Part shown: positions 1-64,000 of the stretch, one piece after another
Layout of the letters: every line of letters starts with the position of its first letter
Position numbering within the stretch: the first letter of the stretch is position 1
NCBI GenBank assembly: GCA_963682055.1
Contig: OY821749.1
Span: forward strand, 27,659,631-27,723,630
Source of the DNA: Primula veris
Lineage: Eukaryota > Streptophyta > Magnoliopsida > Ericales > Primulaceae
Direction of reading: 5' to 3'
Length of the DNA stretch: 64,000 bases
Program-made: the position numbers and the translations under genes
The notes under the pieces: model-generated
What the model saw: only the letters and a program-made list of their open reading frames with translations
Database searches by the model: none
Told to the model about the DNA's origin: nothing

Positions 1-1
1 A

Positions 2-319
2 TCCACCCTCAGGATGAAGCTAAAGTTATTCTCCAAGACTCCAGCATTGTCTATATATGATTCTACTCTTGCGAAGGAGTGGGGATTGGCGTTGACTAAA
101 ATAGTTGAGTGGCTAGCTCCCCTTGCTCATAACATGATTAGGTGGCATTCTATGCGTAACTTTGAGAAAGACCGGTTGCTATCTCAGACGAATATTCTTC
201 TCGTCCAAACGCTCTACTTTGCAGATCAACAGAAAACTGAAGATGCGATCGTAGAACTTCTTATGGGCTTAAATTACCTTTCTAGGTTCGGAGGAGCAAT
301 TGGTAATAAAATGCTTTAG
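2..319 (+). CDS. DUF668 domain fragment (PSK SIMULATOR-like), 5' end outside window
   Basis: The frame is open from the left edge of the window through a methionine at 14 to a stop at 317-319, so this is the 3' part of a gene or a gene fragment. The peptide has the signature of the plant DUF668 family (PSK SIMULATOR and At3g23160-type proteins, thought to act in growth signalling at the nucleus or membrane). It has a WLAPLAHNMIRW segment, then an LLVQTLYFADQQKTE segment and a short GLNYLSRFG tail. Family members usually run on for some tens of residues after this point, but here the frame stops about ten residues later, which may mean a frameshift or simply a short tail. The family call rests on remembered motifs. 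Whether the gene is functional cannot be judged from this piece. Confidence 0.5.
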   Translation, partial: STLRMKLKLFSKTPALSIYDSTLAKEWGLALTKIVEWLAPLAHNMIRWHSMRNFEKDRLLSQTNILLVQTLYFADQQKTEDAIVELLMGLNYLSRFGGAIGNKML

Positions 320-2322
320 TGAAGAGAATTTGTTGCTAACACGCTTAGTAAAATCAAACGGTACGTCAAAGGCTGTGCTATTATCTCCTCTAAGCCTATA
401 GCAAAGGTGCAGATGAAGTTTGTAAAGTGCTCGGTTATGTCAGTTTACCCTTCCATTAAGGTATGCTTTGAGCCTCTGGAGAGGTTTCTTTCTCTGACTT
501 GTTACACTTGTCTCTCTTTTGGGATTGGGATTTGCTAATGTTACAACATAAATCAATAAACCATGATCCCAACTCCCAAGTTTCCATCATTACTATATGT
601 AAAAGTCTCTTATACCGTCTTATCACAATGAAGGGGGAAAAATAGTGGATGAATGTAGGTCTTAAACGTGTCATTGTAAAGTAAAATTTCAACTTGTACC
701 ATTACAATTTGTAGAATTTCTAATACCGCTATGTTGGATAGCATGTTTTTGCCCTCCTTTTCTGTTAAGAAATTTTCTACACATTTCAGTTTTTGAATAT
801 AGTATTGAGCCTGAATTGGTGATTAAGAACTCGTAATGTTAATGCCAACATACTATAATTAGTATGTTTCTCTGATACACATCTAAGGGAAATTTAATAT
901 TTAGCACATACTTTTGTGTGTTTTGTTTAACAATTGATATGTTGCATCATTGCACATCGTTGAGTAACAATGCTTAGTATAAAGAGATAAAAATAAGTAC
1001 CATCATTGATCATCTTTACCTAATCGTAAAAGAGATTTTAACCCAGTTTTATTTAATAACATCCCAAACTTTGTACTGAGTCACAAGTTTCCCTACATAT
1101 AAGCCTACCCGACCACGCTTGGTTCTATTTTTGGCGGAATGAAAAGAGATAACCGGACCACAATTAGTTCATGTTTGCGGGCCAAGGCTTCAAGCTTTCA
1201 CGCTGAATCAGTTTGCGGAATGAAAAAAGATAATCGGACTACAATTAGGACCAGTAATGCAGCTAGGGGGAGTAAACACTTAATTTTTTCTATAAATGCT
1301 TGTAGATATATCAAGCGATCAATATCTTTCTCGTCCATCTTTTACTTTATTTTAGCAACTTTTGTAATCTCAACATTGAGCCTTATCGTAAGCTTTTGGA
1401 TGTTTGAGGTTGTCATGGAGCATCCTATCGTGGTAGTAGTCTATGGAACCAATACGAGCATTTTATGCATGACATGGTTTAATCAATGTAGGATTACTCC
1501 TCGACTGATGCAGTCAGTGGCGGGGCTAGGATCCCAATATGAGGGGTGCTGAATTGTTTTTCTTTGGTTTATATGGGAGTGCTGAAAGACTTTAACATAT
1601 GCAATTTTTGTTATAATGCATGACAAAACTCGGTGTTTTTCTAATATGAGGTGTTGCAGTCCTCTCCATCCTACTCAAAAGCTCCTCCCTCGGATACAGT
1701 GCACTTTTACATAGATATATTTGAAACTTAAAACTAAGCCCGGAGAAGATCTGGCCTACAAAGCTTTCATAAAAATTTAATTTTATCATCGAAATGAGAT
1801 ACTATCGCATACTGAAGTTTCACCTTGAAGCATTTGAGAGGGTCTTTTTAGCCTGGCTCAGACGTAGTTAAACCAAGTTTTGCCATGTTTGTGAGATGAG
1901 GTGAACGGATTACCAATTCTTTTTTTTTTTGCTTATAATTCAGCTAGATCCCTCTTGTTTGCATTAGTGGATTGATTATGAGTTTGTCTAGGTCTTATTT
2001 CAGACTCAGAAGTTCACTACTGCCATGGATTGAGTAGAACCACATAAAAAGGGTCGCTTTACGCTAATTGACATTTATCGAGTTTATACACATACAAACA
2101 CACAAAATTACAATGCTTTGACAATGGCATCGATAAATGTTCAAAAATACGCTGAATGATCGATATGTAGATCATTATCGTACTTACATTTGGAGGAAAA
2201 TAGAATAAAATATAGAAAACTAACTTGCTAATTTGTGGTATTAGGCCTTATTTTAAGGAAAGGACGGAAATATCTTTAAGAAGTTTTGGAATAAATTTGT
2301 AAACAAACAAGTCTTAAAACAA
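320..2322. other. Intergenic spacer with P450 3'-flank homology
   Basis: I see no supportable gene here. From about 1800 to 2320 the sequence is a diverged version of the flank found 3' of the other P450 copies (compare about 7000-7700 and 15,480-16,170). It shares, for example, the segment around a tgagtttgtc word and the gatcgatatntagatcatta word at 2160. This marks the left limit of the P450 tandem array. A 137-codon open frame at 1139-1552 contains a short internal duplication but matches nothing I recognise. Confidence 0.5.
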
Positions 2323-4393
2323 TTAATAGGTTGATACCCATTTTTTAGGTATTGCTTTGAGAGGAATTAGCTTACATAGTTTAATCCCCATTCGCTCGTT
2401 CATATCTGTACTTGCCGGATCAATTACTCCATCAAGCTCCCAGTCGAAAGATTGTAACATGGCGGCTAAAGCAAGGTGAATGACTCGATGACCCAGAGAA
2501 AGCCCCACACAAATCCTCCTCCCAGACCCAAACGGTATAAGCTCAAAATGTTGCCCTTTGTACTCTATGGCTTTGTCTAGAAACCTCTCGGGCTTGAAAG
2601 ATAGAGGGTCGTCCCAGGACTCTGGGTCCCTTCCAATCGCCCACACGTTTACATAAACCTGCATGGTCAAAATGGTTTAACTCAGTTACTCAGTATAGGG
2701 TGTGGGTGCTCAATACTTGAGATCTCGTGTCCGAGTCTCAAAATTTGAAGGCTTGAAAGCTTACCAACCCTTTTCTGTTAAGAGAGATGAATAAACCTGT
2801 GTTTTGGGGAATAAAGTACTAACCCATATATTCACAATCCTGCATTGAGTTTCTCGGCACTAAAAGGGGAACCGGTGGATGGAGACGGAGGGTTTCCTTA
2901 ATTACAGCTTGCAAATAATGTAAATTGTCTATATCGCTCTCCTCAACCTTCCTTTCGGTACCAATGACTCGGTCAAGTTCTTGTTGGACCTTGGTCATAG
3001 TCGCAGGGTTACGCAGTAGCTCTGCCATCACCCACTCTATCGTGCTACTCGTTGTTTCTGAGCCTGCGAAGAACATTTCATGCAGATTTTCCTAAGGTAT
3101 AAATGATTGTTCTAAGACGCGCGGAAACAAAGTTATAAAAGAACATAACTTAATTAATTTGTGCAAATTGAAAAATAAATACCTAAATTTATACTCAAAT
3201 TTTTAACAATGAATGCGATTGCTAACAATTTCTAAAAGACAATTTATGAAATCATAGTTCGTCTTCTATAACAGCAAAATGGTAAACTTATGCTTATGTT
3301 TTCTGAAAAAAAATAGAAAAGAGCGTAAAAAGCATTAAGGTTTCACTTTTCCGGGAAATTGTACATTTTCTTGTACCACTCTGACAAATGCAAAATTTCA
3401 AAGACGTTATGAACCAAGTTTAATATAAGAGAAGTAATTTCAAGTATAACAGCGGAAAGAATACAACATTACCATTATGATTGTCGTCACGTTCCGATCA
3501 GAGACCCTATCGCACTCATTCAGCTCCTCTGTCGACTCCAAAATAACATTCAACAAGTCTTTCCCAGTTTTCACTCTCCCCAACTGCTTCTTCTCTTCAA
3601 CTCTTTCCGCTACAAACACGGATATAATCTTTTTAGCTCTCCCCATGTCACGTTCCATATTTTTCTTGATCCTAAGAGGATCGAACGGCTTCAAGAAAGG
3701 GAAAAAGTCTGCAATATTTGGCTTTCCTGCCCATTTCAAAAACATGTTCATTGCATCAGAGAACTCTCGACCTTCTTTAGACTCCGGATCCAAAATGTCC
3801 CTGGACAGTACAATGTTACCAACAACATTGAAAGCCATAAGAAAAAGGAAATGGCAAATACCCACTGCCCCTGATCCTCCTTGCGCACGTGATTTTTTCG
3901 AATCTTTCTTTATCCAACGTATCATGTTATCGACGCATTTTCTCCTTAAGGAAATTGTTTCGTTAACTCTCCGAAACTGAGTGAAACAAAGTCGCCTCAA
4001 CAGCTGCCAGTTTTTTCCATAACGTCCCAAGCCAAGTGATCCTTCGTTGTAGCCACATGCAGTTAGCGCATGTGGGACCGTTCTATCGCAGAAAATATCA
4101 TCGTAGTTTTTGAACAACTCAGAAGCAGAATTGGCTGATTGTACAACCATAGTATTAATAAACCCTAGTTGCAACCAGAGAAGTGGCCCGTATTTGAACT
4201 TAAGGTCGTAGAGGGTCTGATGTGGCATGGTTCCGAGATCCAGCAAGTTGCCGATGATGGGCCATGTTGGCGGCCCAGGTGTTCAGAGTCTGTTTAAGCC
4301 ACGTTTCTTAGCCTTGACCCCCCAAATCACCAAAAGAATAACAAAAGTAGCTACTAATATTAACCAGGGTATGGAACTCCATGTTCTATCCAT
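2323..4393 (-). pseudogene. CYP76A-like cytochrome P450, copy 1 (pseudogene)
   Basis: This is a three-exon P450 on the minus strand: exon 1 4393-3473, exon 2 3079-2797, exon 3 2658-2323. The overall layout and the heme-binding motif PFGSGRRICVG in exon 3 survive. Four lesions are visible when it is read against the intact copies. (1) The arginine just before the PPGPP hinge is a TGA stop (4283-4285). (2) The intron 1 acceptor has AT in place of AG (base 3080). (3) A three-base insertion makes an in-frame TAG after YMG in exon 2 (2819-2821). (4) A two-base loss just before the exon 2 donor shifts the frame. Exon 1 also has four extra codons near the N-terminus. It is the most diverged member of the array and only a single partial ~160 bp repeat lies upstream. 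No full-length P450 can be made from it. Confidence 0.93.
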
Positions 4394-5323
4394 TCTCTGG
4401 GTTATTGAGTCTTGTCTATGCATTTCCTATGTGTACTTTTGATAACCTTTTTCTGTGGACATACATACTCCAACAATACTGGTTGATTTATGAAGAATAG
4501 GATCAAATCACCATCCAGATTGGCTACTATTGTCACGTACTAAGATCGTTAAGATCAACTGTATCAAGTTTATTTACATTTTTTATCATTATTTAATTAT
4601 TTAAGTTAATTAGCATCACTTTTATATTTATAGAGTAATAGTTTAACTTTATACATTTTTCGTTTTTCTATCAAATTTATTATCGTAACTAAATATTACT
4701 ATATTTTAATATACTTCTATCAATTTTTTTCAACTCAAATTAATTTAATAGAGCAAATTAATACATTAAATAAATTACACGTTTTCTCTTATTTAATGTA
4801 AAAAGTATACTTTTACAACTTATAAGTAAACGTTTTGGTTTATACAAATTATCAGTTTTTTTTATCAATTTCTCTATAAAACTATACAACTCATATTTTT
4901 GTTATTTTATTAATTTATACGTGAAAAGTACAAAAAATTGAGAGAGAGTGAGAGCAAAGTAAGAGAAATAAATTATTATTTTAATAATAACAGAACATCT
5001 TGATCCATTATATTTGAGATATATTTGAGTTTATGTAAATTTAATACAATGGATAAGTAAACTGATACGTGTACAATTTTAAAACAATATACGATAAATG
5101 CAAGGTATTAATAGTTTACTGTACCTAACTTTATGTCCTGACGATTTGTGTGGCTTAACAATTTTTATTTTATTTTTGTAAACAAGGTAGCTACAATAAC
5201 ACTAGTTTTTTTTTTTTTTTTACCATTTATTAGTAGTAATTCATTTCTTCATATGGAAACTTCAAGTTCAAGGGGGTGACTTGTAATTTTTAAATAACCA
5301 TAGTCTGGTAAATAGTTTCTACA
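4394..5323. other. Upstream region of P450 copy 1, AT-rich, with one partial ~160 bp repeat
   Basis: This stretch is AT-rich with no gene. At about 5130-5222 there is one incomplete copy of the ~160 bp unit that forms arrays upstream of P450 copies 2-5. It includes the acaaggtagctacaataaca word followed by a long T run. After the T run the sequence jumps into the spacer type seen at 14,350. A single unit next to the oldest copy suggests the array grew later, in the other copies. Confidence 0.6.
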
Positions 5324-5331
5324 ATAGCCAT

Positions 5332-5517
5332 TATGGGTGGATAAAAAATTCGTAAATTCGTCTCGTAAGTCAAACCGCATGGATTGGGGGTTGGGATGGG
5401 TTGAATGTCAAAAAAAAATCAATCCGTCCCGCCCCAATCCGCTATATATTTTGCGGGTTGGGTTAGGGTTGAGGTTTACAAACCGCGGGTTAATCCGTCC
5501 CAATCTGTTTTAACCCG

Positions 5518-5570
<53 letters not shown>

Positions 5571-5960
5571 AGCTATTTTAAGATACAAACCTTTAATTAT
5601 TGTTATATTTTAGTTTTATTACTTGTTCGTGAATGTTCTAAACGTACTTTAATTGAGTTTAATTTATATTTCTGTTTGAAATATTCAATTTATTTTAAAA
5701 GTTGGGTTGATTTTGCAAACTATGAAAAATAAATGATCAAAATAAAAATTTAAGAATCAATCTAAACTCAACCCGACCCAACCCGTAATTTATTTTGCGG
5801 GTTGAATTGGGTTGAGTTGGGTTTTAATTGTAACGGGTTGGATTTGATTGGGTTGAAATATAAATTTCATCAATCCGCCTCAATCTGCCCCGTCATTTAT
5901 TTTACGGGTTGGGTTAGGATTGAAACAAATTCGCCCCAATACGCCACGTGTCCATCTCTA
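5332..5960. mobile_element. hAT-like MITE, 629 bp
   Basis: The element is flanked by an 8 bp target duplication, atagccat at 5324-5331 and atagctat at 5961-5968 (7 of 8 match). It has short imperfect inverted ends (tatgggtggata against tagagatggaca). The interior is built of the words gggttggg and aacccgc in both orientations around a long TA run at about 5519-5567, so it can fold back on itself. The equivalent spacer positions near 14,460, 25,730 and 35,220 are empty and read straight through one copy of the target, which confirms an insertion. There is no coding capacity. The 8 bp duplication points to the hAT superfamily. Confidence 0.82.
5519..5567. repeat. (TA)n microsatellite
   Basis: Near-perfect TA dinucleotide run of about 48 bases inside the hAT-like MITE. 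Confidence 0.95.
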
Positions 5961-5968
5961 ATAGCTAT

Positions 5969-7385
5969 AGTTTGGCAAAAAAAATCTCACAATAACACAC
6001 GCCGTTTAATTAATTATTGTCTAACCCGATGATTGGCCACAGAGATACCAAATATGCCATCGTGAATCAAGGCTCATCAGTACGTTCAATAAGTAATTAT
6101 TATTTTTAAAAAAACCCTACTTTACAAACACTTTTAAAGTTTACTAAATGATCAAAATTATATAACTTTTTTACCCCAGATTTATATACATCTTATCATT
6201 CTATCTTCATCCTTCCCATATAACAACCATCATAATTCAATATCATAGGCAATATAATTTTATTATAAATTACTAATCATTCTTTTTATTGATTCATTAA
6301 AATTTTAAAATCGAAGGGACATTGCATAAAACATATATATACACATGTATACATGTATTAGAAACAAATTTCAGTAGGGAACTACAAGATTTCTCAATTA
6401 ATCTGTTTAACGATTCACCATCAAGTTTCGATCACGTCATCCACAAAATGAGTTCTCCAAAAAAAAAAAGAGAGGGTTATTTATCCCAAAAAAAAAATGC
6501 ATAGCAGTTCATGAACCATCCATGCTATACATTCATGGTCGTTTGTCTCAAGTCTCAACATGGTTCTGAGTAAATTCTTTTTAAGGAGTTTTAATTAAAA
6601 TCTATACCTATATCACCATGAGTTATAAATTATAAGAAAGCAAAGATAGTGATAAAATACAAAGAAAGAGAAATGTTTATTGAATTATCTTGGTTGAAAA
6701 CTTACATGGCTACACCGGCTTTATATAGCCAAAATTTGGTCACGAATAAAATCATACATAATTTCAAATAAATAAAATCTTCTCGATATGGAAATTATAT
6801 ATATCTATTCTTATGATAATGATATTCAATCAAAGATTCATGCATTAGTATACTAACTTGATTTTGTGAATAAATGGGTTAACATGTTCCTTAATGGATA
6901 GAGTCACGGAAGTACAATATGAAATGGAAAGGTGGCCTGAATAACAATATAAAAACACATGAAACAAACGTTATTGAGAGTAATACTTCTAGTTTCATTT
7001 TTCTAGCTTCTGAAGAGGGTCTTTATAGAACGTAATTAAACCAAGTTTTGTCGTGTTTAAGAGATAAGGAGAACGGATTACCAATTCTTTTTGGCCATAA
7101 TTCAGCTAGATCCACTCTTTTTGTATTACTGGATTGAGTATGAGTTTGTCCAGGTTTTATTTCAGACTCAGAAGTTCAACACTTCCATGGATTAAGACTA
7201 CAACCAAATAAAAAGTGTTGCTTTACTTTAATTTCCATTTATTGATCTTTTAGCCACGCATTCACCCAAAATTACAACCATGGCATGGGAAATTGTTCAT
7301 ACCTACGCTGAAAATTAACATATGTGAGTGTCAAAATTTAAAATTTTAAAATGAATTGTGTTAAATCATCGTTTTTAACATATTT
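5969..7385. other. Inter-P450 spacer, unit 1
   Basis: Non-coding AT-rich spacer, homologous to 14,470-15,856, 25,740-27,126 and 35,240-36,650. The left part differs from the second copy at scattered bases. From about 6780 rightward I found no difference until a T-run length change near 8700, so the recent ~8.47 kb duplication or conversion tract begins here. Confidence 0.6.
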
Positions 7386-7400
7386 AAGTGAAATTACATG

Positions 7401-7527
7401 AACCCCACTAGGAGTAGCTTAGTGGGCTAGAACCCGCTAGGAATAGCCCAGGTACACGGTTCAAGTCTTGTTAAAGCGGGTAGGTGTGATATCCCTTGAT
7501 CCTCTTTAATAAGATTTAAAAAAAAGA
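7401..7527 (+). mobile_element. tRNA-derived SINE, copy a
   Basis: This is a 127 bp insertion between perfect 15 bp direct repeats aagtgaaattacatg (7386-7400 and 7528-7542). It carries a pol III A box, tagcttagtgg at 7415-7425, and a B box, ggttcaagtc at 7458-7467, at tRNA-like spacing, and it ends in an A-rich tail. The same site in another unit (about 27,119-27,140) has a single copy of the target and no insertion. A-box and B-box spacing, target duplication and A tail together define a SINE. It is not a tRNA gene because no cloverleaf follows. Confidence 0.87.
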
Positions 7528-7542
7528 AAGTGAAATTACATG

Positions 7543-9383
7543 GTCAAAAATTGAAAAACGCACAAGTTTTAGAATTATGATTGGTGTCGTCGCCCCCGAT
7601 GGGCTGCACTTAGCTTCCCACTGCGCTGAATGATCGATATATAGATCATTATCGTACTTACATTTGGAGGGGAAAAAAAGGAAATATTGAAAAATAACTT
7701 TCAAATTTGTAGTGTAGCATTATTTCAAGGAAAGCACGGAAATATCTTTAAAAAATCTGGGAATAAATTGTAACATTTAATAGTTTGTTCGTTTTTTAGG
7801 TATTGCTTTGAGAGGAATTAGCTTTCGTAGTGTAATCCCCATTTGCTCGTTCATATCTGTACTTGCCGGATCAATTACTCCATCAATGTTTAATGTTTTG
7901 AACGAGAGTTTAGTTTCCCTATAATTCAGTCTTATAGAGAAATTGATGTACATGTGGAAGGATTTTTAAGAAAAAAATACATATTATTATCAAAATTTGG
8001 AATATAATGGAATTGATGCAATTGCTCTAACGGTAAGAAGACAGTTTATCGACTATCTCTATATGTAATATATCGGACGGTTTAGGTTAGGTTTGGTTCC
8101 CGTTCTATACCAAACTTCTGTGTGCACTGCTGATAATTAAAGAATTATATTGATCACTTGTACAAGGATTTTTACTAAGTATTATATATGATTAGAGAGT
8201 AAAAACAGTGCAAAGATGGACAGTTTTTAGGAAAAAAAACAAGAAAAATACTTTTTAAATTACAAAGTATACATCTACAAATTACAAACTCAGGTTTAAC
8301 TTGTATGGAAAAATTTTAGATTTTTTAAAGATTTTTTGTGAGAAATTGGAAAATTGTTATAAGATAACTGTAAATTATAAATTGAGTTTTAATTTGTAAT
8401 ACCCATTTTGACAATTTATAAAACCCATTGTCTAACTTGTATGTATTTTTTGAAGATATTTCTATTTTTTTTTAAAATTGTAAAAAAAACTCCAAAAAAC
8501 AGAAATTTCTTACTTTCTTTATTTTAAAACCATACTATAATTTTAAAAATCCTTTTTAGAATAATTGCCTTTTGATTAAATTTCTTTTGTTTTCATAAAA
8601 AATCAAAAGAAATTTTAAAAAACAAATAAAATTTCTAGAAAAATGTAAAATTAGACTTTATAACCAAGTTTTATAATTTAACAATGTTTTATGTTTTTTT
8701 TTAAATAACCAAGAAAATGGTCAACGGTCAAACTAATAAATCATAGTTACATTTTGTAACTCTGAATTACGATATTGCATTAGATTCAAATTTTTATCGC
8801 AGGATAAAATGCTCCTGTAAATATACACGTGTTGGAGTTTTGTATTTTATACAAAATAGTTTGTCCAACTTTGACAAACCAGTTTAGTTTAAACTTTATG
8901 AAATGGTTCGGGCATAGTTCTAAACCGAAGTACTTTTAGAGCGCTTTGAACAATGTAAATTTTGTCTAAAACCGATAATCGGTGTGAAAATATTGACCTG
9001 CGAAAATGAGGTTAGAGGGGAATTTCGGGAATGAAAAAAATAAGAATTATTGATTATTACATAAAAGCATATTTAATATTTAAAACTCACTTAATATTCA
9101 AAACTCACGGTCACAATTCTTATTTAAGATTTGATATATATATATTAAGACAGCATGAGTAAACATCAAATTAAAAACAAAGAGGACACAAACAGGATGA
9201 GTGATCCATATAAGTAGATCATTATTGTTCTTGAAAATAAAAAGGAAATATTAAGAAAAGTTACTTGCAAATTTGTGGCATCGGCAATATTTCAAGTAAA
9301 GCAAGTAATTTTTTTCTATAGAAAAGTCTTCCAAAAACTTAGGTTTAGGAAACTAAATTTATAAACTAATAAGTCTTGAACAA
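7543..9383. other. 3' flank of P450 copy 2
   Basis: AT-rich non-coding spacer that includes the exon 3 relic annotated separately. It is homologous to 16,014-17,853, 27,137-28,982 and 37,308-39,092. It contains the hairpin-prone words gatcgatatatagatcatta (about 7630) and a short TA run near 9137. I see no other gene in it. Confidence 0.6.
7778..7886 (-). pseudogene. P450 exon 3 tail relic, copy a
   Basis: About 109 bases match the last part of P450 exon 3. Read on the minus strand they give IDGVIDPASTDMNEQMGIT and then KLIPLKAIPKKRTN, followed by a stop region like that of the full genes. Homology ends abruptly upstream at the IDG codons and the heme motif is absent. It lies about 1.5 kb 3' of P450 copy 2. 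It is a scar of an earlier duplication or unequal crossover that left only a gene tail. Confidence 0.85.
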
Positions 9384-11439
9384 TTAATAGGTTGATGCCC
9401 GTTTTTTAGGTATTGCTTTGAGAGGAATTAGCTTTCCTAGTGCAATCCCCATTCGCTCGTTAATATCTGTACTTGCCGGATCAATTACTCCATCAATCTC
9501 CCAGTCGAAAGATTGTAACATGGAGGCCAAAGCAAGGTGAATGACTCGATGAGCCAGAGAAAGCCCCACACAAATCCTCCTCCCAGACCCAAACGGTATA
9601 AGCTCAAAATGTTGCCCTTTGTACTCTATGGCTTTGTCTAGAAACCTCTCAGGCTTGAAAGATAGAGGGTCGTCCCAGGACTCTGGGTCCCTTCCAATCG
9701 CCCATACGTTTACATAAACCTGCATGGTCAAAATGGTTTAGCTCAGTTACTCAGTATAGGGTGCGGGTGCTCAATACTTGAGATCTCGTGTCCGAGTCTC
9801 AAAATTTGAAGGCTGAAAGCTTACCAACCCTTTTAGGTTAAGAGAGATGAATAAACCTGTGTGTTTTGGGGAATAAAGTAACCCATGTATTCACAATCCT
9901 GCATTGAGTTTCTCGGCACTAAAAGGGGAATCGGTGGATGGAGACGGAGGGTTTCCTTAATTACAGCTTGCAAATAATGTAAATTGTCTATATCGCTTTC
10001 CTCAACCTTCCTTTCGGTACCAATGACTCGGTCAAGTTCTTGTTGGACCTTGGTCATAGTCGCAAGGTTACGTAGTAGCTCTGCCATCGCCCACTCTATC
10101 GTGCTACTCGTTGTTTCTGACCCTCCGAAAAACATTTCCTGCAGATTTTCCTAAGGTATAAATGATTGTTCTAAGACGCGCGAAAACAAAGTTATAAAAG
10201 AACATAACTTAATTAATTTGTGCAAATTGAAAAATAAATACCTAAATTTATACTCAAATTTTTAACAATGAATGCGATTGCTAGCAATTTCTAAAAGACA
10301 ATTTATGAAATCATAGTTCGTCTTCTATAACAGCAAAATGGTAAACTTATGCTTATGTTTTCTGAAAAAAATAGAAAAGAGCGTAAAAAGCATTAAGGTT
10401 TGACTTTTCCGGGAAATTGTACATTTTCTTGTACCACTCTGACAAATGCAAAATTTTAAAGACGTTATGAACCAAGTTTAATAAAAGAGTAGTAATTTCA
10501 TCTATAACAGCGGAAAGAATACAACATTACCATTATGATTGTCGTCACGTTCAGATCAGAGACCCTATCGCACTCATTCGGCTCCTCTTTCGACTCCAAA
10601 ATAACATCCAACAAGTCTTTGCCAGTTTTCACTCTCCCCAACTGCTTCTTCTCTTCAACTCTTTCCGCTACAAACACGGATATAATCTTTTTAGCTCTCC
10701 CCATGTCACGTTCCATATTTTTCTTGATCCTAAGAGGATCGAACGGCTTCAAGAAAGGGAAAAAGTCTGCAATATTTGGCTTTCCTGCCCATTTCATAAA
10801 CATGTTCATTGCATCAGAGAACTCTCGACCTTCTTTAGACTCCGGATCCAAAATGTCCCTGGACAGTACAATGTTACCAACAACATTGAAAGCCATAAGA
10901 AAAAGGAAATGGCAAATACCCACTGCCCCTGATCCTCCTTGCGCACGTGATTGTTTCGAATCCTCCTCTATCCAACCTATCATGTTATCGACGCATTTTC
11001 TCCTTAAGGAAATTGTTTCGTTAACTCTCCGGAGCTGAGTGAAAGAAAGTCGCCTCAACAGCTGCCAGTTTTTTCCATAACGTCCCATGGCAAGTGATCC
11101 TTCGTGGTAGCCATGTGCGGTCAGAGCATGTGGGACCGTTCTATCGCAGAAAATATCATCGTAGTTTTTGAATAACTCAGAAGCAGACTTGGCTGATTGT
11201 ACAACCATAGTGTTAATAGACCCTAGTTGCAACCAGAGAACTGGCCCGTATTTGAACTTAAGATCGTAGAAGGTCTGATGTGGCATGGTTCCGAGATCCA
11301 GCAAGTTGCCGATGATGGGCCATGTTGGTGGCCCAGGTGGTCGGAGTCTGTCCAAACCACGTTTCTTAGCCTTGACCCAAATCACCAAAAGAATAACAAA
11401 AGTAGCTAGTAGTATTGTGGAACTCCATGTTCTATCCAT
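9384..11439 (-). CDS. Cytochrome P450, CYP76A-like, copy 2 (intact)
   Basis: Microsomal monooxygenase, 508 residues. Exons are 11439-10531, 10138-9857 and 9719-9384. Both introns are GT-AG in phase 0 (ATG|gtaatg...tgcag|GAA and CAG|gttt...tgcag|GTT). An N-terminal membrane anchor (about residues 7-22) is followed by the PPGPP hinge (34-38), I-helix GGSETTS (308-314), ExxR E365/R368, PERF (420-423) and heme loop PFGSGRRICVG with Cys447. All P450 landmarks are present. The closest family I recognise is CYP76A (eggplant CYP76A1/A2-like, and the group that includes iridoid oxidases). The substrate cannot be read from sequence; oxidation of a small terpenoid-like molecule is only an inference. A TATA-like TATTTAA lies about 70 bp upstream of the ATG (plus strand 11505-11511), before the ~160 bp repeat array. 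The first I-helix residue is Gly where other copies have Ala. The second intron follows NTQ, which is unusual because many CYP76 genes have one intron. Confidence 0.93.
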
Positions 11440-11519
11440 TTTCTGGTTTACTAAGTCTTGTCTATGTATTTTGTGACTTTTGTGTATGCATTTCCTGAGA
11501 CAGGTTAAATAGGACCATG

Positions 11520-12795
11520 AATTTTGAAAACAAGGTAGCTACAATAGCACGAGTTTTTTTTTTACCAAACTGTAGCTAGGAAAGAGAAATACAAACATAC
11601 ATACACATGTTTTAAGACTCGTCTAATCACTAATTAGTAATTATATCTAATCTAACGATTTATGTATCTAACAATTTTTATTTTTATTTTGAAAACAAGG
11701 TAGCTACAATAACACGAGTTTTTTTTTACCAAACTATAGCTAGGAAAGAGAAATACAAACATACATACACATGTTTTAAGACTCGTCTAATCAGTAATTA
11801 GTAATTATATTTAATCTAACGATTTGTGTATCTAACAATTTTTATTTTAATTTTGGAAACAAGGTAGCTACAACAAGGCGAGTTTTTTTTACCAAACTAT
11901 TGCTAGGAAAGAGAAATACAAACATACATACACATGTTTTAAGACTCGTCTAATCACTAATTAGTAATTATATTTAATCTAACGATTTGTGTATCTAACA
12001 ATTTTTATTTTAATTTTGAAAACAAGGTAGGTACAATAACACGATTTTTTTTTACCAATCTATAGCTAGGAAAGAGAAATACAAACATACATATGTTTTA
12101 AGACTCGTCTAATCACTAATTAGTAATTATATTTAATCTAACGATTTGTGTATCTAACAATTTTTATTTTAATTTTGGAAACAAGGTAGCTACAATAACA
12201 CGAGTTTTTTTTTACCAAACTATTGCTAGGAAAGAGAAATACAAACATACATACACATGTTTTAAGACTTGTCTAATCACTAATTAGTAATTATATTTAA
12301 TCTAACGATTTGTGTATCTAACAATTTTTATTTTAATTTTGAAAACAAGGTAGGTACAATAACACGATTTTTTTTTACCAAACTATAGTTAGGAAAGAGA
12401 AGTACAAACATACATACACATGTTTTAAGACTCGTCTAATCACTAATTAGTAATTATAATTAATCTAATGATTTGTGTATCTTACAATTTTTATTTTTAT
12501 TTTGAAAACAAGGTAGCTACAATAACACGAGTTTTTTTTACCAAACTATTGCTAGGAAAGAGAAATACAAACATACATACACATGTTTTAAGACTCGTCT
12601 AATCACTAATTAGTAATTATATTTAATCTAACGATTTGTGTATCTAACTATTTTTATTTTAATTTTGGAAACAAGGTAGCTACAATAACAGGAGTTTTTT
12701 TTACCAAACTATTGCCAGGAAAGAGAAATACAAACATACATACACATGTTTTAAGACTTATCTAATCACTAATTAGTAATTATATATAATCTAAT
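11520..12795. repeat. ~160 bp tandem repeat array upstream of P450 copy 2 (about 8 units)
   Basis: About eight head-to-tail units with a period near 162 bases. Each contains caaggtagctacaataacac, a T run of 7-10, aaagagaaatacaaacatac, then ctaatcactaattagtaatt and gatttgtgtatctaac. Units differ by a few bases and by T-run length. The array starts about 80 bp upstream of the P450 start codon, so it replaces or abuts the promoter. The palindromic actaattagt word recurs once per unit. Confidence 0.95.
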
Positions 12796-15700
12796 TACTA
12801 GTAATTCGTTTCATTTTAAACCTATCACGTGCCTTTTTTATACGAATACATTAGCACCACGTTAGGAGCTCATCTAGTCAAAAGAATATTTTATTTATAA
12901 AAAAATATGTCCGCACAAAGGCTGAAAAAATATAACAAAAAATCTATCGGTTCAAAACAAAAGTTACTCATAAAACATTAAAGATATTCACTATATATGC
13001 TAGTTGAAACTAATAAATAAATAAATTTTATGCCATTCAATAAAATAACTTAAATAAACGTTTCTAACTGAATTAGAACGGTACCAATTAAAATATCCCC
13101 AATCAAAACCTAAAAAGTTTAACAATTAACATAAGTCGTCTAAAAAAATTAAATAAAAATCATTTAAAAAATAATGCAAAAAAGTTCTTCCAGGAAGATG
13201 CGTAACTCCAGTAATCTTCAAAAATCATTTGTAATTGATTTTTGGTCTTAGTTATCGTTAATCTCCGGGTCAAGCTCTGTTTACTTCGCCAAAGAAACTT
13301 AATCCTTTTACAGTAAGAAACTCAATTATTTTTAAAAAAATCTTGACCATTCACTGACTCAATATGAAATACTAGCGTGTAGGATGTACACAGTTTGGTT
13401 TGATTTTTGGGTAAAATACGAACCAAAACAATCGGTTCGGTTCGATTTTAACTAAAAAAATACTTGGAGCCGAACCAAACAAAACCCATCATAATCGGTT
13501 TGGTTTGGTTTGGTTAGATTTAAAGTTTAACAAATAAAATGCACAATATTCAAAATTACACTAGTTTCGTAAAATTTTCGCTTATATTTTATTTGCAACT
13601 TTAAATCAAAAGTCGAATAACAAGTAAATTTAAAAATGATTTATCAAATTTTAAACCAAAAAAACCAATTACTAATCGATTTGGTTCGGTTTTTGATCGA
13701 TTCGGTTTGATCGATTTGGATCGGTTTATATGTACACCCGTACTAACTTGTAGGAAAAAGAATACACAGACAAAATTATTTCTTTCAAGCGATATAGTCT
13801 TTGATTTTTGTACAAGAAAACACGTATAAAAAGAAATTGATGGAGGCATGGAAAGGAAAAGTTATTTGTTTTGTTTTTAAATATAGACTATCTGAGTCTT
13901 TTTATGTTTGCTTATTTTATTACTACTTGGTAAAGGAATCATGAGTGTATATTTTGTATTTATCTCTCCTATTACAATAATACTTCGTTGTACCGGCTAT
14001 ATTACAATCCCACCATACACACCGGTGGGTTCATTTGTAGTTTTCTCAATGGCTATGTCAAATATCAAGTTTTTATATAACAGTGCATACATATACATGC
14101 ACTATATATCATAATTTCCTTCTATAAATGATAGCAGGCTTGAAATAACAGGAGTATAAATTTGAGATATACAACTTTTGTATTATTATTAGACACACAT
14201 AGGCACACTATTGAGTGAACTCGGGTTATGCTTAAAAATATCGCCTAACCATAATAATTTCTTTTAACTTAATTTTATTTTTAAATTTAGGCTGATATTC
14301 ACTTAGTGTTCCCCATTCCTAAATGGGTTTTTATTTGTTATCACATTAGTTTTTATTACCCAACATTTAGTAGTAATTCATTACTTCATATGGAAACTTC
14401 AAATTCAAGGGGGTGACTTGTAATTTTTAAATAACCATAGTTTGGTAAATAGTTTCTACAATAGCTATAGTTTGGAAAAAAAATCTCACAATAACACACG
14501 CCGTTTAATTAATTATTGTCTTACCCGATGATTGGCCACAGAGATAGCAAATATGTCATCGTGAATCAAGGCGCATCAGTATATTCAATAAGTAATTATT
14601 ATTTTTTTAAAAACCCTACTTTACAAACACTTTTAAAGTTTGCTAAATGATCAAAATTATATAACTTTTTTACCCCAGATTTATATACATCTTATCATTG
14701 TATCTTCATCCTTCCCATATAACAATTATCATAATTCAATATCATAAGCAATATAATTTTATTATAAATTACTAATCATTCTTTTTATTGATTCGTTAAA
14801 ATTTTAAAATCGAAGGGACATTGCATAAAACATATATATACACATGTATACAAGTATTAGAAACAAATTTCAGTAGGGAACTACAAGATTTCTCAATTAA
14901 TCTGTTTAACGATTCACCATCAAGTTTCGATCACGTTATCCACAAAATGAGTTCTCCAAAAAAAAAAATGCATAGCAGTTCATGAACCATCCATGCTATA
15001 CATTCATGGTCGTTTGTCTCAAGTCTCAACATGGTTCTGAGTAAATTCTTTTTAAGGAGTTTTAAATAAAATCTATACCTATATCACCATGAGTTATAAA
15101 TTATAATAAAGCAAAGATAGTGATAAAATACAAAGAAAGAGAAATGTTTATTGAATTATCTTGGTTGAAAACTTACATGGCTACACCGGCTTTATATAGC
15201 CAAAATTTGGTCACGAATAAAATCGTACATAATCTCAAATAAATAAAATCTTCTCGATATGGAAATTATATATATCTATTCTTATGATAATGATATTCAA
15301 TCAAAGATTCATGCATTAGTATACTAACTTGATTTTGTGAATAAATGGGTTAACATGTTCCTTAATGGATAGAGTCACGGAAGTACAATATGAAATGGAA
15401 AGGTGGCCTGAATAACAATATAAAAACACATGAAACAAACGTTATTGAGAGTAATACTTCTAGTTTCATTTTTCTAGCTTCTGAAGAGGGTCTTTATAGA
15501 ACGTAATTAAACCAAGTTTTGTCGTGTTTAAGAGATAAGGAGAACGGATTACCAATTCTTTTTGGCCATAATTCAGCTAGATCCACTCTTTTTGTATTAC
15601 TGGATTGAGTATGAGTTTGTCCAGGTTTTATTTCAGACTCAGAAGTTCAACACTTCCATGGATTAAGACTACAACCAAATAAAAAGTGTTGCTTTACTTT

Positions 15701-15871
15701 AATTTCCATTTATTGATCTTTTAGCCACGCATTCACCCAAAATTACAACCATGGCATGGGAAATTGTTCATACCTACGCTGAAAATTAACATATGTGAGT
15801 GTCAAAATTTAAAATTTTAAAATGAATTGTGTTAAATCATCGTTTTTAACATATTTAAGTGAAATTACATG
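12796..15871. other. Spacer between P450 copies 2 and 3
   Basis: Non-coding AT-rich spacer containing the 363 bp MITE annotated separately. The stretch 11,527 to about 15,585 recurs essentially unchanged 11,270 bases downstream (22,797 to about 26,855). Small open frames repeat in every copy only because the DNA is duplicated. I see no gene. Confidence 0.6.
13378..13740. mobile_element. MITE-like element rich in cggtttggtt words, copy a (363 bp)
   Basis: The ends are inverted (aggatgtaca at the left; the complement of tgtacacccg at the right). They are flanked by an imperfect 8 bp repeat (tactagcg at 13370-13377, tactaact at 13741-13748; 6 of 8). The interior is repeated ggttcggtt/aaccgaacc words able to form a long hairpin. 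The same element sits at the same place in two other units, so the insertion came before the duplications. The boundaries are less certain than for the other MITEs because no empty site is present. Confidence 0.6.
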
Positions 15872-15998
15872 AACCCCACTAGGAGTAGCTTAGTGGGCTA
15901 GAACCCGCTAGGAATAGCCCAGGTACACGGTTCAAGTCTTGTTAAAGCGGGTAGGTGTGATATCCCTTGATCCTCTTTAATAAGATTTAAAAAAAAGA
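15872..15998 (+). mobile_element. tRNA-derived SINE, copy b
   Basis: Same insertion as at 7401-7527, with the same boxes and 15 bp flanking repeats, carried here by the 8.47 kb duplication rather than by a new insertion. Confidence 0.87.
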
Positions 15999-17853
15999 AA
16001 GTGAAATTACATGGTCAAAAATTGAAAAACGCACAAGTTTTAGAATTATGATTGGTGTCGTCGCCCCCGATGGGCTGCACTTAGCTTCCCACTGCGCTGA
16101 ATGATCGATATATAGATCATTATCGTACTTACATTTGGAGGGGAAAAAAAGGAAATATTGAAAAATAACTTTCAAATTTGTAGTGTAGCATTATTTCAAG
16201 GAAAGCACGGAAATATCTTTAAAAAATCTGGGAATAAATTGTAACATTTAATAGTTTGTTCGTTTTTTAGGTATTGCTTTGAGAGGAATTAGCTTTCGTA
16301 GTGTAATCCCCATTTGCTCGTTCATATCTGTACTTGCCGGATCAATTACTCCATCAATGTTTAATGTTTTGAACGAGAGTTTAGTTTCCCTATAATTCAG
16401 TCTTATAGAGAAATTGATGTACATGTGGAAGGATTTTTAAGAAAAAAATACATATTATTATCAAAATTTGGAATATAATGGAATTGATGCAATTGCTCTA
16501 ACGGTAAGAAGACAGTTTATCGACTATCTCTATATGTAATATATCGGACGGTTTAGGTTAGGTTTGGTTCCCGTTCTATACCAAACTTCTGTGTGCACTG
16601 CTGATAATTAAAGAATTATATTGATCACTTGTACAAGGATTTTTACTAAGTATTATATATGATTAGAGAGTAAAAACAGTGCAAAGATGGACAGTTTTTA
16701 GGAAAAAAAACAAGAAAAATACTTTTTAAATTACAAAGTATACATCTACAAATTACAAACTCAGGTTTAACTTGTATGGAAAAATTTTAGATTTTTTAAA
16801 GATTTTTTGTGAGAAATTGGAAAATTGTTATAAGATAACTGTAAATTATAAATTGAGTTTTAATTTGTAATACCCATTTTGACAATTTATAAAACCCATT
16901 GTCTAACTTGTATGTATTTTTTGAAGATATTTCTATTTTTTTTTAAAATTGTAAAAAAAACTCCAAAAAACAGAAATTTCTTACTTTCTTTATTTTAAAA
17001 CCATACTATAATTTTAAAAATCCTTTTTAGAATAATTGCCTTTTGATTAAATTTCTTTTGTTTTCATAAAAAATCAAAAGAAATTTTAAAAAACAAATAA
17101 AATTTCTAGAAAAATGTAAAATTAGACTTTATAACCAAGTTTTATAATTTAACAATGTTTTATGTTTTTTTTAAATAACCAAGAAAATGGTCAACGGTCA
17201 AACTAATAAATCATAGTTACATTTTGTAACTCTGAATTACGATATTGCATTAGATTCAAATTTTTATCGCAGGATAAAATGCTCCTGTAAATATACACGT
17301 GTTGGAGTTTTGTATTTTATACAAAATAGTTTGTCCAACTTTGACAAACCAGTTTAGTTTAAACTTTATGAAATGGTTCGGGCATAGTTCTAAACCGAAG
17401 TACTTTTAGAGCGCTTTGAACAATGTAAATTTTGTCTAAAACCGATAATCGGTGTGAAAATATTGACCTGCGAAAATGAGGTTAGAGGGGAATTTCGGGA
17501 ATGAAAAAAATAAGAATTATTGATTATTACATAAAAGCATATTTAATATTTAAAACTCACTTAATATTCAAAACTCACGGTCACAATTCTTATTTAAGAT
17601 TTGATATATATATATTAAGACAGCATGAGTAAACATCAAATTAAAAACAAAGAGGACACAAACAGGATGAGTGATCCATATAAGTAGATCATTATTGTTC
17701 TTGAAAATAAAAAGGAAATATTAAGAAAAGTTACTTGCAAATTTGTGGCATCGGCAATATTTCAAGTAAAGCAAGTAATTTTTTTCTATAGAAAAGTCTT
17801 CCAAAAACTTAGGTTTAGGAAACTAAATTTATAAACTAATAAGTCTTGAACAA
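15999..17853. other. 3' flank of P450 copy 3
   Basis: Copy of 7528-9383 with no difference that I found except one fewer T in the run near 17,165. Non-coding apart from the P450 relic. Confidence 0.6.
16249..16357 (-). pseudogene. P450 exon 3 tail relic, copy b
   Basis: Duplicate of the relic at 7778-7886; same content and same abrupt end at the IDG codons. Confidence 0.85.
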
Positions 17854-19909
17854 TTAATAGGTTGATGCCCGTTTTTTAGGTATTGCTTTGAGAGGAATTA
17901 GCTTTCCTAGTGCAATCCCCATTCGCTCGTTAATATCTGTACTTGCCGGATCAATTACTCCATCAATCTCCCAGTCGAAAGATTGTAACATGGAGGCCAA
18001 AGCAAGGTGAATGACTCGATGAGCCAGAGAAAGCCCCACACAAATCCTCCTCCCAGACCCAAACGGTATAAGCTCAAAATGTTGCCCTTTGTACTCTATG
18101 GCTTTGTCTAGAAACCTCTCAGGCTTGAAAGATAGAGGGTCGTCCCAGGACTCTGGGTCCCTTCCAATCGCCCATACGTTTACATAAACCTGCATGGTCA
18201 AAATGGTTTAGCTCAGTTACTCAGTATAGGGTGCGGGTGCTCAATACTTGAGATCTCGTGTCCGAGTCTCAAAATTTGAAGGCTGAAAGCTTACCAACCC
18301 TTTTAGGTTAAGAGAGATGAATAAACCTGTGTGTTTTGGGGAATAAAGTAACCCATGTATTCACAATCCTGCATTGAGTTTCTCGGCACTAAAAGGGGAA
18401 TCGGTGGATGGAGACGGAGGGTTTCCTTAATTACAGCTTGCAAATAATGTAAATTGTCTATATCGCTTTCCTCAACCTTCCTTTCGGTACCAATGACTCG
18501 GTCAAGTTCTTGTTGGACCTTGGTCATAGTCGCAAGGTTACGTAGTAGCTCTGCCATCGCCCACTCTATCGTGCTACTCGTTGTTTCTGACCCTCCGAAA
18601 AACATTTCCTGCAGATTTTCCTAAGGTATAAATGATTGTTCTAAGACGCGCGAAAACAAAGTTATAAAAGAACATAACTTAATTAATTTGTGCAAATTGA
18701 AAAATAAATACCTAAATTTATACTCAAATTTTTAACAATGAATGCGATTGCTAGCAATTTCTAAAAGACAATTTATGAAATCATAGTTCGTCTTCTATAA
18801 CAGCAAAATGGTAAACTTATGCTTATGTTTTCTGAAAAAAATAGAAAAGAGCGTAAAAAGCATTAAGGTTTGACTTTTCCGGGAAATTGTACATTTTCTT
18901 GTACCACTCTGACAAATGCAAAATTTTAAAGACGTTATGAACCAAGTTTAATAAAAGAGTAGTAATTTCATCTATAACAGCGGAAAGAATACAACATTAC
19001 CATTATGATTGTCGTCACGTTCAGATCAGAGACCCTATCGCACTCATTCGGCTCCTCTTTCGACTCCAAAATAACATCCAACAAGTCTTTGCCAGTTTTC
19101 ACTCTCCCCAACTGCTTCTTCTCTTCAACTCTTTCCGCTACAAACACGGATATAATCTTTTTAGCTCTCCCCATGTCACGTTCCATATTTTTCTTGATCC
19201 TAAGAGGATCGAACGGCTTCAAGAAAGGGAAAAAGTCTGCAATATTTGGCTTTCCTGCCCATTTCATAAACATGTTCATTGCATCAGAGAACTCTCGACC
19301 TTCTTTAGACTCCGGATCCAAAATGTCCCTGGACAGTACAATGTTACCAACAACATTGAAAGCCATAAGAAAAAGGAAATGGCAAATACCCACTGCCCCT
19401 GATCCTCCTTGCGCACGTGATTGTTTCGAATCCTCCTCTATCCAACCTATCATGTTATCGACGCATTTTCTCCTTAAGGAAATTGTTTCGTTAACTCTCC
19501 GGAGCTGAGTGAAAGAAAGTCGCCTCAACAGCTGCCAGTTTTTTCCATAACGTCCCATGGCAAGTGATCCTTCGTGGTAGCCATGTGCGGTCAGAGCATG
19601 TGGGACCGTTCTATCGCAGAAAATATCATCGTAGTTTTTGAATAACTCAGAAGCAGACTTGGCTGATTGTACAACCATAGTGTTAATAGACCCTAGTTGC
19701 AACCAGAGAACTGGCCCGTATTTGAACTTAAGATCGTAGAAGGTCTGATGTGGCATGGTTCCGAGATCCAGCAAGTTGCCGATGATGGGCCATGTTGGTG
19801 GCCCAGGTGGTCGGAGTCTGTCCAAACCACGTTTCTTAGCCTTGACCCAAATCACCAAAAGAATAACAAAAGTAGCTAGTAGTATTGTGGAACTCCATGT
19901 TCTATCCAT
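17854..19909 (-). CDS. Cytochrome P450, CYP76A-like, copy 3 (intact, same protein as copy 2)
   Basis: Exons 19909-19001, 18608-18327 and 18189-17854 encode a 508-residue P450 with the same predicted sequence as copy 2, including the unusual Gly308 in the I-helix and all catalytic motifs (E365/R368, PERF, Cys447). The introns and flanks also match, at a constant offset of 8470 bases. The two genes would make the same microsomal enzyme, so the duplication raises gene dose rather than giving a new activity. Upstream it differs from copy 2: its ~160 bp array is cut short after about three units by a rearrangement at 20,522, so expression could differ. Identity this complete could also be an assembly duplication, which cannot be excluded from sequence alone. 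Confidence 0.92.
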
Positions 19910-19989
19910 TTTCTGGTTTACTAAGTCTTGTCTATGTATTTTGTGACTTTTGTGTATGCATTTCCTGAGACAGGTTAAATAGGACCATG

Positions 19990-20522
19990 AATTTTGAAAA
20001 CAAGGTAGCTACAATAGCACGAGTTTTTTTTTTACCAAACTGTAGCTAGGAAAGAGAAATACAAACATACATACACATGTTTTAAGACTCGTCTAATCAC
20101 TAATTAGTAATTATATCTAATCTAACGATTTATGTATCTAACAATTTTTATTTTTATTTTGAAAACAAGGTAGCTACAATAACACGAGTTTTTTTTTACC
20201 AAACTATAGCTAGGAAAGAGAAATACAAACATACATACACATGTTTTAAGACTCGTCTAATCAGTAATTAGTAATTATATTTAATCTAACGATTTGTGTA
20301 TCTAACAATTTTTATTTTAATTTTGGAAACAAGGTAGCTACAACAAGGCGAGTTTTTTTTACCAAACTATTGCTAGGAAAGAGAAATACAAACATACATA
20401 CACATGTTTTAAGACTCGTCTAATCACTAATTAGTAATTATATTTAATCTAACGATTTGTGTATCTAACAATTTTTATTTTAATTTTGAAAACAAGGTAG
20501 GTACAATAACACGATTTTTTTT
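19990..20522. repeat. ~160 bp tandem repeat array upstream of P450 copy 3 (about 3.2 units)
   Basis: Units one to three and the start of a fourth match the first units of the array at 11,520 base for base as far as I compared. The fourth unit breaks off within its T run at about 20,522. Confidence 0.95.
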
Positions 20523-20535
20523 TGAGCGAGAGTTA
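20518..20535. other. Rearrangement junction: repeat unit fused to P450 3' flank
   Basis: The array T run is followed directly by tgagcgagag and then ttacttgcaaatttgtgg. The first word occurs elsewhere just 5' of the exon 3 relics (27,498; 37,619). The second belongs to the 3' flank about 120 bases from a P450 stop codon (9264; 28,860). Two distant spacer points and an array unit are joined here, which removes about 1.3 kb or more of normal spacer. This looks like a deletion or unequal-exchange scar with a short filler. Confidence 0.75.
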
Positions 20536-20655
20536 CTTGCAAATTTGTGGCATCGGCAATATTTCAAGTAAAGCAAGTAATTTTTTTCTATAGAAAAGTC
20601 TTCCAAAAACTTAGGTTTAGGAAACTAAATTTATAAACTAATAAGTCTTGAACAA

Positions 20656-22709
20656 TTAATAGGTTGATGCCCGTTTTTTAGGTATTGCTTTGAGAGGAAT
20701 TAGCTTTCCTAGTGCAATCCCCATTCGCTCGTTAATATCTGTACTTGCCGGATCAATTACTCCATCAATCTCCCAGTCGAAAGATTGTAACATGGAGGCC
20801 AAAGCAAGGTGAATGACTCGATGAGCCAGAGAAAGCCCCACACAAATCCTCCTCCCAGACCCAAACGGTATAAGCTCAAAATGTTGCCCTTTGTACTCTA
20901 TGGCTTTGTCTAGAAACCTCTCAGGCTTGAAAGATAGAGGGTCGTCCCAGGACTCTGGGTCCCTTCCAATCGCCCACACGTTTACATAAACCTGCATGGT
21001 CAAAATGGTTTAGCTCAGTTACTCGGTATAGGGTGCGGGTGCTCAATACTTGAGATCTCGTGTCCGAGTCTCAAAATTTGAAGGCTTGAAAGCTTACCAA
21101 CCCTTTTAGGTTAAGAGAGATGAATAAACCTGTGTGTTTTGGGGAATAAAGTAACCCATGTATTCACAATCCTGCATTGAGTTTCTCGGCACTAAAAGGG
21201 GAACCGGTGGATGGAGACGGAGGGTTTCCTTAATTACAGCTTGCAAATAATGTAAATTGTCTATATCGCTCTCCTCAACCTTCCTTTCGGTACCAATGAC
21301 TCGGTCAAGTTCTTGTTGGACCTTGGTCATAGTCGCAGGGTTACGCAGTAGCTCTGTCATCGCCTACTCTATCGTGCTACTCGTTGTTTCTGACCCTGCG
21401 AAGAACATTTCCTGCAGATTTTCCTTAGGTATAAATGATTGTTCTAAGACGCACGGAAACAAAGTTATAAAAGAACATAATTAATTTGTGCAAATTGAAA
21501 AATAAAAACCTAAATTTATACTCAAATTTTTAACAATGAACGCTATTGCGAACAATCTTTAAAATAGAATTTATGAAATCACGGTTCGTCATTTATAACA
21601 GCAAAATGGTAAACTGAATGCTTATGTTTTCTTATAAAAAATAGAAAAGAGCGTAAAAAGCATTAAGGTTTGACTTTTCCGGGAAATTGTACATTTTCTT
21701 GTACCACTCTGACAAATGCAAAATTTCAAAGACGTTATGAACCAAGTTTAATAAAACAGAAGTAATTTCATGTATAACAGCGGAAAGAATACAACATTAC
21801 CATTATGATTGTCGTCACGTTCCGATCAGAGACCCTATCGTACTCATTCGGCTCCTCTTTAGACTCCAAAATAACATCCAACAAGTCTTTGCCAGTTTTC
21901 ACTCTCCCCAACTGCTTCTTCTCTTCAACTCTGTCCGCTACAAACACGGATATAATTTTTTTAGCTCTCCCCATGTCACGTTCCATATTTTTCTTGATCC
22001 TAAGAGGATCGAACGGCTTCAAGAAAGGGAAAAAGTCTGCAATATTTAGCTTTCCTGCCCATTTCATAAACATGTTCATTGCATCAGAGAACTCTCGACC
22101 TTCTTTAGACTCTGGATAAAAAATGTCCCTCGACAGTACAATGTTACCAACAACATTGATAGCCATAAGAAAAAGGAAATGGCAAATACTCACTGCCCCT
22201 GATCCTCCTTGCAAACGTGATTGTTTCGAGTCTTCCTCTATCCAACGTATCATGTTATCGACGCATTTTCTCCTTAAGGAAATTGTTTCGTTAACTCTCC
22301 GAAGCTGAGTGAAACAAAGTCGCCTCAACAGCTGCCAATTTTTTCCATAACGTCCCATGGCAAGTGATCCTTCGTGGAAGGTATGTGCGGTTAGTGCATG
22401 TGGTACCGTTCTATCGCAGAAAATATCATCGTAGTTTTTGAATAACTCAGAAGCAGACTTGGCTGATTGTACAACCATAGTGTTAATAGACCCTAGTTGC
22501 AACTAGAGAACTGGCCCGTATTTGAACTTAAGATCGTAGAGGGTCTGATGTGGCATGGTTCCGAGATCCAGCAAGTTGCCGATGATGGGCCATGTTGGTG
22601 GCCCAGGTGGTCGGTGTCTGTCCAAACCACGTTTCTTAGCCTTGACCCAAATCACCAAAAGAATAACAAAAGTAGCTAGTAGTATTGTGGAACTCCATGT
22701 TCTATCCAT
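20656..22709 (-). pseudogene. CYP76A-like cytochrome P450, copy 4 (pseudogene, two nonsense codons)
   Basis: Exons 22709-21801, 21411-21130 and 20991-20656 keep normal length, splice sites, ExxR, PERF and the PFGSGRRICVG heme loop. Two tryptophan codons are TAG: Trp69 in exon 1 (22503-22505) and Trp319 in exon 2 (21364-21366, in the IEW of the I-helix region). A translated product would stop after 68 residues, just past the membrane anchor and hinge. There is no frameshift, so inactivation is recent. The downstream side was truncated by the junction at 20,522. The exonic sequence is closest to copy 5, but the upstream array and spacer match those of copy 2, so the unit is a mosaic. Confidence 0.94.
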
Positions 22710-22789
22710 TTTCTGGTTTACTAAGTCTTGTCTATGTATTTTGTGACTTTTGTGTATGCATTTCCTGAAACAGGTTAAATAGGACCATG

Positions 22790-24065
22790 AATTTTGAAAA
22801 CAAGGTAGCTACACTAGCACGAGTTTTTTTTTTACCAAACTGTAGCTAGGAAAGAGAAATACAAACATACATACACATGTTTTAAGACTCGTCTAATCAC
22901 TAATTAGTAATTATATCTAATCTAACGATTTATGTATCTAACAATTTTTATTTTTATTTTGAAAACAAGGTAGCTACAATAACACGAGTTTTTTTTTACC
23001 AAACTATAGCTAGGAAAGAGAAATACAAACATACATACACATGTTTTAAGACTCGTCTAATCAGTAATTAGTAATTATATTTAATCTAACGATTTGTGTA
23101 TCTAACAATTTTTATTTTAATTTTGGAAACAAGGTAGCTACAACAAGGCGAGTTTTTTTTACCAAACTATTGCTAGGAAAGAGAAATACAAACATACATA
23201 CACATGTTTTAAGACTCGTCTAATCACTAATTAGTAATTATATTTAATCTAACGATTTGTGTATCTAACAATTTTTATTTTAATTTTGAAAACAAGGTAG
23301 GTACAATAACACGATTTTTTTTTACCAATCTATAGCTAGGAAAGAGAAATACAAACATACATATGTTTTAAGACTCGTCTAATCACTAATTAGTAATTAT
23401 ATTTAATCTAACGATTTGTGTATCTAACAATTTTTATTTTAATTTTGGAAACAAGGTAGCTACAATAACACGAGTTTTTTTTTACCAAACTATTGCTAGG
23501 AAAGAGAAATACAAACATACATACACATGTTTTAAGACTTGTCTAATCACTAATTAGTAATTATATTTAATCTAACGATTTGTGTATCTAACAATTTTTA
23601 TTTTAATTTTGAAAACAAGGTAGGTACAATAACACGATTTTTTTTTACCAAACTATAGTTAGGAAAGAGAAGTACAAACATACATACACATGTTTTAAGA
23701 CTCGTCTAATCACTAATTAGTAATTATAATTAATCTAATGATTTGTGTATCTTACAATTTTTATTTTTATTTTGAAAACAAGGTAGCTACAATAACACGA
23801 GTTTTTTTTACCAAACTATTGCTAGGAAAGAGAAATACAAACATACATACACATGTTTTAAGACTCGTCTAATCACTAATTAGTAATTATATTTAATCTA
23901 ACGATTTGTGTATCTAACTATTTTTATTTTAATTTTGGAAACAAGGTAGCTACAATAACAGGAGTTTTTTTTACCAAACTATTGCCAGGAAAGAGAAATA
24001 CAAACATACATACACATGTTTTAAGACTTATCTAATCACTAATTAGTAATTATATATAATCTAAT
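22790..24065. repeat. ~160 bp tandem repeat array upstream of P450 copy 4 (about 8 units)
   Basis: Same unit order and same private variants as the array at 11,520-12,795 (for example caacaaggcg in unit three and catatgttt in unit four), at an offset of 11,270 bases. It was copied as a block and did not expand independently. Confidence 0.95.
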
Positions 24066-24647
24066 TACTAGTAATTCGTTTCATTTTAAACCTATCACGT
24101 GCCTTTTTTATACGAATACATTAGCACCACGTTAGGAGCTCATCTAGTCAAAAGAATATTTTATTTATAAAAAAATATGTCCGCACAAAGGCTGAAAAAA
24201 TATAACAAAAAATCTATCGGTTCAAAACAAAAGTTACTCATAAAACATTAAAGATATTCACTATATATGCTAGTTGAAACTAATAAATAAATAAATTTTA
24301 TGCCATTCAATAAAATAACTTAAATAAACGTTTCTAACTGAATTAGAACGGTACCAATTAAAATATCCCCAATCAAAACCTAAAAAGTTTAACAATTAAC
24401 ATAAGTCGTCTAAAAAAATTAAATAAAAATCATTTAAAAAATAATGCAAAAAAGTTCTTCCAGGAAGATGCGTAACTCCAGTAATCTTCAAAAATCATTT
24501 GTAATTGATTTTTGGTCTTAGTTATCGTTAATCTCCGGGTCAAGCTCTGTTTACTTCGCCAAAGAAACTTAATCCTTTTACAGTAAGAAACTCAATTATT
24601 TTTAAAAAAATCTTGACCATTCACTGACTCAATATGAAATACTAGCG

Positions 24648-25010
24648 TGTAGGATGTACACAGTTTGGTTTGATTTTTGGGTAAAATACGAACCAAAACA
24701 ATCGGTTCGGTTCGATTTTAACTAAAAAAATACTTGGAGCCGAACCAAACAAAACCCATCATAATCGGTTTGGTTTGGTTTGGTTAGATTTAAAGTTTAA
24801 CAAATAAAATGCACAATATTCAAAATTACACTAGTTTCGTAAAATTTTCGCTTATATTTTATTTGCAACTTTAAATCAAAAGTCGAATAACAAGTAAATT
24901 TAAAAATGATTTATCAAATTTTAAACCAAAAAAACCAATTACTAATCGATTTGGTTCGGTTTTTGATCGATTCGGTTTGATCGATTTGGATCGGTTTATA
25001 TGTACACCCG
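24648..25010. mobile_element. MITE-like element rich in cggtttggtt words, copy b
   Basis: Same element at the same spacer position as 13,378-13,740, offset 11,270. Confidence 0.6.
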
Positions 25011-27372
25011 TACTAACTTGTAGGAAAAAGAATACACAGACAAAATTATTTCTTTCAAGCGATATAGTCTTTGATTTTTGTACAAGAAAACACGTATAAA
25101 AAGAAATTGATGGAGGCATGGAAAGGAAAAGTTATTTGTTTTGTTTTTAAATATAGACTATCTGAGTCTTTTTATGTTTGCTTATTTTATTACTACTTGG
25201 TAAAGGAATCATGAGTGTATATTTTGTATTTATCTCTCCTATTACAATAATACTTCGTTGTACCGGCTATATTACAATCCCACCATACACACCGGTGGGT
25301 TCATTTGTAGTTTTCTCAATGGCTATGTCAAATATCAAGTTTTTATATAACAGTGCATACATATACATGCACTATATATCATAATTTCCTTCTATAAATG
25401 ATAGCAGGCTTGAAATAACAGGAGTATAAATTTGAGATATACAACTTTTGTATTATTATTAGACACACATAGGCACACTATTGAGTGAACTCGGGTTATG
25501 CTTAAAAATATCGCCTAACCATAATAATTTCTTTTAACTTAATTTTATTTTTAAATTTAGGCTGATATTCACTTAGTGTTCCCCATTCCTAAATGGGTTT
25601 TTATTTGTTATCACATTAGTTTTTATTACCCAACATTTAGTAGTAATTCATTACTTCATATGGAAACTTCAAATTCAAGGGGGTGACTTGTAATTTTTAA
25701 ATAACCATAGTTTGGTAAATAGTTTCTACAATAGCTATAGTTTGGAAAAAAAATCTCACAATAACACACGCCGTTTAATTAATTATTGTCTTACCCGATG
25801 ATTGGCCACAGAGATAGCAAATATGTCATCGTGAATCAAGGCGCATCAGTATATTCAATAAGTAATTATTATTTTTTTAAAAACCCTACTTTACAAACAC
25901 TTTTAAAGTTTGCTAAATGATCAAAATTATATAACTTTTTTACCCCAGATTTATATACATCTTATCATTGTATCTTCATCCTTCCCATATAACAATTATC
26001 ATAATTCAATATCATAAGCAATATAATTTTATTATAAATTACTAATCATTCTTTTTATTGATTCGTTAAAATTTTAAAATCGAAGGGACATTGCATAAAA
26101 CATATATATACACATGTATACAAGTATTAGAAACAAATTTCAGTAGGGAACTACAAGATTTCTCAATTAATCTGTTTAACGATTCACCATCAAGTTTCGA
26201 TCACGTTATCCACAAAATGAGTTCTCCAAAAAAAAAAATGCATAGCAGTTCATGAACCATCCATGCTATACATTCATGGTCGTTTGTCTCAAGTCTCAAC
26301 ATGGTTCTGAGTAAATTCTTTTTAAGGAGTTTTAAATAAAATCTATACCTATATCACCATGAGTTATAAATTATAATAAAGCAAAGATAGTGATAAAATA
26401 CAAAGAAAGAGAAATGTTTATTGAATTATCTTGGTTGAAAACTTACATGGCTACACCGGCTTTATATAGCCAAAATTTGGTCACGAATAAAATCGTACAT
26501 AATCTCAAATAAATAAAATCTTCTCGATATGGAAATTATATATATCTATTCTTATGATAATGATATTCAATCAAAGATTCATGCATTAGTATACTAACTT
26601 GATTTTGTGAATAAATGGGTTAACATGTTCCTTAATGGATAGAGTCACGGAAGTACAATATGAAATGGAAAGGTGGCCTGAATAACAATATAAAAACACA
26701 TGAAACAAACGTTATTGAGAGTAATACTTCTAGTTTCATTTTTCTAGCTTCTGAAGAGGGTCTTTATAGAACGTAATTAAACCAAGTTTTGTCGTGTTTA
26801 AGAGATAAGGAGAACGGATTACCAATTCTTTTTGGCCATAATTCAGCTAGATCCTCTCTTTTTGTATTACTGGATTGAGTATGAGTTTGTACAGGTCTTA
26901 TTTCAGACTCAGAAGTTCAACACTTCCATGGATTAAGACTACCACCACATAAAAAGTGTTGCTTTACTTTAATTGCCATTTATTGATCTTTTACCCACGC
27001 ATTCACACAAAATTACAACCATGGCATGGGAAATTGTTCATACATACGCTGAAAATGGACTTATGTGGGTGTCAAAATTTAAAATTTTAAAATGAGTTGT
27101 GTCAAATCATCGTTTTTAACATATTTAAATGAAATTACATGGTCAAAAATTGAAAAACGCACAAGTTTTAGAATTATGAGGTGCCGTCGCCCCGATGGTC
27201 TGCTCTTAGCTTCCCCTGCGCTGAATGATCGATATATAGATCATTATTGTACTTACATTTGGTGGGGAAAAAAAGGAAATATTGAAAAGTAATTTTCAAA
27301 TTTGTGGTGTAGCATTATTTCAAGGAAAACACGGAAATATCTTTAAAAAATCTGGGAATAAATTGTAACAAT

Positions 27373-27486
27373 TAATAGGTTGTTCGTTTTTTAGGTATTG
27401 CTTTGAGAGGAACGAGCTTTCGTAGTATAATCCCCATTCACTCGTTCATATCTGTACTTCATTACCGGATCAATTACTCCATCAAT
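27373..27486 (-). pseudogene. P450 exon 3 tail relic, copy c
   Basis: Diverged version of the relic at 7778-7886. It carries a short insertion (cattac type) inside the GVIDPAS segment that breaks the frame, and it ends at the same point beside the IDG codons. Confidence 0.8.
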
Positions 27487-28982
27487 GTTTAATGTTTTGA
27501 GCGAGAGTTTAGTTTCCTTATAATTCAGTCTCCTAGAGAAATTGATGTACATGTGGAAGGATATTTTAAAAAAAATACATATTATTATCAAAATTTGGAA
27601 TATAATAGAAATGATGCAATTGCTCTAATGGTAAGAAGACAGTTTATCGATAATCTCTATATGTAATATATCGGACGGTTTAGGTTTGGTTCCCGTTCTA
27701 TACCAAACTTCTGAGTGCACTACTGATAATTAAAGAATTATATATATTGATCACTTGTACAAGAATTTTTACTAAGTATTATATATGATTAGAGAGTAAA
27801 AACAGTGTAAATATGGACAGTTTTTAGGAAAAAAAACAAGAAAAATACTTTTTAAATTACAAAGTATACATCTACAAATTACAAACTCAGGTTTAACTTG
27901 TATGGAAAAAATTTAGATTCTTTAAAGATTTTTTGTGAGAAATTGGAAAATTGTTATAAGATAACTGTAAATTATAAATTGAGTTTTAATTTGTAATACC
28001 CATTTTGACAATTTATAAAACCCATTGTCTGACTTGTATGTATTTTTTGAAGATATTTCTATTTTTTTTAAAATTGTAAAAAAAAACTCCAAAAAACAGA
28101 AATTTCTTACTTTCTTTATTTTAAAACCGTACTATAATTTTAAAAATCCTTTTTAGAATAATTCCCTTTTGATTAAATTTCTTTTGTTTTCATAAAAAAT
28201 CAAAAGAAATTTTAAAAAACAAATAAAATTTCTAGAAAAATGTAAAATTAGACTTTATAACCAAGTTTTATAATTTAACAATGTTTTATGTTTTTTTTTA
28301 AATAACCAAGAAAATGGTCAATGGTCAAACTAATAAATCATAGTTACATTTTGTAACTCTGAATTACAATATTGCATTAGATTCAAATTTTTATTACAGG
28401 ATAAAATGCTCCTGTAAATATACACGTGTTGGAGATTTGTATTTTATACAAAATAGTTTGTCCAATTTTGACAAACCAGTTTAGTTTAAACTTTATGAAA
28501 TGGTTCGGGCATAGTTCTAAACCGAAGTACTTTTAGAGCGCTTTGAACAATGTAAATTTTGTCTAAAACCGATAATCGGTGTGAAAATATTGACCTGCGA
28601 AAATGAGGTTAGAGGGGAATTTCGGGAATGAAAAAAATAAGAATTATTGATTATTACATAAAAGCATATTTAATATTTAAAACTCACTTAATATTCAAAA
28701 CTCACGGTCACAATTCTTATTTAAGATTTGATATATATATATATTAAGACAGCATGAGTAAACATCAAATTAAAAACAAAGAGGACACAAACAGGATGAG
28801 TGATCCATATAAGTAGATCATTATTGTTCTTGAAAATAAAAAGGAAATATTAAGAAAAGTTACTTGCAAATTTGTGGCATCGGCAATATTTCAAGTAAAG
28901 CAAGTAATTTTTTTCTATAGAAAAGTCTTCCAAAAACTTAGGTTTAGGAAACTAAATTTATAAACTAATAAGTCTTGAACAA

Positions 28983-31036
28983 TTAATAGGTTGATGCCCG
29001 TTTTTTAGGTATTGCTTTGAGAGGAATTAGCTTTCCTAGTGCAATCCCCATTCGCTCGTTAATATCTGTACTTGCCGGATCAATTACTCCATCAATCTCC
29101 CAGTCGAAAGATTGTAACATGGAGGCCAAAGCAAGGTGAATGACTCGATGAGCCAGAGAAAGCCCCACACAAATCCTCCTCCCAGACCCAAACGGTATAA
29201 GCTCAAAATGTTGCCCTTTGTACTCTATGGCTTTGTCTAGAAACCTCTCAGGCTTGAAAGATAGAGGGTCGTCCCAGGACTCTGGGTCCCTTCCAATCGC
29301 CCACACGTTTACATAAACCTGCATGGTCAAAATGGTTTAGCTCAGTTACTCGGTATAGGGTGCGGGTGCTCAATACTTGAGATCTCGTGTCCGAGTCTCA
29401 AAATTTGAAGGCTTGAAAGCTTACCAACCCTTTTAGGTTAAGAGAGATGAATAAACCTGTGTGTTTTGGGGAATAAAGTAACCCATGTATTCACAATCCT
29501 GCATTGAGTTTCTCGGCACTAAAAGGGGAACCGGTGGATGGAGACGGAGGGTTTCCTTAATTACAGCTTGCAAATAATGTAAATTGTCTATATCGCTCTC
29601 CTCAACCTTCCTTTCGGTACCAATGACTCGGTCAAGTTCTTGTTGGACCTTGGTCATAGTCGCAGGGTTACGCAGTAGCTCTGTCATCGCCTACTCTATC
29701 GTGCTACTCGTTGTTTCTGACCCTGCGAAGAACATTTCCTGCAGATTTTCCTTAGGTATAAATGATTGTTCTAAGACGCACGGAAACAAAGTTATAAAAG
29801 AACATAATTAATTTGTGCAAATTGAAAAATAAAAACCTAAATTTATACTCAAATTTTTAACAATGAACGCTATTGCGAACAATCTTTAAAATAGAATTTA
29901 TGAAATCACGGTTCGTCATTTATAACAGCAAAATGGTAAACTGAATGCTTATGTTTTCTTATAAAAAATAGAAAAGAGCGTAAAAAGCATTAAGGTTTGA
30001 CTTTTCCGGGAAATTGTACATTTTCTTGTACCACTCTGACAAATGCAAAATTTCAAAGACGTTATGAACCAAGTTTAATAAAACAGAAGTAATTTCATGT
30101 ATAACAGCGGAAAGAATACAACATTACCATTATGATTGTCGTCACGTTCCGATCAGAGACCCTATCGTACTCATTCGGCTCCTCTTTAGACTCCAAAATA
30201 ACATCCAACAAGTCTTTGCCAGTTTTCACTCTCCCCAACTGCTTCTTCTCTTCAACTCTGTCCGCTACAAACACGGATATAATTTTTTTAGCTCTCCCCA
30301 TGTCACGTTCCATATTTTTCTTGATCCTAAGAGGATCGAACGGCTTCAAGAAAGGGAAAAAGTCTGCAATATTTAGCTTTCCTGCCCATTTCATAAACAT
30401 GTTCATTGCATCAGAGAACTCTCGACCTTCTTTAGACTCTGGATAAAAAATGTCCCTCGACAGTACAATGTTACCAACAACATTGATAGCCATAAGAAAA
30501 AGGAAATGGCAAATACTCACTGCCCCTGATCCTCCTTGCAAACGTGATTGTTTCGAGTCTTCCTTTATCCAACGTATCATGTTATCGACGCATTTTCTCC
30601 TTAAGGAAATTGTTTCGTTAACTCTCCGAAGCTGAGTGAAACAAAGTCGCCTCAACAGCTGCCAATTTTTTCCATAACGTCCCATGGCAAGTGATCCTTC
30701 GTGGAAGGTATGTGCGGTTAGTGCATGTGGTACCGTTCTATCGCAGAAAATATCATCGTAGTTTTTGAATAACTCAGAAGCAGACTTGGCTGATTGTACA
30801 ACCATAGTGTTAATAGACCCTAGTTGCAACTAGAGAACTGGCCCGTATTTGAACTTAAGATCGTAGAGGGTCTGATGTGGCATGGTTCCGAGATCCAGCA
30901 AGTTGCCGATGATGGGCCATGTTGGTGGCCCAGGTGGTCGGTGTCTGTCCAAACCACGTTTCTTAGCCTTGACCCAAATCACCAAAAGAATAACAAAAGT
31001 AGCTAGTAGTATTGTGGAACTCCATGTTCTATCCAT
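28983..31036 (-). pseudogene. CYP76A-like cytochrome P450, copy 5 (pseudogene, same stops as copy 4)
   Basis: Exons 31036-30128, 29738-29457 and 29318-28983 follow copy 4 at a constant offset of 8327. The same two TGG-to-TAG changes are present (30830-30832 and 29691-29693). Splice sites, ExxR, PERF and the heme cysteine are intact but lie after the first stop. I found one coding difference from copy 4, a Glu-to-Lys change in the WIEED segment of exon 1. Sharing two independent stop codons shows that copies 4 and 5 descend from one gene that was already dead. The 3' flank is full length, unlike copy 4. Confidence 0.94.
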
Positions 31037-31117
31037 TTTCTGGTTTACTAAGTCTTGTCTATGTATTTTGTGACTTTTGTGTATGCATTTCCTGAAACAG
31101 GTTAAATAGGACCATGA

Positions 31118-31888
31118 ATTTTGAAAACAAGGTAGCTACACTAGCACGAGTTTTTTTTTTACCAAACTATTGCCAGGAAAGAGAAATACAAACATACATA
31201 CACATGTTTTAAGACTCGTCTAATCACTAATTAGTAATTATATCTAATCTAACGATTTATGTATCTAACAATTTTTATTTTTATTTTGAAAACAAGGTAG
31301 CTACAATAACACGAGTTTTTTTTTACCAAACTATAGCTAGGAAAGAGAAATACAAACATACATACACATGTTTTAAGACTCGTCTAATCAGTAATTAGTA
31401 ATTATATTTAATCTAACGATTTGTGTATCTAACAATTTTTATTTTAATTTTGGAAACAAGGTAGCTACAACAAGGCGAGTTTTTTTTACCAAACTATTGC
31501 TAGGAAAGAGAAATACAAACATACATACACATGTTTTAAGACTCGTCTAATCACTAATCACTAATCACTAATTAGTAATTATATTTAATCTAACGATTTG
31601 TGTATCTAACAATTTTTATTTTAATTTTGAAAACAAGGTAGCTACAATAACACGAGTTTTTTTTACCAAACTATAGCTAAGAAAGAGAAATACAAACATA
31701 CATATGTTTTAAGACTCGTCTAATCACTAATTAGTAATTATATTTAATCTAACGATTTGTGTATCTAACAATTTTTATTTTAATTTTGGAAACAAGGTAC
31801 AATAACACGAGTTTTTTTTACCAAACTATTGCTAGGAAAGAGAAATACAAACATATACATACACATGTTTTAAGACTCGTCTAATCAC
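31118..31888. repeat. ~160 bp tandem repeat array upstream of P450 copy 5 (about 5 units)
   Basis: Five units of the array, with private changes: a triplicated ctaatca word near 31,545 and a shortened caaggtacaataac word near 31,793. The array is cut at 31,888 by the LTR element that follows. Confidence 0.93.
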
Positions 31889-33952
31889 TGTTGGAAAAAC
31901 ATGTAAAAAACATGGGTGTTTCCGAATGGTCACTGGACCGACTTCGAGTCATTATTTCATGTGAAAGCGTTGGTTTGTTTATACCGTACTCAACGTGGTT
32001 GAGTAGCCCGTGTGATGAGTTTCGTAACGGTATATCGCATGACCTATTCGGAGAATGGGTGTGAATACAAATCGGCTTCAAAGTTGGGCTCTCAAAAGCT
32101 TAATTCTGGAAAAACCGAAATGATAATGAAAAACCATTTGGTATAATCCTATATTGGAAGATTGAGAGTCAATTTCACAATATATATAGCATATCAACTC
32201 ATTTAGTTGTTAAACTAACATGTCCACATACACCTAAGAGTATTAGTGTGTACCACACGCGTGCTCGCTCGGGTCTCGGGTCGCGGACGCGGGCTTGGGC
32301 TTGGGATTTGGGATTTGGGGAATGTCTCGGGTCTCGGCTCTTGGTTCTTGGGTCCAAATCCGAAATGAGAGTTTCCAGCAACAGAAACGTCAGCAATAAA
32401 TGAGATTAATTGCTGCGGTTTCAGAATTAAATTGAGCGGATTCTGGGGATGTAACTCCTAGAATTAATGACCACAATTATGGCTGCGGTTTCTATAGAGC
32501 CTATAAAAGGAAGCTCTCCCCCTCTCATTTCAGACACAACAATCACACATACACAGCATACAACATCATATTAGAGAGAGAGAATCACACCACCAACAGC
32601 TCGACCTGTGGTTCGGTGCGGGTTTTCACGTGAGCCACTCTGAGACAGAAGTTGTATCTTGAGAACAAAGTCCCGAAAGCAGAAACCTTTAAAGCTGGTT
32701 CGGGAAATATTGTTTAAGGGAAACTGGTTTCTATAGAGCCTATAAAAGGAAGCCCTCTCTCTCTCATTTCAGACACAACAATCACACATACACAGCATAC
32801 AACATCATATTAGAGAGAGAGAATCACACCACCAACAGCTCGACCTGTGGTTCGGTGCGGGTTTTCACGTGAGCCACTCTGAGACAGAAGTTGTATCTTG
32901 GGAACAAAGTCCCGAAAGCAGAAAACTTTAAAGTTGGTTCGGTAAATATTGTTTAAGAAAAACTGCTCAGCAGTTGCCTCTTCTTTTATATTTCTGTTAT
33001 TTATTTTTCAGTCCTTTTATATTCTGTCCATTTCATTTCAATACTGTTTCTTTCTGTAATTTACTTTTCTGTACTGTTTCTTTTCTGTATTTACATTTCA
33101 GTACTGTTTACTTTCTGTCTTTTTATTCTGTAATTACTTTCTGTAATTTACTTTTTCAGTTATGTAATTTCTAGTATTTACAGAAATAGTCCAGCAGTTT
33201 AGTAATTATACTATTCTGTCTGGCAGTTTCTTTAATTGTCAAAACAGTCCAGCAGTTAGTAATTATACTATTCTGTCTGACAGTTTTAAACAATTACAAT
33301 CCAGTCCAGCAATTTAATAATTTATATTAATCTGTCTGGATTTTTAATTAGTGTAATTTAAATTCTGTACGAGTCAGGAATTGTAATTTATTTTCCAATT
33401 GTGAGAAATAAAGTGTTATTTCCATTGCGTTCATATCTTTTAATTTATCGTCCTTTCAATTATTGTTTTCGAAATAGTACCAAAACCAACAATTTTAAAC
33501 AATATCTTTTTTGGTTTTACTATTTTCGAAAAAGAAAAAGGACTTTTCTTTTTATTTTATTGTTGTTGATGTCTCGGTTTTTTATTCTTACAAAATCATT
33601 GCTAGTTTAATAGAAATTGAAATTTGCAAATAGAATAAATCCGATTTGGTTTAACCTTTTTAATTCTAGAATATTAATAAAGAGTTCTTAGTGAAATCAA
33701 AAGTGATTTGATTTTTATGCTAGAGTCTCTTTTAATTGTTTTATTCTTTTGAAGCAATCTGATTAAATTATAATTAATATTTGCGATTAAGAATTTTAGT
33801 TTTCTTGCGAGAAACTAAACGGTTTTAATTTGTCATTTCAGATGACTAATGAGGATTAAACACCCACCGTTTCTTCGGAAAACGTACAGGACGCAGTTGT
33901 GATTGGCAGTAGCCATTACATTACGAGCGCTGCGAGTGGGGAGCTCAGGCTC
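31889..33952 (+). mobile_element. Truncated LTR retrotransposon (one LTR, leader, start of gag)
   Basis: A probable LTR runs from TGTTGG (31889) to CCAACA (33491), about 1.6 kb. It has TATA motifs and a T-rich region of repeated ttctgtaattta words. About 350 bases of leader follow, then ATG at 33842. Downstream codons read like a gag start, but a TAA is the sixth codon, and homology stops at 33,952 where P450 spacer resumes (equivalent to 13,188). There is no target duplication and no second LTR. The right end is a recombination break, and the rest of the ~160 bp array and about 0.4 kb of spacer are missing. A copia-type origin is an inference from its general form; I could not identify a primer-binding site. 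Confidence 0.65.
32487..32964 (+). repeat. 239 bp tandem duplication of the LTR promoter segment
   Basis: Two adjacent copies (32487-32725 and 32726-32964) with a few differences. Each carries ctataaaagg (32501-32510 and 32740-32749) and the downstream atcatattagagagagag word. The LTR therefore has two TATA boxes 239 bases apart. Confidence 0.93.
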
Positions 33953-36650
33953 ACTTCCAGAAAGATGCGTAACTCCAGTAATCTTCAAAAACCATTTGTA
34001 ATTGATTTTTCGTCTTAGTTATCGTTAATCTCCGGGTCAAGCTCTGTTTACTTCGCCAAAGAAACTTAATCCTTTTACAGTAAGAAACTCAATTATTTTA
34101 AAAAAAATCTTGACCATTCACTGACTCAATATGAAATACTAGCGTGTAGGATGTACACAGTTCGGTTTGATTTTTGGGTAAACTACGAACCAAAACAATC
34201 GGTTCGGTTCGATTTTAACTAAAAAAATACTTGGAGCCGAACCAAACAAAACCGATCATAATCGGTTTGGTTTGGTTTGGTTTGATTTAAAGTTTAACAA
34301 ATAAAATACACAATATTCAAAATTACACTAGTTTCGTAAAGTTTTTGCTTATATTTTATTTACAACTTTAAATCAAAAGTCGAATAACAAGTAAATTTAA
34401 AAATAATTTATCAAATTTTAAACCAAAAAAACCAATTACTAATCGATTTGGTTCGGTTTTTGATCGGTTCGGTTTGATCGATTTGGATCGGTTTATATGT
34501 ACACCCGTACTAACTTGTAGGAAAAAGAATACACAGACAAAATTATTTCTTTCAAGGGATATAGTCTTTGATTTTTGTACAAGAAAACACGTATAAAAAG
34601 AAATTGATGGAGGCATGGAAAGGAAAAGTTATTTGTTTTGTTTTTAAATATAGACTATCTGAGTCTTTTTATGTTTGCTTATTTTATTACTACTTGGTAA
34701 AGGAATCATGAGTGTATATTTTGTATTTATCTCTCCTATTACAATAATACTTCGTTGTACCGGCTATATTACAATCCCACCATACACACCGGTGGGTTCA
34801 TTTGTAGTTTTCTCAATGGCTATGTCAAATATCAAGTTTTTATATAACAGTGCATACATATACATGCACTATATATCATAATTTCCTTCTATAAATGATA
34901 GCAGGCTTGAAATAACAGGAGTATAAATTTGAGATATACAACTTTTGTATTATTATTAGACACAAATAGGCACACTATTGAGTGAACTCGGGTTATGCTT
35001 AAAAATATCGCCTAACCATAATAATTTCTTTAACTTAATTTTATTTTTAAATTTAGGCCGATATCCACTAGTGTTCCCCATTCCTAAATGGGTTTTTATT
35101 TATTATCACAATATTAGTTTTTATTACCCAACATTTAGTAGTAATTCATTACTTCATATGGAAACTTCAAATTCAAGGGGGTGACTTGTAATTTTTAAAT
35201 AACCATAGTTTGGTAAATAGTTTCTACAATAGCTATAGTTTGGCAAAAAAAAATCTCACAATAACACACGCCGTTTAATTAATTATTGTCTTACCCGATG
35301 ATTGGCCACAGAGATAGCAAATATGTCATCGTGAATCAAGGCGCATCAGTATATTCAATAAGTAATTATTATTTTTTTAAAAACCCTACTTTACAAACAC
35401 TTTTAAAGTTTGCTAAATGATCAAAATTATATAACTTTTTTACCCCAGATTTATATACATCTTATCATTGTATCTTCATCCTTCCCATATAACAACTATC
35501 ACAATTCAATATCATAAGCAATATAATTTTATTATAAATTACTAATCATTCTTTTTATTGATTCATTAAAATTTTAAAATCGAAGGGACATTGCATAATA
35601 CATATATATACACATGTATACATGTATTAGAAACAAATTTCAGTAGGGAACTACAAGATTTCTCAATTAATCTGTTTAACGATTCACCGTCAAGTTTCGA
35701 TCACGTCATCCACAAAATGAGTTCTCTAAAAAAAAAATGCATAGCAGTTCATGAACCATCCATGCTATATATTCATGGTCGTTTGTCTCAAGTCTCAACA
35801 TGGTTCTGAGTAAATTCTTTTTAAGGAGTTTTAAATAAAATCTTTACCTATATCACCATGAGTTATAAATTATAATAAAGCAAAGATAGTGATAAAATAC
35901 AAAATAAGAGAAAGAAAGAGAAATGTTTATTGAATTATCTTGGTTGAAAACTTACACGGCTACACCGGCTTTATATAGCCAAAATTTGGTCACGAATAAA
36001 ATCATACATAATCTCAAATAAATAAAATCTTCTCGATATGGAAATTATATATATATCTATTCTTATGACACTTAATGATATTCAATCAAAGATTCATGCA
36101 TTAGTATACTAACTTGATTTTGTGATTAAATGGGTTAACATCTTCCTTAATAGATAGAGTCACGGAAGTACAATATGAAATGGAAAGGTGGCCTGAATAA
36201 CAATATAAAAACACATTAAACAAACGTTATTGAGAGTAATACTTCTAGTTTCATTTTTCTAACTTCTGAAGAAGGTCTCTATAAAACGTAATTAAACCAA
36301 GTTTTGTCGTGTTTAAGAGATAAGGAGAACGGGTTACCAATTCTTTTTGGCCGTAATTCAGCTAGATCCCCTCTGTTTGTATTACTTGATTGAGTATGAG
36401 TTTGTCCAGGTATTATTTCATACTCAAAAGTTCAACACTGCCATGAATTAAGACTACAACCAAATAAAAAGTGTTGCTTTACTTTAATTGCCGTTTATTG
36501 AGCTTTTACACACGCATTCACACAAAATTACAACCATAGAAAAATGTTCATACATACGCTGAAAATTCAGGGGCAAAGCCACGAATAGCATATGTGGGTG
36601 CTAAAATTTAAAATTTAAAAACGAGTGGTGTCAAATCATCGTTTTTAACA
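33953..36650. other. Spacer between LTR fragment and P450 copy 6 unit
   Basis: Diverged copy of 13,190-15,850 (scattered substitutions and small indels), including the 363 bp MITE. It lacks the hAT-like MITE of unit 1. Non-coding. Confidence 0.6.
34145..34507. mobile_element. MITE-like element rich in cggtttggtt words, copy c
   Basis: Third copy at the orthologous spacer position, with a few substitutions relative to 13,378-13,740. Confidence 0.6.
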
Positions 36651-36658
36651 TATTTAAA

Positions 36659-37300
36659 TAGGGGTGACATCGGTTCGTTACCGAACTTTTTGGCTACATA
36701 CCGATACCATACCAAACTAGTTTGATTTGATAATTTTTATACCATTACCGAACCAAAAAATTCGGTATACCAAACTATTCGGTTGGTTCGGTTCGGTTTC
36801 ATTTTTATATCAAAGTTTTGAGTTTACAAGTGATGATAGAAAAATTGTGAGTAGTGGAAAAAAAAACATAGTATAAAATTTTAAAAGTAGTAGATTAAAA
36901 ATATATATATATATATTTATTTATATTATTGTTACATTTTTTATTTTTTTGCATAAATGAGTAAACAATATTAGACATTTTCTAGCAAATGTTATAAATA
37001 AAATAAAATATTATAAGTATTCATTAGAAAACGCAATATAAGTATATTATAACAATTTTAATAATTAAGTGTATATAAATCTTTTAGTTTATTTCTCTTA
37101 ATAGTTTATTTTAATATTTCGGTTTGAATTGGTACCATACCGAACTCAGCAGACGAATACCGAAATCGAATCGACTTTTAAAGATCGGTTTGGTTATACC
37201 GTACCATAATATCGGTATACCAAATTTTTGATACCAACTTGATTGATTCGGCTCGGAAAGTGGTCGGTTGGTACAAGTCGATACAAAAATGTCATCCCTA
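36659..37300. mobile_element. hAT-like MITE, 642 bp, unit 6
   Basis: The terminal inverted repeats are taggggtgacat and atgtcatcccta (one mismatch). The flanking 8 bp are tatttaaa (36651-36658) and tatttaag (37301-37308). The orthologous sites at 15,850 and 27,119 are empty. The interior has mirrored ggtttggt/accgaacc segments around AT-rich sequence and no coding capacity. A TAGGGGTG end plus an 8 bp duplication is typical of hAT elements. Confidence 0.87.
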
Positions 37301-37495
37301 TATTTAAGTGAAAATACATGGTTAAAAATTAAAAAACGCATAAGTTTTAGAATTATGGGGGTGTCTTCGCCCACGATGGTCTCCACTTAACTTCCCCCAG
37401 AAATATTGAAAAATAATTTTCAAATTTGTGGTGTAGCATTATTTCAAGGAAAGCACGGAAATATCTTTAAAAAATCTGGGAATAAATTGTAACAA

Positions 37496-37606
37496 TTAAT
37501 AGGTTGTTCGTTTTTTAGGTATTGCTTTGAGAGGAACGAGCTTTAGTAGTATAATCCCCATTCGCTCGTTCATATCTGTACTTGCCGGATCAATTACTCC
37601 TCAATG
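37496..37606 (-). pseudogene. P450 exon 3 tail relic, copy d
   Basis: Fourth copy of the P450 tail relic; one base is missing in the atcaattactcc segment. It ends at the same junction as the other three. Confidence 0.82.
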
Positions 37607-38852
37607 TTTAATGTTTTGAGCGAGAGTTTAGTTTTCTTATAATTCAGTCTCCTAGAGAAATTGATGTACATGTGGAAGGATTTTTAAGAAAAAAATACAT
37701 ATTATTATTAAAATTTGGAATATAATTGAATTGATGCAATTGCTCTAACGGTAAGAAGACAGTTTATCGACTATCTCTATATGTAATATATCGGACGGTT
37801 TAGGTTAGGTTTGGTTCCCGTTCTATACCAAACTTCTGAGTGCACTACCGATAATTAAAGAATTATATATATTGATCACTTGTACAAGGATTTTTACTAA
37901 GTATTATTTATGATTAGAGAGTAAAAACAGTGCAAAGATGGACAGTTTTTAGGAAAAAAAACAAGAAAAATACTTTTTAAATTACAAAGTATACATCTAC
38001 AAATTACAAACTCAGGTTTAACTTGTATGGAAAAAATTTAGATTTTTTAAAGATTTTTTGTGAGAAATTGGAAAATTGTTATAAGATAACTGTAAATTAT
38101 AAACTGAGTTTTAATTTGTAATACCCATTTTGACAATTTATAAAATCCATTGTCTAACTTGTATGTATTTTTTGAAGATATTTCTATTTTTTTAAAATTG
38201 TAAAAAAAACTCCAAAAAACAGAAATTTCTTACTTTCTTTATTTTAAAACCATACTATAATTTTAAAATTCTTTTTTATAATAATTATCTTTTGATTAAA
38301 TTTCTTTTGTTTTCATAAAAAATCAAAAGAAATTTAAAAAAAAAAACAAATGAAATTTCTAGAAAAATGTAAAATTAGACTTTATAAATTTTCTAACTTT
38401 ATAACCAAGTTTTATAATTTAACAATGTTTTATGTTTTTTTTAAATAACCAAGAAAATGGTCAACGGTCAAACTAATAAATCATAGTTACATTTTGTAAC
38501 TCTGAATTACGATATTGCATTAGATTCAATTTTTTATCGCAGGATAAAATGCTCCTGTAAATATCACGTGTTGGAGTTTTGTATTTTATATAAAATAGTT
38601 TGTCTAACTTTGACAAACCAGTTTAGTTTAAACTTTATGAAATGGTTCGGGCATAGTTCTAAACCGAAGTACTTTTAGAGCGCTTCGAACAATGTAAATT
38701 TTGTCTAAAACCGATAATTTGTGTGAAAATATTGACCTGTAAAAATGAGGTTAGAGGAGAATTTCGGGAATGAAAAAAATAAGAATTATTAATTATTACA
38801 TAAAAGCATACTTAATATTCAAAACTCACTGTCACAATTCTTATTTAAGATT

Positions 38853-38854
<2 letters not shown>

Positions 38855-38901
<47 letters not shown>
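38855..38901. repeat. (TA)n microsatellite, expanded in unit 6
   Basis: About 46 bases of TA repeat. The orthologous site in other units (about 9136, 17,605, 28,730) has only about 10-14 bases. Confidence 0.95.
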
Positions 38902-38905
<4 letters not shown>

Positions 38906-39092
38906 GACAGCATGAGTGATCTATATAAGTAGATCATTATCGTTCTTGAAAAGAAAAAGGAAATATTAAGAAAAGTTACTTGCAAATTTGTGGCAATATT
39001 ACTAGGAAAGCAAGTAATTTTTTTCTATAGAAAAGTCTTCGAAAAACTTAGGTTTAGGAAACTAAATTTATAAACTAATAAGTCTTGAACAA

Positions 39093-41149
39093 TTAATAGG
39101 TTGATGCCCGTTTTTTAGGTATTGCTTTGAGAGGAATTAGCTTTCGTAGTGTAATCCCCATTCGCTCGTTAATATCTGTACTTGCCGGATCAATTACTCC
39201 ATCAATCTCCCAGTCGAAAGATTGTAACATGGAGGCCAAAGCAAGGTGAATGACTCGATGAGCCAGAGAAAGCCCCACACAAATCCTCCTCCCAGACCCA
39301 AACGGTATAAGCTCAAAATGTTGCCCTTTGTACTCTATGGCTTTGTCTAGAAACCTCTCAGGCTTGAAAGATAGAGGGTCGTCCCAGGACTCTGGGTCCC
39401 TTCCAATCGCCCACACGTTTACATAAACCTGCATGGTCAAAATGGTTTAGCTGAGATACTCAGTATAGGGTGCGGGTGCTCAATACTTGAGATCTCGTGT
39501 CCGAGTCTCAAAATTTGAAGGCTTGAAAGCTTATCAACCCTTTTAGGTTAAGAGAGATGAATAAACCTGTGTGTTTTGGGGAATAAAGTAACCCATGTAT
39601 TCACAATCCTGCATTGAGTTTCTCGGCAATAAAAGGGGAATCGGTGGATGGAGACGGAGGGTTTCCTTAATTACCGCTTGCAAATAATGTAAATTGTCTA
39701 TATCGCTCTCTTCAACCTTCCTTTCGGTCCCAATGACTCGGTCAAGTTCTTGTTGGACTTTGGTCATAGTCGCAGGGTTACGCAGTAGCTCTGCCATCGC
39801 CCACTCTATCGTGCTACTCGTTGTTTCTGACCCTGCGAAGAACATTTCCTGCAGATTTTCCTTAGGTATAAATGATTGTTCTAAAACGCGCAAAAACAAA
39901 GTTATAAAAGAACATAACTAAATTAATTTGTGCAAATTGAAAAATAAATACCTAAATTTATACTCAATTTTTTAACAATGAACGCGATTGCTGACATTCT
40001 CTAAAAGATAATTTATGAAATCACAGTTCGTCATTTATAACAACAAAATGTAGACTTTTGCTTATGTTTTCTTAAAAAAAATAGAATAGAGCGTAAAAAG
40101 CATTAAGGTTTGACTTTTCCGGGAAATTGTACATTTTCTTGTACCACTCTGACAAATGCAAAATTTCAAAGACGTTATGAACCAAGTTTAATAAAACAGA
40201 AGTAATTTCATGTATAACAGCGGAAAGAGTACAACATTACCATTATGATTGTCGTCACGTTCCGATCAGAGACCCTATCGCACTCATTCGGCTCCTCTTT
40301 CGACTCCAAAATAACATCCAACAAGTCTTTGCCAGTTTTCACTCTCCCCAACTGCTTCTTCTCTTCAACTCTTTCCGCTACAAACACGGATATAATTTTT
40401 TTAGTTCTCCCCATGTCACGTTCCATATTTTTCTTGATCCTAAGAGGATCGAACGGCTTCAAGAAAGGGAAAAAGTCTGCAATATTTGGCTTTCCAGCCC
40501 ATTTCATAAGCATGTTCATAGCATCAAAGAACTCTCGACCTTCTTTAGATTCCGGATCCAAAATGTCCCTCGACAGTACAATGTTACCAACAACATTGAA
40601 AGCCATAAGAAAAAGGAAATGACAAATACCCACTGCCCCTGATCCTCCTTGCGCACGTGATTGTTTCGAATCTTCCTCTATCCAACGTATCATGTTATCG
40701 ACGCATTTTCTCCTTAAGGAAATTGTTTCGTTAACTCTCCGAAGCTGAGTGAAACAAAGTCGCCTCAACAGCTGCCAATTTTTTCCATAACGTCCTATGG
40801 CAAGTGATCCTTTGTGGTAGCCATGTGCGGTCAGAGCATGCGGGACCGTTCTATCGCAGAAAATATCATCGTAGTTTTTGAATAACTCAGAAGCAGACTT
40901 GGCTGATTGTACAACCATAGTGTTAATAGACCCTAGTTGCAACCAGAGAACTGGCCCGTATTTGAACTTAAGATCGTAGAGGGTCTGATGTGGCATGGTT
41001 CCGAGATCCAGCAAGTTGCCGATGATGGGCCATGTTGGTGGCCCAGGTGGTCGGTGTCTGTCCAAACCACGTTTCTTAGACTTGACCCAAATCACCAAAA
41101 GAATAACAAAAGTAGCTAGTAGTATTGTGGAACTCCATGTTCTATCCAT
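39093..41149 (-). CDS. Cytochrome P450, CYP76A-like, copy 6 (intact)
   Basis: Exons 41149-40241, 39848-39567 and 39428-39093 encode 508 residues with phase-0 GT-AG introns, as in copies 2 and 3. Membrane anchor, PPGPP, AGSETTS I-helix (with the usual Ala), ExxR, PERF and PFGSGRRICVG are all present. It is the most distinct intact copy; replacements include VKSKK near the anchor, HKGSLAIG in the B-C region, EFFDAMNMLMKW, and ITLRK near the C-terminus. It could be a functionally separate enzyme, but most changes are conservative. It has no ~160 bp array upstream: homology to the other promoters ends at about 41,232, roughly 80 bp before the ATG. Its regulation may therefore differ from that of copies 2 and 3. 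It is the right-hand limit of the P450 array. Confidence 0.93.
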
Positions 41150-41251
41150 TTTCTGGTTTACTAAGTCTTGTCTATGTATTTTGTGACTTTTGTGTATGCA
41201 TTTCCTGAGACAGGTTAAATAGGACCATGAATCGCCCTCCAGACTAGGGAA

Positions 41252-41640
41252 TAATGTTCGGTAAGTACCTAACTATAGCTTTTAAGCCTAGTCCTGCCGC
41301 AATGTTAGGCACAAATAATAATAATACACATTAATTAGGGTTAGATGATAATTGGTCTATCAAAACACAACTATTTAATAATCGGTTAATTACAAAATTT
41401 AATTAATAATCGATCAATTATTTGTAAAATTAATTAATGTTCGGTAAGTACCTAACTATAGCTTTTAAGTCTAGTCCTGTCTAGCCGCCGTTTGGTACAA
41501 ATAATAATAATACACGTTAATTAGGGTTAATTAATAATTGGCCCATCAAAACAAAACAATTTAATAATTGGTTAATTACAAAATTTAATTAATAATTGGT
41601 CAATTATTTGTAAAATTAATTAATAATTGGCCAGCCACCT
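41252..41640. repeat. ~190 bp tandem duplication upstream of P450 copy 6
   Basis: Two adjacent versions (from about 41,252 and 41,438) share gttcggtaagtacctaac, taataataatacac and ggttaattacaaaatttaat words with about 10% difference. Non-coding. Confidence 0.8.
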
Positions 41641-42185
41641 AATTACCCAATAAAAATAAATAGAAAAATAGGAAAAACTTAGAAAAAAAATGAAAATAAA
41701 TCCGGAAATATTTGAAAAAAATATTTAAAACAATGAAAATACAAAAAAAAACATTTTAAAAAGTCGGAAACCTAAAAAACCCCGAAAAAATGGTAAAAAA
41801 CCAAGAAAATTCCAAAAAATCAAAATAACAAAAAAAAAGTTCCAAAAAATCGGGAATCCGAAAAAACCCAAAATTGGTATAAAAAAAATTAAAAAACCCC
41901 TTAAAAATCCAAAAAATCCAAAAACACAAAACAATGAAAAAATGTTCAAAAAAGTCAAGAAACCGAAAAATGGTAAAAAAAAATAAAAAACAAACCAAGA
42001 AAAATCAAATTAACAAAAAAATGAAAAAACGTTCAAAAAAGTCGGGAACCCGAAAAAATTCCGAAAAATGTTAAAAAAAATTAAAATAAACCAAGAAAAA
42101 TTAATAAATCCAAAATCACAAAAAAAAATAAAAAAGGTTCGAAAAAGCCGAAAAGTCGAAGAAATGTTAAAAACTTCAAAATAAC
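41640..42185. repeat. A-rich degenerate minisatellite
   Basis: On the plus strand this is almost free of T. It is built of variants of ccgaaaaaatggtaaaaaac and ccaaaaaatcaaaa. Phe-rich open frames on the minus strand come only from this composition. Confidence 0.85.
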
Positions 42186-42925
42186 TTGCAATTATTTTCA
42201 AATGACTTTAAAATGACTTAGAATGTTTTTAAAATTATTCGAGATATTTTTTTAAAATGACTCAAACTGTTTTTAAACTTACCGAAAATGACTAATACTG
42301 TTTTTAAAATGATTTAAATATGAGTCAGTCTGTTTTTAAAATTACTTAAAATGACTCGGACTGTTTTTAAAATAACTTAAAATAGATCAGACTTTTTTTA
42401 AAATGACTCAGACTGTTTTTAAAATGACTCAAAATAATTCAGACTGTTTTTAAAATTTCTCACATTGTTTCTAAATGACTCGGTTTGTTTTTAAAATGAC
42501 TCGGTTTGTTTTTAAAATGACTAAAAATGACTAAGACTGTTTTTAAAATGAGTTAGTCTATTTCTAAAATGATTTAAAACGACTCAGTATATTTTTAAAA
42601 TTACTCATACTGTTTTTAAAATAACTTAAAACGACTCAAACTGTTTTAAAAATGACATAAAACGACTCAGACTGTTTTTTTAAGTTACTTAAAATGACTC
42701 AGGCTGTTTTTTAAAATTACTCAGATTGTTTTTAAATGACTTAAAACGACTTAGACTATTTTTAAATAACTTGAAACGACTCAGATTGATTTTAAAATAA
42801 CTAAAAATGAATCATACTGTTTTTAAAATGATTTAAAACGACTAATACTGTTTTTAAAATGACTCATATTATTTTTAAAATTATTCAGAATATTTTTAAT
42901 ATAAATTAAGACGACTCAGACTTTT
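42185..42925. repeat. Degenerate ~20 bp tandem repeat, actgtttttaaaatgactca type
   Basis: About 740 bases of variable copies of a unit containing gactcagactgtttttaaaa or ttaaaacgactcag, with a basic period near 20 and higher-order doublets. No coding potential. Confidence 0.88.
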
Positions 42926-43818
42926 TTTTTTTTTGCTTTTGGATTTTTGTTGATTTTAGATTTTTAGTGATTTTTAAAATTTTATTCGTGTTTTTTCATA
43001 GTTTTGTATTTTTAAAGCTTTTTTTTTTCATTTTTTCATTTGTCCAATTTTATTTTATGGATTTTTTCTTATTTTTTATATTTTTATTGGTTAGTTAGGA
43101 AAAATGGACCAATCATTAATTAATTTCATTTTCATGAGTCAATTCTTAATTAACTTGTAGATAAGTTACCAATCCAAAATTTATTGTATTAATTAACTAA
43201 GATTTGTCTGGTCAAAAGATTGGGCACGAATAAAACCTACGATTTATGCACATGTAAAAAAATTAAAAATATTATAGAGTCGGACACGTCCATAGGTAGG
43301 ACATGGCAAATGGACTATCCGACACGGCATATTGATATGTATGTTATAATTTTTTTGTTGATTAGTTGGATACACGGTTCGAACAAGGCTCAAGAATAAC
43401 AATTTACAACTAGCTCAAAAATTAGTTATAATTAGTTTTTTTTTAACATGAAGTGTTATATAATAATGTATATTTCATAACACTTATGTTAAAATAGTCG
43501 TATTATACTATATAGAATTGCATTCTGATGCTATCAGAGTGTTAATTTTGAACTTGATAAAAAAAACTTTATAAAAAATTTATTTAAACATCCCTATTTT
43601 TTATTAAAGCAGGGAACCTTGCCCAGATTACAGCAAAGAAAAAACCAGATTTACGACGCAGTGATTCTTACAACTATTTAAAGGAGAAAAAAACTCACTG
43701 CCATTTCTAGAATAGAAAGTAAACTAGAATAATCATTAGTAGGAAACATTATTTTTGCCTAAATCTGCCAATATCATTCATTTCCATAATATATTCTCCA
43801 CACATTTTATTGTGGCAA
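42926..43818. other. AT-rich spacer left of the transposon cluster
   Basis: No gene or element boundary found up to the 9 bp target duplication at 43,819-43,827. Confidence 0.5.
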
Positions 43819-43827
43819 TTTCAAAAA

Positions 43828-43848
43828 GAGATAATTAATGTTTACTAT
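43828..43848 (+). repeat. Left MULE terminal inverted repeat, outer part
   Basis: First 21 bases of the left terminal repeat; continued at 60,224 beyond the retrotransposon. Confidence 0.88.
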
Positions 43849-44418
43849 TGATAGAACATAAAAATCAGACCCGAATATTTTATTCGGGTCATAATCAACC
43901 CACTTTATAAATGGGTATCCAACGCTTAAATGGGCCATCTCATACTTTTTATAGGAATTGAGGTGCTACTACCAAAAGCCCAAGCCCAATCAAAGGGGGA
44001 CCCATGTCTGAAAAATCCCTGGGATGAAGACATTTGTCAATATCCTAGAAGGCGCAGTTGCCTATAAATAGCCAACTACCCCTCCTAGAAAAGGACCCAG
44101 AAAATCTATCCAAAAAATATAGAGAGAAGTTAAGAAAAGAGAGAAACTAACCAAAACATATCACTTCGAGAAATAAACCGAGAAAAGACAGCCGAGCACC
44201 GAATAAAAGAGGAGAAAGATCAAGACGAGAGATTAAATAGTTATATCGAGCATAATTGTAAAACCGAAATACTAGTCCGAGCAAATGTAATAGTCCGAAC
44301 AAGGACAATAATCCGAGCAATAATAAAGATCAGGAAGTATCATTTATTCACGGTTGATTTATCATTATATCATTGTTGAAAAGCCTAACGCGACCGACCA
44401 AAGTTATGGCTTTATCAA
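43849..44418 (+). repeat. 5' LTR of Tat element
   Basis: 570 bp, TGATAG...TATCA. It contains a TATA box and ends two bases before the primer-binding site. Differences from the 3' LTR that I found: g/t near 44,140, g/a near 44,267, g/a near 44,383, and one extra A near 44,401. Confidence 0.96.
44063..44070 (+). promoter_or_regulatory. TATA box of 5' LTR
   Basis: TATAAATA inside a cctataaatagcc context, about 355 bp before the LTR end, in the U3/R position expected for genomic RNA synthesis. Confidence 0.75.
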
Positions 44419-44420
44419 AT

Positions 44421-44438
44421 GGCGCCGTCTCCGGGAAT
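44421..44438 (+). other. Primer-binding site, tRNA-Asp-like
   Basis: tggcgccgtctccgggaa starts two bases after the LTR. It complements the 3' end (ending GGCGCCA) of plant tRNA-Asp with about two or three mismatches, as I recall that tRNA. Confidence 0.72.
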
Positions 44439-44496
44439 CATCTAGTTCCCAACTAGTTTAGAATTCGAATACCAATACTCTGCCAGACGAGCGACA

Positions 44497-47400
44497 ATGG
44501 TTACCAATGTAGAGGAAACCCATCCCGAGATAGTAGACACCAATAACCAAAACACGCAAATTAGCCAACAAGGCCTCGGCGATCTACTCGCTATCCGCGA
44601 CAGATATGAAGCTATCCAATCCGGAAACCAACCAACAACCTCCTACGTCAACCAAGAACAACCGGTCGAACCACCCCGACATTTCATCGAAGGGATTGTC
44701 GACGAACACCTTTCGTCCTCGGAGGACGAACAAGACGTGCCCGTATTAAGGCGTGCACGAAGACGCTTAACCGGGTCCCAAGCAGGGCCGAGCTCAAGAG
44801 TCCCTTTGCCTACGGCCTCGGTCAACTCCGGTGCTCGTTTACAAACGGACGAGGCCCATCAGTTTGGTATGCCCGAGGATCATGTACTCGGACAGTCGCC
44901 CCGACTGCCGACTAATTCTCCGAGGATGATTACACCACCCACGGTGGAGGTACAACATGTCGTTCCATTAGCCGATGAAAGGAACTACACCCAGCTACAA
45001 GCTCAGCTGGCGGCATGCATGACGGCCATGACAGCGGCCGGCATCGTATTGACAGTTATCCAACCCAACAAAGACCCACGCCATGAAGTGGAAGATTCTG
45101 CCTACAGGGCCGCCCTGGAGGCAGCGGGTCGGCGACCCGATACAAGAGTCCCCCACCAAGGGGGCAATGTCCCAGTAACTATCGTCCATCCGAACACTCA
45201 TATGGAACGTGTCCACACAAACACGAAGGACGATAGATATCCCGAATACAGGATCGGGGAGGGATATGGCCCACCACCACATCAGGGAGGATACCCTCCC
45301 CCCTACCAAGTCACGGATGACGCGTTCCAACAGGCTTGGAACGTATGCCAAGAAACCCCGTGTGCTGAACAGATCACGCGGTACCACAATCCTATGGGAT
45401 TCGTCATCCCCGAATTCAGGCTCTATGACGGGAAGAGTTGCCCTATCGACCATCTGAGGCACTACAAGATGAAGATGGAACTGTGGAGTGATGACCATGC
45501 ACTGATGTGCAAATTTTTCAAAAACAGCTTGGGTCAAGAGGCTTCGTCATGGTATCATAACTTACCACGGGGCTCCATTAGAAACTGGGCAGAATTGCTA
45601 AGAGCATACTCCACCCGATACGCTGCTCATCGGAAAAAGAAGGTTAGTATCGAAACCCTTCTTAAAATGACGATGATGCCAAATGAAAGGCTCAACGATT
45701 ACTGCATACATTTTATCGACGTAGCAAACCAGATTCCACGATATGCCAATAATATAGCCATCCAAAACTTTATCAATTCCATCCCTAATGGCTATTGGGC
45801 GAGAAGGAAGTTCATAGGCAAAAACTTCCCGACCACTGATTCCCTGCTAGCCTATTGTACCCACCTCACCGATAAAAACGACGAACTGCGTTTCCTCAAC
45901 CGAACTCTACCGAGAAGAGAGTCGGTCCGCGAGGCACAGGTGGGTCGCAAAAGAGTTAGAAATAACCAGGGAGAAGCATTCCAACCGACCAGAAAGGGCA
46001 AAGAGCCCGAGGTCCATAGCAGGGGAGAGCGACCACGAGCACTAGAGCCCAAACCGCTCCAGATCGCATATCCAACACCGACCAACGAACATAAACCGCT
46101 CCAGCTCGCCTACTCGATGCCACCCAAGCCATTTCAACAGTTTCGGCCCCAAGAGAGGGAACACCGAAACACTTTCGGACCGGTCGAGCTGCGATACACT
46201 TTCAACTTGTCTGCTGAAGATATCCTCAAGGATATATGCAGGGAAAGTTGGTATTCCCGACCACAACCGATCATCTCTCCCCCCAATCAGAGAGATTCCA
46301 AGCTCTTCTGCGCATATCACGAGGATCACGGCCATCTCACTGAGCATTGCCGTAACCTGCGATGGAGAATGAACCAGTGGGGCGATGCAGGATACCTAGC
46401 CAAGTTCATCAAAGGAGCTGGGAATAAAGGCAAACAATTGGCCATCGAGGGATCTGACAACCGGCAAGGCAAAACGATCAACGTCGTTCATATGTCACGA
46501 CCCAAGGGCCCAGGCGGGGAACGATCACGACAATGGCAGCTGGCCCACTTTGGCCAAGTAGCCAAGACATCACAGGCGTCGACCTCTAAACGACAATGCA
46601 CACCACGACGACATCCGCCCATTTCTTTCTCGGATCTTGACGAAGAAGGGGTGATTTACCCCCACGGAGACGCCATTAACCTCCGTGTTCAAATCGGCCT
46701 AGACACAGTCAGCAGGGTACTTGTCGACCAAGGAGCCTCTTGTGATATCATGTACAAGGAGCTCTTCGACAAGATGGAACTCAAGCTGCAAGATCTACAG
46801 CCTACCGATGTCACACTGATCGGATTCATCTCCGAAACGACCAAACCGTTGGGTAAGATCGTCCTCAGTGTCACAACAGGGTCCATGTCGGTTCCCGTGG
46901 AGTTCTTAGTGGTCGACGACCACTCCGGTCATAACGCAATATTGGGCCGACCTTGGTTACATGCCATGAAGGCCATACCCTCGACCTATCACCAAAAGGT
47001 CAAATACCCAAATGATAGGGGAGCGATCGAGACAGCCAGAGGATGTCAAGAAGATTCAAGACGCTGCGAAGACATCACCGCGACTCTCCAAAAACAACGA
47101 AGCACTGTGGAACAACCCACCAGCACAAAGAAGCTGATCAACCAAATATCCAAAGCTGAAAGGGTTGTCGAAGAACAAGTAGGAGAGACACTCAGGAAGG
47201 TGTATATACCAGATATGGACGAGGAGCATTACTTCCTCCTCGGCGACAACCTTCCAAAACAGGAATCCGAGGAGTTGAAAGCGTTCCTCCTCAACAACAC
47301 TGATAAATTCGCCTGGAGTCCTAAAGACATGCCGGGCCTAGACCCCAATACAGCATGCCACCACCTAAGTGTAAACGCCGAGTACAAGCCAATAGCACAG

Positions 47401-50400
47401 AGGAGCAGGAAAGTCTCCGTACAGCACAGAGCAGCTATAATCGCTGAAGTACAAAAGCTATTGGAGGCTGGAGCCATAAGGGAGGTTTACTATCCAAAAT
47501 GGTTGTCCAAACCGGTCGTCGTCCCTAAGAAGAACGGGAAGGAAAGAGTCTGTATAGACTTCACCAACCTCAACAAAGCCTGCCCGAGGGACCACTTTCC
47601 CCTTCCAAGGATCGATCAACTGGTGGACGCAACAGCGGGAGCAGAACGGATGACCTTCCTTGATGCGTACTCAGGATACCATCAAATTCCCCTCGCCCGC
47701 GAAGATCAAGAAAAGACTTCATTCATATCGCCTTTGGGAAATTATTGCTATACGGTAATGCCGTTCGGCCTACGCAATGCGGGAGCAACCTACCAAAGGA
47801 TGATAACAAGAGTATGTCGAGATCATATAGGGAAGACGATGGAGGTATACATAGACGACATGGTCATCAAAAGCGAAAGAGCCACGTCCCACCTTCAAGA
47901 TATCAGGGACGTTTTCCGAACGCTGGGCGAGCACAAACTGAAACTCAATGCGAGCAAGTGTGCATTTGGCATCAGCAAAGGGAAATTCTTGGGACATATG
48001 GTTAGCCGACGAGGAATAGAGGCTAATCCTGATCAAATAACGGCTCTACGAAACCTAGCAGCTCCCAAGAATAAGAAACAGGTACAAGAGCTCACGGGAA
48101 TGATGGCCGCGCTGAGCAGGTTCATTAGCCGATCCGCAGATAAGGGACGGCCATTTTTCGAATCACTCAAGAAGGATAGAAAATTCGTCTGGGACCCGGA
48201 ATGTGAAGCTTCATTCAACAATCTCAAAGAGTACTTGAGGACATTGCCACTGCTAGTAAGGCCGAACAGAGGAGACATTCTGGCATGCTACCTAGCAGTC
48301 TCCGCTACAGCTGTGAGCGCGGTCATCCTAAGAGAAGAAGGTCGCGAACAATTTCCGATCTACTTCGTCAGCAAGACTCTGGTCGAAGCCGAAACACGTT
48401 ATCTACCCTTGGAAAAGCTGTGCCTGGCATTGGTCGTCGCAACCAGGAAGTTGCCACACTATTTCATAGCTCATCAGGTCCGGGTATATACAAAATTTCA
48501 TATTAAAGAGTCACTTCGACGGACGGACATTAGCGGCCGAGTTGCCGCCTGGGGGGTCGAGCTATCCCAATTTCATATCGAGTTCGCACCCCGCCATGCC
48601 ATAAAGGGACAAGTCCTGGCCGATTTCGTCGCCGAATTCACCGAAGGCTATGACGAGCCTTTGGCACTCTCTCCACAATCACACTGGCAGATACATGTCG
48701 ACGGATCAGCCACCAAGGACGGATCAGGAGCAGGGATCGTTCTAAGGTCTAGAGAGGGAGCAATCATCGAAAAAAGCATAAAACTGGGCTTCCGAGCTAC
48801 CAACAATGAGGCAGAATACGAGGCCATGATAAATGGCATGTTTATTGCCCGGTCCCTCGGATGCTCCCACTTAATTGCAAGCTCAGACTCCATGCTCATC
48901 GTCAATCAAGCCACCGGCGAGTACCAAGCGAAAGATGATAGAATGATCCTCTACCAAGAAAAAGTCCAAAGCTTGATGGCCACCTTCGAACAGTGCGAGT
49001 TAGTAAGAATCAATCGCACCGAGAATGCACATGCTGATGCATTGGCCACCCTAGCCTCGACATTAACATTGACCGACACCCGGTCGATCACAGTGGAACT
49101 ACTGTCGACCCCGAGCATAATAAAAAGGGTAAACCGGGTGACATCGATACAGTACGAACTAGGTTGGATGGAGGACATGACCCATTATCTGCGAAGTGGA
49201 ACGCTTCCGGTCGACAAGATAAAAGCGCTGAAAATTACAAGAAAAGCTCCTCGCTTCTGGCTATCCGAGGACGATAAACTATACAAATCCAGTTACCGGG
49301 GACCACATCTACTGTGCGTCCCGACTGAGCTACAACTGCCGGTCTTGGAGGAAATCCACGAAGGATTTTACGGGGCACACATCAAAGGGCGATCCCTTGC
49401 AAACAAGGCAGTGACCCAAGGATATTGGTGGCCCTATATCAAGCGAGACGCCGATGCATACGTCCAACGATGCGACAAGTGCCAACGATTCGCCAAGATA
49501 CCACGGCTCCCTTCATCTATGATGACCCCGGTATCAGCACCATGGCCGTTCGCTCAATGGGTAATCGATTTGGTCGGTAAACTCCCAAGAGCACCTGGGA
49601 ATGTGGAATATCTGATCGTTGCGACTGATTATTTCACCAAATGGGTCGAAGCTAAATCCCTCCGAGAAATCAAAGTCAGCAACGTCAAACAATTCATTTG
49701 GGAATACATCATAACTAGGTTCGGTATACCGTACGCTATAGTCGCCGACAACGGAACCCAGTTCAAAGATGCCAATTTACAGCTGTGGTACGAGGAACTC
49801 GGTATCCGAAAATTCTATTCGACGCCGACATACCCACAAGGGAACGGGCAAGCCGAAGTGTCAAACCGAACAATATTAGACGGCATCAAGACCACCCTTG
49901 AACAAGCAAAGGGGAGGTGGCCCGAGCGGCTACTCAACGTTTTATGGTCGTGCCAAACTACACCCAAGACGGGCACCAAGGAAACCCCGTTTAGCTTAGC
50001 ATACGGTGTTGAGGCCGTCATACCGACAGAGATCGGGCTACCTACGCTCCGAACAACGTTGGTCGAGCAGGGAAATAATGAACAAAGAATGAGAGAAGAG
50101 CTCGACATGATAGACGAGAAACGAGAGATAGCGGCCCTTACCTTAGCTAAGTACCAACAAAGCGTAAAGCAAACCTATGACAAGAGAGTAAAAGGATCTA
50201 AAGAATTCATGGTAGGAGAACTGGTGCTGCGACGAGTGACGGTCTATACCCGCAACGAAATACATGGCAAACTGAGCCCTACCTGGGAAGGCCCATACGA
50301 AATCGTCAAGCGAACAAGTCCAGTCTCTTACAAAATCAAAAGCGTCCTGTTCGCCAACAGCCGAGGGGAAAAGAATTCTTGGAATGTGGCTAACCTAAAG

Positions 50401-50415
50401 AAGTACTACGTATAG
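44497..50415 (+). CDS. gag-pol: Gag-Pol polyprotein of Tat-lineage retrotransposon (1972 aa)
   Basis: One uninterrupted frame that starts 78 bases after the LTR. Order of domains: variable N-terminus (1-290); gag capsid-like domain (about 300-455); a CX2HX4HX4C zinc motif (C605, H608, H613, C618); aspartic protease with D744 in a VDQGAS motif; reverse transcriptase (about 1000-1180) with LDAYSGYH (D1056) and YIDD (1118-1121); a degenerate Ty3 RNase H (about 1260-1380); a second archaeal-type RNase H with D1402, E1438, D1464 and D1514; integrase with a zinc-binding CDKC region and D1691, D1751, E1787 (DD35E spacing); and a GPY-type end (SPTWEGPYEI). There is no chromodomain. It would copy the element through RNA in cytoplasmic particles and insert the cDNA. 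Gag and Pol are fused without a stop or frameshift. Confidence 0.96.
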   Translation: MVTNVEETHPEIVDTNNQNTQISQQGLGDLLAIRDRYEAIQSGNQPTTSYVNQEQPVEPPRHFIEGIVDEHLSSSEDEQDVPVLRRARRRLTGSQAGPSSRVPLPTASVNSGARLQTDEAHQFGMPEDHVLGQSPRLPTNSPRMITPPTVEVQHVVPLADERNYTQLQAQLAACMTAMTAAGIVLTVIQPNKDPRHEVEDSAYRAALEAAGRRPDTRVPHQGGNVPVTIVHPNTHMERVHTNTKDDRYPEYRIGEGYGPPPHQGGYPPPYQVTDDAFQQAWNVCQETPCAEQITRYHNPMGFVIPEFRLYDGKSCPIDHLRHYKMKMELWSDDHALMCKFFKNSLGQEASSWYHNLPRGSIRNWAELLRAYSTRYAAHRKKKVSIETLLKMTMMPNERLNDYCIHFIDVANQIPRYANNIAIQNFINSIPNGYWARRKFIGKNFPTTDSLLAYCTHLTDKNDELRFLNRTLPRRESVREAQVGRKRVRNNQGEAFQPTRKGKEPEVHSRGERPRALEPKPLQIAYPTPTNEHKPLQLAYSMPPKPFQQFRPQEREHRNTFGPVELRYTFNLSAEDILKDICRESWYSRPQPIISPPNQRDSKLFCAYHEDHGHLTEHCRNLRWRMNQWGDAGYLAKFIKGAGNKGKQLAIEGSDNRQGKTINVVHMSRPKGPGGERSRQWQLAHFGQVAKTSQASTSKRQCTPRRHPPISFSDLDEEGVIYPHGDAINLRVQIGLDTVSRVLVDQGASCDIMYKELFDKMELKLQDLQPTDVTLIGFISETTKPLGKIVLSVTTGSMSVPVEFLVVDDHSGHNAILGRPWLHAMKAIPSTYHQKVKYPNDRGAIETARGCQEDSRRCEDITATLQKQRSTVEQPTSTKKLINQISKAERVVEEQVGETLRKVYIPDMDEEHYFLLGDNLPKQESEELKAFLLNNTDKFAWSPKDMPGLDPNTACHHLSVNAEYKPIAQRSRKVSVQHRAAIIAEVQKLLEAGAIREVYYPKWLSKPVVVPKKNGKERVCIDFTNLNKACPRDHFPLPRIDQLVDATAGAERMTFLDAYSGYHQIPLAREDQEKTSFISPLGNYCYTVMPFGLRNAGATYQRMITRVCRDHIGKTMEVYIDDMVIKSERATSHLQDIRDVFRTLGEHKLKLNASKCAFGISKGKFLGHMVSRRGIEANPDQITALRNLAAPKNKKQVQELTGMMAALSRFISRSADKGRPFFESLKKDRKFVWDPECEASFNNLKEYLRTLPLLVRPNRGDILACYLAVSATAVSAVILREEGREQFPIYFVSKTLVEAETRYLPLEKLCLALVVATRKLPHYFIAHQVRVYTKFHIKESLRRTDISGRVAAWGVELSQFHIEFAPRHAIKGQVLADFVAEFTEGYDEPLALSPQSHWQIHVDGSATKDGSGAGIVLRSREGAIIEKSIKLGFRATNNEAEYEAMINGMFIARSLGCSHLIASSDSMLIVNQATGEYQAKDDRMILYQEKVQSLMATFEQCELVRINRTENAHADALATLASTLTLTDTRSITVELLSTPSIIKRVNRVTSIQYELGWMEDMTHYLRSGTLPVDKIKALKITRKAPRFWLSEDDKLYKSSYRGPHLLCVPTELQLPVLEEIHEGFYGAHIKGRSLANKAVTQGYWWPYIKRDADAYVQRCDKCQRFAKIPRLPSSMMTPVSAPWPFAQWVIDLVGKLPRAPGNVEYLIVATDYFTKWVEAKSLREIKVSNVKQFIWEYIITRFGIPYAIVADNGTQFKDANLQLWYEELGIRKFYSTPTYPQGNGQAEVSNRTILDGIKTTLEQAKGRWPERLLNVLWSCQTTPKTGTKETPFSLAYGVEAVIPTEIGLPTLRTTLVEQGNNEQRMREELDMIDEKREIAALTLAKYQQSVKQTYDKRVKGSKEFMVGELVLRRVTVYTRNEIHGKLSPTWEGPYEIVKRTSPVSYKIKSVLFANSRGEKNSWNVANLKKYYV

Positions 50416-50518
50416 GCAATGCTCCGAATACAAGTACAGGTGCTACCTTACCCTTCTTGCTTAATGGCATTATCTTTCTTCTTTTGAATGAATAAAATAT
50501 ATTATTATGCTGTCTACT

Positions 50519-51222
50519 AATACTATGAGATTCTCAACTTGGCCGAAGTGCCTAGAAATACTATGAAATTCCGTAAATGGCGTGTTACCAAAGGAACGTC
50601 TAGGAATACTATGAGATTCTCAACATGGCCGAAGTGCCTAGAAATACTATGAAATCCCGTAAATGGCGTGTTACCGAAGGAACGTCTAGGGATACTATGA
50701 AATTCCCAACATGGCCGAAGTGCCTAGGAATACTACGAAATTCCGTAAATGGCGTGTTACCGAAGGAACGTCTAGGAATACTATGAGATTCTCAACATGG
50801 CCGAAGTGCCTAGAAATACTATGAAATTCCGTAAATGGCGTGTTACCAAAGGAACGTCTAGGAATACTATGAGATTCTCAACATGGCCGAAGTGCCTAGA
50901 AATACTATGAAATTCCGTAAATGGCGTGTTACCAAAGGAACGTCTAGGAATACTATGAGATTCTCAACATGGCCGAAATGCCTAGAAATACTATGAAATC
51001 CCGTAAATGGCGTGTTACCGAAGGAACGTCTGGGGATACTATGAAATTCCCAACATGGCCGAAGTGCCTAGGAATACTATGAAATTCCGTAAATGGCGTG
51101 TTACCGAAGGAACGTCTAGGAATACTATGAAATTCCCAACATGGCCGAAGTGCCTAGGAATACTATGAAATTCCCAACATGGCGTGTTACCGAAGGAACG
51201 CCTAGGAATACTATGAAATTTA
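50519..51222 (+). repeat. ~86 bp tandem repeat after pol (about 8 units)
   Basis: About eight units that alternate a ggccgaagtgcctaggaata half and a gtaaatggcgtgttaccgaa half. The halves share the aatactatgaaatt core, so the unit looks like a diverged dimer of a ~43 bp repeat. Tandem repeats in this position are known for Tat-lineage elements and can seed satellite DNA. Confidence 0.93.
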
Positions 51223-51514
51223 TATGCAGGTACAATGCAAGGAATTATTCAGGTCCACATTACGACGGCGATGCAATATAAATTGGCTAAAACAATGAAG
51301 GAGAATCAATCTAAACAACAAAATATCAACAAGAAGCATCTCCAAAACAGGAATAACGAAATAACAAATGATTTAGCAAGGAAAAATCGATCCAATCAAT
51401 TAAATAGCAATACGGCAATGGAAAGGTACAAAACAGGAATAAAGAAATAACATATATAGTCCTCGCCTGCATTACGGAGGCAACAAGAAGATCAACGACA
51501 CTAAAGAGATTCAT

Positions 51515-52236
51515 TTAAGAAGAGCTACTGCAGGAGGAGCACGACGGTAATTGACCGAGCTCAATCTCTTCGTCATCCGTCGTTGTGTACCCATCAGACT
51601 CATCACCATCAAAACGCTCCTCAGAAATGAGGGCATCAAAATTGGTCGTATGAGCCCCAACACAAGTCAGCGTCTGAAGCCGCGCGTTGAACTCGGCTTC
51701 TTTGGCGAACTCGTGAGCATCCGAGGCCGCTTTACGGCGATCATCGTCAAAGGAGAGGTCACGGCGAGCTTCAATCACAGCTGCGGAAGCATCGTATCTG
51801 GCGCGGGACAAACGGAAATACTTCACCAACACGTTGGCCTTGGTCACAAGCAACTTTAATTTGCCGAAGTACTCGCCCTTTGCACGCCAATATCGATCCA
51901 AACGACGCTCCTGAACCTCAACAGCATGCTCGGCACGGCGAACGTATTCTCGAAAAGAGGCCGCCTGGGTTTTCAGCTTGGTCCGCAGTCGAGCACATTG
52001 GTCGGTCAATTTGACATTTTTGCTCATCAAAACAATGTAGGGCCACCTGTCAGGCACCTCACTAGCCGCACCAGATGAGACCTCGTCCCGGGCAGCACCA
52101 GTAGGTCCTAACCCCGGGTTAACTAGGCATGGAGAACCAGCCTGGTGCGACATAGTAGCATGTGCCTATAAAAAAAAAAGAGGGGGGGGAGACGAACGAG
52201 AAGAGATGAATAAATAAAAAATAAATAAAAAAATAA

Positions 52237-52273
<37 letters not shown>

Positions 52274-54710
52274 ATGCTAGAAAGATAGTCAAGGTTCCAC
52301 CTGAGGAGATGTCGGTGGGGGAACAACAGTAGCATCCGGTCGAGGAGTGGATGGGGTCGACATAGAGTGAGGACGCAGCGCTGTCGAAATTGTCTGCCCC
52401 GGTAGCCGAGGAAGCTCTTCTTCACGAAGATTCGCCCAGTCCAAGGGTTTCGGCGGTGCACCATGCTGACACGGATACACCAACTCCGACCACGCCCTAT
52501 CCGACAGAGGAACATTCGCGAAATTGAGCGCCCGCACATGAGCGCAGTATACAGCGAAGTTGGCCATCATCGCTAACTTTTTCCGCTCCTCCGCCTGTGC
52601 CGTTTTCAGGGCAGACACCTTAGCCTTTTCGGCTTCCACGTCCTCAGCCAGGAGCAAGTTCTCCTCCTTTAGTTCGCCGTACTTAGCGGCCATGCTCTCT
52701 TTTTCCACCCTCAATTTCTCGACATCCTCGGTCAGGTGCAGGAAGTCCACCGACAGTTTGTCATAATTCTCGCCCAGGGTTTTCTTCTCGGCGACCAATT
52801 TCTCCTTCTCGGCCACCAGCTTCTCTTTCTCAGCCCCTAGAGCTCCCAGCTGATCCCGTAGCGCCACGGTACTCACAGCAATCTGCACTTCAACACATTA
52901 GTTTCCAAATAAAATACAAGTACCAAACCTATATAGTGAAATACGAGCCCCACATACCCTCAGCGCATCCGCGTGGGCCTGCTCTATAACCGACATTGTA
53001 GGTTGGGCAGATAGTCTTTCTGCATTCTTGAACACAAGGGGTTTCAGAGCCGTATACCCCATCTTCAACGTTCTCGGTTGATCCAGCAGTTCACCCCTAC
53101 ATCGGTCAATGTACCGGGTCATTGCAACCCCGTCAACCAACCCCTTCTCGGATCCGTCGAGAGCCTCATCCTCGACACCCGTCACAGCATCCCCGGCATT
53201 CTCTTCGCTGCCTTCCATTTCCACCCCCACGTCCTCCTCCAACTGCTCAATCTCAGGGGCCCTATGCTCGATCTCTTCCTCAGTACGGAGGGGCGAGCAA
53301 ACGGGCAAATCTATCGGACCCTCGGTGGGGATAGGCGAGATGACAGGCAAAGTCATCGTACCCTCTCCCATGTTCGTCAAGAGGTTCATATATCCGAATA
53401 CATCGTCGATCGACCCCTGAAACACAATAATACCCATAGACCGGGCAAGAGCGAGGGTAACCAATGGAGAAGTCAGTAGCTGAAACAAGATGACTAATAA
53501 AGCAAAGCACTAGCGAACCAAATGACAAACAACCAAAAGACAAGAAAATCATAATACATATACACATACCTCGCCCGGAGCAGAGGCATCCTCGGCGGTA
53601 TCCCCTTGAGCAGCAGCAAACACCCCCTCGCCCGAGCCAACGTTAGCATCTTCCTCGGTAACCGATGTATCGGTTCCCCTAGCCCTCTTCGTTGTTTCAA
53701 CGACAGGGTCAGATGCACGACGCTTAGAACGAACGGCTCTCTTTCCAAGCCGAGTAGCACATCGAGCCTGGACCACCTTTAAGAATTCCTCCTCGGGCTC
53801 TTTGGGGATCTCGGGTGCAGGATTCCCCCTGGTCACCGACCCCATAGGGTAACCGAGCAACATGGGAGCCGTACGACTCGCAGGATCCGGCGTAGGTCCA
53901 GGCCCCCACCATTTCCAAAGAGATAACAGAGCCTCTACATTGGGCGCGCCGAGGTCTGGCATGATGGGAGCATTGGTCGCCGGTCCAGGAATCTGGTGTC
54001 CCGCACAACCCCATGCACCGGAAGCAATTACAATACCAAGATTACGCTCTTTGTTGGTATCCGGCAAACCGATAACGAGCCGGCAAAAGGCACGCAGAGT
54101 CTTCAAATACGAGCTGCGACGCTCAAAGCTCATACTATAGACTCCAAAGACGTCCTTTAGTTCAATCGGTATTCCGGACAACTCCGATAGCCTTTGGATA
54201 CCATTCAGAGTACGGTAACCATTTAGGGCCAGTTGGGCCGGAGCAATTTGGACGGCCTCAAAGAACGAAGCCACCCAGTTTGTAAAGGGCAGTCGAAGAC
54301 CCCCAATGAAGAATGTCGAAGAGCGCACGGCCACCTCACCGGCAGGTACAAATCCCAGCACCTCCTCGTCAGAAATAGGAAGCCGGATATGTATGTTGTC
54401 AGGTATTCCGGCAAGCTCCTTAAAATCCTTTTCCACGAATGTGCCAACTTGGGCCACACTTTGGGTCAAATTTTCCTATACAAAAATCATCAAAAATCCA
54501 TCAATATACTAACCAAATACACAAACCAGAACCACATCAATAGAACGAGAGCCACCACCCCCCCCCCACGCACATTACATCAGAATCATCAGACATATAT
54601 AGATAACCTGAACCATGTACCAACGACACACCTATGACCACAACGACAAATCAAATACAACTCCTAAAAGAGGGAAGGGGGGAGAACGAAAAATCACTTA
54701 CAGTAATCAT
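51515..54710 (-). CDS. Antisense spliced gene in Tat element (predicted ~889 aa; PF04195-like domain plus coiled coils)
   Basis: I infer five exons: 54710-54702 (codes MIT, donor gtaagt), 54475-53570, 53479-52958 (or from 53416), 52882-52301, and 52165-51515 with the stop. Every intron is GT-AG in phase 0 and every coding exon is a multiple of three, which is unlikely by chance. Exon 2 has GLRLPFTNWVASFFEA and IAPAQLALNGYRTL, as in the Pfam 'putative gypsy type transposon' family (PF04195, Transposase_28), then a basic RSKRRAS stretch that may be a nuclear signal. Exon 4 is a strong coiled coil (repeated EKEKLVA). Exon 5 is another charged helix ending in an acidic, Ser/Cys-rich tail. Function unknown; additional ORFs of this kind occur in Tat/Retand elements. 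The weakest splice site is the exon 4 donor (CAG|gtggaa); if it is not used, the frame stops 12 bases later. No long frame on the plus strand competes convincingly. Confidence 0.7.
52219..52268. repeat. AT/AAAT microsatellite in antisense-gene intron
   Basis: aaat repeats followed by about 34 bases of TA repeat, inside the last intron of the antisense gene. Confidence 0.9.
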
Positions 54711-55410
54711 TATGAGTAAGCAAGCGCGAACAGCAGCAAGTCTTCCAACACAACCACGAAACCCTAGATTAAGCGGCCGAACTCTTTTCCTTTTTGGCGG
54801 GAAAAATATGCTTTAGAGAGAGAGAGATATTTTCTTCAGCAAATTCTGTGATAAAAATAAACAGGATTACTTGGCATAATAGAAAGGAGTGGAGTCACAA
54901 AAGGAATAAAATAATAACCGTCCTTTCGTGTAACAGAGGTTTACCTTTTTCCAACCATACAAAAGTCAACAACCGCTGCTCTTTTTAACATATAAACGCT
55001 CCAGATTTCGCCACGTCAGCGCGTATCCCACTACCCAAGGCAGTTCACATCATTAGACCTAAATAAACGGCCAGTGGACCCTACCACGAAAAGCTTCCCA
55101 CATACGCTACCACTACTATCACACCGAGAATATCCCCTGATTAAAGTTCCTCGACTCCCAACCAATCCTTACCCAAAGGGCACACCGAACAAGGTGGACG
55201 AAGACCGTTCCTAGCTTGATGGCAGGGAGCATCAAGTCTAACAACGCTCTCCGGGGGGATAACCGGGCATATTGTTCGGTGTATGCTCAGAAACATAAAA
55301 GAGAAGCAAACAGGAAATAAAATAGGACAGAATCAAGTGCAAGACAAGTTTTATTCATCCACAAAGGGGGAAACACAAACAATACAACAGAAAAAGAAAA
55401 TACACCCATC
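54711..55410. other. Region upstream of the antisense spliced gene
   Basis: On the minus strand this is the probable promoter and 5' UTR of the spliced gene. A ctagggtttcg word typical of plant leaders lies about 45-60 bases before the ATG, and a weak TTTATATG lies near 54,995. The rest separates it from the next small antisense ORF. No plus-strand gene. Confidence 0.45.
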
Positions 55411-55773
55411 CTACTTTTTTGAACTATCCCCCATAGCAACATCCCTCTTCGCCAAAAGCTCCTCCAGACGCTCCTTCTCCTTAACCAAACGAGAAATCGC
55501 CATCTCAGCCTGTTTCAAGGCGTAAGACTGAGACTCGCATTTTTGCTCGGCCTTGAAACGAGCAGTGCCCTCATCGTCCCAATATTGTTTAAACCTCCTC
55601 GCTTCAGTCCGAGCACACATGAGATCATGTTTCAGCCATGACATCTCAATTTCTTTTAGTTGAAGAGGAGTCAAATTCTCCTCCCCAAAGCCAGGGGGAC
55701 GAGGTAGCAAAAAGGTAGGCTCCTCTTCCATAAGGGCTTTCTTTTTGGAGGCAGACCTAGTGATGGGAGCCAT
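55411..55773 (-). CDS. Small antisense coiled-coil ORF 1 (120 aa)
   Basis: Begins MAPITRSASKKKALMEEEP. I preferred this ATG over an earlier in-frame one because it lies about 70 bases after a TATAAATG box (55,843-55,850) and follows a T/A-rich leader. Residues about 50-115 form a charged amphipathic helix (REXXRFKQYW, then a KEKERLEELLAKRD end). No catalytic motif is visible. It belongs to a run of five similar small minus-strand ORFs between pol and the 3' LTR. I do not recognise a family. Confidence 0.55.
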   Translation of the reverse strand: MAPITRSASKKKALMEEEPTFLLPRPPGFGEENLTPLQLKEIEMSWLKHDLMCARTEARRFKQYWDDEGTARFKAEQKCESQSYALKQAEMAISRLVKEKERLEELLAKRDVAMGDSSKK

Positions 55774-55842
55774 CTCACGCAAAAGCAAATTATAAAACAA
55801 GAGAGAGGTAGAAATTGGTAATGAGATGCAGGCAATAGGGAG

Positions 55843-55850
55843 CATTTATA
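55843..55850 (-). promoter_or_regulatory. TATA-like box of small antisense ORF 1
   Basis: TATAAATG on the minus strand, about 70 bp before the chosen ATG. Confidence 0.45.
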
Positions 55851-55993
55851 GAGAATCAAAAGGCACAAAGTACGAAGCGTTACAATGGTTCACAAGACAG
55901 GCACGAGACACGAAAAGATACAACTGATTCATCAAATACAGAAGATAAAACACAAATGGCAAAAGGGGAAATACAAAAGAAAACCAGCCCAAT

Positions 55994-56473
55994 CTAAGGA
56001 TCAATGGGTGGAAAAACCGAACTGCCAGACCGAGAGAAAGCAAAACGAGCAGAACAATTCAACCGAGCTTGGTAGGAATCGTTCATGGCGACCAAATCGT
56101 CATTCTCCGAGGAGAGCCTGTTGTTTTCCATAGTAAGAACCCTGACGCGATCCACGAGCCGAGCATTCTTTACCATTATGCTAGCTAGGCCTTGAGGAGA
56201 GTTGTCAAACTCATCTTGAGAATGGTCCCAAATTTCCTCGGCATCATACCAGGAGTTGGCCAGATGGTTTCTCTGTAGCAACAAGTGATCGAGCTGGCGA
56301 CTCAGTGCCGAGATCTCGGTCCACTTCACCGTCTCTTCGGGATAAGAGCCGAACAAGCTCAAGGCCAAAACGCCATACTCTTTCTCAAGCCTTGCCATCC
56401 GACGGCGGACCCGAGATACCTCAGAGTCCAAGCCCTTCATTTGAGCATGATATCTCACCACATGTCCAGACAT
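55994..56473 (-). CDS. Small antisense coiled-coil ORF 2 (159 aa)
   Basis: Begins MSGHVVRYHAQMKG. Two helical segments (about 12-35 and 105-135, with LTMENNRLSSENDDL) flank a Trp-containing middle (NSWYDAEEIWDHSQDEF). A TATAAGTA box lies about 100 bases upstream (56,571-56,580). It shares its MSG start and leader style with ORF 3. No known domain. The frame is open for its whole length with the normal ATG. Confidence 0.55.
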   Translation of the reverse strand: MSGHVVRYHAQMKGLDSEVSRVRRRMARLEKEYGVLALSLFGSYPEETVKWTEISALSRQLDHLLLQRNHLANSWYDAEEIWDHSQDEFDNSPQGLASIMVKNARLVDRVRVLTMENNRLSSENDDLVAMNDSYQARLNCSARFAFSRSGSSVFPPIDP

Positions 56474-56570
56474 TCTAGGAAATTGTTTAGTACGGAAGAA
56501 AATAAAGGGCTGAGGAAGAGAGAAGCAAAAAGAAAAAAAAGAGATGATAGACTACCAAAGAAAAGAGAAG

Positions 56571-56580
56571 TACTTATAGA
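56571..56580 (-). promoter_or_regulatory. TATA-like box of small antisense ORF 2
   Basis: TCTATAAGTA on the minus strand, about 100 bp before the ATG. Confidence 0.4.
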
Positions 56581-56889
56581 ACGGAGAATATGATATTTTA
56601 TGACCTTGCTTGGGAAATTGCATATTTCCTGACATGATTGGAGGCATGCACATTTCCTGATCTACTAGGGAGCATGCACATATGTTTGACAGTGATGGGG
56701 ACATCTACTGACATCTGAGACTACAGTGCAGAAGAAATAAAGACGAGATATTCAAAGATCTAGATTCCAGACAAACAACAAACCACAGGTACAATATAAA
56801 AAGAAATGCAAAAATAAAAGGGCAAAAATACTTTTCATTAATGAAGATGGAATACATCATTGTTCATTACATCAAAAGACAAAATTACA

Positions 56890-56996
56890 TCGAGGTCTGT
56901 TACATCAAGGTCTATTACATCCGAAAAGAAAACCTATTACATCCGAAAAGATCTATTACATCCGAAAAGATCTATTACATCCGAGAAGAGCTAGTA
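56890..56996. repeat. ~20 bp tandem repeat, tctattacatccgaaaaga type
   Basis: About five units, with small variants, in the 3' region of small antisense ORF 3. Confidence 0.88.
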
Positions 56997-57029
56997 CAGA
57001 AGATCAGGCAAAGGATCAACTATATCAGC

Positions 57030-57530
57030 TGACCAAGTGAGCAGGAGACGCCAAAAAGAAAAAGTAAGAAGAAAGAGAAAGGAAAAGCAAGAAAAGGAAA
57101 AGAAGAAGAGTGCAAGAAAAGAAGTGATAAGAAAGAAGAGCCAAAAAGAAAAATGACCAAACCTAAATGTAACACAAAACCCTTTGGATCACAGGGCTGA
57201 TTGTTACATCGTAGTGGTGCAAAAAAGTGATGGGAGAGAAGATGAAGAAAAAGAAAGAGGAGGCACAGAAGAAAAACAGATGAGAAGAAGATAAAGAGGT
57301 GAAGGAGACAGACAACTAAAAAGGAAGTCAATGAAACAAAAAAGAAACGGAAAAAGAAAAGAATAAAAAGTACGAGAAAACAGAGTATAAAAAAAAACAC
57401 AAGAGAGGAAGAGGAAGAAATGATGGAAACGGAGAAATAAAAAAAAGAAGAAAAAGGAAGAGATGGGAAAAGATGGGGAAAGAGCAGAGAAAAAGAAAAA
57501 AAGAAGGGGGAAGGTTAGGGGGAAGTCGAT
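57030..57530 (+). repeat. Long purine-rich tract
   Basis: About 500 bases that are mostly A and G on the plus strand (gaaaaagaaaagaa-type sequence), interrupted only near 57,160-57,230. On the minus strand it is pyrimidine-rich and sits 3' of small antisense ORF 3. The Phe/Leu/Ser-rich open frames across it reflect composition. Confidence 0.85.
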
Positions 57531-57808
57531 CGGTATCGATGAGAGGGCCCGGCAGAGACATCCCTGTCCCTCAGTGTCGGGTTCCCCCTTAGCATCTCAT
57601 TCTCTTCGACTAGAGCCTGACGAGCACGTCGGCAGTAAGCCAGTTCGGATCTTAGCCAAGTTAATTCCCGAACCATCTCGGTATGGTGATAACGCATCAC
57701 CTTCAATTCCTCCTTGGCATCCCTCAACAGCCTTTGTACATGGTTATAGGAGGCTTCAAAGGCCTCCACTTGCAAAGCTAATGCTGATTGGGTGAAAGGA
57801 CCAGACAT
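57515..57808 (-). CDS. Small antisense coiled-coil ORF 3 (97 aa)
   Basis: Begins MSGPFTQSALALQVEAFEAS. Residues about 12-75 form one long charged helix (VQRLLRDAKEELKVMRYHH, then RQALVEENEML), followed by a Ser/Arg-rich tail. I chose the ATG beside the MSG start because TATA-like sequence lies upstream at 57,893-57,900 (and TATATAGA at about 57,833). A longer frame with an earlier ATG at 57,880 is possible but would start close to the TATA box. No known family. Confidence 0.52.
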   Translation of the reverse strand: MSGPFTQSALALQVEAFEASYNHVQRLLRDAKEELKVMRYHHTEMVRELTWLRSELAYCRRARQALVEENEMLRGNPTLRDRDVSAGPSHRYRSTSP

Positions 57809-57892
57809 CTTAGGGAAATTATAAGATGAGGGTCTATATATGGGGGAAAATAATATGATGAGAAGTGTGGATGTAACCATGCTGTAAGCAGC

Positions 57893-57900
57893 TATTTATA
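57893..57900 (-). promoter_or_regulatory. TATA-like box of small antisense ORF 3
   Basis: TATAAATA on the minus strand, about 85 bp before the chosen ATG. Confidence 0.45.
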
Positions 57901-58376
57901 GATCAATTAGATGAGGGCTGGGATTGAGAGTCGCAACCATTCGCCAATGGGTATTCAGAAGCGATGGCACTCAAAAGAGGTGACTGTTCAAGAAAAACGT
58001 TTGGATTCCCAAAAGACTCTAAAGAGCGTGAGTAATTAAAAGCCTCTCCTGTTCAAGAAACGTTTGGATTCTTACCAATATTTAAAGGGGGTAAGTAATA
58101 ATGGCAGCAAAACACGCGTCATTTTTGGGAAGAGCAGCGGTTCAAATAAATATCCCAGATCTTTTGCGCAAGACTCAAGAAAACTCTGGTGAATAAGATT
58201 TTCTATGCACAAGGCTCAAGAAATCCTATTAGTCCCTAGATATAAAAAGTAAGAAGGTCCAATGGATAAGATCAAACACAAGGCCCAAGAAAAGCATTAA
58301 TGAGGCCACAAGCGTGCGCAGTCAAAATAAATTGCATTGGGAAAGTAATTCAGATATAAACAAGAAAAGGAAATCT
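57901..58376. other. Spacer between small antisense ORFs 3 and 4
   Basis: No gene. Contains a short imperfect duplication of the gttcaagaaanacgtttgga word (about 57,988 and 58,050). Confidence 0.5.
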
Positions 58377-58781
58377 TTATTGATTGGTTGATACTTCGTT
58401 ACAGAAGAAGCACAAAGAGGAAATACAATGAAAACAATAAAATCGTTTCATAGAAGGGCCCGCTTCGTCATTCGGCTTCCTTTTCGACCGAGCATACACT
58501 TCCTTAAGGGCCAATTTGTAAGCCCTCTTGGAAGCAAGCTGCCTATCTCTGGAGGCCTCGAGCTCTTTGATCCGGGCACGAGCACGAATACTGTCGAGCA
58601 AAGACCTCTGGTGCTCCTTCTCTAGGGCATCCAATCGTTCGTCTAGTTCGGCGGCCCGACGAGCTTCTACCGACAGCCGGGCAACCCTCTTCTCGAGATA
58701 ACGCACCTTCTGAACTTCCTCCTCCAGACGGGCAACGTATTCAGGAAGGTTGTCACCATATTTTTCAAGAGGAGAAGCCAT
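58377..58781 (-). CDS. Small antisense coiled-coil ORF 4 (134 aa)
   Basis: Begins MASPLEKYGDNLPEYVARLE. One long coiled coil covers about residues 13-95 (EEEVQKVRYLEKRVARLS, then LDERLDALEKEHQRS). The C-terminal part KRAYKLALKEVYARSKRKPN is shared with ORF 5, so the two are duplicates. A TATAAAA box lies at 58,832-58,838, about 55 bases upstream. The last ~24 residues are Cys/Phe-rich and unlike ORF 5; the original stop may have been lost. Function unknown. Confidence 0.57.
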   Translation of the reverse strand: MASPLEKYGDNLPEYVARLEEEVQKVRYLEKRVARLSVEARRAAELDERLDALEKEHQRSLLDSIRARARIKELEASRDRQLASKRAYKLALKEVYARSKRKPNDEAGPSMKRFYCFHCISSLCFFCNEVSTNQ

Positions 58782-58831
58782 TTGTTCGTTAATAAAGAAT
58801 GAACTGCATAAAAAATACTGGGACAGCCCCC

Positions 58832-58838
58832 TTTTATA
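58832..58838 (-). promoter_or_regulatory. TATA-like box of small antisense ORF 4
   Basis: TATAAAA on the minus strand, about 55 bp before the ATG. Confidence 0.5.
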
Positions 58839-59084
58839 AGAAGAAACAAGGAGTAGATCAAAGGTCATCTCGAATAAATACAACCTCTTGAACTTCCCAA
58901 GAGCATTAAAGGCGAATTAACCACAGTTCCAAATCCAATTAAAGTCATCCAAAAAGACATCAAGAAGATAAACAGACAAGAACAAGGAAAGGGAAATATT
59001 TTATTAATTCCAAAAACTTCGATTACAACTGAGGAGAAGACTCCCCATTCAAGAGAAATTACGACAGAAATTACAAAAGACTAA

Positions 59085-59405
59085 TTATTTCGATGAAGAG
59101 CCTTCTTCATCGTCATCCGAACTCGGTTTGGACCGAGCATGCAACTCCTTGAAGGCAAGCTTATAGGCCCTTTTTGCTGCCTTCTGCTTAGCCAGATTAG
59201 CCTCGAGCTTCTTTATATGCTCATAGGCCCAATCCCGATCGGCCATCGTCACATGATGATCAGAATCCATGTCAGACAACATTTTCTTGTAGTTTGAAAC
59301 CTTGGCCACGAGTTTCTTATTCGCGGTACGAGATTTCTTGATTTCCGTTTCTAAATATGAAATATAATTAAAGGAGCTCTCACCAGTAGAACCAGAAGAA
59401 GCCAT
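59085..59405 (-). CDS. Small antisense coiled-coil ORF 5 (106 aa)
   Basis: Begins MASSGSTGESSFNYISYLE. A helix over about residues 18-90 ends in KRAYKLAFKELHARSKPSSD, closely matching ORF 4, then an acidic DDDEEGSSSK tail. A TATAAA box lies at 59,460-59,465, about 55 bases upstream, and the ORF is only 245 bases from the 3' LTR. Its 3' flank resembles that of ORF 4 (aaggaaa...ttatt...ttcgattaca pattern), so whole transcription units were duplicated. Function unknown. Confidence 0.57.
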   Translation of the reverse strand: MASSGSTGESSFNYISYLETEIKKSRTANKKLVAKVSNYKKMLSDMDSDHHVTMADRDWAYEHIKKLEANLAKQKAAKRAYKLAFKELHARSKPSSDDDEEGSSSK

Positions 59406-59459
59406 TATGTCACGGGCAAATTAGTAGTAAAATGCCTAATTATGGAGGGAGCACACCCC

Positions 59460-59465
59460 TTTATA
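59460..59465 (-). promoter_or_regulatory. TATA-like box of small antisense ORF 5
   Basis: TATAAA on the minus strand, about 55 bp before the ATG. Confidence 0.5.
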
Positions 59466-59630
59466 GGAGTTTTCCTCGAAAAAAGATATTAGGATAGGAA
59501 ACATTAAATGTGCCCCCCCTGGGAACCGTCACGAGTCTATTGCGTTTCTCGATGAAGCATTGGGAAAAACAAGACCAAAGTAACGTTCTCGACAAACCGA
59601 ACATGACTCCCCCGACATGGAAACCACGCC

Positions 59631-59649
59631 GAGGAAGTCAGGGAGCACT
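59631..59649 (+). other. Probable polypurine tract
   Basis: gaggaagtcagggagcact directly before the 3' LTR; purine-rich but with a few pyrimidines. This position primes plus-strand DNA synthesis in LTR elements. Confidence 0.5.
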
Positions 59650-60218
59650 TGATAGAACATAAAAATCAGACCCGAATATTTTATTCGGGTCATAATCAAC
59701 CCACTTTATAAATGGGTATCCAACGCTTAAATGGGCCATCTCATACTTTTTATAGGAATTGAGGTGCTACTACCAAAAGCCCAAGCCCAATCAAAGGGGG
59801 ACCCATGTCTGAAAAATCCCTGGGATGAAGACATTTGTCAATATCCTAGAAGGCGCAGTTGCCTATAAATAGCCAACTACCCCTCCTAGAAAAGGACCCA
59901 GAAAATCTATCCAAAAAATATAGAGAGAAGTTAAGAAAATAGAGAAACTAACCAAAACATATCACTTCGAGAAATAAACCGAGAAAAGACAGCCGAGCAC
60001 CGAATAAAAGAGGAGAAAGATCAAGACGAGAGATTAAATAGTTATATCGAGCATAATTGTAAAACCGAAATACTAATCCGAGCAAATGTAATAGTCCGAA
60101 CAAGGACAATAATCCGAGCAATAATAAAGATCAGGAAGTATCATTTATTCACGGTTGATTTATCATTATATCATTGTTGAAAAACCTAACGCGACCGACC
60201 AAAGTTATGGCTTTATCA
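59650..60218 (+). repeat. 3' LTR of Tat element
   Basis: 569 bp, same ends as the 5' LTR and about 99% identical to it. TATAAATA at 59,864-59,871. Followed by the ACTAT target copy. Confidence 0.96.
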
Positions 60219-60223
60219 ACTAT

Positions 60224-60315
60224 ATTCAACTATTATGCGTTTTCGATTTAGTATACTGAACTAACAAATTTACTGATTAGCATACTGGACTAAATAAAAA
60301 CTTTCGAATTAGTAT
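60224..60315 (+). repeat. Left MULE terminal inverted repeat, inner part
   Basis: Continues the repeat interrupted at 43,848. It is an inverted match to 63,214-63,305, with words such as tcgatttagtatactgaa. Confidence 0.85.
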
Positions 60316-61691
60316 ATTTTCGTCCAATTGTCTAATAGAAATAAGTAAAATACAAAATTACCCTTATGAAACTTAAATCAGTTTTGATTTAGTGTGTTTT
60401 ACTAATATATTTTTTCATTTTTGTACACTATTTTTTTTCTATCAACTTCACACTTATTCATTATTAATGAAGTAGTCCTTGTAGTTTATGAATATAATCA
60501 ATCTGATACTTATAATCTCTAAAGGCACCAAATATTAAATAAAAGAAAGTGTAAAAAATAATATGCATGACTAATAAATTACACTATAAATAATAAGTAT
60601 TTTTATTTGGTACATTTCTTCATGTATAGAAAATAAAAACTATAGCACATTTTTTTCTCATTAAAATTTAAATTGTTATAACAAAAAAAAAATCTATGTT
60701 TAGAAATTATAACTTAAATACTACTCATCGGTAGAAATGTTTAAAAAAAGGAGTCATTTAAAAAAACATATACGACCAAAATAAAATTATACTAAAAAAA
60801 TAAAATAATTTTAGTTAGTGAAACTGATAACTTGTAATGAAAAAAATAGACAAAAATCCTATTTTTGTTGTACCTTTTTTAGTTTATTTGAGAAAACTGA
60901 AAATTAAAATAAAAAAATTACATGTTCAAATCAAAATTTTATTTGTATAAAAAATTAATTTAGTTCTTTTCACATCTGCTGCAATTTTTTTTAAAGTTGT
61001 TAATGAATTTTGTTAATTTTGAACAATTTATGTTCTAAATTCAAAATATTTGAAAATACAAGGACTAAACTGAAATAAACTTAAAATTTGAATTCTCTCA
61101 CATTTACGAAATCAGTCCATAAGTGTATATATATACAGACATATAATATATAATATATATATAGATATATATATACAGACATATACATACATGTATATAT
61201 AGATATAGTGGCATAGTTCTTTATATAGTTTTTAGTTAGTGAAATTGATAACGTGTAATGAAAAAAATTAGACCAAAATCATATTTGTTTGCACACTTTT
61301 AATTTTATCTAAGAAAGTGGATAATTAAAAAAATGGACGTCCAAAATAAAATAATAATAATTTTAGCTGGTACGTTTGGTCATACATGTATGATAAAAAC
61401 AAAAACTCGTTTTTTCCATTCAAATTTAAATTTTTTATAACATAAAAACTCATTTGTCTAGAAATTGTATCTTAAATACTACTTATCAGAACAAAGTAGA
61501 ATTTTTTTTAAAAGAAAGTTACTGAAAAAAAAAACAAACAAACAAACATGTAAGACCAAAAGAAAAGTATACTATAAAAATAAAATTATTTTAGTTAGTA
61601 AAATTGATAACATGTAATGAAAAAAATAGTCAAAAATCATATTTTTGTTGCACCCTTTTTAGTTTATTTAAGAAAATTGAATCATGTGTAT

Positions 61692-62854
61692 TGTTGACCC
61701 GTGCGGCTAAACCTTAGACGGGGTGAATAAGGTTTTTAGCGTTTTTCTGTGGAATTAAACTTAATGACAACTAACAACCCAACTTTCGCAATTCTAAACT
61801 TAAGCGTTTAATAAACGTTAAACAAACCAAACGCAAGCAAGAAAATAAACAATAATATAAGTTGCGGAAAGTAAAAGTTAAGGGAGAAATTGACACCGTG
61901 ATTTATAGAGGTTCGGCAAAACGGCATACGTCCTCTCCTCGGTACTACCGACTATTTCACTAAAAAATCTTCTTGCGGATATTGCAAATCCTAACGAGCT
62001 AATCGACCGATTAAACTCCCCCTCACTTTATGAGTATCCCGAATGAAAAGACCTAGAGCTTTTAAGCAACAATCGCTTACAAACCATTTACTCGATCACT
62101 CGCTCACAAATGAGTTTATAAATCACTCTTTACAAAATTTGTTACAACAATGTAACTACACTCACTATTTTGTTGCTTCTAAATAAGCTAATTTGTGAGT
62201 CTTTGATGTTGTTTGAGCTTGAATCGCTTTCTCCTTAATTTCCCTCTTTTTCGAATATTTTCACCAAAATGGTGATATTTAGGGTTTTGATTGAGAAAGG
62301 TTGAAGGATGATAATTGGTTATCAATGGATGATGTTTTGAGAGAGATTGGGGTGGTTTATATGGCCAGCAAAGTATGTTTTTTGTAATATGACCGTTGGT
62401 AGTGGTTGAGGGCTTTTATCCATTAACTGCAGAAAACGATCGGTCGTTTTATGCAAACGATCGGTCGTTTCCAGAAAACGATCGGTCGTTTCCAGAAAAC
62501 GATCGGTCGTTTTCTGAGAAACGATCGATCGTTTTTCAGACGACCTCACTGGAAGGATTTGGACAAAAAATGATCGGTCGTTTTTGTCCAGACGATCGGT
62601 CGTTTCTTCAGTATTCCTGGTTTTCTCGTTAAACTTTGAACGCCCGTAACTTCTTCGTTTTAGCTCCGATTTTGGTTCCGCTTGAACCGTTGGCTTCGTT
62701 TTCGAATGCTCTATCTTTCTGGTGTTCTGAAATTTACAAATTCTCATTTTTGGAAAAGACCAAACATTATATCATCGAAAAGAGAAATTGTAAAATCATT
62801 AAAACATAATCAAACTTATAATCAAAATCAATTATTTAACCCCATGGTTCAACA
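61692..62854 (-). mobile_element. Solo LTR, 1163 bp
   Basis: Ends TGTTGACCC and GGTTCAACA, with 5 bp target duplications TGTAT at 61,687-61,691 and 62,855-62,859, and no internal region. Read on the minus strand it finishes with ttcaccccgtctaaggttta, like many plant copia LTR ends, so I place it on that strand. It carries seven copies of a near-palindrome, described separately. It formed by recombination between two LTRs after insertion into the MULE. Confidence 0.87.
62434..62606. repeat. Seven near-palindromic aaacgatcggtcgttt sites in the solo LTR
   Basis: Sites near 62,434, 62,455, 62,477, 62,498, 62,518, 62,570 and 62,590. The first five are spaced about 21 bases apart; the fifth is a perfect palindrome (aaacgatcgatcgttt). 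CpG-rich in an AT-rich setting. Confidence 0.93.
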
Positions 62855-63050
62855 TGTATAAAAGATTAATCTAGTTATTTTCATATTTGTTGCAAATTCT
62901 TTTTAAAGTTGTTAATGAATTTTATTAATTCTGAACAAATTTACATCCCAATTATAATACATTTGAAAATGTAAGGACCAAAATGAAACAAACTTAAAAT
63001 TTGAATTTTCCAAAATTTACGAAATCAGTCCCAAAGTGTATACAGATAGA

Positions 63051-63052
<2 letters not shown>

Positions 63053-63102
<50 letters not shown>
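63053..63102. repeat. (TA)n microsatellite
   Basis: About 50 bases of TA repeat inside the MULE. Confidence 0.95.
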
Positions 63103-63104
<2 letters not shown>

Positions 63105-63213
63105 CGTTATTATTGTAACAAAAGTGTTGGTGGCCAGTTGGTTAAAAATTGCCCTTCAACTTAACTGAAAATGTTAGATGACGTCACTATTTAACCGTCA
63201 ATTTGAACGTCAA

Positions 63214-63326
63214 ATACTAAATCGAAAGTTTTCATTTAGTACAGTATACTAATCAATAAACTTGTTAATTCAGTATACTAAATCGAAAACTCGTAATATT
63301 TGAATATAATAAACATTAATTATCTC
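63214..63326 (-). repeat. Right MULE terminal inverted repeat
   Basis: Inverted copy of the left terminal repeat, about 113 bp, ending beside the tttcaaaaa target copy. Confidence 0.87.
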
Positions 63327-63457
63327 TTTCAAAAAAGTTTCGTAACTTTATGTATTTCCACCCAAATCCCATTTTGCAAGCTTATCAAACACCGTATTTT
63401 GTTCCCGCCAAACATGATTTAAAGTACCCCTACAAAACCAAAAAGCTCTGTTATATC

Positions 63458-63990
63458 TTACCACTCATTTACGAACTTCAAAGGTACTCTACTTCTCTTC
63501 TCGTACCAATCAACAATCATTTTAGCATCCACTTCAACTATAATCTCATTTAAACTCATAGTATAGCACAAATTTAAACCATATAGAAGTGATTTAATTT
63601 CAGCTTCTAAGGAGCATTCTGCTTCAAGAAACACGCTAAAAGCAATGATCATTTTAGCACTTTCCTCTCTAATAATTCCTCCCCCGCCTGCTTTGCTTGT
63701 TCTTTTATCAAAAAAACCATCAACATTTAACTTTAATCTTTCACTGGGTGGTTTAAGCCACCTTAGAAGGATAGACTTTTTAACATAGCAGGGGCTTGGT
63801 TTTATTTTAAGAAACTCCATAGTTAACTTTTATGTCATTGTAAGTTTTCTTTTTGGCTTTATAATGAGATTTAAATCTTGCAACCAGCTCATAATCTTCT
63901 TTTTCAAGTCTTCAATATTCATATCTTCATCTTCATACTTATATCTTGTTTTACTTAGCTATATTTCCCAAATAACAAAAAAAAAAGGTA
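63458..63990 (-). pseudogene. LINE-type RNase H (RVT_3) fragment
   Basis: A 120-residue minus-strand frame (63,820-63,458) has RLKLNVDGFFDKRTSKAGGG, an EAE segment and IVEVDAKMIVDWY. This is the pattern of the RNase H domain at the end of plant LINE ORF2 proteins and related host RVT_3 proteins (acidic residues in NVDG, EAEIKSL and VDAKMI). Upstream another frame reads MSWLQDLNLIIKPKRKL before a stop, so a frameshift separates it from the preceding LINE segment. It stops before the usual end of the domain and continues toward the right edge. A decayed LINE is the best reading; a small host RNase H-like gene is possible. Confidence 0.65.
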
Positions 63991-64000
63991 ATAATTGCCA

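What the first reader, a model, noticed from the sequence alone, without database searches (positions are those of the whole stretch)
55411..59405. Five tandem small antisense coiled-coil genes, each with its own TATA box
Between the spliced gene and the 3' LTR lie five minus-strand ORFs of 97-159 residues. Each starts 55-100 bases after a TATA-like box, each is dominated by charged helix, and spacing is regular. ORFs 4 and 5 share a KRAYKLA-x-KE-x2-ARSK end and similar 3' flanks; ORFs 2 and 3 share an MSG start. This looks like a gene family amplified inside a retrotransposon. I know of no described element with such a cluster. The products could co-assemble with each other or with the coiled coils of the large antisense protein.
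Basis: partly seen in the sequence, partly recalled or inferred. Interest (0 to 1): 0.88.

Follow-up and report, generated by a model that had tools for sequence, protein, structure and literature searches.

The report
Five conserved antisense genes in retrotransposon
A plant retrotransposon carries five small genes on its reverse strand, each behind its own conserved TATA box and each showing the sequence signature of a protein kept by selection; the proteins likely work together as accessory regulators of the element, and the published surveys I could read set length limits that would pass over genes this short.

Summary
In a 16.4-kb Ty3/gypsy (Tat/Retand-type) element, five minus-strand ORFs lie between a TRP28-type antisense gene and the 3' LTR. 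All 32 other copies fetched over this region from the same genome, six of them diverged (59-93% protein identity), carry all five in the same order and strand. Against diverged copies dN/dS is 0.13-0.38 (dS 0.13-0.97), near the TRP28 gene (0.11-0.15). Indels avoid the ORFs. In the window each ORF starts at the first ATG about 30 bp past a TATA box; the boxes are conserved in the copies checked. So these are five real, probably separately promoted antisense genes. The 'amplified family' reading is only partly right: ORFs 4 and 5 are paralogs (E 7e-22); ORFs 1-3 show no detectable relation. Spacing is not regular; the shared MSG start is mostly not kept. Heptad periodicity is clear for ORFs 3 and 4, weaker for 5, not shown for 1 and 2. 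The window's own ORF 4 runs past its relatives' stop. Antisense ORFs are a known Retand trait, but the two surveys read required 200-250 codons. Transcription, function and presence in other plants are untested.

The parts
43849..44417 (+). 5' LTR (TG...CA), 569 bp; target-site duplication ACTAT at 43844-43848
   Evidence: 3 differences to the 3' LTR; ACTAT on both flanks
44497..50415 (+). gag-pol in one ORF, 1972 aa; RT, RNase H, a second RNase H (RVT_3) before integrase
   Evidence: Pfam hits
50426..51327 (+). 86-bp tandem array, 8 copies in register, just after pol
51515..54475 (-). large antisense gene, open stretches separated by probable introns; exon about 54475-53560 carries a weak Transposase_28 (TRP28) match
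   Evidence: 17.1 bits, cut-off 26.2; 74-78% aa identity and dN/dS 0.11-0.15 to two diverged copies; introns inferred
55411..55773 (-). antisense gene p1, 120 aa (MAPITRS...)
55845..55850 (-). TATA box of p1 (TATAAA), 77 bp before ATG
   Evidence: identical in 21 of 21 close sequences (window included), present in all 6 diverged copies
55350..55355 (-). AATAAA after p1, 56 bp past the stop
   Evidence: (20 of 21; one has no letters there)
55994..56473 (-). antisense gene p2, 159 aa (MSGHVV...SVFPPIDP)
56573..56578 (-). TATA box of p2 (TATAAG; TATAAA in diverged copies), 105 bp before ATG
   Evidence: (21 of 21)
57515..57808 (-). antisense gene p3, 97 aa (MSGPFT...)
57895..57900 (-). TATA box of p3 (TATAAA), 92 bp before ATG
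   Evidence: (21 of 21)
56750..56850 (-). conserved block inside an otherwise poorly conserved spacer; probable 3' end of the p3 transcript (AATGAAA)
   Evidence: identity 0.81-0.84 to three diverged copies, against 0.43-0.69 in the 100-base steps on either side; role inferred
58377..58781 (-). antisense gene p4 (MASPLEK...); 134 aa in the window, 112 aa in relatives
58833..58838 (-). TATA box of p4 (TATAAA), 57 bp before ATG
   Evidence: (the aligned part covers the second half of the box)
59085..59405 (-). antisense gene p5, 106 aa (MASSGST...); paralog of p4
59460..59465 (-). TATA box of p5 (TATAAA), 60 bp before ATG
   Evidence: (TATAAA in 21 of 21)
59000..59005 (-). AATAAA after p5, 80 bp past the stop
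   Evidence: 21 of 21; 6 of 6 sequences
58376..58381 (-). AATAAA after p4, about 60 bp past the stop used by relatives (at the very end of the window's longer frame)
   Evidence: 21 of 21; varies in diverged copies
59650..60218 (+). 3' LTR; target-site duplication ACTAT at 60219-60223

Best explanation
The five ORFs are separate antisense protein-coding genes of a Retand-type LTR retrotransposon, each predicted to be transcribed by RNA polymerase II from its own TATA promoter, and their small helical proteins likely act together with the element's TRP28-type protein as nuclear accessory regulators of the element. Shown: the ORFs, their conserved order, purifying selection on their amino-acid sequences, conserved TATA boxes, the first ATG past each box being the ORF start in the window, AATAAA signals after three of them, and the p4/p5 duplication. 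Predicted: helical structure, and coiled-coil pairing for p3, p4 and probably p5. Inferred: transcription and translation independent of the LTR promoter. Most speculative: the proteins oligomerise and help TRP28 hold the element's DNA in an expressible state, against silencing, much as VANC proteins do for VANDAL transposons.
For: 32 of 32 other copies fetched over the region hold the five ORFs in the same order and strand: 20 chosen by p4, 6 by p2, 4 by a diverged p2 and 2 by TRP28 alone (109/111). In 27 close sequences (window included) the frame is intact in p1 23, p2 22, p3 22, p4 24, p5 26. Changes shared by at least 4 of them are 13 replacement to 27 silent (omega 0.14) in the true frame, against 35/5 in each of the other two minus frames; rare changes are 144/110 (omega 0.38) (Fisher p 0.006 for shared against rare and 8e-7 against frame 1). 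Indel runs in 21 sequences: 4 in 1797 coding bases, 100 in 2692 non-coding. Window against diverged copies: dN/dS 0.13-0.32 (dS 0.13-0.90; one p3 pair saturated) and 0.14-0.38; yardsticks TRP28 0.11-0.15 (two loci), RT 0.04 (one locus). TATA boxes conserved. p4, as P0001, is modelled as one helix, pLDDT 88.5. Antisense Grande gene 23 has its own promoter and a nuclear product, as told in PMC7264820.
Against: No transcript, protein or localisation data. p1-p3 match no family and show no relation to each other or to p4, so a shared complex is a guess. Heptad periodicity is not significant for p1 and marginal for p2. 13 of the 27 close sequences have at least one of the five broken, as expected of dead insertions but also compatible with some genes being dispensable. 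One plus-strand frame also shows a low omega for shared changes (16/24, 0.22); its third positions coincide with those of the true frame and it is closed in all copies, so I discount it. No end signal was found for p2. The window's TRP28 match is under the family cut-off. Nothing here tests regulation or anti-silencing.
Confidence: 0.6

Rival explanations
1. The region makes regulatory antisense RNA (double-stranded RNA feeding small-RNA silencing or its control) and the ORFs are incidental.
For: PMC7264820 discusses an RNA role for antisense transcripts of elements. The TATA boxes are conserved whatever the product.
Against: Selection acts on amino acids: omega 0.14 for shared changes in the true frame, dN/dS 0.13-0.38 at dS up to 0.97, indels rare in the ORFs.
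Confidence: 0.06
2. The five proteins serve in particle assembly or nuclear import of the element's DNA (retrovirus-like accessory functions) rather than in gene regulation.
For: Small charged helical proteins under selection, present in all 32 copies fetched; PMC7264820 names nuclear entry among possible roles of antisense proteins.
Against: Separate antisense promoters would make them apart from gag-pol, which fits an early regulatory role better (inference); no domain match either way.
Confidence: 0.27
3. The ORFs are exons of one or two spliced antisense genes.
For: The neighbouring TRP28 gene looks spliced.
Against: Each ORF has its own TATA box, an ATG start and its own stop; p2 frames are closed just before the ATG in many copies (open frames of 162-163 for 159 aa); AATAAA follows three of the stops within 100 bp, for p4 counted from the relatives' stop.
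Confidence: 0.04
4. Neutral leftovers: chance open frames in a GC-richer element with a strand-biased composition.
For: The plus strand is rich in A here, so the minus strand has fewer purine-rich stop codons.
Against: Rejected.
Confidence: 0.01

Closest known systems
Retand-lineage antisense ORFs (TRP28/Transposase_28 proteins), Vicient 2025, PMC11963269 (parts 1-3 of 5 of the text read)
   Different: That survey counted ORFs of at least 600 bp (plus shorter TRP28 ones) and gives pol-3'LTR regions of 2.9-6.6 kb; here it is 9.2 kb, with five further genes of 97-159 aa upstream of the TRP28 gene on the same strand.
Maize Grande gene 23 (as described in the review PMC7264820, parts 1-2 of 3 read)
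   Same: Antisense accessory gene between pol and 3' LTR, transcribed from its own promoter; product nuclear.
   Different: One gene is described there; six antisense genes here, five of them small and without known domain.
VANC anti-silencing proteins of VANDAL transposons (PMC10398659, passages read)
   Same: Element-encoded proteins whose targets are non-coding tandem repeats of the same element; the present element also has a tandem array.
   Different: VANDALs are DNA transposons (recalled); no sequence relation was tested or claimed. A functional analogy only.
HTLV antisense protein HBZ (as mentioned in PMC11963269)
   Same: Antisense retroelement gene with a nuclear product; its leucine zipper is recalled, from no call.
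   Different: One gene, retrovirus of people; no sequence relation shown (p2 has only a sub-threshold bZIP match over its zipper part).

Membership tests
Ty3/gypsy Tat clade (Ogre/Retand) | additional RNase H between the RT-linked RNase H and integrase | tested here: met
   RT 1009-1168, RNase H 1232-1359, RVT_3 1401-1519, integrase zinc domain 1608-1665; definition from PMC6317226 (passages)
Retand lineage | antisense TRP28 (PF04195) protein between pol and 3' LTR | tested here: inconclusive
   window exon 17.1 bits, cut-off 26.2. L065, with the same five genes, lies beside a 27.4-bit match, over the cut-off
Retand lineage | RT clusters with Retand RTs in a tree | not tested
   no tree was made
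Retand lineage | pol-3'LTR region within the surveyed 2.9-6.6 kb | tested here: not met
   9.2 kb here; a size range in PMC11963269, not a strict definition
   only p4/p5; six other profile pairs below 3% probability; p5 against p1-p3 by single sequences only
coiled-coil proteins | heptad periodicity beyond shuffles | tested here: inconclusive
   p4 0, p3 2, p5 18, p2 34, p1 69 of 500 shuffles reach the observed value
bZIP transcription factors (p2) | basic region plus leucine zipper over the Pfam cut-off | tested here: not met
   17.2 and 14.2 bits against 27.6, zipper part only
VANC-like anti-silencing (function) | loss of silencing marks on own copies when expressed | not testable with these tools
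   needs plants

The most novel reading that the evidence does not exclude
This is an LTR retrotransposon with a lentivirus-like complement of accessory genes carried on the opposite strand: five small, separately promoted proteins plus a TRP28 DNA-binding partner that together form a coiled-coil nuclear machine keeping the element expressed against host silencing, an apparatus not described in LTR retrotransposons.
Probability: 0.3. Interest if true: 0.88.

Novelty: new variant of a known kind. Interest (0 to 1): 0.7.

Why it matters
Plant LTR retrotransposons are usually described as gag-pol elements with one or a few extra ORFs of unknown function. Here five antisense genes below the length limits of the surveys I read (250 codons in PMC6317226, 600 bp in PMC11963269) stand beside the TRP28-type gene and are kept by purifying selection in high-copy families: two p2 searches of one genome gave 300 scored matches, the number being capped. 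If the block exists in other plants, the accessory gene content of these elements has been underestimated, and the open question of what the antisense genes do becomes testable with small, separately expressible proteins.

Tried and rejected
Chance ORFs: rejected. Neutral leftovers: rejected. All five as one family: rejected beyond p4/p5. Similarity of the small proteins to the coiled-coil parts of the large antisense protein: weak only (best z 2.7, p 0.018, uncorrected for 10 such pairs). Known domains: none over cut-off; PDB sequences: one meaningless hit for the p2 profile, the only profile tried. Relatives in the large protein collection: five sequences in three searches, four near-identical to copies here and one 79% p2 relative, without a useful name; p3 was not searched there, and how well plants are covered is unknown, so this says nothing about other species. 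Literature: eight searches answered, seven on this question and one on VANC; none listed a comparable cluster, but only open-access papers are held and supplements could not be read. A 2011 paper on extra ORFs by Steinbauerova and others, cited in these papers, was not read. Not done: RT tree, host identification, search of other plant genomes, structure comparison (fold search). Intactness figures are biased upward: 20 copies come from rows 2-90 of the 150 top p4 hits, 6 from top p2 hits. Rows left out: L058 p1 was dropped (frame broken); pairs of the window with the close copy L055 are not in the quoted dN/dS range.
Full report
The element. It holds an LTR element at 43849-60218: two 569-bp LTRs with 3 differences, flanked by the duplication ACTAT. 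One sense ORF of 1972 aa encodes gag-pol, with a second RNase H between RNase H and integrase, the arrangement of Ogre and Retand elements (PMC6317226, passages). An 86-bp tandem array follows pol. On the minus strand lies a large, probably spliced gene with a weak TRP28 match, and beyond it the five small ORFs of the finding.

The ORFs are real. I took 26 close copies: 20 from rows 2-90 of the 150-row p4 hit list, 6 from p2 hits without a listed p4 hit. All 26 carry the five ORFs in order. With the window, the frames are intact in 23, 22, 22, 24 and 26 of 27 for p1-p5 (the window is one of the three not intact for p4); 14 of 27 have all five intact. No other reading frame over the same intervals is open, except one plus frame over p2 in 4 of 27. 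Changes shared by at least four sequences are 13 replacement to 27 silent in the true frame, against 35/5 in each of the other minus frames; rare changes are 144/110 (Fisher 0.006 for shared against rare). One plus frame also has a low omega (16/24, 0.22), as expected where its third positions coincide with those of the true frame; it is closed in all 27 over all five intervals. In 21 sequences indel runs number 4 in 1797 coding bases and 100 in 2692 non-coding, or 19 in 1651 without the low-complexity spacer.

Deeper conservation. A 79% relative of p2 from public data (P0004) led to a diverged subfamily in the same genome (150 scored hits at 86-94% to it, of 1439 candidates). Four of its loci were fetched; all four hold p1-p5 in order at 59-93% aa identity to the window. 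Two further loci were chosen by the TRP28 domain alone, without regard to the small ORFs; both hold all five. dN/dS of the window against diverged copies is 0.13-0.32 (dS 0.13-0.90; p3 of L060 saturated, L058 p1 left out as broken) and 0.14-0.38 (dS 0.21-0.97). TRP28 gives 0.11-0.15 at two loci and an RT piece 0.04 at one; the other RT locus gave no match. Broken cases: L057 p4 and L065 p2 have a stop, L058 p1 a stop and a frame change, L060 p1 lacks its start codon, and the end of L065 p4 differs.

Promoters and ends. In the window each ATG is the first one more than about 30 bp past a TATA box; this was not tested copy by copy. The boxes are kept in the 21 close sequences (for p4 the aligned part covers only the second half of the box) and recognisable in all six diverged copies. 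On the minus strand of 55.1-59.65 kb there are three AATAAA: 56 bp after the p1 stop, 80 bp after the p5 stop, and about 60 bp after the stop that relatives use for p4. Those of p1 and p5 persist in the six sequences; that of p4 varies. A conserved island at 56.75-56.85 kb inside the otherwise poorly conserved spacer is probably the end of the p3 transcript (inferred). I found no clear end signal for p2.

Relations and structure. p4 and p5 are paralogs over their whole length (z 19.5; hhalign E 7e-22). The pairs p3-p1, p3-p2, p4-p3, p4-p1, p2-p1 and p2-p4 gave at most 2.7% probability; p5 against p1-p3 was tested by single sequences only. p4, as P0001, is predicted as one helix (residues 4-100, pLDDT 88.5), p2 as three helices with moderate confidence (pLDDT 71). 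The L065 copy of p2 lacks exactly seven residues, the length of one heptad, in its zipper-like part. No Pfam family reaches its cut-off.

Reading. Function is inferred. Grande gene 23 is an antisense accessory gene with its own promoter and a nuclear product, as told in PMC7264820 (parts 1-2 of 3 read). TRP28 is predicted to bind DNA (PMC11963269). Element-encoded proteins of VANDAL transposons bind the elements' own non-coding tandem repeats and undo silencing (PMC10398659, passages). Together with the tandem array here, this makes a nuclear regulatory complex my first choice, at moderate confidence; particle or import functions are the main rival.

Known or new. [quoted passage not shown] The two surveys I could read counted ORFs of at least 250 codons (PMC6317226) or 600 bp (PMC11963269), which would pass over genes of 97-159 codons. 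I found no description of such a block in seven answered searches of an open-access library. I therefore call it a new variant of a known kind.

Noticed in passing
2200-41150, minus strand: Six tandem copies of a stretch with cytochrome P450 ORFs (300-nt pieces 74-100% alike; three of the ORFs matched PF00067), with arrays of about 163-bp repeats beside several of them.
   Followed up: partly
L058 (G000:C7:17199076-17203952): Mosaic copy: about 86% DNA identity to the window over p3-p5 and LTR but 78% over p1-p2, pointing to recombination between subfamilies.
   Followed up: no
L065:1413-1868: A p2 copy that lacks exactly seven residues, the length of one heptad, in the zipper-like part.
   Followed up: no
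63458-63820, minus strand: RVT_3-type RNase H fragment, probably of another retroelement.
   Followed up: no
G000: At least 11 of 73 TRP28 matches lie 1.8-2.3 kb from a listed p2 match (picked by eye, distances), so the two genes travel together; the lists are truncated.
   Followed up: partly
56474-57514: A 1-kb pyrimidine-rich (minus strand) spacer between p2 and p3 with very many indels among copies (81 of the 100 non-coding indel runs).
   Followed up: no
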